The position numbers were made by a program, and so were the translations under genes. 25,662 nt of DNA from a virus. Position 1 is the stretch's first letter. The number at the start of each line of letters is the position of its first letter. The stretch lies in IMG/VR virus record IMGVR_UViG_3300017917_000228, positions 1-25,662 of that record; one strand, written 5' to 3'. Positions 1 to 25,662 of the stretch are shown here, in pieces. The notes beneath the pieces were generated by a model. The model had not been told where the DNA came from. It saw only the letters and a list, made by a program, of their open reading frames with translations, and made no database searches.

Positions 1-21
1 AACTACTGTAATCTGCGTCAT
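1..21 (-). CDS. start of an unidentified gene, cut by the window edge
   Basis: An ATG at 21 on the minus strand opens a frame that stays open to the window edge, giving MTQITVV. A GGAAG Shine-Dalgarno-like stretch lies just upstream, in the 17-base gap after the stop of the preceding gene. Too little is present to say what it encodes; it would continue the same minus-strand run of genes. Confidence 0.45.
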
Positions 22-38
22 TTAACTTCCGTATATTT

Positions 39-464
39 TTATAAGTACTGCTGTTTTACTGCTGACTGCGTCAACTGCTTCTTGATGTTTACTGCTTGGT
101 TGGTATTTACGATTGTGTCTCGGTCCCAATTAAGTATATATTTTGATTTGTCAACTAGGACTAAATTATCACCTTGATCCGTTAAAACCAGCGTTGCATC
201 GCTTAAATCTTCACGATCCAACAAACTTATAGTATACAGTATTCCCAGTGCTCTTGCAAGATCACAATAGTGGTTATCACTTAAAAGTTGCCAAGGATCT
301 GGCCAAATTGCCTGATCATCCCAGTGCAGATAGTATGGACGCCAAGGCACATCAAACCACCACGAATTGATAGCTTCAAGTGCTTGTTCTAAAGGAAGAG
401 TTTGAATAGATTCTCGTAGAGTGTTCCACGATTCCAATCGTTGGGCAAAGTTAATGGGCCACAT
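39..464 (-). CDS. hypothetical phage protein, 141 aa, Trp-rich
   Basis: I do not assign a function. The protein is rich in Trp and Pro near its middle (WWFDVPWRPYYLHWDD, then WPDPWQLL) and has no signal peptide or membrane segment. The WPDPW...DN.YC.LARALG pattern resembles, from memory, conserved hypothetical proteins of marine T4-like phages. I chose ATG at 464; a TTG one codon upstream (467) is in frame but gives no better ribosome site. The start follows within 4 bases of the stop of the tail-fibre gene, so it is probably translated from the same late transcript and may serve tail assembly. That role is inference from position only. Confidence 0.8.
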   Translation of the reverse strand: MWPINFAQRLESWNTLRESIQTLPLEQALEAINSWWFDVPWRPYYLHWDDQAIWPDPWQLLSDNHYCDLARALGILYTISLLDREDLSDATLVLTDQGDNLVLVDKSKYILNWDRDTIVNTNQAVNIKKQLTQSAVKQQYL

Positions 465-467
465 CAA

Positions 468-2045
468 TTACAGTGTCGAGTATATTGAATAGATAAATGT
501 GCCATTGGCACCCGATGTGGCTGTGTATTTGATGTCTGCTGTTCCTGCATTGTTGACCACTGTTAATACTACACCAGTGGTAGCAGTTTGTGTGAAGTCA
601 TCGCTGTATACAATATTTCCAACTAGATCATTGGTCACACTAATTGTGCCAGTGCGTCGAGCTGCATCTCGAACAATGCTGTAATTTACAGTAAATGCCT
701 CTAAATCAGATGATGCAATTGTAGTGGCGCTGGCTGTGTTTCCAACTACTACTTCAGTGAATCCACTCTCACGTTTAAAGGTACCAAGCTGAATTTCTTT
801 GCCGTTCATTGTGGCAATAACTTGACGACTGTTGATATTGATGCGTGGGTAGGTACTAACATAACTATCACCACGTTCAAACATATCACCAACGCAGATG
901 TTGTTATCACCATTGATTTCAATAATTGATGTTGCTGGTTGTAACACACCATCAAAGTGGTTGCCTACATCATAAAAAATATTGTATCCTGTTGCGTTGA
1001 GATTGATAGCGCCTATCACAATGCCTTGAGCATAGATGTGATCAAATAAATTGTGTACAATTCTTGTACCAGTAGGGCCACCGTTGACTGGAGCCGATAC
1101 ACCCAGTTCAATACCTTTGAACAAGGTATCAAACTTTGAATTACTTACTGTGACACCGTTGATTTGTTGTTCAGTGGCAATACCAAATGTTGTGCCAGAA
1201 AAAACGCAACGATCAATAGTTACAGCATTACATACCAAACTTGATGTACTTGCAAAACGTATGCCAGCTGTGTTGTCTGCGTCAGTGTCAAGATCTGCCT
1301 GTGTTAGCGGACCAGTAAAAGTCACACCAGAGAAACTGCAATTATTGATATCTTCAATTAAAAATACATCAACATCGGGATCCAAAGTTTGAAAACCCAT
1401 ATTGGCAATAGTAACGTACTGAGGAGGGATAGCGCCGTTGTTGGTGATGTTTACACCAGTTTGTTGCAAACTGTCACCTGTGCGAGCAACATAGGCTCTT
1501 AACGCTGAATCATCTCCGGGTGCCATTTGAATAATACTGTTATCTGCTCCTTCGCCGTATAATGTAGCAAATGGCGGAATAACAATCGATTCTGTGACTT
1601 TGTACACACCAGCTGGGAAAAATAGCCCACGGCGGATCTGCGGATTAACTTCACGACAATAAATTTGATACAAGGCACGGTTAATGGCCGCAGTATCGTC
1701 AGTAACACCATCACCTACAGCGCCAAAGTCTTTGACTGTGGCAAACTGATCTAGCCAGGACTGTAAACTTTGACTAATTGGATTACCGGCTGTGGGGCCT
1801 GTTTGTGCAATATAACCAGCTGCTGCACCTTGGTAGGTGTAGTTGGTTTGAAATGCTAAAATATCTGAAAATTCTGTAAGGATTTCTGTGTTACCAATTA
1901 CAGGAGCACCTTCTTGTAGTGTGCCATTACCAATGAACAATCTGCGTTCGTCAATTGACCAGCCGAATTCAGCACCTGCCAACTGCGGTAAGTTTATTTG
2001 AAGTCCTTTGCGCTGTGTAATGCGCGATATTTGTACAATAGCCAT
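468..2045 (-). CDS. tail fibre / tailspike-like protein with beta-helix domain
   Basis: A 525-aa virion protein probably used in host-surface binding. Residues 1-60 (MAIVQISRITQRKGLQINLP followed by AEFGWSIDERRLFIGNGT) match the N-terminal virion-attachment module common in T4-like environmental phage fibres and related to major tropism determinant N-termini. Residues 107-125 carry the GDGVTDDTAAI signature of pectate-lyase-3 type right-handed beta-helices; the following 250 residues are rich in Asn, Gly, Val and Ile as expected for helix rungs. The last ~100 residues look like a separate beta-rich cap. No catalytic residues can be assigned, so enzymatic cleavage of a host glycan is possible but unproved. 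The ATG at 2045 has a GGAG ribosome site about 10 bases upstream and a weak late-promoter-like box. Confidence 0.85.
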   Translation of the reverse strand: MAIVQISRITQRKGLQINLPQLAGAEFGWSIDERRLFIGNGTLQEGAPVIGNTEILTEFSDILAFQTNYTYQGAAAGYIAQTGPTAGNPISQSLQSWLDQFATVKDFGAVGDGVTDDTAAINRALYQIYCREVNPQIRRGLFFPAGVYKVTESIVIPPFATLYGEGADNSIIQMAPGDDSALRAYVARTGDSLQQTGVNITNNGAIPPQYVTIANMGFQTLDPDVDVFLIEDINNCSFSGVTFTGPLTQADLDTDADNTAGIRFASTSSLVCNAVTIDRCVFSGTTFGIATEQQINGVTVSNSKFDTLFKGIELGVSAPVNGGPTGTRIVHNLFDHIYAQGIVIGAINLNATGYNIFYDVGNHFDGVLQPATSIIEINGDNNICVGDMFERGDSYVSTYPRININSRQVIATMNGKEIQLGTFKRESGFTEVVVGNTASATTIASSDLEAFTVNYSIVRDAARRTGTISVTNDLVGNIVYSDDFTQTATTGVVLTVVNNAGTADIKYTATSGANGTFIYSIYSTL

Positions 2046-2059
2046 CTATTAATCTCCGA

Positions 2060-2779
2060 TTACGTATTTAGCAGATAATACTGCTCTACACGTTTCCACC
2101 AGAGCGTGCGGTATTTCTCAAAATTAGCACCTTCTAACACAAATTCTTGGTATTCGGGGGTTGTAAGCACATTGCCCATGTCATCTGTCGCAGGTTTGAC
2201 GCACATTAAAATCACACCTTTTTTGATGTGAGTGCCATGTAATTCATTATGAGCTTCTGCATAGGCACATAACTGTAAGAAATAATCCTCAATCCACTCA
2301 ACTTTTTTGGGTTTGTTGGTTTGCTTGTAGTCTAATATAGCTTCTTCATTTAAATGTATACCTGCGGCATCTGTAGTACCAGCATACACGCTGGGAAAAT
2401 ACAGCGGAACTTCATAGCCCCAAAATTCGTTGACACGGTTATCAAGTCCTTGTTTGATAACAACTTCGGCCATGGCATGGCTGGCCCAGCTAAATGGGTT
2501 AGTACCGCGATCTTTTAGCTCACCATTTTTGACATAGTGTTCTAGGTAGCTGTGCATACGTGTTCCGCGATTGGCAGCTTCTGTGGTAATCTGCTGAGCT
2601 TTTTGTTCGCCTACACGTTTTCTCCATTCTTGTAGGGCTTGTATTTTTTCAGCGGGTTTGGTTTTATCTAAAATAGTTGTCACGCTGGGTAACTTGTTAC
2701 CGTCGGGTGTGGCGTAAAAACGCTTGCCATTTACTTCTACCCTGGGCACTGGGGCATATTCAAATCTTGGATTAAACAT
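2060..2779 (-). CDS. PD-(D/E)XK superfamily exonuclease (RecB/MGME1-like)
   Basis: A 239-aa probable metal-dependent DNA exonuclease. The motifs of the RecB-like PD-(D/E)XK fold appear in order: RGTRMH at 71-76 (motif I His), GTTD with D137, the D150-Y-K152 catalytic pair, and QLCAY at 169-173 (QxxxY motif). It lacks the four-cysteine Fe-S cluster of Cas4/AddB relatives, having only C171 and C193, so it is not an obvious client of the Fe-S genes upstream. Its ATG overlaps the end of the dCMP deaminase by 8 bases, implying co-translation as the last gene of the iscU cassette. Likely roles are recombination, degradation of host DNA or end-processing during replication. The superfamily call is firm; the substrate is unknown. 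Confidence 0.85.
   Translation of the reverse strand: MFNPRFEYAPVPRVEVNGKRFYATPDGNKLPSVTTILDKTKPAEKIQALQEWRKRVGEQKAQQITTEAANRGTRMHSYLEHYVKNGELKDRGTNPFSWASHAMAEVVIKQGLDNRVNEFWGYEVPLYFPSVYAGTTDAAGIHLNEEAILDYKQTNKPKKVEWIEDYFLQLCAYAEAHNELHGTHIKKGVILMCVKPATDDMGNVLTTPEYQEFVLEGANFEKYRTLWWKRVEQYYLLNT
2065..2072 (-). promoter_or_regulatory. weak late-promoter-like box (GCTAAATA)
   Basis: GCTAAATA matches 6 of 8 bases of the T4 late box TATAAATA. Placing it at -13 to -6 puts +1 at 2059 and gives a 14-base leader that opens with CGGAG, then the ATG at 2045. The same variant box occurs before the gene starting at 5553. The match is weak, but the spacing agrees with the exact late boxes in this window. 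Confidence 0.35.
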
Positions 2780-3206
2780 TGTGTTCTATGACTTCTATGT
2801 TGGATTGTTGGAGGAAGCGTATGCCCGAATCATCTCGATAAGCCACGCCATAATGAACACGCTTAATGCCACTTTGATAAATGAGCTTGGCACAGTCCAT
2901 ACAAGGAGCATGAGTAACAAACAAATCAGCACCAAGGCCGCTTTCCGAACTTTTTGCCAGCTTAGCAATTGCATTAGTTTCTGCATGTAATACCTCTGCT
3001 TTGGTAATCAGCGTTTGACCTTCATCTCCATTGGAGACCTCATGTTCGCAGTTGTTGTCCCACCCTGCGGGCATACCGTTGTAGCCAATGCTGATAATTC
3101 TGTCGTCTTTGACCACAATAGCACCAACTTGAAGCCTACGTGCAGAACTCAACTCAGCTGTGCGCCGAGCAATGTCCATAAAATACTTGATAAATTTTGT
3201 TTTCAA
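2772..3206 (-). CDS. deoxycytidylate (dCMP) deaminase
   Basis: Deaminates dCMP to dUMP, feeding thymidylate synthesis during phage replication. The 144-aa protein has the zinc site of the cytidine/deoxycytidylate deaminase family: H75-A-E77, then P101-C102-M-D-C105, with the GYNGMPAGWDN substrate-loop region at 41-51. The length is slightly below that of T4 Cd. The only start that keeps the N-terminal helix (KYFMDIARRTAE) is a TTG at 3206 overlapping the iscA stop as TTGA; the first ATG, at 3179, would remove nine residues of that helix. The start therefore probably depends on translational coupling to iscA. It is the fourth gene of the iscU cassette. Confidence 0.94.
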   Translation of the reverse strand: MKTKFIKYFMDIARRTAELSSARRLQVGAIVVKDDRIISIGYNGMPAGWDNNCEHEVSNGDEGQTLITKAEVLHAETNAIAKLAKSSESGLGADLFVTHAPCMDCAKLIYQSGIKRVHYGVAYRDDSGIRFLQQSNIEVIEHNV

Positions 3207-3523
3207 ATTCTAAATGACTCGCCGCATCCGCAACGGTCCTTTTCGTTAGGGTTAGTAAATTCAAAGCCTTCGTTGAGGCCTTGACGAATATAATCAATTT
3301 GTAGTCCTTGCAGATACGGTTGATCTTTTTTGTTTATTACAACGCTGAATCCATCGTGCAGTTCTGCATCATCTCCGGGTTGTAATTCATCTACATATTC
3401 TAGCACATAAGCCAGGCCCGAGCAACCGGTAGTTCTAACACCTATGCGTATGCCTAGACCACCACCACGACGATCTAAATTTCTTGCTATCTTGCTGGCC
3501 GCTGCTGGTGTAACTGAAATCAT
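3203..3523 (-). CDS. iscA: IscA-type A-type Fe-S carrier protein
   Basis: A 106-aa A-type carrier that accepts Fe-S clusters from IscU-type scaffolds and passes them to apoproteins. The three cluster cysteines are C34 (TTGCSG), C98 and C100 (CGCGESF), the standard HesB/IscA arrangement. Segments such as [19 protein letters not shown] and [12 protein letters not shown] follow E. coli IscA closely, including the C-terminal GESF, which separates it from ErpA (GSSF). The ATG at 3523 overlaps the erpA stop as ATGA. It sits third in the iscU-erpA-iscA cassette. No cysteine desulphurase, HscA/HscB or ferredoxin gene is visible nearby, so it must work with host partners. Confidence 0.95.
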
Positions 3524-3831
3524 ACACTAAAGCTCGATCCGCATCCGCAGGTTGTTTGTGCGTTGGGATTGTTGATAGTAAAACTGCTGCCATGAATGTC
3601 GTCTTTGAAATCAATAGTGGCACCGGCAAGATACTGCATGCTCATTGAATCAACTAGCACACCGTTGACTTCAAAGTCGTCTTCGGCCTGCTCCTCGTCT
3701 AAGGTAAATCCATACTGGAATCCTGAGCAACCGCCGCCTTGCACAAATGCACGGACTTTTAGGTTGGGTTTGTTTTCTTCTGCTAGTATATCGGCAATCT
3801 TGGCCTGTGCTGATTCAGTTATCGTTATCAT
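3520..3831 (-). CDS. erpA: ErpA-type A-type Fe-S carrier protein
   Basis: A 103-aa A-type carrier close to E. coli ErpA, which delivers [4Fe-4S] clusters to enzymes including isoprenoid and radical-SAM enzymes. Cluster ligands are C35 ([11 protein letters not shown]), C95 and C97 (CGCGSSF). The [11 protein letters not shown] and [16 protein letters not shown] stretches are ErpA-like rather than IscA-like. I chose ATG 3831 because it has AAGG six bases upstream, overlaps the iscU stop as ATGA and matches the family N-terminus; an in-frame TTG at 3852 would add seven residues. Its ribosome site lies inside the last codons of iscU, so the two are probably translationally coupled. Confidence 0.93.
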
Positions 3832-4292
3832 AGGGACCTTGTGGTAGTACAACTGTCGCTCCAGAGTTCTGCGGCTTGTTTTTTATAAGCATCAAGTTCT
3901 GGATCTGCTTGTGGCACAGGATTTTTATCCTGATAATCTTTTATTGCAGCTTTTATCGCATCTTCAGCGAGGATACTACAGTGGATCTTAACAGGCGGCA
4001 ACGCGAGTTCCTCAGCAATTTGGCTGTTCTTAATTGTGCCTGCTTCCGCAATTGATTTGCCCTTGACCCATTCGGTAACGAGTGAGGAGCTAGCAATTGC
4101 CGATCCGCAACCGTAAGTTTTGAACTTGGCGTCCGTAATAATCCCATTTTCGACCTTTATTTGTAAACGCATGACATCACCGCATGCTGGTGCACCCACT
4201 GTGCCTGTGCCCACTGAAGGATCAGTGACATCCATTTTTCCTACATTGCGTGGGTTCTCATAATGCTCAATTACTTTTTCTGAATACGCCAT
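3828..4292 (-). CDS. iscU: IscU Fe-S cluster scaffold with C-terminal extension
   Basis: The scaffold on which Fe-S clusters are built from cysteine-desulphurase sulphur and iron. Residues 1-122 parallel E. coli IscU ([18 protein letters not shown] at the start). C37 (GAPACGD with D39), C62 (YGCGSA) and H104-C105 are the assembly ligands. LPPVK at 98-102 is the HscA chaperone recognition motif, so the phage protein should still engage the host HscA/HscB system. The protein is 154 aa against about 128 for the bacterial family: a charged 30-residue tail ([18 protein letters not shown], then an extra cysteine C148) is unusual. The ATG at 4292 has AGGAG eight bases upstream. It is the first gene of the cassette and has its own promoter. 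Confidence 0.97.
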
Positions 4293-4313
4293 AATGACAT
4301 CTCCTATAAGGAT

Positions 4314-4342
4314 ATTGTAACATTGTTACTGAGTATTTACAA
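4314..4342 (-). promoter_or_regulatory. sigma70-like promoter of the iscU cassette
   Basis: On the minus strand, TTGTAA (4342-4337), a 17-base spacer and TACAAT (4319-4314) form a sigma70-type promoter. The predicted start near 4307 gives a leader of about 15 bases with AGGAG eight bases before the iscU ATG. An overlapping TGTAAATA (4341-4334) is one base from the late box, so dual early/late use is possible. Confidence 0.55.
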
Positions 4343-4351
4343 CCGTTTTGG

Positions 4352-4690
4352 TTATTTCATTCGGCGCTTGAGAGCAGCCTTGGCATTGGAATCCACTGTG
4401 GCACGTGCTTGGTCCACAGTCATTCCTGCAGTAGTTTCAAGTTCGCCTTTGAAACTGACAACCCCTGAATTTGGGTCCAAGGGTTCTAAGACATTTTTAA
4501 GAGGATCTCGGGCAATCATGTCGCCAAGATTTTCTTTGGTAAGATTTACGCCAAGACTTTTGGCCACATCAATAAATGCGTCTTGACTGATTTGACCCTG
4601 TGCGTTTTCGTCCTTGGCACGATCTGCTAACCATGTGGTCAGCGCCAATAACTTGTCTGCATTGGGATCAGCAAACTCACGTAAACGCAT
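4352..4690 (-). CDS. hypothetical phage protein, 112 aa
   Basis: Function not recognised. The protein starts MRLREFADPNADKLLALTTW and is mostly alpha-helical by composition. It has a basic C-terminus (AALKRRMK), no cysteines, and no membrane segment. Its ATG overlaps the stop of the 287-aa gene upstream by one base (TAATG), so the two are co-translated. A low-complexity Q/E-rich partner and adjacency to tail and structural-type genes suggest a virion-assembly or scaffolding role, which is only an inference from context. About 60 bases downstream, the iscU promoter begins a new unit. Confidence 0.8.
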   Translation of the reverse strand: MRLREFADPNADKLLALTTWLADRAKDENAQGQISQDAFIDVAKSLGVNLTKENLGDMIARDPLKNVLEPLDPNSGVVSFKGELETTAGMTVDQARATVDSNAKAALKRRMK

Positions 4691-5553
4691 TATCTCTTGC
4701 CGCGGCCCAAACTGATTTCTAAGTCTGTGGCTTCTTCCTCTTCGGGTTCTTCCACTGGCAATTCTTCTGCGCCCATTTCCGGAGCAGGCATTTCTGCTGG
4801 AGTTGCTAGTTGTTCACCTGGCACAGCCGGAGCTTGACCTGTGACCACACCCAATGCTGTTTCTAACTGTCCTTTTGAACCTTGCAAGTTCTGTGTCAAA
4901 CCTGCTAGAGCCGCTGTGGCATCTGCATTGAATTGTTGAGCTTGATCAACACCAACTTCGTTTTTGATTTGATCAACTAGAGCTGGCAAATCTTTGAACT
5001 GCATTGATGTAACTTGTTCAATCATTTTTTGTACTTGGTCAACCATGTCTTGTGACGCTAGCACAACTTGAGCTTGTTGAACTTCGGATTCTTTTAGCTT
5101 ACGACGCAAACCATGAGCTTCCATAGTTGGCATAGGTTTGCTTAATTCTGCTTTTTCTTTGGTTAACTCAGCCATTTGCGCATTGATTTCTTTGACACGA
5201 TCTTGACGTTGCTTTTGTTGTTTTTGCACTTCGGCAGCTTTCATTGCAACAGCCTGTTGCGGAGTTTGACCAGCTGGGGCCGTTTGAGTTGTTGCAGCAA
5301 CGTCTTGTTCACTTAGTTTACTGGCAAGAGCCTGTTCCATCATGACCAATTTCAAATAAGCAGGATTTTGCTCACTGCTGTGAAATTCAGGCTGACGACG
5401 ATGTTCACTGATTAATCCACGTACACGTGTCAACATGTCGTGTGCTTGACGCTTTGAAATTGCTTCAAAGTTCACTGATTGACCAAAGTGACTTTCCATC
5501 ACTTTAGCGACTTGTTTTGTTTGCGGCTGAGCGGCTAGATCTTGCAGTTTCAT
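4690..5553 (-). CDS. hypothetical coiled-coil protein, possible assembly/scaffold factor
   Basis: A 287-aa protein of unknown function. Residues 1-60 form a conserved-looking helical head (KVMESHFGQSVNFEAISKRQ, MLTRVRGLISEHRR). Residues ~100-165 are Gln/Lys/Glu-rich heptad-like sequence (QKQQKQRQDRVKEINAQMAE) typical of coiled coils. The tail is Pro/Glu-rich and acidic (PVEEPEEEEATDLE) before a basic GRGKR end. There are no membrane segments and no cysteines. This acidic, coiled-coil make-up is common for phage assembly or scaffolding proteins, but no homology is claimed. The ATG at 5553 has GAGGA about eight bases upstream and lies 50 bases inside the preceding gene, an unusually long overlap for this window. 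Confidence 0.78.
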   Translation of the reverse strand: MKLQDLAAQPQTKQVAKVMESHFGQSVNFEAISKRQAHDMLTRVRGLISEHRRQPEFHSSEQNPAYLKLVMMEQALASKLSEQDVAATTQTAPAGQTPQQAVAMKAAEVQKQQKQRQDRVKEINAQMAELTKEKAELSKPMPTMEAHGLRRKLKESEVQQAQVVLASQDMVDQVQKMIEQVTSMQFKDLPALVDQIKNEVGVDQAQQFNADATAALAGLTQNLQGSKGQLETALGVVTGQAPAVPGEQLATPAEMPAPEMGAEELPVEEPEEEEATDLEISLGRGKR

Positions 5554-5998
5554 TTTCGAATCCTCTTTGTTGTAAATATTTAGCTGAATTAATATATTTG
5601 GACAATTGTTGTTCCAGCTCTTTTTTTCGAATTATTTTGGCTTCTAATTTTGTGTCTATAGATTCTCTAAATTCTGCTCGCTTACTGCGGTTGGCCACAC
5701 CCATTCTAACAAATACATCATTGCTGATAGCAGTTAATCTTTCGTCTGTACGCAATATATCACGTGCAAGATTGAAATTTTGATATTTGTCAGCCACACA
5801 CCAGCTTACTGCGGTTCTTGTTGAGCTAAAATTGCCCACAGAGTTAGCGGCACAATATACAATATACCCGGGACGATTTGGAACAATTCTGTATTTTCCA
5901 AATAATTCATATTCGCCCTCGTCATTTCGCCAAATAAAATTGGGCATAATGGTACGTATTTCGCTACGCACCCAAGCTTCTAATTCTTGATCTTTCAT
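5504..5998 (-). CDS. hypothetical phage protein, 164 aa
   Basis: Function not recognised. The N-terminal 100 residues look globular (RNDEGEYELFGKYRIV, YCAANSVGNFSSTRTAVSWC), followed by a basic helical C-terminus (KLEAKIIRKKELEQQLSKY) that may be a coiled coil. It starts one base after the preceding gene stops, so it is part of the 6262-to-4352 unit. The last 50 bases overlap the start of the 287-aa gene in another frame. Nothing in it indicates an enzyme. Its position among structural-type genes suggests a virion or assembly function, with low certainty. Confidence 0.75.
   Translation of the reverse strand: MKDQELEAWVRSEIRTIMPNFIWRNDEGEYELFGKYRIVPNRPGYIVYCAANSVGNFSSTRTAVSWCVADKYQNFNLARDILRTDERLTAISNDVFVRMGVANRSKRAEFRESIDTKLEAKIIRKKELEQQLSKYINSAKYLQQRGFENETARSSRSAANKTSR
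5577..5584 (-). promoter_or_regulatory. weak late-promoter-like box (GCTAAATA)
   Basis: The same 6-of-8 variant of TATAAATA as at 2065-2072, located inside the upstream gene. At -13 to -6 it predicts +1 at 5571 and an 18-base leader carrying GAGGA before the ATG at 5553. Supported only by spacing and by recurrence of the identical variant. Confidence 0.3.
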
Positions 5999-6262
5999 TT
6001 ATTTAAAAACATATGTGGCCATGAGCCAGCCAATTGTGCCAATTAATACACCAATTGTGCCTACTCCCCAGGCAATCAATCTATCATTGTGCTTTTCTAT
6101 GTGAGCAGCCATCATTTCTCGAATATCGGCGGTGCATTGTTCAACCTTTTTGATGTGCTCGGCTAGAGCGTCTAATCTCATGTCTAAACTGTTATAACGT
6201 TCAGCACACAGCTCAACGTGTGCTTCTAAACTCTTTTTTTCAATTTCAGTGGTTTCAGACAT
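5999..6262 (-). CDS. small coiled-coil protein with C-terminal membrane anchor
   Basis: An 87-aa protein in two parts: an amphipathic heptad-type helix over residues ~5-60 (LEAHVELCAERYNSLDMRLD...IREMMAAHIEKHNDR), then one strong transmembrane segment at ~63-85 (LIAWGVGTIGVLIGTIGWLM) and a short YVFK tail. The layout is that of XhlA-like haemolysin/holin-associated phage proteins, an idea based on architecture rather than sequence identity. If so, it would act in the host inner membrane during lysis; a membrane tether for other phage proteins is an alternative. A late-like AATAAATA box and an AGGA ribosome site precede the ATG at 6262. Confidence 0.75.
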   Translation of the reverse strand: MSETTEIEKKSLEAHVELCAERYNSLDMRLDALAEHIKKVEQCTADIREMMAAHIEKHNDRLIAWGVGTIGVLIGTIGWLMATYVFK

Positions 6263-6283
6263 AATCTATTTTTTCCTATGATA

Positions 6284-6291
6284 TATTTATT
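6284..6291 (-). promoter_or_regulatory. probable late promoter box (AATAAATA)
   Basis: Seven of eight bases match the T4 late box. +1 is predicted at 6278, giving a 16-base leader that begins TAGGAAAA, so the ribosome site is at the very 5' end before the ATG at 6262. The box straddles the stop of the upstream gene. Confidence 0.5.
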
Positions 6292-6691
6292 CTATCAGTT
6301 CAAACCATATGTTTGAATCCACAGATAATACTGCACCGGAGCTGGGTGCTTCATCCAGTCCAGTAAGCATGGGCACACCTTCGCAGTCTGTTTTTAATAT
6401 ACCCAAGGGGTCTTGATCCAATTCAAACAGTCCTTCAATATCAACAACAAATTCAAATGTCCAGCGATTGTGTTGTTGTACAGGGTTGGTTAATTCTGAC
6501 AACTGTGTTCTAAGGCCAATTAACTGTGTTACAGTTTCCCAGTTGCGTTGCTGATTTCTTGATCTGTGCCAGGATTCTACGTCTGTGATCCGATTGCCGG
6601 CTTGATCCCAAAATGGCATGCGGCTGGGTTTGATGTGACCAGTTACACCTGTGGCTGTTATATCGAAAAGAGTTTGACATTGAATACGCAT
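6287..6691 (-). CDS. hypothetical phage protein, 134 aa
   Basis: Function not recognised. The protein begins MRIQCQTLFDITATGVTGH and contains RNQQRNWETVTQLIGLRTQL and later WTFEFVVDIEGLFEL, with no membrane segment and two cysteines. Similar short proteins occur, from memory, in uncultured T4-like aquatic phages without known function. It lies 23 bases before the membrane-anchored gene and about 20 bases after the terminator of the major late gene. Transcripts reaching it would therefore have to read through that terminator or start in the short gap, where I see no clear promoter. The ATG at 6691 is the natural start. Confidence 0.75.
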   Translation of the reverse strand: MRIQCQTLFDITATGVTGHIKPSRMPFWDQAGNRITDVESWHRSRNQQRNWETVTQLIGLRTQLSELTNPVQQHNRWTFEFVVDIEGLFELDQDPLGILKTDCEGVPMLTGLDEAPSSGAVLSVDSNIWFELIE

Positions 6692-6711
6692 GAGACTGGA
6701 TATTTAAGGCC

Positions 6712-6742
6712 AAAAAGAAACCCCAGTGATTAAACTGGGGTT
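6712..6742 (-). terminator. intrinsic terminator after the 138-aa late gene
   Basis: Read on the minus strand: AACCCCAG, an 8-base loop, CTGGGGTT, then TTCTTTTT. The 8-bp GC-rich stem with a U-rich tail lies about 20 bases after the stop of the upstream gene, making that gene a self-contained transcription unit. Confidence 0.85.
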
Positions 6743-6763
6743 AGTTACAACGCTAATTAAAAA

Positions 6764-7180
6764 TTAGATTGTTGTGAATGTTGCAGATGCAGCTACGTTT
6801 GCAGTTGGGATACCAATGCTTGAGTTAGCTACTTGAGCAGCTGCTACCAATGTTGCTGTTGTGTAAGCACCAGTTGGGTAGATAGCCAAGTTCAATGTAA
6901 CGCCGTCTGAACCAACTTCGTACATTGCAACTGTACAGCCAGCGCCTGCGTCTGTTGTACCGTTTTGGATAGCTTGTAATACGTTACCTACGTAACCATT
7001 AACACCACCTTGTGTAGCAACTGAAGCGTTGGCTACCAATGAGAAGAAGTCCAATTTTGGACCTTGTGGTTGTACTGGACCTTGAGCAGCGATGTTAGCT
7101 GATTGAGCTACTGAACCGTTACGAACGTCTAGTGCGAATACTGGTTGTGTTGAACCATTTGTTTTTGCGAATGTTGCCAT
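6764..7180 (-). CDS. probable small virion structural protein, strongly expressed late gene
   Basis: A 138-aa protein with a low-complexity, Ala/Thr/Gly/Val-rich sequence (MATFAKTNGSTQPVFALDVR; ANASVATQGGVNGYVGNVLQ; TTATLVAAAQVANSSIGIP) and few charged residues, as in beta-rich decoration or tube-like virion proteins. I cannot name the family. The expression signals are the best in the window: an exact TATAAATA box at 7227-7220, a hairpin at the predicted 5' end, AAGGAG eight bases before the ATG at 7180 and a strong terminator after the stop. These indicate an abundantly made late, single-gene transcript, fitting a capsid- or tail-surface protein. Confidence 0.8.
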   Translation of the reverse strand: MATFAKTNGSTQPVFALDVRNGSVAQSANIAAQGPVQPQGPKLDFFSLVANASVATQGGVNGYVGNVLQAIQNGTTDAGAGCTVAMYEVGSDGVTLNLAIYPTGAYTTATLVAAAQVANSSIGIPTANVAASATFTTI

Positions 7181-7201
7181 TTTAAAATCTCCTTAATGTG
7201 T

Positions 7202-7213
7202 GAGCCGAAGCTC
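7202..7213 (-). promoter_or_regulatory. 5'-terminal UUCG tetraloop hairpin in late leader
   Basis: On the minus strand GAGC-TTCG-GCTC, a 4-bp stem closed by the very stable C(UUCG)G tetraloop. With +1 placed at 7214 from the late box, the hairpin occupies bases 2-13 of the mRNA. The ribosome site AAGGAG (7194-7189) stays single-stranded downstream. A 5'-end hairpin of this type would protect the message from 5'-dependent decay. Confidence 0.7.
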
Positions 7214-7219
7214 TACACT

Positions 7220-7227
7220 TATTTATA
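7220..7227 (-). promoter_or_regulatory. T4-type late promoter (exact TATAAATA)
   Basis: Exact eight-base match to the gp55-dependent T4 late promoter box, with predicted +1 at 7214 and a 34-base leader to the ATG at 7180. It implies that the phage encodes a gp55-like sigma factor elsewhere. Confidence 0.82.
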
Positions 7228-7248
7228 CCGTTTTGGAGAATTTGCGGT

Positions 7249-9129
7249 TTACTCGCCCAAATTGGGGTTGTTTAAAATTCTGTTGCCAGCCGAGAATCCA
7301 AAGCGATTGACCAGTTTAGCCCGGCCTGCATCGGACGCAATGACCCAACCTTCTTGTCCAGGTTGTTGTCGATCCAGTTGGTTTAGCATGTCTGTTTTGA
7401 TTTCGTGCAACAACAAGAACGCAGTAAAGGCCGCTGAGATACCATCTAGATTTGATCTTGGGCTTTGTAAATATTCCACAATATTGTTGTATTTTCTTGG
7501 AGTCACTGACTTTTGTAACCATGGTCCAAAGTCGGCCAACAAATTGTCGTAATTGCTCATAATTCTTGAATTGATATAACGCTTACACAACTGTGGCAAA
7601 TCTGTAATTCCAGCGGCACGCAATTCAGCAGGATTAAAAAGACTGTCTATAGCTGATCCATGCTGTGCTACAACACTGCGTAATTCCTTTTCTAATTTTC
7701 TGCTGGGTGCAACGTTTTTGATATCTTTTACTGTGGGCTCAATTAATAATAATCCTGGATGAGGATCAAATGAGACGTGCTTGATGGGCTCAGCTTCACT
7801 GCCAGGATCTGCATATCGTGTATGTACAGCAATGCCTACTTCTGAATCGCCAATGGCTTGACCCAGCTTGCTTGATGCAGGAATACGATATTCAACAAAA
7901 TTAGGACGGAACACATAAGCGCCAGCTTGTTCTGGTGGAGTTTGAGTATACAATAAATCACCTTGTACATAGCCTCGAAAGTTGGCAGGAGTAGCAGCTT
8001 CTAGCATGGGCCATAGTTTTGTGTAAATGCCAATTAATTCTCCGCGTTCACCTGAACGCATACGTTGAATACGTGCCAGCTGGTCTGGACTAGTTGCTAG
8101 TCCATCGTAGCCCTTGGCTAGGAATCCTGATTTATCTGTTAATACAAATCTGCCGTCGGGCTTGCGACCCCAAATAATTGCAGGCTTGCCATCCCATTTT
8201 ACAGTGGTAGTAGCAGCAGTGTTTTCAGCAGCTGAAGTAATAATTGCCAAGGCTTCTTTTACACCACGTGTGCCACGTTCAAACACTAGATCTTCCAAGT
8301 GTTCAATTCTAGCAGCAGCTTCTGTTAATTGTTGACTTTCAAAAATAGGTGTCATTCCTTGATTTACAATTCTATCACGCAAACGTGCTAAAAAGTTGAC
8401 TTCAGTATAGCCTGTTGGTGGTGGCAATTCCATGCCTTCCATAAAAGGTACACCTTCACGTGCAAAATGCTCACGTGCATCTTTTAATTTTTCATCTTTT
8501 TGAGGATCTTTTTCTAGAGCTCGAACAATAGATTCTACACTGTATAAATCTTCTCGTGTGGCTTGTTTGTTTAATAATATTTTTGCTATAGCATCAGGAT
8601 CATTTGAAATGATTTCATTTGTGGCACGATCTTGCAAGCCAGCTGTTTGATTTAATTTATAGCCCATGCTTTTGGCAATTGAATTCATTAGCACATTGCG
8701 ATCCTGACCTTTATAGTTAGAATCTGCTGGAGCTGATAGGATGAATTTACTAAATGGAACATCCTTTAAAAACATAAAGTCTGTTTGTACATAACCTTTT
8801 GAAGGATTTCCGTTAATGGGTGTTTTAAAGTGTACTGAAATTCCTGATTTACGAATATATTCTTCGGGCTTTAATCCATTTAATTGTGCCCATTGTGTTA
8901 ATTGGGCTACCATTTGTTCTTTGGTGAATTGATTGGCGTCTACAGCTAGATCCAAATCGCCTGATGTAGGCTTACGACCAGTTGAACCCAGAGTGTTGTC
9001 CTGTAGATCCATACCAGTTAATTGTTCCAACCAAGCAATGGTCGATTTAACATCTGTTTGATTGATGCGTTGTGTTAATGCACGACCTGACGCATCTTTA
9101 AAGATGTTGCCGCCTTCATTTAAATTCAT
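7249..9129 (-). CDS. fusion of pol-beta-type nucleotidyltransferase and KxDG ligase-like module
   Basis: A 626-aa protein of undescribed activity. Residues ~46-120 hold a nucleotidyltransferase core: GST (48-50), G57-D58-L-D60 and a third acidic residue in QTDFMF (D117), the GS...DxD...D pattern of the pol-beta superfamily. Residues ~275-610 resemble a covalent nucleotidyltransferase (DNA/RNA ligase): VKWDGKPAIIWG with K311-x-D313-G314 as motif I, GYVQGDLLY near 387-394, and EGWVI (593-597) with AKLV (604-607) as candidate motifs IV and V. Similar proteins occur, from memory, as uncharacterised proteins of T4-like phages (possibly DUF6267). The pairing suggests nucleic-acid end repair, perhaps of RNA. 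The ATG at 9129 overlaps the upstream stop by one base (TAATG). Boundaries are firm; the enzymatic reading is inference. Confidence 0.8.
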   Translation of the reverse strand: MNLNEGGNIFKDASGRALTQRINQTDVKSTIAWLEQLTGMDLQDNTLGSTGRKPTSGDLDLAVDANQFTKEQMVAQLTQWAQLNGLKPEEYIRKSGISVHFKTPINGNPSKGYVQTDFMFLKDVPFSKFILSAPADSNYKGQDRNVLMNSIAKSMGYKLNQTAGLQDRATNEIISNDPDAIAKILLNKQATREDLYSVESIVRALEKDPQKDEKLKDAREHFAREGVPFMEGMELPPPTGYTEVNFLARLRDRIVNQGMTPIFESQQLTEAAARIEHLEDLVFERGTRGVKEALAIITSAAENTAATTTVKWDGKPAIIWGRKPDGRFVLTDKSGFLAKGYDGLATSPDQLARIQRMRSGERGELIGIYTKLWPMLEAATPANFRGYVQGDLLYTQTPPEQAGAYVFRPNFVEYRIPASSKLGQAIGDSEVGIAVHTRYADPGSEAEPIKHVSFDPHPGLLLIEPTVKDIKNVAPSRKLEKELRSVVAQHGSAIDSLFNPAELRAAGITDLPQLCKRYINSRIMSNYDNLLADFGPWLQKSVTPRKYNNIVEYLQSPRSNLDGISAAFTAFLLLHEIKTDMLNQLDRQQPGQEGWVIASDAGRAKLVNRFGFSAGNRILNNPNLGE

Positions 9130-10076
9130 TATAGGCCCAGGGCCTTTCTTAATTGATCGGCCACAGCAGGATCAGCTTTGACAGCTGCCTGTAACTGTGC
9201 TAGTTTTGTTGCGTCAATACCAGCTTGTTGTAGTACAGAATCAGCTGTTGCGGCTTGGCCAGCGCCAGTGGGTTTAACTCGATCATACAACTTGTTTAAT
9301 GTATTGATATAGGGAGGACGGGTTTCTTCTGTAGGACTGTTGTTGTTGTAATCAAACCATTTTCCGGCCTTGTCTTTAATCCAAATTTTGCCTTGGTATC
9401 CACGAACACCATCAAGATTTTTCCACTGTGGATCAGCAGGCAAATATTCTATTTTTTGTTGTGGCTGTGGTGTTAATTGTGCTTGTGCATTGGGCACAGC
9501 TTTGGCTAACTCTTGATCTAAAAAGCCTTGAAAACTTGGTTCGGGCACTGTGCCAGACTGTTGATCCGCCCACTGGCCATTGTCATTGATGATATAGGTC
9601 CTGTTGCGGAACTGTAACACAGCAGGATCAGGGTTGATCACTTTGACCATTAACTGCCCAGCACCAGACTCTACGTCAGTAGCGGATGTTGCTGCTTGTT
9701 GTACCAGCTTGGGAAACAAGCCAGTTATAGCCGCAGGATTGTCAGCTTGATCTGTCATGGCATCAATCAACTGAGTTATTTCTTGACGATTGATAGCATT
9801 GGCAATGGGTTGCCCTTTTAGCAAATTCTTTTGTACAAATGACATCAATGATTGTTTGTAAAGCTGTGCATATCTAGTAGGATCAGGATTGGCTGCTTTT
9901 AATTGTTTGGCGTAGGTTGTCCAGGCTTTGACCGCACGGTCAGCAACATTTTGTATGCCCGCTTGTGTGGTACGATCTTGCTTGGACTGTTGATATCCTT
10001 GTACAGCACCTTTAATGCCTTGTAATATACCTGCTTCATCCAGCAGTTGACGTTGTGTTAGCTCATGAATTTGCAT
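9129..10076 (-). CDS. hypothetical Gln-rich phage protein, 315 aa
   Basis: Function not recognised. The start MQIHELTQRQLLDEAGI is a short amphipathic head of a kind seen in several T4-like phage proteins. The middle is rich in Gln, Ala and Pro (QAQLTPQPQQKIEYLPADPQ) with one compact region around KIWIKDKAGKWFDYNN. There are no cysteines, membrane segments or enzyme motifs. It overlaps the 82-aa gene upstream by 14 bases and the nucleotidyltransferase-ligase gene downstream by one base, so the three form one translation unit. A partner role for the downstream enzyme, or a minor virion role, is possible from position only. Confidence 0.75.
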   Translation of the reverse strand: MQIHELTQRQLLDEAGILQGIKGAVQGYQQSKQDRTTQAGIQNVADRAVKAWTTYAKQLKAANPDPTRYAQLYKQSLMSFVQKNLLKGQPIANAINRQEITQLIDAMTDQADNPAAITGLFPKLVQQAATSATDVESGAGQLMVKVINPDPAVLQFRNRTYIINDNGQWADQQSGTVPEPSFQGFLDQELAKAVPNAQAQLTPQPQQKIEYLPADPQWKNLDGVRGYQGKIWIKDKAGKWFDYNNNSPTEETRPPYINTLNKLYDRVKPTGAGQAATADSVLQQAGIDATKLAQLQAAVKADPAVADQLRKALGL

Positions 10077-10311
10077 CTGTTTTTCTCACTGTTCTTGTAA
10101 ATTTACCAGGGTCTTTGAGCTTGATGGCATTCAACAACTTACGTGTGAGATTTTCAGCTTGCTCTGGTGTGTATGTTTCTTCTATAGATTCCAGCAAGCG
10201 TATGGCTGATGCAATAACGTTTGAAGCACGATTTTCAATGACATGGCGCTGATCACGCTCAATATACATTGAATCCAATTCTTCTAAAAGACTACGAGTT
10301 TTCTTTTGCAT
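10063..10311 (-). CDS. small helical hypothetical protein, 82 aa
   Basis: Function not recognised. The protein is almost wholly helical and highly charged (KKTRSLLEELDSMYIERDQR; YTPEQAENLTRKLLNAIKLK) and has no cysteines or membrane segment. It is first in a three-gene unit, with its 3' end overlapping the next gene by 14 bases. The ATG at 10311 has AAAAGG about 10 bases upstream, at the predicted 5' end of a transcript from the AATAAATA box. A small regulatory or assembly partner is plausible; nothing more can be said. Confidence 0.72.
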   Translation of the reverse strand: MQKKTRSLLEELDSMYIERDQRHVIENRASNVIASAIRLLESIEETYTPEQAENLTRKLLNAIKLKDPGKFTRTVRKTDANS

Positions 10312-10331
10312 AATGGCTAGAACCTTTTTAT

Positions 10332-10339
10332 TATTTATT
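10332..10339 (-). promoter_or_regulatory. probable late promoter box (AATAAATA)
   Basis: Seven of eight bases of the late box, overlapping the stop of the radical-SAM gene. Predicted +1 at 10326 gives a 15-base leader starting AAAAGG before the ATG at 10311. A TATAAT immediately upstream has no good -35, so I favour the late reading. Confidence 0.45.
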
Positions 10340-11471
10340 ATAGATATCTAGAATAAAAATTAGCTACTTCTGAAAAGGTTTTTTTCCAATCTTGATTTCT
10401 GATTTGATCAAACTGTTCAGTTTTTGCAATAAATTCTCGGATTTGGGTTGGATTTTCTTTCCAGTTGGAACTGATAAATTGAAACATGCGAGTGTCCTTT
10501 ATTGCATCAACATATTCTTGTGTAATATTATTTACATTAAGATAGTTATGATTGGCCAATTGTGTGGTATGATCAACTGTGTCACCAAAACGATTTGTAT
10601 TAAAATTGGCTCGTATCCAATTTTCAACTTCTCCAAAATATAATAAATTTAAATTGCTTGTACATTCTTGTACAAAGAACATTACATTTCCGGGCAATTT
10701 TTCCCGCAAATTAAAAATGTTGTCAACTACTTGATTCCAGTTGCCGGGCCAACGCAGATAATCAAAGCGATCGTGTGTGCCATCAATGCTGATCATTAAT
10801 TTAACCAATCTAAATTTTTCTATTAATTTGTAGTATTTTTCATCAATGGGTTGTGTGCCATTGGTCTGAAATCCCAATAGAATTTTATCTTTGGCATTGG
10901 GCACTAAATCTGCAATTAATTCAGCAGTTTTCCAATAACTTGTACCCATCAGTGTTTCACCACCGCAAAACTGAACCTGTTCCAAATTACTCAAATCCAA
11001 TGTTTCAAGAATATTTTTAATTATATTAAAATTGTCATTGACAGTCAAAGTAAAATTATTGCTTTTTAATAAATTATTGTCTCGAAGATGCTTTTCCCAA
11101 TATGTGCTACTATTTGCGTCGCAGGTCCTACAGGCCAAATTACAACTACGGTCGAATAATAAATCTATACGTTTTGGGCCTGATAATTCTTTTTCAGTAC
11201 CAAACGCTTCAATCATTGATTGGCGGAAACTTTTAAGCCCAACTGCTTCAACATGTTGACATTGCCAGCACCCATCTAACCAAATATTTTCATTGTTTGT
11301 TTTTCTAATATTTTGCAATGAAATATCCTGCCACAACTGTCCTGGGTCCCGAAGCACTGACAGTTTAGTAGTACTTAAACAACATTGATTGTAGGTCAAT
11401 GTGTTGGTTTGAGCCTTTAAATTGATATTGAGGCCACCGTGGATCATTGGACAATGTATGTTTTTAGTCAT
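10338..11471 (-). CDS. radical SAM enzyme with extra N-terminal cysteines
   Basis: A 377-aa radical S-adenosylmethionine enzyme. The [4Fe-4S] site is C110-x3-C114-x2-C117 (CNLACRTC), followed by the SAM-binding GGE motif (FCGGETLMG, 169-176) and strands expected of the partial TIM barrel (LGFQTNGTQ, LMISIDGTHDRFDYLR). Five cysteines before the core (C7, C30, C31, C68, C71) suggest an auxiliary Fe-S cluster, here in the N-terminal part, as in twitch/SPASM-like phage radical-SAM proteins remembered from cyanophages. The reaction is unknown; peptide or nucleotide modification are options. It is the last gene of the SGNH-primase-helicase operon, its ATG overlapping the helicase stop by one base. 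It is the only evident Fe-S client in the window. Confidence 0.9.
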   Translation of the reverse strand: MTKNIHCPMIHGGLNINLKAQTNTLTYNQCCLSTTKLSVLRDPGQLWQDISLQNIRKTNNENIWLDGCWQCQHVEAVGLKSFRQSMIEAFGTEKELSGPKRIDLLFDRSCNLACRTCDANSSTYWEKHLRDNNLLKSNNFTLTVNDNFNIIKNILETLDLSNLEQVQFCGGETLMGTSYWKTAELIADLVPNAKDKILLGFQTNGTQPIDEKYYKLIEKFRLVKLMISIDGTHDRFDYLRWPGNWNQVVDNIFNLREKLPGNVMFFVQECTSNLNLLYFGEVENWIRANFNTNRFGDTVDHTTQLANHNYLNVNNITQEYVDAIKDTRMFQFISSNWKENPTQIREFIAKTEQFDQIRNQDWKKTFSEVANFYSRYL

Positions 11472-12871
11472 TAAAAATTAGATTTAATTGAACCCAACAA
11501 CTGTTTTAGTTTGGCACTGTTTACATCAGCCACTGGAGATGACGTTTCTTCATCGCCTGCATCCTGTATGCCCACTCTGCTGGTAGCTTTGATTTGATCC
11601 ATTACGTTGGGCTTTTTAATGAATCCACTGGATTGTTGTTGATCTTCGCCCAAGTCTGTAATACGCATGGTTTCGATGTTGTATTCCAAATCTACCTTTT
11701 GTCCTACACCTGTTGAACTACGCGATTTCATACACTGAATTTGATAGCGTCCACGCTCTTTCATAGCACGGCTTGTAAAAATACCAAACACGTTGTCAGC
11801 TGTGTTAATTTTACTAATACCACCCGAAATATGACTGTGATCAAACTCTACTTCTTCCACAGCCCCGCGATTTAACTGACTAGCTGTAACTAGCAATACA
11901 TTTAATTCTTTTGCTAGATTACGCAATTCTTCTGAAACATACTTGTCTTTTACGAATAAATCATTGGGACTTACTTTGGCCGATACTGGCATCAACAAAT
12001 CCAAATAGTCAACCATGACGAAGTCCACCTTAATTCCAGTCTGTACCTGTACTTCTTTTAAGTATGCTCGCACATCATTGATATTGGATTGTGCTGGCAA
12101 TGCTTTGATTCTATATTGCCCGGACTTTTTACTGTACAACTTAACCTTTAATTCTGTGGTATCCATGTCTTTACGAATATCTTTTGTTGACATTCCTGCT
12201 AACATAGCATCTGTACGCAACGCACATAGTTCTTCACTAAGTTCTAAACTAATGTATACACCACTTAATCCTTGCTGTAACCAACTCAAGGCTATGTTCA
12301 TCATAACCAATGATTTACCTGAACCAGATCCACCAGCAAAAATGTTTAATTCACCACGACTGAATCCACCATATAGCAGTTTGTCCACACTGGGCCAACC
12401 TGTGCTTACTTGTCCGCCTGAACTAAAGTACTTTTCTAATCGACTCTTGGGATTATCAAAATAGTCTGTGCCCATGTCTTTTGTTAAGGATATTTGTACA
12501 GCATCTTTGATTAGTTTTTCTACAGGATCAAACTCGCCCTTTTCCAACATATCCGCAGCTTTTAAAATAGCACGCTCTAGTTCTTGACGTTTGGTAAATC
12601 CTTCAAACTCGCCCATGAACCAATTAAAATGATCTTCATTTAAATCAGGAATATGATTTAATTTAATTCCTGTTGCGGCTGCAATTTGTTCAGCCACGGG
12701 CATTGTTTTAAATTCATTTACGTGCTGGGCTATAAATTCTGCGGCAGGACGTAGGCTACGATCAAAGTTTTCAGCATTGTAAATGTTCTGCACACGAACA
12801 TAGCTGGCAGCATCTTGGAGCATCATTTCCAAGAACAAGCGTTGTACTTCAGTTCCGTAATCTTTTAACAA
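11471..12871 (-). CDS. 41: replicative DNA helicase, T4 gp41/DnaB family
   Basis: The hexameric 5'-3' helicase that unwinds DNA at the phage replication fork. The 466-aa length is close to T4 gp41. The RecA-like core carries Walker A GGSGSGKS at 180-187 and Walker B with the hydrophobic run VDFVMVDYLDLL ending near D288-D291; TASQLNR and the later SHISGGI region match DnaB motifs H3 and H4. Residues 1-130 form the helical N-terminal domain. The gene overlaps the primase by 23 bases and the radical-SAM gene by one, so helicase and primase are made together as a primosome. The ATG at 12871 fits the family N-terminus. Confidence 0.93.
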   Translation of the reverse strand: MLKDYGTEVQRLFLEMMLQDAASYVRVQNIYNAENFDRSLRPAAEFIAQHVNEFKTMPVAEQIAAATGIKLNHIPDLNEDHFNWFMGEFEGFTKRQELERAILKAADMLEKGEFDPVEKLIKDAVQISLTKDMGTDYFDNPKSRLEKYFSSGGQVSTGWPSVDKLLYGGFSRGELNIFAGGSGSGKSLVMMNIALSWLQQGLSGVYISLELSEELCALRTDAMLAGMSTKDIRKDMDTTELKVKLYSKKSGQYRIKALPAQSNINDVRAYLKEVQVQTGIKVDFVMVDYLDLLMPVSAKVSPNDLFVKDKYVSEELRNLAKELNVLLVTASQLNRGAVEEVEFDHSHISGGISKINTADNVFGIFTSRAMKERGRYQIQCMKSRSSTGVGQKVDLEYNIETMRITDLGEDQQQSSGFIKKPNVMDQIKATSRVGIQDAGDEETSSPVADVNSAKLKQLLGSIKSNF

Positions 12872-13832
12872 TTTGCTTTTTCCTTAATTCAATCTTTATT
12901 TTACTTGATTCTCGAGCTTGCAGTATAGTTATTAGAGTAGCCAAGCGGCCATACTTAATCACAGCATCATTTACGTCTTTGCAATCAGGCCACTCGGGCA
13001 TGCTCACCGACCAACCTAGTTCTATAGCACGATCTACCAACTTCATACCAGCGGCATCTTGATCGGGCACTACTACGACTTCCCGGCCCAAACTACGAAT
13101 TAATCGTACTTGTGCATCATTGATTTCAGCGTGTAACACAGCTAGTCCTGAGATGCTTAAGGCATCAAACACACCTTCCATTACCAGCACATAATTCCAC
13201 GCATCGCTTTGTAAGTCTGTGCCAAACACATATCCGGGCTGTATATCATTAATATACTTGGGTATCTTATTGTCTAGAAATCTACAACTGTATCCAACCA
13301 CAGCATTGTTATATGTGAAAGGCACTACTATGTGTGGGCGAGTCCAATGTACGTTATCTGTTTGTATCTGCACCATCAATGGATAATCTTTTGGTACACA
13401 ACGACGGTGTACATAGTCCCAATGTTCGTGGTGTTCGGGTGTGAGCAATTCAGCAAACGGTGGTAAATCGCGTTCTTCAAACTTAATACCTTGCAATTCA
13501 TTTGCAACTTGTTGACGCTCACTTAATAAACCCGCAATTGATTTGTGTTTAAGACTTTCTAAATTAATACGTTCTATTTCTTCTTGCGGAACATTTAACC
13601 ATGACAACAGTCTGCGTGCTTTATAACTTAGGTTACGTCCTAGAATAAAACTGGCAGTATATCCACAATTAAAACAGTGAAAACTCCAACCTTCATCCGA
13701 CAGCTTTATGCCGCCACGTGATCGACGATCTGGATTTTCACCATTGTGTTGGCAACAAGGAGCATTAAAACTGATCCAGCCTGAACTAGACGTTTTACGC
13801 TTGGCTGGTAAGAATTGTAGAATGTCTAGCAT
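12849..13832 (-). CDS. 61: DNA primase, T4 gp61-like
   Basis: Synthesises RNA primers for lagging-strand DNA synthesis, acting with the gp41 helicase. The 327-aa protein has an N-terminal zinc-binding domain (C26, C27, H29 ... C53-x2-C56 in FHCFNCGY) and a TOPRIM catalytic domain with VLVMEGVFDA (E219) and VVVPDQDAAG (D257, D259). It is close in size to T4 gp61 (342 aa). The basic C-terminus (KIKIELRKKQIVKRLRN) overlaps the helicase start by 23 bases. The ATG at 13832 overlaps the stop of the SGNH hydrolase gene by 7 bases. Confidence 0.92.
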   Translation of the reverse strand: MLDILQFLPAKRKTSSSGWISFNAPCCQHNGENPDRRSRGGIKLSDEGWSFHCFNCGYTASFILGRNLSYKARRLLSWLNVPQEEIERINLESLKHKSIAGLLSERQQVANELQGIKFEERDLPPFAELLTPEHHEHWDYVHRRCVPKDYPLMVQIQTDNVHWTRPHIVVPFTYNNAVVGYSCRFLDNKIPKYINDIQPGYVFGTDLQSDAWNYVLVMEGVFDALSISGLAVLHAEINDAQVRLIRSLGREVVVVPDQDAAGMKLVDRAIELGWSVSMPEWPDCKDVNDAVIKYGRLATLITILQARESSKIKIELRKKQIVKRLRN

Positions 13833-14572
13833 TCATACATTGTAGCAGATTCTATTAGGGAAATCAAGTGATCTCTTATCAAACTATGCCCAATTTCGTT
13901 GGGATGTCCGTCAGGTTTGATCAACTCTCTACGTTGGTTACTAGGATGATCTCTAAACCATCTAACCCAACTGAAATCAGGTTCTACCAAAGTAGGAGCA
14001 TTAGACACTGGTCTCTCTCCGGGCATGATATTGAACTGTATAGTAGGAATACGATTACGAGCACTTACACCATCAAAAAACAACACCGCCTGTTGGTAAT
14101 TTAATTTTTCTAATTCTGGACAAGTGGTCAGCACTATTTGACGTTTGATTAGATCACAAAATTCTTGAGGCACAGTGCTGGCGCCAATATCAACCCAGGG
14201 ACTGTGTACAAATTTGTTCCAGGGTGGATCATTGGAATAATGTACATGATTGGGATTGTAATGAGAGACTCGATCCGAGTTGGTTAGCCCTACTAATACC
14301 AGACATTCATTTAATGGAACAGTTTCATGATCCAACCACCATTGATAGGTCCACATAGTACTGGTCAAACTACCGCCAGGAATACCAAAATTTTCAGTGG
14401 GTACATTGTAGTGTTTACCAAGTTGACCAAGAAAACAATTTTGTTCTCTATAGTCAATGTTTTGCACCCAACAAAAATGAGCGTCAGGATGAGATTTTAG
14501 TAATTCTGGATCTAGTAGTTCATCGCCGTAGGTCCAGCTGTCGCCAAAGCCTACAATCTTTTTGAATTTCAT
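13826..14572 (-). CDS. SGNH/GDSL-family hydrolase
   Basis: A 248-aa probable esterase or deacylase. SGNH blocks are visible in order: GFGDSW with nucleophile S12 (block I), FGIPGGS at 62-68 with the oxyanion Gly (block II), GLTN with N98 (block III) and DGHPNEIGH with D221 and H223 (block V, in the one-residue-shorter D-x-HP form). There is no signal peptide, so it acts in the host cytoplasm or in the virion. Phage SGNH enzymes usually remove acyl groups from surface glycans, yet this one heads the primase-helicase operon, so another substrate is possible. The ATG at 14572 lies six bases after a CATAAT -10 element and lacks a ribosome site. Confidence 0.88.
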   Translation of the reverse strand: MKFKKIVGFGDSWTYGDELLDPELLKSHPDAHFCWVQNIDYREQNCFLGQLGKHYNVPTENFGIPGGSLTSTMWTYQWWLDHETVPLNECLVLVGLTNSDRVSHYNPNHVHYSNDPPWNKFVHSPWVDIGASTVPQEFCDLIKRQIVLTTCPELEKLNYQQAVLFFDGVSARNRIPTIQFNIMPGERPVSNAPTLVEPDFSWVRWFRDHPSNQRRELIKPDGHPNEIGHSLIRDHLISLIESATMYEC

Positions 14573-14578
14573 CTAGTA

Positions 14579-14606
14579 ATTATGAGTTGATTATCTGTAC
14601 TTTAAA
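14579..14606 (-). promoter_or_regulatory. putative sigma70-like promoter, predicted leaderless start
   Basis: TTTAAA (14606-14601), 16-base spacer, CATAAT (14584-14579), then six bases and the ATG at 14572. The -10 differs by one base from TATAAT, the -35 is poor. The -10-to-ATG distance equals that of the two better promoters at 18885 and 21260, which is the main reason to report it. Confidence 0.4.
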
Positions 14607-15703
14607 TTTACTACATGTCCAGTGGTAATGATTACCTGTGCAGCTGACATTGTGGGCGGTACTGGGCGATAACCCGAGCCACCTGTAACTACAGAGATAC
14701 CGGAGATTTGTCCATTGGCCACCGTGGCCACTGCTGATGCTCCTGCACCTTCACCTACAATTTCAATCAATGGAGCGGCCTGATAACCTTGCCCTGCGTT
14801 GACAATGTTGATACTGGTAACTACACCATCTTCGACCACTGCTGTGGCCTGTCCAGCATAGCCCATGACCATGTTACCGTTTTCTCCAGTGGTATAGATT
14901 GAGTTGTTAAAACACAAACGAATTAGCGGATGCCAACCCACAATAGTCATGTAAACAGTACCAGTTTTGTTTAGATACTGTTTGCTGTCTGTGATGTTGT
15001 AAAATATACTTTGATAGTTTTCAGCTGCTTGGGCTTTGATTGTTCCTGTGTATCCCACCAAATCAAATTGAATAGTAGTAACTGCACTCTGCGGCTCAAT
15101 ATAACTGGAATAAAACTCAGTACTTTGATAAGGACTGTAGTTGTTGATTGGGGCTCCACCTTGCAACGCCCAGTCTGGGTAGTTACTGGAACTAGAACCA
15201 CCGTAGCTTACCTGAGCTGTTAGGTCGGTTGTGGGAATAGTAAGTTCTGCACTGGGCACAAATTCTGGGTAGATACTGTCTACAATATCCACAGGAGCTG
15301 CGGCGCCAGCTTGGGCATCTGTAAACACAGCTTCTACAAGATTTCCTGATGCACGACTGATACTGTAGTTTGCAGGTTGTGCTTGAATATAATTCAAATC
15401 CTCTGCAGATAGTGTGACCTTGGCACGCCCAGCTTGAGCATTGATAATGGTCATTTGAGTGGCATTCATTAGCTCTAGTCCGTCTTGACTGATCAGTCTA
15501 AAGATTAATGTGCTACCTGAGATGTTTACAGGCTTTTGATCTTGGTTGATAAACTCAAATAATATGACATTATCAACGCCTTTGTTTATGGTTAGTTTTT
15601 TTGCGTACACTGGGTCGTACCTCATAGTAAAGTAAGCACCACTGGTGTCAATCATTAATACTCTGGTCTTTTGTTGATATAAATACGCCGTGGTCGAATA
15701 CAT
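14591..15703 (-). CDS. baseplate/structural protein with BppU-like N-domain and C-terminal repeats
   Basis: A 370-aa virion-type protein. Residues ~28-140 (RYDPVYAKKLTINKGVDNVI, then FEFINQDQKPVNISGSTLIF) resemble the Ig-like N-terminal domain of phage baseplate upper (BppU-type) proteins and similar T4-like structural proteins. The middle (~150-270) is Ser/Tyr/Asn-rich with no recognised fold. The C-terminus holds two related beta units at about 284-317 and 320-352, aligned on VTSINIVNAGQGYQAAP and ISGISVVTGGSGYRPVP, a repeat common in phage appendage proteins. The ATG at 15703 has AGAGGA about five bases upstream, at the predicted 5' end of a transcript from the CATAAATA box at 15727-15720. 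Confidence 0.8.
   Translation of the reverse strand: MYSTTAYLYQQKTRVLMIDTSGAYFTMRYDPVYAKKLTINKGVDNVILFEFINQDQKPVNISGSTLIFRLISQDGLELMNATQMTIINAQAGRAKVTLSAEDLNYIQAQPANYSISRASGNLVEAVFTDAQAGAAAPVDIVDSIYPEFVPSAELTIPTTDLTAQVSYGGSSSSNYPDWALQGGAPINNYSPYQSTEFYSSYIEPQSAVTTIQFDLVGYTGTIKAQAAENYQSIFYNITDSKQYLNKTGTVYMTIVGWHPLIRLCFNNSIYTTGENGNMVMGYAGQATAVVEDGVVTSINIVNAGQGYQAAPLIEIVGEGAGASAVATVANGQISGISVVTGGSGYRPVPPTMSAAQVIITTGHVVNLKYR
15678..15685 (+). promoter_or_regulatory. T4-type late promoter on the plus strand (exact TATAAATA)
   Basis: Exact late box on the plus strand inside the first codons of the opposite-strand gene (Tyr-Leu-Tyr). Predicted +1 near 15691 leads to the plus-strand ATG at 15725 after a 34-base leader. 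The only plus-strand gene in the middle of the window lies directly downstream, which supports it. Confidence 0.68.
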
Positions 15704-15719
15704 AGGAATCCTCTAACAA

Positions 15720-15727
15720 TATTTATG
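15720..15727 (-). promoter_or_regulatory. late promoter box (CATAAATA) for the baseplate-type gene
   Basis: Seven of eight late-box bases on the minus strand. +1 is predicted at 15714; the 11-base leader begins AGAGGA and ends at the ATG at 15703. Its CAT is the complement of the plus-strand start codon at 15725-15727. Confidence 0.55.
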
Positions 15728-16102
15728 GGCAATGACATCTTCTCAAAACTTGCTGAAAAGTACCCTTTTATAACGCTGTGCGTCTACGCCTCTACAGAAT
15801 ACGTGGGAATTATACAAAACAAAGACGATGCAATCACCACAATTTACGACTTTGGTAGCATACAAGACATGGAATTAAAACGTCAATTTCTAGAGTTGGC
15901 CAATGTTTGGTGGTGGGAAAGCAACAGATCAATACCCATTAACATATTCCTAAAATCCGAATGGGACCCATTCAAAAACTACCTAAAAACCTTTGTCAAC
16001 AAGGACTTGGAAATTTTACACGGTCCTGCTTGTAGTTTGATTGATATTGCTAGAAAAAAATCAAAGCGTAAATCAATTACGCTGGTTCGACGGGTTGATT
16101 AA
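15725..16102 (+). CDS. hypothetical phage protein, 125 aa, plus strand
   Basis: Function not recognised. The sequence begins MGNDIFSKLAEKYPFITLCV and includes EYVGIIQNKDDAITTIYDFG, a Trp triplet (NVWWWESNRS) and a basic end (RKKSKRKSITLVRRV). There is no membrane segment. The YVGIIQN region suggests a small beta domain; related hypothetical proteins occur, from memory, in other aquatic T4-like phages. It is one of only two plus-strand genes here, has an exact late box 39 bases upstream, and its last 26 bases overlap the end of the DnaE-like gene tail to tail. The ribosome site is weak (AGGA lies about 17 bases before the ATG at 15725). Confidence 0.75.
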   Translation: MGNDIFSKLAEKYPFITLCVYASTEYVGIIQNKDDAITTIYDFGSIQDMELKRQFLELANVWWWESNRSIPINIFLKSEWDPFKNYLKTFVNKDLEILHGPACSLIDIARKKSKRKSITLVRRVD

Positions 16103-16655
16103 GCAAATTCATATGTAATGCTACCAGTGCCGCATAGCTCACAGCATGGGCTTTTTTGAACGTATAGCCCTTTGAATCATCACCGTCCCACACCGACTCA
16201 AACACTTCTGCCCAGGGCCGATTCTGTAAATGAGCTTTGCCGGGTCTAATAATAGATATAAAAGCTGCCATTCTCGGTATTGAGTCCGGTCGCATGGTAG
16301 CTAACAATTCTGTGTAGTTACCAATGTGTGCTAGTTGACCGGCCCAGGCACTGTCAGTCCATAATCTTTGCCAAGGTGGCTCTTGTGCTTGCATTTCAAC
16401 ATAGTGTTCGGGACTTTTTATTAGGTTATAAACAGTCATGTTAAGAAAGTCTATCTTAAAATAGCCACGATCTTCTGCTGTTTCATAGTCTATGGCCGCA
16501 CATTGATGCACAGGATCATAGGGTATGTCTGTTACATACACACCTGAGTTGTGCCGTCGCACCTGTCCTTGATGCATCTGACGTGCTGGCACGCTATCAA
16601 TTAGCTTTAGTATGCTTTCTCGGTCAGCAAAGTCAATGTCAATATCTGCGCTCAT
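16077..16655 (-). CDS. miniature DnaE-like DNA polymerase III alpha palm protein
   Basis: A 192-aa protein that condenses the palm region of bacterial DnaE, which is over 1,100 aa. MSADIDIDFADRE matches the DnaE PDxDxDF motif holding two catalytic aspartates (D6, D8). RRHNSGVYVTDIP (33-45) matches RHHAAGVVIS. YFKIDFLNMTVYNLI (65-79) matches LVKFDFLGLRTLT with the third aspartate D69. RPDSIPRMAAFISIIRPG (122-139) matches the DnaE IALVALFRPGP region. GYTFKKAHAVSYAAL (163-177) matches the FxKSHAAAYA motif. PHP, most finger, beta-binding and OB parts are absent. I chose ATG 16655 because it overlaps the DUF3307 stop as ATGA and starts at the conserved motif; the frame is open to 16778. Whether it is catalytic is unknown. 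Confidence 0.75.
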   Translation of the reverse strand: MSADIDIDFADRESILKLIDSVPARQMHQGQVRRHNSGVYVTDIPYDPVHQCAAIDYETAEDRGYFKIDFLNMTVYNLIKSPEHYVEMQAQEPPWQRLWTDSAWAGQLAHIGNYTELLATMRPDSIPRMAAFISIIRPGKAHLQNRPWAEVFESVWDGDDSKGYTFKKAHAVSYAALVALHMNLLNQPVEPA

Positions 16656-17011
16656 AGCACAATTATACCTATAATAGCGATATACGTCAAGTAATGTAGA
16701 GTTTGATCCAGTCCGAACCAAATCCAAAACTTCCGATCTTGAACAGTCAGCCCACGGCTCAAATTGGTCTTGGCCCAATCAATGTGATAATGAATCACTG
16801 TATCCAATAATGCCAAGGTAACAGCATCTTCAGGACGTACAAATCCTATTACTACAAAGAATGTCAACAATCCATGTACTAGAGCATGAATGATTCCACC
16901 TTCTGCACCATAGTGTCCTTTGTCTCGAAGCATGAAATCAAATTGCCACAAGAAGTCTGCTAAAAAGTGTTTGATGCCAAACAATGTCAATAAAATGATG
17001 ACTGTTTCCAT
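16652..17011 (-). CDS. DUF3307-like small membrane protein
   Basis: A 119-aa inner-membrane protein with three to four hydrophobic helices (~4-20, 41-57, 63-78, 100-119). HFLADFLWQ (15-23), the spaced histidines H42 and H46, HYHIDW (74-79) and LDQTLH (101-106) follow the DUF3307 pattern, a family of unknown function found in bacteria and phages. The conserved His/Asp residues within helices could bind metal. I chose ATG 17011: it overlaps the upstream stop as TAATG; the frame extends to 17086 but only through the coding region of the zinc-finger gene. It ends ATGA-overlapped with the DnaE-like gene, so a membrane protein is tightly coupled to a polymerase-like one. Confidence 0.82.
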   Translation of the reverse strand: METVIILLTLFGIKHFLADFLWQFDFMLRDKGHYGAEGGIIHALVHGLLTFFVVIGFVRPEDAVTLALLDTVIHYHIDWAKTNLSRGLTVQDRKFWIWFGLDQTLHYLTYIAIIGIIVL

Positions 17012-17682
17012 TACCAACCTGCTTTCTTTAATATATCTTTGGCATACTCTTGATCGGCCATGTAGTCTGCAAACTTCTTGGTCCATATTTCTGAATCAAT
17101 GTAGGGCCAAACCATGGCTATCTGTGTAGCATCAAGTTCACTTAAAAACTTCAAGCCTGATTCCGAATTATACAATACCCAAGGACTGATACGTCCTGTG
17201 GTTACAGCATACGCCAATGTGTTTGTGTTGCCATACCGCAAACAGTCATGTGCTGGATGTCCGGACTTTTCCGCCCAGTCCATACTGTATTCAATTGCTC
17301 TGGCCAGTGCATCATCTACATGCTCTACCTTTAAGTAGTCCAACAAGTACTCTGTATAGATGCTGTCTTTACACCAGTAGTCAATCTTTTTATTTTGTTT
17401 GAGCAACCATTCAGTAAAGCGTGCTGGGTTAATGGCTTTTATAGATAAGCAATAGCGTCCAAACTTGACAAATGCGCGATAAAAACTGCTTTCTGCAAAA
17501 TCATCAAATGTTTTTAACTTTGCTGATCCTTGTGTTAGCTCATAGAAGCGGATGTAGGCTTGGAATCCCAACTGTACCCCACGTTCATCTTTTTCTTGAT
17601 GACGACGTTTAGGCTCACACACGTGAACCGCTAGAGTTGTTTCTTTAGCAAAGTCTTTTTTACAATATCTACACTGAAACAT
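17011..17682 (-). CDS. zinc-finger protein conserved in T4-like phages
   Basis: A 223-aa protein with an N-terminal zinc finger: C4-x2-C7 (CRYCKKDF), H20, C22 and H28, followed by a basic stretch (EPKRRHQEKDERG). This suggests nucleic-acid binding. The remaining ~190 residues are helical with many aromatics (RFTEWLLKQNKKIDYWC; LYNSESGLKFLSELDATQIA) and no enzyme motif. Proteins with this finger and the R-x-GFxAYxRFYE continuation occur, from memory, in cyanophages as conserved hypotheticals. It overlaps the gp62-like gene and the DUF3307 gene by one base each (TAATG), placing it in a replication-linked operon. A role as a DNA- or RNA-binding accessory factor is inference. Confidence 0.82.
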   Translation of the reverse strand: MFQCRYCKKDFAKETTLAVHVCEPKRRHQEKDERGVQLGFQAYIRFYELTQGSAKLKTFDDFAESSFYRAFVKFGRYCLSIKAINPARFTEWLLKQNKKIDYWCKDSIYTEYLLDYLKVEHVDDALARAIEYSMDWAEKSGHPAHDCLRYGNTNTLAYAVTTGRISPWVLYNSESGLKFLSELDATQIAMVWPYIDSEIWTKKFADYMADQEYAKDILKKAGW

Positions 17683-18125
17683 TATTTGTCGTTGCCGTGC
17701 GCTTTGATGTAAGCATCCAGTTCTTTTTTGGTAGTGATCTTGGCCATGACTTCTATTTCGTCGTCTTTCATGTGAGGAAATAGCTCTGCTAACTGTTTGC
17801 GTATGCCACTGGCACCTGCTTCTTTCTTTTTAGGAGCAATCCAGTTGTGTCTGTGTGTGCCCATACCTGGACTCACTGCTGTGGCCATGAGCCACTGTAG
17901 TTTAGGGTGTTTGCTTACAGCAAAGAAGTTTTTGTTGAGGTAATGGTTACAACTTTGTACATAGTACTCTTGTAATTCACGTGAGCCGTTGATGCTGGAT
18001 CCCCAACGTATCATTAAGAAGGTTGAAAACTTTTTGCGTTCTTCGTCGGTTAAACTGTCGTAGAAGTCTCGATCTTTACGATCAAATACAGCCATCTCAT
18101 TTGCTATGTTTAGTTTATCGCTCAT
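17682..18125 (-). CDS. probable clamp-loader small subunit, gp62-like
   Basis: A 147-aa helical protein. The stretch CNHYLNKNFFAVSKHPKLQ (59-77) followed by WLMATAVSPGMG and HRHNWIAPKKK parallels the T4 gp62 segment with FNYLMAAVPRGKRYGKW and cyanophage gp62 proteins, as does the preceding FLMIRWGSSI. gp62 joins gp44 to load the sliding clamp on primer-template DNA. The match is remembered and modest, and the protein is shorter than T4 gp62 (187 aa). No gp44 or clamp gene is next to it in this window. The genes around it (zinc-finger protein, DnaE-like protein, uvsW upstream) fit replication. The start at 18125 overlaps the preceding gene by 11 bases. Confidence 0.55.
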   Translation of the reverse strand: MSDKLNIANEMAVFDRKDRDFYDSLTDEERKKFSTFLMIRWGSSINGSRELQEYYVQSCNHYLNKNFFAVSKHPKLQWLMATAVSPGMGTHRHNWIAPKKKEAGASGIRKQLAELFPHMKDDEIEVMAKITTKKELDAYIKAHGNDK

Positions 18126-18384
18126 CTTTGCTTAACTCGTATAAGACTTTAACACGATCTAGTGCTTCTTGTAAAGCTGGATTAGACTCAGCAGCTCGTC
18201 TAATTTCATGCCACAATTGATTTTCTTTGATTTCGTTTCTAAGGGGATCGTACTCTTTGCCAGATTCATATCCTACCACAAATCTTTCGCTGGGCTTGGC
18301 ACCCATCTCGCGAGCATAGACGATACCATCCCATCGTTCATAGATATAAGTTGCTCCAGGTTTTAATGTGCCCATGGTTACCAT
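18115..18384 (-). CDS. hypothetical phage protein, 89 aa
   Basis: Function not recognised. The first half looks like a small beta domain (PGATYIYERWDGIVYAREMG; ERFVVGYESGKEY), the second half a charged helix (HEIRRAAESNPALQEALDRV). There are two candidate starts: ATG 18384 overlaps the upstream stop, while ATG 18375 is the fourth codon and lies ten bases after AAGG. The latter has the better ribosome spacing, and the difference is three residues. It overlaps its downstream neighbour by 11 bases, so it is translated with the gp62-like gene. Confidence 0.72.
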   Translation of the reverse strand: MVTMGTLKPGATYIYERWDGIVYAREMGAKPSERFVVGYESGKEYDPLRNEIKENQLWHEIRRAAESNPALQEALDRVKVLYELSKDER

Positions 18385-18878
18385 GCCTTGTTGTAGTCTA
18401 CAATTTCACAGTTGCGGCTGATGTCTTTGACAAAGTAAACACATTCAGGCTTTTCACTCTCGTCTAATGGTACACATAGCATCTGTCCATTCTTTAGTTT
18501 GGGCGCATACCACGACACTTCTTGATACACGTCCACAATTTCAATGTCTGGAAAACTGGGCCTAAAACTGCTGAGTGGATTAAACTGAAATGCTTTGAAT
18601 CCACGATCGTTAATTGATGTTAACGGTAGTACTTCCAAGTCACCCAGGTCGGGCTCTCCAATTAGTATTTGCCAATCCACAGGCATCTTGATCTTCTTGT
18701 TACCAATGCGTAGGACCAGTGCTGGAGCATTAAAACTTTCTAAAAAGATTAGTGGAATGTAGTGATAGTCTGGCTCTGCAGGTGTGCTATTGTCTAGGAT
18801 AGCAAAACGCATGTCATCTACTTCTTCGGGTAAATGATCAAGATCAAAACTTTGGTTGTCTAAGGTTAATATTCTCAT
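18378..18878 (-). CDS. hypothetical phage protein, 166 aa, first gene of the polymerase-like operon
   Basis: Function not recognised. The protein is beta-rich and acidic (MRILTLDNQSFDLDHLPEEV; LVLRIGNKKIKMPVDWQILI; GDLEVLPLTSINDRGFKAFQ) with a conserved-looking centre. I recall near-identical hypothetical proteins in uncultured aquatic T4-like phages. No catalytic motif or membrane segment is seen. It is the first gene of a six-gene overlapping unit reaching 16077, so its product is probably made early with replication proteins. The ATG at 18878 has no Shine-Dalgarno and lies six bases after a TATTAT -10 element, which predicts a leaderless message. Confidence 0.8.
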   Translation of the reverse strand: MRILTLDNQSFDLDHLPEEVDDMRFAILDNSTPAEPDYHYIPLIFLESFNAPALVLRIGNKKIKMPVDWQILIGEPDLGDLEVLPLTSINDRGFKAFQFNPLSSFRPSFPDIEIVDVYQEVSWYAPKLKNGQMLCVPLDESEKPECVYFVKDISRNCEIVDYNKAW

Positions 18879-18884
18879 GTTTAT

Positions 18885-18913
18885 ATAATATAGGATTTTA
18901 TTCTAAAAGTCAA
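18885..18913 (-). promoter_or_regulatory. sigma70-like promoter, predicted leaderless start
   Basis: TTGACT (18913-18908), a 17-base spacer, TATTAT (18890-18885), then six bases (ATAAAC) and the ATG at 18878. Initiation seven bases after the -10 falls on the A of the ATG. It lies in the 36-base gap after uvsW. Confidence 0.65.
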
Positions 18914-18914
18914 A

Positions 18915-20390
18915 TTATTTTATCTTCATCCACTCAAGTTTTTCCTGTGTAAACGGATACTTGGCTTCTTTGTAGTATTGTTTGCGTTTGGTCAAATGTC
19001 TTTTGGCAAACTTACATGTGCTAGTTAAGTCCCAAATCTGCACAAAGTCTTTGTCTTCGGCTTTGCGAATACCTCGTCCTATACTCTGAATAACCCGTAC
19101 AAAAGATTTACCAGGCTCAACCAGCACCAAATTAAATATGCGAGGGATATTAATACCAACGGCAGCCACTCCGTATGTTGCCACAATAATTTTGTCGTCG
19201 ACGTCAGCCACTTCATCATATTCTTCCTTTCGATCCTTTGCTTTGGTAGCACCTGATACAAACACAGCACGGTCGCCTAACCGTTTAACCAGTTCTTGTC
19301 CAGCTGCCACACGATCTACTAGAACTAGTGTATTGCCTGTTTCTTTTACTCGTGCAATTACTTCGGCCATTGCATCCAAGCGTCCTGATTCTTCTAGCAA
19401 ATATTTTAATTCACTTTGATAGTTCGAGTATTCCACATGGTCCTGGAACTGTACAATGTTCACGTGGCAGTTAGATAGGTGTCCCATTTCCTGTAGTTCG
19501 CTTGCGGCCAGTCTTGAAATAACCGGACCAATACTAACATGTAAACTTTGAAACTCAAACATTTCTTTGGGCACTGTGCCTGTTAATCCCCAGCGTATAG
19601 GAATACGGCTCATTACACCTGTGAGTAAACTCTTTAATGCGTCTGCTTTGGCCATATGTACTTCGTCTACCATGACACATACTACATCTTCAATAAACTC
19701 AGTAATAGTACAATCTTCTGCGGCACTGCCTGACTTGGTATTTTTAAGTAGTACGTTTAGACTTTGCCAAGTACAGATAGTATGTGTACGTCCCCACTCT
19801 TTTCTATCTCCAAAGTACACACCCACATCGAGACCCATGTTGCGATAGTCATCTTCTGTTTGCGTTACTAGACTTTTGTTTGGTACAATAACAATAGTAC
19901 GCCCATATGGTTCACAGCGTTGGCTCAAGGCCGCTGTCATAATTGTTTTACCAGCACCAGTGGCAATTTCCTGCAAGCACTGTGGATTCTTTAAAAAGTT
20001 GTTGACAATGGCACACTGATAGTCACGCATCATCACAGGCTGACCTGCTGCTGGATGACCTTTGGGCCATTTGATATGACTGAAACTGTCTTCTTGCACA
20101 GGTTCAAAATCAAACACTGTACGATAGTCACGTTGATCATCTAGCTCAATGTCATAGTTGTATTGTTCTAACACAGGAATAATCTCAGGCAACAAGTTTA
20201 CATAAGTGCTACCACCCAACTGAAAGTAGCTGACCTTGCCGTCCCAACGTCCTAGTCTAACTGCTGGAAGATATCTAGCATAAGGCACATCGTATTTGAA
20301 TTTCTTAACAAGATCCTTGCGTGTTTCAAGATCAAGTCCTTCAATCTTGATGTTTACTTCGTCCTTGATTATAATTGTGGCTGTTTTCAT
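18915..20390 (-). CDS. uvsW: UvsW-type superfamily 2 recombination helicase
   Basis: A DNA/RNA helicase that branch-migrates recombination intermediates, unwinds R-loops and helps switch T4-like phages from origin- to recombination-dependent replication. The 491-aa protein has an N-terminal domain of about 110 residues (YARYLPAVRLGRWDGKV is typical), then Q-motif-like MMRDYQ, Walker A ATGAGKT (143-149), the DEVH box (242-245), motif III LTGT (269-272), and motif VI QSIGRGIRK in the C-terminal RecA lobe with VLVEPGKS before it. Length is close to T4 UvsW. The ATG at 20390 overlaps the upstream stop by four bases; the SD must lie within the end of that gene. Confidence 0.95.
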   Translation of the reverse strand: MKTATIIIKDEVNIKIEGLDLETRKDLVKKFKYDVPYARYLPAVRLGRWDGKVSYFQLGGSTYVNLLPEIIPVLEQYNYDIELDDQRDYRTVFDFEPVQEDSFSHIKWPKGHPAAGQPVMMRDYQCAIVNNFLKNPQCLQEIATGAGKTIMTAALSQRCEPYGRTIVIVPNKSLVTQTEDDYRNMGLDVGVYFGDRKEWGRTHTICTWQSLNVLLKNTKSGSAAEDCTITEFIEDVVCVMVDEVHMAKADALKSLLTGVMSRIPIRWGLTGTVPKEMFEFQSLHVSIGPVISRLAASELQEMGHLSNCHVNIVQFQDHVEYSNYQSELKYLLEESGRLDAMAEVIARVKETGNTLVLVDRVAAGQELVKRLGDRAVFVSGATKAKDRKEEYDEVADVDDKIIVATYGVAAVGINIPRIFNLVLVEPGKSFVRVIQSIGRGIRKAEDKDFVQIWDLTSTCKFAKRHLTKRKQYYKEAKYPFTQEKLEWMKIK

Positions 20391-21253
20391 TGTATGTACA
20401 CTCTGTTGACATATTGTCGCTGTTTAATTTCTTCTAGCAGTTGTTGTCTTGGCATGGTTTCAATTAACTGTGCTACAGGAAAACGCAGCGGCAACAATCT
20501 TGGATCATCAAACTTATTGTAACCTTGTTTTTGAAAATACTCTAGGTGACTGTTATAGTACAATTGCATGTTCTCTAATTTGTTTTGTATTTCTTGTGCA
20601 GTGTCGTCCCAGAACTTGACAACAAAATCTGCACTGTAAAAGTCATGTGGTTTAAACATGTCGTCGCCAATGTAGCAATCTCGGTCTGTGGCAAGATCTT
20701 CTAATGTTTTACCTATTTCACAATAGTTAAGATACACAGTACCAAACGATGTGGCCATTGTACTGTATTTTAACATATGTTCCTGCGGCAAGTGTAGAGT
20801 TTTTGGCATACCATACCAAGTACACACAAATCTTGGACGAGAACCGCGACTGACCGATTCACATCGATGCACAGCCAAATTAAGATTGGCCAGAGCCTGC
20901 TGTACTTCGACTGGCGCTTGATTCCAAAATTCTGTGCTCTGTTGATCCAATTGCCCGTGATAGCGTTCAAAGATATTGTGCAGATAATTCAAGCAGTCTT
21001 GATCTCGATAGTTGGTAAACGAGCGATCAATTAACCGTTGATAATTGTTTATGGTATCAATACAACTGCAAATGTAGTTTTCTGCTCGTTGCACCTCTTG
21101 CTCGTGACTGTCAAAACCATAGAATCGATTGGGGTGATCCAGAGGATAATCCTCGCGATTGTTCATGCGCTCAACCCATAACTCAGTAAGCGGGCTGTTT
21201 AGTAAGTCAAATTTAAGAGAGAGATCTTGAAGTTCTATATAGAGATGCGACAT
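20387..21253 (-). CDS. hypothetical phage protein, 288 aa, paired with uvsW
   Basis: Function not recognised. The N-terminus (MSHLYIELQDLSLKFDLLNS) and central motifs (RPRFVCTWYGMPKTLHLPQE; TSFGTVYLNYCEIGKTLEDL) look like a globular beta-containing core, with a helical region at ~50-125. Seven cysteines are scattered without a clear metal-site pattern. I recall conserved hypothetical relatives in T4-like aquatic phages. It is co-translated with uvsW through a four-base overlap, so a recombination or replication partner is plausible by context. The ATG at 21253 is six bases after a TATACT -10 element and has no ribosome site; the next in-frame ATG is 29 codons further and would lose the conserved start. 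Confidence 0.82.
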   Translation of the reverse strand: MSHLYIELQDLSLKFDLLNSPLTELWVERMNNREDYPLDHPNRFYGFDSHEQEVQRAENYICSCIDTINNYQRLIDRSFTNYRDQDCLNYLHNIFERYHGQLDQQSTEFWNQAPVEVQQALANLNLAVHRCESVSRGSRPRFVCTWYGMPKTLHLPQEHMLKYSTMATSFGTVYLNYCEIGKTLEDLATDRDCYIGDDMFKPHDFYSADFVVKFWDDTAQEIQNKLENMQLYYNSHLEYFQKQGYNKFDDPRLLPLRFPVAQLIETMPRQQLLEEIKQRQYVNRVYIQ

Positions 21254-21259
21254 CGTACA

Positions 21260-21288
21260 AGTATATACTTATTCAACAACAAAGTCAA
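21260..21288 (-). promoter_or_regulatory. sigma70-like promoter, predicted leaderless start
   Basis: TTGACT (21288-21283), a 17-base spacer, TATACT (21265-21260), then six bases and the ATG at 21253. It directly follows the U-tract of the preceding terminator, and it is the only visible start signal for the uvsW unit. Predicted initiation is at the A of the ATG. Confidence 0.7.
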
Positions 21289-21318
21289 AAAAACCGGCAC
21301 CTTTTTAGGGGCACCGGT
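21287..21318 (-). terminator. intrinsic terminator after the AAA+/micro-protein operon
   Basis: On the minus strand ACCGGTGCC, an 8-base loop (CCTAAAAA) and GGTGCCGGT form a 9-bp RNA stem with two central G-U pairs, followed by seven T residues. The G-U pairs make it a good hairpin only in the minus-strand RNA, which fits its position about 40 bases after the 57-aa gene. Confidence 0.82.
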
Positions 21319-21357
21319 GTAAAATGAACTGTGTTGCCACAGCTCAGGAGCTAACTT

Positions 21358-21531
21358 TTACTTGCCAATTTCCAATTTGACGGGTTCCCGATCTTCCCAA
21401 CTGGCAGCAAACATCAATGCTACTACTAAGATCCAAGCTGACCAATCATGTTCCACTATCATGTATGCTGACCCGGCCAACAGTGCCAAGTTATACACAC
21501 ATACCAAAAAGATTTCTAAGTTACGGTTCAT
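21358..21531 (-). CDS. 57-aa two-helix membrane micro-protein
   Basis: A short gene starting at ATG 21531, two bases after the stop of the 30-aa gene. The product begins MNRNLEIFLVCVYNLALLAG and has two hydrophobic segments (~6-24 and ~32-43) separated by EHDW, ending in a charged cytoplasm-type tail (SWEDREPVKLEIGK). No family is recognised. Its frame, in-line spacing with the neighbouring small gene and position before the terminator support translation. No strong Shine-Dalgarno is seen, so expression probably depends on coupling to the upstream frame. Roles in membrane remodelling, superinfection exclusion or lysis timing are only possibilities. Confidence 0.6.
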   Translation of the reverse strand: MNRNLEIFLVCVYNLALLAGSAYMIVEHDWSAWILVVALMFAASWEDREPVKLEIGK

Positions 21532-21533
21532 TA

Positions 21534-21626
21534 TCAATTACCTGCTAACAAAATCATTATGGCTAATATCACTGCCCAACCTGGGTGTCCTAAGAATATC
21601 AGTAATAAGACACCCACCCATGCCAT
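21534..21626 (-). CDS. 30-aa single-helix membrane micro-protein
   Basis: A very short gene: ATG 21626 lies one base after the AAA+ ATPase stop (TAACATG), and TGA ends at 21534. The product is almost wholly hydrophobic (MAWVGVLLLIFLGHPGW, then AVILAIMILLAGN), a possible transmembrane helix interrupted by HPG, or a helical hairpin. No family is recognised. Evidence for reality is its exact placement in the operon, the immediate coupling at both ends and the membrane-like composition. With only 30 codons, a chance open frame cannot be excluded. Confidence 0.5.
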   Translation of the reverse strand: MAWVGVLLLIFLGHPGWAVILAIMILLAGN

Positions 21627-21627
21627 G

Positions 21628-22659
21628 TTAGGCACCTACTTTCATACAAGTTACTTTAGCCATGTCCTTCCAACGAAGTACAAAGCTCTTACGCAACTGT
21701 CCAAGTTTGATTGCCATACGCAATGACACTTCACGTAGTGAGTTTTTGTGTTCTTCCATGAACTCGATCACTTCTGTTTCAGCTTCTTTGTCCAAGTCCA
21801 TGTTTTCAAACAATGCGCCATCTGCGGCAATTTGTTTGATACGCAAGATCTTGTCACGCATTGTATCAAGTGTCAAGTCTAGATAGTGACAACGTGATTG
21901 TAGTGCATCCAAGTGATCCTTGAGCTTTTGACTCTTCATCTTGTCAAACTTCAAGTTAGTGATAAAGATGATTGAACCGTTGAAGTTAAAACTGTCAGGA
22001 ATGCCCTCACGACGCAAACTGCTAGACTCACTCAACCATGAAATCTTACGCTTCGAACCAGAGTCTAAGGCGCCTTTGAGCAAGTTCAACGCAACATCAT
22101 CTACTAAAATTGAGTCACAGTCATCAAATACCAACATACAGTTCTTGTCAGAATATTTGTATAGTGTTTGATACAAGCCAATTGGTGTTGCACTACCTTT
22201 TACAACTTCTGCTCTCAAACGCTTGCCTGATAACTTGTCAAACAAACAAGCCTGTTCAACAATCTTTTCTACACCATATGATTTACCCACACCCGGAGGG
22301 CCCGACACAATCATAGCACGGATGTCGCCTGTGGTTGCTGCCTTGGTCATTTCATCCAAGATTTGGAAACGATTACGAATACGCTCAATGGCTTCTTCGT
22401 CTGATTCATGCACAACCTCTACATGAGGTTCTGGCACAGGTTCTGTTGCCAATACCGGTGTACCGGCAGCAAATTCAATGTCTTCAATCGAGTCTACTTT
22501 AATACGAACCTCGTCAAATTCTGGGCCAAAATACCCATCTGATTTTACTGTAACAAAGTTACCCTTTGCTCCAGTTTGGAAACCTTTTACTAGTGCAAAA
22601 CTTACATTAGCAACCGGTTTGTTTCTATAACTGCCTGATTTAATTGTGACTGTAGTCAT
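21628..22659 (-). CDS. AAA+ family ATPase
   Basis: A 343-aa ATPase. Residues 1-85 form a beta-rich N-domain (MTTVTIKSGSYRNKPVANVS). The AAA+ core has Walker A GPPGVGKS (120-127), Walker B LVFDDCD (176-182), sensor 1 FITN (232-235) and an arginine-finger candidate R256, followed by a helical lid. It does not carry the clamp-loader SRC-type context of gp44 strongly enough to name it so; similar AAA proteins are common in T4-like aquatic phages without known targets. I chose ATG 22659 because GGAG lies about ten bases upstream and a promoter lies at 22693-22721; the frame is open 75 codons further, to 22884, across that promoter. Two tiny membrane-protein genes follow directly. Confidence 0.88.
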   Translation of the reverse strand: MTTVTIKSGSYRNKPVANVSFALVKGFQTGAKGNFVTVKSDGYFGPEFDEVRIKVDSIEDIEFAAGTPVLATEPVPEPHVEVVHESDEEAIERIRNRFQILDEMTKAATTGDIRAMIVSGPPGVGKSYGVEKIVEQACLFDKLSGKRLRAEVVKGSATPIGLYQTLYKYSDKNCMLVFDDCDSILVDDVALNLLKGALDSGSKRKISWLSESSSLRREGIPDSFNFNGSIIFITNLKFDKMKSQKLKDHLDALQSRCHYLDLTLDTMRDKILRIKQIAADGALFENMDLDKEAETEVIEFMEEHKNSLREVSLRMAIKLGQLRKSFVLRWKDMAKVTCMKVGA

Positions 22660-22692
22660 CTGTTTAGCTCCAACTTTAGTTAATATACTAGT

Positions 22693-22721
22693 ATTGTAAC
22701 GCTGATGCCGTTTCTGGTCAA
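22693..22721 (-). promoter_or_regulatory. sigma70-like promoter of the AAA+ operon
   Basis: TTGACC (22721-22716), a 17-base spacer, TACAAT (22698-22693). Predicted +1 near 22686 gives a ~27-base leader with GGAG before ATG 22659. It shares GGTTGACCAGAA and TACAATA with the promoter at 23194-23222. Confidence 0.75.
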
Positions 22722-22828
22722 CCGTTAAAATCAGCACATTTTGGCGTTTTTTATAGCCACGTAAGTGCTTGATTTTTAAGCGTTTTTTAAGAGTTCTTCT
22801 GTTGTTTTTACGCAACCCTTTGTGGGGG

Positions 22829-23164
22829 TTACGCAACACCGTAATACGTCGCATCAAAATCTGCCATTGCTTCTGCTTGCTCACGCTCGCGTTCTTGGGC
22901 CAACCATTGGGCTTGTTGGGCTAGTTCTGGATCAGTTTCTTCAATGATCCAACCTTGTTCACGCAACTGCTCACGACCGTCAAAGGTCAGTTTGAGCTGA
23001 TCCATTTGATCGTGAATCATGTTAATTTGAGCCACAATATACTGTTTGCTTGTCCACTGTTCTTCGCTAAGACCGCGTGGGCGGAAACCATAGAAATCCT
23101 TGTGGAAATCGCTGTAGTAGCCTTGTAGTTCTTCTACATTAAAATCTTTAAATTCACGTGCCAT
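22829..23164 (-). CDS. hypothetical phage protein, 111 aa
   Basis: Function not recognised. The protein is mostly helical and acidic (MAREFKDFNVEELQGYYSDF; DQMDQLKLTFDGREQLREQG; QWLAQEREREQAEAMADFDA). A FHKDFYGFRPRGLSEEQW motif near residues 20-38 is a pattern I recall in other phage hypotheticals. There are no cysteines and no membrane segment. It has a well-formed promoter at 23194-23222 and a GGAG ribosome site before the ATG at 23164. About 100 bases of A-rich, gene-poor sequence follow before the promoter of the AAA+ operon. Confidence 0.8.
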   Translation of the reverse strand: MAREFKDFNVEELQGYYSDFHKDFYGFRPRGLSEEQWTSKQYIVAQINMIHDQMDQLKLTFDGREQLREQGWIIEETDPELAQQAQWLAQEREREQAEAMADFDATYYGVA

Positions 23165-23193
23165 TTTAGCTCCAAAATTTAATTTATAATACT

Positions 23194-23222
23194 ATTGTAG
23201 CAAAAATGGGCATTCTGGTCAA
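23194..23222 (-). promoter_or_regulatory. sigma70-like promoter of the 111-aa gene
   Basis: TTGACC (23222-23217), a 17-base spacer, TACAAT (23199-23194). Predicted +1 near 23187 and a ~23-base leader with GGAG before ATG 23164. A TATAAATT downstream is one base from a late box, so late use is also possible. Confidence 0.75.
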
Positions 23223-23224
23223 CC

Positions 23225-23254
23225 ATAAAAAAACCCTTGTAAAAACAAGGGTTT
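23225..23254 (-). terminator. intrinsic terminator of the 241-aa late gene
   Basis: On the minus strand AAACCCTTGT, a 4-base loop, ACAAGGGTTT, then further T residues: a perfect 10-bp stem with a U-tract, about 20 bases after the stop of the upstream gene and just before the next promoter. Confidence 0.9.
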
Positions 23255-23272
23255 GTAGTGTGCTGTATTGTA

Positions 23273-23998
23273 TTATGGAGTCGGTACACCTGCTACAATT
23301 CTAAGAGTAGCTGAGAATACATCACCAGGAGACAATGTCCACCACCATGTTCCAGTTAGTGGAGGAGTATAAACATCAGGATTTATAGGTTGTTCAACTC
23401 CGTTGATACTTACATTACTCCAGGTATCGTCTAGTGAGCCTGTAAGATCAGGTAATCTTGCAAACCCGTCTGGTCCTGAGCTGAAACAGTTAATTTTTGC
23501 ATTGTGGGCATTGATCATAGCCTGGATATCCGATGGGTACGGAAAACTAGTAACTGTTTGTATAGTTGCTATTTCTTCAGCTGTAAAAGGAGGATTAGCT
23601 ATGTCGAATTGTACCTGTTGAACTTGAGCTACTGTTGCATCAGGGTTAGTAACGATAGCCTGTTGTTCCGGAGTTAATACTGGGTTTAGATGTGGGTCTG
23701 AAACATAGTTTGAAATTACTGAACCAAACCAAACTGGGCCGCCTGATACTTCAATATTTAAAGTTGCAGTACCTTCGTATTCTACCGGTTCGCTAATGCT
23801 AAACAATGCTGTTTTTGATGTTTCTAACGCTTCTTGTAGTGTTCTACGTTCAGGATTAGGAACTTTGGTAACAGCAATATCTTGGTCAACTGTAGTAATT
23901 GTACCGTTGTACACAACATTTCCGTTCAATGTGGCTACTACTGACACAGGTGTTGGGCTATATCCCTGTCCGATTACATATATGGTTCTATTAGTCAT
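23273..23998 (-). CDS. probable virion structural protein, 241 aa, monocistronic late gene
   Basis: Family not named. The N-terminal ~90 residues form a likely Ig-like beta domain (MTNRTIYVIGQGYSPTPVSV; NGNVVYNGTITTVDQDIAVT). The C-terminal ~60 residues are also beta-rich (TPPLTGTWWWTLSPGDVFSA, then TLRIVAGVPTP). A Pro/Gln linker (LTPEQQAIVTNPDATVAQVQ) joins them. Composition and layout fit a phage appendage or decoration protein. It has an exact TATAAATA box with a 13-base leader starting GGAG and a strong terminator, so it is a self-contained late gene like the 138-aa gene at 7180. The ATG at 23998 is the only start in line with these signals. Confidence 0.8.
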   Translation of the reverse strand: MTNRTIYVIGQGYSPTPVSVVATLNGNVVYNGTITTVDQDIAVTKVPNPERRTLQEALETSKTALFSISEPVEYEGTATLNIEVSGGPVWFGSVISNYVSDPHLNPVLTPEQQAIVTNPDATVAQVQQVQFDIANPPFTAEEIATIQTVTSFPYPSDIQAMINAHNAKINCFSSGPDGFARLPDLTGSLDDTWSNVSINGVEQPINPDVYTPPLTGTWWWTLSPGDVFSATLRIVAGVPTP

Positions 23999-24016
23999 GA
24001 TTTATTTCTCCAAGTG

Positions 24017-24024
24017 TATTTATA
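24017..24024 (-). promoter_or_regulatory. T4-type late promoter (exact TATAAATA)
   Basis: Exact late box. Predicted +1 at 24011 makes a 13-base leader that opens directly with GGAG before the ATG at 23998. The flanking GCGGTATAAATA resembles the ACGGTATAAATA at 7220-7227. Confidence 0.82.
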
Positions 24025-24047
24025 CCGCAAATTTGTTTTTATTTGTA

Positions 24048-24890
24048 TTATTTCCAGTTTTTTACTATCACTGAATCCTGTGTTTGATCGGGTTTGGGCG
24101 TACCGTGAAAAACCAGTATTGCTGTGCCATCACTGATATCAGTCCCCGATCCCGGAGTTTGCCATGTCCTACGCTTAAAATCATAGCCCCCGTCCAAGCA
24201 TTGCCAGCGCCAGCTTTTGACCAGTTCTGGGTTAAAATATCTACGTTGTTGTTCTGTTATTACAGAATTAATATAATCCTGGTCTCCTCGGAATCTTTTC
24301 ATAGTTTGTGCTAGATCAAGATCTAAAAAATTACTCCATACCCAATCAAACTGTGTGGTATCCCACCACATTATACTGGAATTAATTGATTGGTGCATTG
24401 GCCTCCAAAGATGCTTGAAATCCTTAACTGCCCAAAAATGCCTGAGTTTTAATTGCCATATCCAATCTATATTTTTAGTAATAACAATGTCTAGGTCAAA
24501 GTACAACAACGGTCCACGATGATGCTCACTGTTAAACAATTGCACCTTGTACCACCAGGACTGTTTTGGTCCTCCAATTGCCCAATCCACTAATTCGTGC
24601 TTGATGTATGGCGCCGGTACTAGTCTGCTGGCTTCTGTGTAAACATGTAAACGTATTGGTCGTGTTAAATTTCTTGACAACATGTTGTACAGTTTATCAA
24701 CATAGCTCCAGCTATAACCATCGCCATGTATTACACAGGCGCAGTCCAACGGGCTGGTATAATCCAGTGTGCCGTCGTGCGGAATGGTCGATGCAGGTAG
24801 CAATGGGCTGTCTTTGCTGTGGCCTTTTAATCTGCGTTTTTCTTCTTTGCTTAATATCAAGATTCTATATTTACCGTTAACTACGTACAT
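24048..24890 (-). CDS. GT8-like glycosyltransferase
   Basis: A 280-aa probable GT-A fold, retaining glycosyltransferase that moves a sugar from a nucleotide-sugar donor. GT8-type marks are: LLYFDLDIVI with the metal-binding DLD (132-134), NSSIMWWD (170-177, like the NSGVMLxD region), RGDQDYIN (201-208) and FHGTPKP (261-267, like HFxGPKPW). The acceptor is unknown; phage or host surface glycans and glycosylated virion proteins are candidates. I chose ATG 24890; the frame runs on to 25118 but the extra 76 codons lie opposite the plus-strand gene. The start is 10 bases from the divergent plus-strand ATG and shows no ribosome site. Confidence 0.82.
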   Translation of the reverse strand: MYVVNGKYRILILSKEEKRRLKGHSKDSPLLPASTIPHDGTLDYTSPLDCACVIHGDGYSWSYVDKLYNMLSRNLTRPIRLHVYTEASRLVPAPYIKHELVDWAIGGPKQSWWYKVQLFNSEHHRGPLLYFDLDIVITKNIDWIWQLKLRHFWAVKDFKHLWRPMHQSINSSIMWWDTTQFDWVWSNFLDLDLAQTMKRFRGDQDYINSVITEQQRRYFNPELVKSWRWQCLDGGYDFKRRTWQTPGSGTDISDGTAILVFHGTPKPDQTQDSVIVKNWK

Positions 24891-24895
24891 AAATA
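24888..24895 (+). promoter_or_regulatory. late-type box (CATAAATA) for the plus-strand fusion gene
   Basis: Seven of eight late-box bases. If used at -13 to -6, +1 is exactly the A of the ATG at 24901, a leaderless message; no Shine-Dalgarno is present. The CAT of the box is the complement of the minus-strand start codon. Confidence 0.45.
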
Positions 24896-24903
24896 TCTTT
24901 ATG
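24896..24903 (-). promoter_or_regulatory. weak late-type box (CATAAAGA) for the glycosyltransferase gene
   Basis: Six of eight late-box bases on the minus strand. Spacing again puts +1 at the A of the ATG at 24890. It is the mirror image of the plus-strand box in a 16-bp near-palindrome; on sequence match alone it would not be called. Confidence 0.3.
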
Positions 24904-25662
24904 AAAAAGATTGTGTTAGTTACTGGTGGCTTTGATCCATTACACTCGGGCCACATTGAATATTTTAAAGAAGCAAAAAAATTAGGAGACCTCTTGATAG
25001 TTGGAGTCAACAGTGACTCGTGGCTAGAACGAAAAAAAGGGGCCCCGTTTATGCCCTTGTTAGAACGCACTAACATTGTGCGTAATTTAAAGATGGTAGA
25101 TTTTGTTATTGATTTCAATGATGACGATGGCAGTGCTCGTCATGCCATCACAATGGTTCGTCAAAGTTATCCTCGAGACCAAATTATTTTTGCCAATGGT
25201 GGAGATCGAACCAACGATAATATTCCAGAAATGGATGTTGCCGATGATAACACCAAGTTTGTGTTTGGCGTGGGCGGATTTAACAAAGCAAATTCTAGTA
25301 GTTGGATTCTACAAGAATGGAAAGCACCAAAAACAGAACGTCCATGGGGCTATTACCGTATTCTACACCAAGTGCCGGGTATAAAAGTCAAAGAACTCAC
25401 AGTTGATCCAGGCTGTAGTTTAAGTTTACAAAGACACTGGAAACGTGCTGAATACTGGATTGTATCAGAAGGCAAGTGTGTTGTTAAAATGCATTTAGAC
25501 GGTGGCTATCAACTTCCCCCGGTTACATTAGAAAAACATCAAGAACACAAAATACACATAGCTGAGTGGCATCAATTAACCAATCCATTTGATGTGCCTT
25601 GTAGAATTGTTGAGATACAATACGGCGAAGATTGTACCGAAGATGACATTGAAAGAAAAGAA
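24901..25662 (+). CDS. nucleotidyltransferase-phosphomannose isomerase (cupin) fusion, 3' end cut
   Basis: An open frame of 254 codons to the window edge with no stop. Residues 1-135 form a cytidylyltransferase-like domain: TGGFDPLHSGHIEYF with the H15-x-G-H18 nucleotide-binding motif, NGGDRTN (99-105) and a KANSSSWIL segment where RTEGIST-type motifs normally lie. Residues ~145-254 match the C-terminal cupin of type II mannose-6-phosphate isomerase/GDP-mannose pyrophosphorylase: RPWGYYRIL, LSLQRHWKRAEYWIV (candidate metal ligands Q177, H179, E184) and WHQLTNP (H224). It probably makes or interconverts an activated sugar or sugar phosphate for the divergent glycosyltransferase. The family normally ends soon after EDDIERKE, so only a few residues are likely missing. 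Exact substrates are unknown. Confidence 0.88.
   Translation, partial: MKKIVLVTGGFDPLHSGHIEYFKEAKKLGDLLIVGVNSDSWLERKKGAPFMPLLERTNIVRNLKMVDFVIDFNDDDGSARHAITMVRQSYPRDQIIFANGGDRTNDNIPEMDVADDNTKFVFGVGGFNKANSSSWILQEWKAPKTERPWGYYRILHQVPGIKVKELTVDPGCSLSLQRHWKRAEYWIVSEGKCVVKMHLDGGYQLPPVTLEKHQEHKIHIAEWHQLTNPFDVPCRIVEIQYGEDCTEDDIERKE

Follow-up and report, generated by a model that had tools for sequence, protein, structure and literature searches.

An uncultured large phage probably encodes a one-chain tool for filling and sealing broken DNA or RNA

Bacterial LigD joins polymerase and ligase on a single chain for break repair, combining a primase-type (AEP) polymerase with a standard ATP-dependent DNA ligase. 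A fusion of PolX with an NAD ligase, PgVPolX of Phaeocystis globosa virus, fills and seals gaps (PMC5537341), and a pairing of RlaP with the RNA ligases Rnl1/Rnl2 has been proposed in jumbo phages (PMC7824862). Here, we analysed the 25.7-kb sequence record of an uncultured virus (the window, meaning that whole stretch of DNA), in which a 626-aa ORF with a predicted ATG start was found on the minus strand at positions 7249-9129. The ORF list, Pfam and a full-length structure model together revealed a Pol X-like domain and a DUF6267 ligase-like domain in this ORF, and the protein probably serves its phage as a one-chain tool for filling and sealing broken DNA or RNA.

The fused ORF is an observation beyond chance, since the protein matched DUF6267 in Pfam (E=5.8e-35) and at least 595 relatives of it were obtained from IMG/VR. 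Conservation was determined with an alignment of 67 full-length relatives having 55-93% identity to the window protein, and D117, R144, K311, D313, G314, D391, Y414, E593, G594, K605 and R609 were found to be invariant in 67/67. The motifs reported in the initial annotation were located exactly where it had placed them (GSTG at residue 48, GDLD at 57-60, QTDF at 115-118, KWDG at 311-314, EGWV at 593-596 and AKLV at 604-607); its ligase order of KWDG, EGWV and AKLV was upheld, its numbering of K311 and K605 was correct, and K311, on whose conservation its proposal had been made to depend, was among the invariant residues. In the full-length model (pLDDT 82, pTM 0.52), residues 231-270 (8320-8439, minus strand) appeared as a low-confidence linker, with pLDDT <50 over most of 232-273. 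The Pfam scan of the window protein gave no assignment for the first 270 residues, PDB sequence searches with the protein and with profiles of both families gave no meaningful match, and none at all came from cellular genomes scanned with the fused protein. An in-frame stop was present inside the matched region of two relatives (L100:1591-3474 and L125:6001-7962), for which sequencing error, a split gene and recoding are alternative explanations.

Residues 1-230 (8440-9129, minus strand) were assigned to a family X polymerase-like domain with palm and thumb and without an 8-kDa domain, on the basis of VIA, Foldseek and weak DNA_pol_B_thumb matches. In the full-length model, residues 4-199 were predicted as a family X DNA polymerase; the best 50 VIA matches of this part were all Pol beta, lambda, mu or TdT, the best of the model's matches having Z 11.0, rmsd 3.2 and 161 residues aligned to Pol beta 142-335, and Foldseek matched the domain to family X with a probability of 1.0. 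The thumb was included because the match extends to Pol beta residue 335, and the structural match left no region before the palm for an 8-kDa lyase domain. The nucleotide-binding GS motif and the first two predicted catalytic Asp (D58 and D60) lie in residues 48-60 (GSTGRKPTSGDLD; 8950-8988, minus strand), and the third, D117, in QTDF at residues 115-118 (8776-8787, minus strand); S49 of the GS motif was kept in 62/67 relatives, D58 and D60 each in 66/67 and D117 in every one. The DNA_pol_B_thumb profile gave weak, sub-threshold matches that recurred in relatives, and no Pfam palm profile matched above cut-off in the window protein or the relatives scanned; we thus call the domain family X-like rather than a member by profile. 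The earlier reading of a pol-beta-type nucleotidyltransferase was right as to superfamily and could be narrowed to a family X DNA polymerase-like domain. RlaP (PF10127) was also considered and rejected, as no match was obtained at E up to 1 with the window protein and 46 relatives scanned; a separate RlaP gene was present elsewhere in the genome of phage Atu_ph07.

Residues 275-616 (7282-8307, minus strand) matched DUF6267 (PF19782) with 121.8 bits against a curated cut-off of 27. This family is listed in Pfam as a domain of unknown function, and no mention of it was found in the literature searched. The motifs of covalent nucleotidyltransferases and ligases were nevertheless recognisable in the alignments, namely motif I as KWDG at residues 311-314 (8188-8199, minus strand), with K311 as the predicted nucleotidylated lysine that is also kept in distant DUF6267 proteins, a motif III-like QGDLL at 389-393 with D391 (7951-7965, minus strand), motif IV as EGWV at 593-596 with E593 (7342-7353, minus strand) and motif V as AKLV at 604-607 with K605 (7309-7320, minus strand). 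DUF6267 relatives at only 21-26% identity keep K(W/Y)DG, GD, PN..Y, EG(W/Y/F)V and K(L/I)V.R. When residues 268-626 were modelled alone from 62 diverse sequences (pLDDT 92.9, pTM 0.87), the best 50 VIA/PDB matches were all RNA or DNA ligases, with RNA ligases on top: Naegleria RNA ligase came first at a modest Z of 8.5 (rmsd 3.8, 181 aligned), followed by T4 Rnl1 (Z 7.3), Trl1 (7.1) and then T4 Rnl2, the DNA ligases having Z 6-7. Foldseek placed DNA ligases at the top, with E-values that were not significant, and the Pfam scan of the window protein gave no ligase profile match. As in ligases, motif I comes after the first strand of the model, and neighbouring strands carry motifs IV and V; motif order and predicted secondary structure are consistent with K311, EGWV and K605 sharing one pocket. 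Judged by this predicted ligase fold and by motifs I, III, IV and V conserved in order, DUF6267 would belong to the covalent nucleotidyltransferase/ligase superfamily and is a predicted nucleic-acid ligase. The KxDG ligase-like module described initially can be widened to the whole of DUF6267, and modelling predicted a Pol-beta-superfamily fold and a ligase fold for the two halves rather than unrelated folds. A ligase fold paired with a family X-like polymerase gives this unannotated family a testable function.

To learn how the two domains are associated in genomes, scans were carried out with the polymerase-like domain alone or with DUF6267, and the best 80 loci of each were taken as ranked by similarity; the frequencies describe those samples. 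DUF6267 was present in 75/80 of the best polymerase-domain loci, in the same ORF in 14 and downstream on the same strand in 61, and 57 of these 61 split pairs lay within 154 nt, most of them with overlapping stop and start codons. In the polymerase-domain tree, the window belonged to a clade comprising 19 fused rows, with good support, and the fused and split states required at least five changes, two of them forced by well-supported branches; fusion or splitting appears to have occurred more than once. The cultured jumbo phages Phosso, Atu_ph07 and PA5oct have a standalone polymerase-like homologue with 26-30% identity, located near another KxDG...EG(V/Y)V...K protein. The partner in Atu_ph07 weakly matched Pfam RNA_ligase (E=0.002), and direct homology of DUF6267 with the jumbo-phage KxDG proteins was weak (hhalign probability 12). 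Taken as a whole, there is strong evidence that the polymerase-like domain and DUF6267 work as a pair. Three single ORFs (L275:3817-6006, L276:2078-5359 and L306:5944-9756) carried a HIGH-motif nucleotidylyltransferase in addition to both domains, and the HIGH domain of L276 was confirmed by NCBIfam CoaD/NMNAT-type matches.

The polymerase-like gene adjoins replicative helicase genes in divergent phages. In the window, its upstream neighbours on the minus strand are an unannotated 315-aa gene at 9129-10076, with a conserved N-terminus MQIHE(L/I)T, and an 82-aa gene at 10063-10311 annotated as PHROG 11854 (virion structural protein), which is the same neighbour as in Phosso, Atu_ph07 and PA5oct. 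A radical SAM gene at 10338-11471 (minus), with homologues in 46/151 related loci, separates the helicase gene from the conserved 82-aa gene. A cassette for Fe-S cluster assembly, comprising a NifU_N/IscU-type scaffold and two A-type carriers (PF01521), was also observed at 2772-4292 (minus), where it adjoins a dCMP deaminase gene.

DUF6267 matches came from 462 phage records, of which 449 belong to cyanophages, as well as from many hundreds of environmental contigs. The polymerase-like domain was absent within the flanks of 80/80 best marine DUF6267 loci, which shows that DUF6267 does not always depend on it; an ORF with a HIGH-motif nucleotidylyltransferase was found at 50/80 of them instead. 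DUF6267 also occurred alone in 35 genome contigs, mostly from marine metagenome bins, and these are probably phage sequence. In S-RIM14, S-PM2, HTVC008M and two marine contigs, profile scans found none of the three known ligase families; DUF6267 was the only ligase-like protein in the cyanophages and pelagiphage scanned with these three profiles, and a role as replicative ligase in these phages and contigs is possible. For the fused type such a role was considered and rejected, as a PF01068 DNA ligase was present in 6/7 large contigs with the polymerase-like domain; PA5oct also has one, and Phosso and Atu_ph07 have NAD-type ligases. Since most such phages checked encode an ordinary DNA ligase, the fused protein is more likely an accessory repair enzyme than a replicative ligase.

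We lean, by a small degree, towards a one-chain fill-and-seal repair enzyme that would be accessory to the ordinary ligase of the phage and act on DNA somewhat more likely than on RNA. Catalysis, order of steps, substrate and cofactor are what we infer for the fused protein from its motifs and models. The family X-type polymerase/nucleotidyltransferase would add nucleotides at the 3′ end in a gap or break, and DUF6267 would then seal the strand by the usual ligase route, in which a nucleotide is placed onto K311 and transferred onto the 5′ phosphate before the 5′ end is joined to the 3′ OH. The initial annotation had suggested a single-chain enzyme for end healing and sealing; both domains do lie in one chain and are strongly paired, but 'end-healing' is only partly apt because kinase and phosphatase domains are absent.

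DNA gap filling and sealing is favoured by the family X fold, the helicase neighbourhood and the precedent of PgVPolX. RNA repair, which was the view taken at first, is still viable because of the RNA-ligase-like fold and the RlaP precedent; here the polymerase-like domain would restore nucleotides and DUF6267 would rejoin tRNA or another RNA that host defences had cleaved, and we regard this as a lesser, though live, possibility. The ranking of RNA ligases (Naegleria Rnl 8.5, T4 Rnl1 7.3, Trl1 7.1) above DNA ligases counts mildly against a DNA substrate, and the weak RNA_ligase match of the Atu_ph07 partner, the pairing of RlaP with RNA ligase proposed in jumbo phages (PMC7824862) and the DNA ligase already encoded by most fusion phages checked point in the same direction. 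However, palm and thumb of family X are the arrangement of a DNA polymerase, the domain has no RlaP profile match, and DNA ligases come close behind in the structural ranking (Z 6-7). Filling and sealing of DNA is supported at least as well as a role on tRNA or other RNA, and DNA is slightly favoured as the substrate.

A further suggestion, which we hold to be doubtful, is that the polymerase-ligase enzyme is packaged in the phage head and injected along with the genome, so that it would fill and seal breaks in the DNA just delivered, or in host RNA that has been cut, before phage gene expression, DUF6267 being a family of virion-delivered ligases in marine and freshwater phages. In T4, residues 4 and 7 are the main determinants of capsid targeting, and residues 8 and 10 those of processing (PMC9026906). 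A T4-like capsid-targeting pattern (MQSFKQYLSEAR, MYSFKQYLNEAK) often starts the standalone DUF6267 proteins of marine phages; it was present in 24/73 distinct standalone proteins compared with 28/597 other ORFs of the same loci, with a Fisher p=8e-12 that is optimistic because related sequences are not independent. The fused protein, in contrast, has only MNLNE before GGN at its N-terminus (residues 1-5; 9115-9129, minus strand), which from the residue pattern in relatives may be a short prohead-protease propeptide. The predicted N-terminus of the window type follows the scheme M-x-hydrophobic-x-E ahead of GGN; the hydrophobic position is L, I or V in 125/126 distinct relatives, and in T4 Alt only six N-terminal residues are removed (PMC5694885). 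The polymerase-domain homologue of PA5oct was detected by ESI-MS/MS according to its record annotation, and cytidylyltransferases with capsid-targeting-like N-termini are published virion proteins of S-CREM2 and S-SZBM1 (PMC10665884, PMC9146016). The DUF6267 protein of S-SZBM1, gp141, lacks the T4-like pattern and is absent from the published list of virion proteins; two published virion proteins taken as candidates, S-CREM2 gp160 and S-SZBM1 gp139, were rejected, as neither is DUF6267. The N-termini and the virion proteomes of neighbouring proteins hint at head packaging, and if DUF6267 is indeed packaged there, it would serve as a repair kit at the moment of entry.

Another published virion protein, S-CREM2 gp156 (L315:6513-7226; PMC10665884), was identified as a Pol-beta-superfamily nucleotidyltransferase (Pfam PF01909, E=3e-4) and gave no match with the window polymerase-like domain. 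In Atu_ph07, three paralogues with MRWHQL/MKWHQL-type N-termini lie downstream of the ligase-like/polymerase-like pair (L083:5579-8195); by eye they looked ADP-ribosyltransferase-like, and no supporting Pfam match was obtained for the two that were scanned.

The resemblance of neighbouring genes and N-termini to head-packaged proteins would also suit a host-takeover effector, whose domains, singly or together, would attach nucleotides to a host protein or to a small molecule, and so would the frequent position of DUF6267 beside a HIGH-type nucleotidylyltransferase rather than a polymerase. We consider this improbable: all four ligase motifs (I, III, IV and V) are retained, which protein modification would not need, and the partner resembles family X in particular. 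Capping enzymes are among the KxDG enzymes, and DUF6267 could accordingly be read as a capping-type nucleotidyltransferase instead of a ligase, a reading made very improbable by the best 50 VIA matches, which are all ligases, and by the lack of an evident role for a family X partner in RNA capping.

The fill-and-seal enzyme favoured here resembles T4 Pnkp and Rnl1 in that phage-encoded functions repair broken strands, with KxDG ligation as the last step; it has no kinase or phosphatase, whereas the T4 activities reside in separate proteins. With LigD it shares polymerase and ligase on a single chain. Like RlaP with Rnl1/Rnl2, it ties a Pol beta-superfamily nucleotidyltransferase genomically to a KxDG ligase, but the window-type domain is family X-like, often fused and without an RlaP profile match. 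The PF19782 proteins of cyanophages and pelagiphages have the same ligase-like domain and motifs but not the polymerase-like domain, and a HIGH-type nucleotidylyltransferase is often adjacent to them or fused with them. PgVPolX has 1093 aa, its ligase is clearly an NAD+-dependent DNA ligase and it includes an 8-kDa lyase domain, whereas the phage protein has 626 aa and its DUF6267 domain would represent a different ligase family; neither an 8-kDa domain nor an NAD+-dependent ligase profile was found in the window protein. The two fusions are likely convergent, and the phage protein would be the bacteriophage counterpart of the polymerase-ligase fusion of a giant algal virus.

Follow-up and report, generated by a model that had tools for sequence, protein, structure and literature searches.

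A T4-type late promoter box at the start codon in a jumbo phage fragment and a predicted class of leaderless late genes

Can a single 16-bp element serve as both promoter and start site for two divergent genes? The question is raised by CATAAATATCTTTATG, a 16-mer at the junction of two oppositely oriented genes in a 25,662-nt stretch of viral DNA (IMG/VR record IMGVR_UViG_3300017917_000228, positions 1 to 25,662; one strand), hereafter the window. An earlier note had read this near-palindrome as two overlapping T4-late-like boxes and two start codons, from which both genes would be expressed without leaders. Our analysis favors a different arrangement, to which we assign a probability of roughly 0.78: the plus half would be a T4-type late promoter fused to the start codon, giving a leaderless mRNA as one member of a genome-wide class, while the minus gene would be served by a separate box, GGTAAATA, and the palindrome would be incidental.

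The junction and its plus-strand box

The window represents part of the genome of a large T4-like phage. Among isolates, the versions closest to its UvsW-type helicase are those of Sinorhizobium phage Phosso and Agrobacterium phage Atu_ph07, and a 317-kb IMG/VR record (G001) contains relatives of nearly all window genes, several core ones being ~80–87% identical; the close relatives compared here are metagenomic sequences. The window also carries an unusual phage cargo, a NifU/IscU-like scaffold gene (PF01592; 3203–4292, minus strand), adjoined by two small genes that by eye resemble iron-sulfur assembly proteins.

The sequence and position of the 16-mer are exactly as the earlier note gave them (24888–24903), with the plus ATG at 24901–24903 and a CAT at 24888–24890 that reads as ATG on the minus strand. 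Seven of its eight pairs match, leaving two mismatches against its own reverse complement. The geometry described for the two strands is also correct: the plus box occupies -13 to -6 from ATG 24901, CATAAAGA does likewise from ATG 24890, and no AGGAG-like word precedes either ATG, in agreement with the claim that neither start has a Shine-Dalgarno sequence.

On the plus strand, the T4-late-type promoter box CATAAATA (24888–24895) ends 5 nt before the ATG and is followed by the spacer TCTTT (24896–24900), which places a pyrimidine at -1. The plus gene (24901–25662, plus strand) runs to the contig end and encodes a fusion of a cytidylyltransferase-like domain (PF01467) with a mannose-6-phosphate-isomerase C-terminal (cupin) domain (PF01050). 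We retrieved 80 relatives of this gene for junction comparison; loci selected by motif were left out of the unbiased junction counts (though they were included in the logo of the upstream block discussed below). An NTAAATA box followed by 5 nt and ATG was present in 48 of 58 distinct junctions, and ATAAATA stood at exactly this position in 44 distinct junction sequences. The box was kept under both divergent and co-directional upstream neighbors, and the start of the protein (MKKIVLVTGGFD) was conserved among relatives. Within this gene family, Shine-Dalgarno sequences were found in none of the 48 box-bearing junctions versus three of the ten without a box (Fisher p = 0.004). In T4, late boxes begin at -13, roughly a helical turn ahead of +1 (PMC2988020), and this geometry, applied to a 5-nt spacing, puts +1 on the A of the ATG. 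Transcription of the plus gene thus most probably yields a leaderless late mRNA, with its +1 taken from T4.

A class of boxes five nucleotides before ATG

Is this arrangement peculiar to one gene family? We surveyed distances (d) from ATAAATA to gene ATGs in six relatives' genomes and in Pelagibacter phage Mosig, using gene starts from a simple ORF caller that were checked against annotation in Mosig only (where the ATGs of the short-spacing class were annotated CDS starts in all five cases checked, of six). Distances peaked at exactly 5 nt, with 41 genes (35 in the six relatives and 6 in Mosig) falling into 32 protein families by BLAST clustering. A second peak at 14–28 nt comprised 75 genes across the same genomes, usually with a Shine-Dalgarno sequence, such that, of the ATAAATA boxes close to gene starts in this phage group, about a third sit at d = 5 and the rest at d = 14–28. 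Five control 7-mers of similar composition averaged 0–0.4 occurrences per genome at 5 nt, and the enrichment was strand-specific, the reverse complement TATTTAT being absent at d = 4–7. Shine-Dalgarno-like words preceded 5 of 46 genes in the d = 4–8 class versus 37 of 56 in the d = 14–28 class. The plus half of the earlier model is supported: the box stands at the T4 distance, with +1 predicted on the A of ATG 24901 and no Shine-Dalgarno sequence, and the combination of box, 5 nt and ATG exceeds chance, recurring in 48 of 58 junctions of its own family and in 32 protein families.

The base before the ATG was T or C in 41 of 41 genes at d = 5 versus 48% over all genes (binomial p ~1e-13, or ~6e-11 when each family contributes a single gene). 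At the corresponding position of leadered genes, 5 nt after the box, there was no pyrimidine bias, which restricts the rule to the predicted leaderless class. A pyrimidine at -1 may prevent the polymerase from initiating at the preceding base, which would ruin a 5'-terminal AUG, and so fix the start on the A. Starts at d = 5 from any NTAAATA box comprised 65 ATG, no GTG and no TTG codons, in line with leaderless mRNA in E. coli, where AUG is strongly preferred and GUG and UUG are poorly used (PMC9031893). Among single-base variants of the box, enrichment at d = 5 was confined to NTAAATA (GTAAATA being a working variant) and ATAAGTA; ATAAACA, ATAATTA, ATAAAAA and other variants showed none or nearly none. 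Across G001–G005, ATAAATA was rarer than a third-order Markov expectation (31 observed versus 96 predicted in G002), as if it were avoided away from promoters.

Among the products of the d = 5 class are the tail tube, a head-tail adaptor and further virion proteins; one of the Mosig members encodes a DNA end protector. Homologues of gp55 were found in G001–G005, Mosig, PA5oct and S-SSM7, and none was found in the window, itself a genome fragment. Their open frames span ~280–320 aa versus 188 in T4; since +1 is taken from T4 and these homologues are longer, the true start could be displaced by one or two bases. The strand-specific, TATAAATA-like box upstream of late genes and the encoded gp55 sigma agree with T4-type late promoters, and the absence of Shine-Dalgarno sequences, together with AUG rather than GUG/UUG starts, agrees with leaderless mRNA genes.

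These phages share with T4 late transcription (gp55/gp33/gp45) the box NATAAATA, gp55 homologues and late virion genes, but differ in spacing: in T4, none of 65 ATAAATA boxes lay 4–8 nt from a gene ATG and 22 lay at 14–28 nt, whereas the phages surveyed have about a third of their near-start boxes at the leaderless spacing. In T4 gene e, too, late promoters are positioned at the translation start, which makes late transcripts distinct from read-through ones (PMC3014915); T4 retains both a leader and a ribosome binding site, whereas here +1 would be the start codon itself. Bacterial and phage leaderless mRNAs (e.g., lambda cI) lack a Shine-Dalgarno sequence and have the 5'-terminal AUG that is predicted here; unlike these, the present case is predicted to be an entire set of lytic late genes linked to a single phage sigma-type box. 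Pelagibacter phage Mosig EXVC030M, a cultured isolate, though distant, has its six genes in the same d = 5 class with T before the ATG in all, and these genes differ from those found here; its predicted leaderless ATGs include those at 92996, 94129, 60990, 60328 and 106670. We found no report of leaderless late mRNAs of T4-like phages in the open-access library searched.

The minus-strand gene and divergent pairs

The glycosyltransferase-like minus gene (PHROG 1962) spans 24048–24890 on the minus strand when its frame is taken from ATG 24890, and its first ten codons are probably promoter rather than coding sequence. Between ATG 24890 and TTG 24860, pairwise comparison of the window and four close relatives gave 0 synonymous versus 12 non-synonymous differences over ten codons, and 34 synonymous versus 22 non-synonymous over the next 16 (the pairs are not independent). 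This lack of synonymous change suggests that the gene probably begins after GGTAAATA and that ATG 24890 is probably not its start. Of the two start codons proposed by the earlier note, then, the plus ATG 24901 is conserved, while the minus ATG is probably not a start. The start may perhaps be a candidate TTG at 24858–24860 (minus strand), which lies 7 nt after GGTAAATA and is kept in four close relatives as well as the window, though TTG starts of this leaderless type are rare (none at d = 5–6 and two at d = 7). In relatives L085–L110, in which the glycosyltransferase lies in an operon, a Shine-Dalgarno start falls near window residues 40–48 (24747–24773, minus strand); the window's clade has lost that start and has a longer frame, served by a new promoter further upstream.

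The box that the earlier note assigned to this gene, CATAAAGA, contains the variant ATAAAGA, none of whose 384 occurrences lies at the leaderless spacing of d = 5, and it was ruled out as the minus box on this count. Together with the substitution pattern after ATG 24890, this speaks against the minus half of the earlier model. The more likely minus promoter is GGTAAATA (24868–24875, read on the minus strand), which falls inside the first codons of the frame from ATG 24890 and stands back-to-back with the plus box, 12 nt from it. A minus NTAAATA box 14–17 bp from the plus box recurred in 17 of 48 distinct junctions, with differing minus genes. Some of these genes have leaderless spacing (5 nt in L041, L045 and L077, 6 nt in L007 and 7 nt in L056) and others are leadered (18 nt in L010, L027, L044 and L058).

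Divergent pairs at leaderless spacing on both sides do occur: G002, G004 and G006 each contain a junction with boxes 7 bp apart and starts 4–7 nt from the box on either side. The idea of two leaderless genes firing from one small element is thus right in kind, except that the element consists of two adjacent boxes and not one palindrome. Across whole genomes, a search for a fixed back-to-back gap returned few cases, with a varying gap. At another divergent junction of the window, CATAAATA at 15720–15727 (minus strand) overlaps a plus ATG at 15725; the minus gene that it serves, at 15703, is leadered and has a Shine-Dalgarno sequence.

As we envisage the junction, a gp55-class sigma would recognize the box NATAAATA at -13 to -6 and transcription would begin on the A of ATG 24901; on the resulting leaderless mRNA, the ribosome would recognize the 5'-terminal AUG rather than a Shine-Dalgarno sequence. 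The minus gene would be fired from its own back-to-back box GGTAAATA (24875–24868), with +1 expected at about 24862, making the junction a compact bidirectional late promoter built of two boxes.

Palindromes, upstream block and alternative readings

The 16-mer palindrome is not unusual, as 15 16-bp windows are equally palindromic in 25.7 kb. The comparison with related phages went against its conservation: it is kept in only 3 of 44 distinct junction sequences (relatives and window), all from the window's own clade, and outside that clade the same register pairs only 3–5 of 8 positions. A conserved palindromic unit is ruled out on these counts, and the palindrome appears, from sequence comparison, to be incidental. 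The reading in which one palindrome supplies both boxes and both start codons, leaving both genes leaderless, accordingly seems very improbable to us. Its geometry is exact on both strands and an identical 16-mer is shared by the window, L001, L002, L003 and L014, but the palindrome is missing elsewhere, ATAAAGA never occurs at d = 5, the first ten minus codons change only non-synonymously, and a better minus box lies 12 nt from the plus box.

A different palindrome, GCAGATA-AA-TATCTGC, lies 3 bp further left and has 7-bp arms. Found in most relatives, it could act as an operator or RNA hairpin that controls the gene, with the box match secondary. It occurs in 21 of 44 distinct junctions and shows a compensatory change in L060, the upstream block TWATNTNNGCA is conserved as well, and T4 genes e and soc have RNA-structured start regions, within which the gene e late promoters begin (PMC3014915). 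Yet about half of the junctions, including the window, break this palindrome while keeping ATAAATA, 5 nt and ATG, and other leaderless genes lack it. It is broken so often that the box arrangement does not depend on it. It may have a role in the plus-gene family, but we regard such control as unlikely. A sigma70-like promoter with a ~12-nt leader, its TWATNT ~24 nt before the ATG and the late box providing a second start, appears slightly less probable still. A weak -10-like TWATNT is conserved at -24 to -19 in the plus-gene family, but no -35 is visible and the element is absent from most other d = 5 genes.

The block GTTAACTACGTA (24876–24887, plus strand), directly upstream of the plus box, is conserved among distinct junctions of the plus-gene family, with consensus [AG]TWATNTRCGCA at ~-25 to -14 from the ATG (the logo includes the motif-selected loci). 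In a scan with GATAAATATCTGCATG, at least 64 of 83 distinct matches sat before members of this family, and the others included some, with the same upstream block, before genes that by eye are methyltransferase-like or glycosyltransferase-like. At L390, L392, L432 and L430, ATATGCGCA or AACTACGTA followed by GATAAATATCTGC and ATG stands ahead of such unrelated genes (again by eye). Block and box look as if they formed a promoter cassette spread among unrelated genes.

Taken beyond this junction, the fused promoter and start codon point, with somewhat better than even odds, to a systematic second class of late genes in a large group of gp55-encoding jumbo phages: virion proteins would be among its products, its mRNAs would be leaderless, and some of its genes would form divergent pairs with ~30–40 bp between start codons. 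If true, T4-type late expression would include leaderless translation as an integral branch, one that might suit late-infection ribosomes. In the textbook system of T4 late transcription, translation starts from leaders that carry a ribosome binding site. With a leaderless class alongside, recognizable from sequence alone by its fixed 5-nt spacing and -1 pyrimidine, these phages would initiate translation of their late proteins by two routes. Such a class would also allow annotated start codons to be corrected, as for the minus gene here, and would offer a simple test of whether late-infection ribosomes favor 5'-terminal AUGs.
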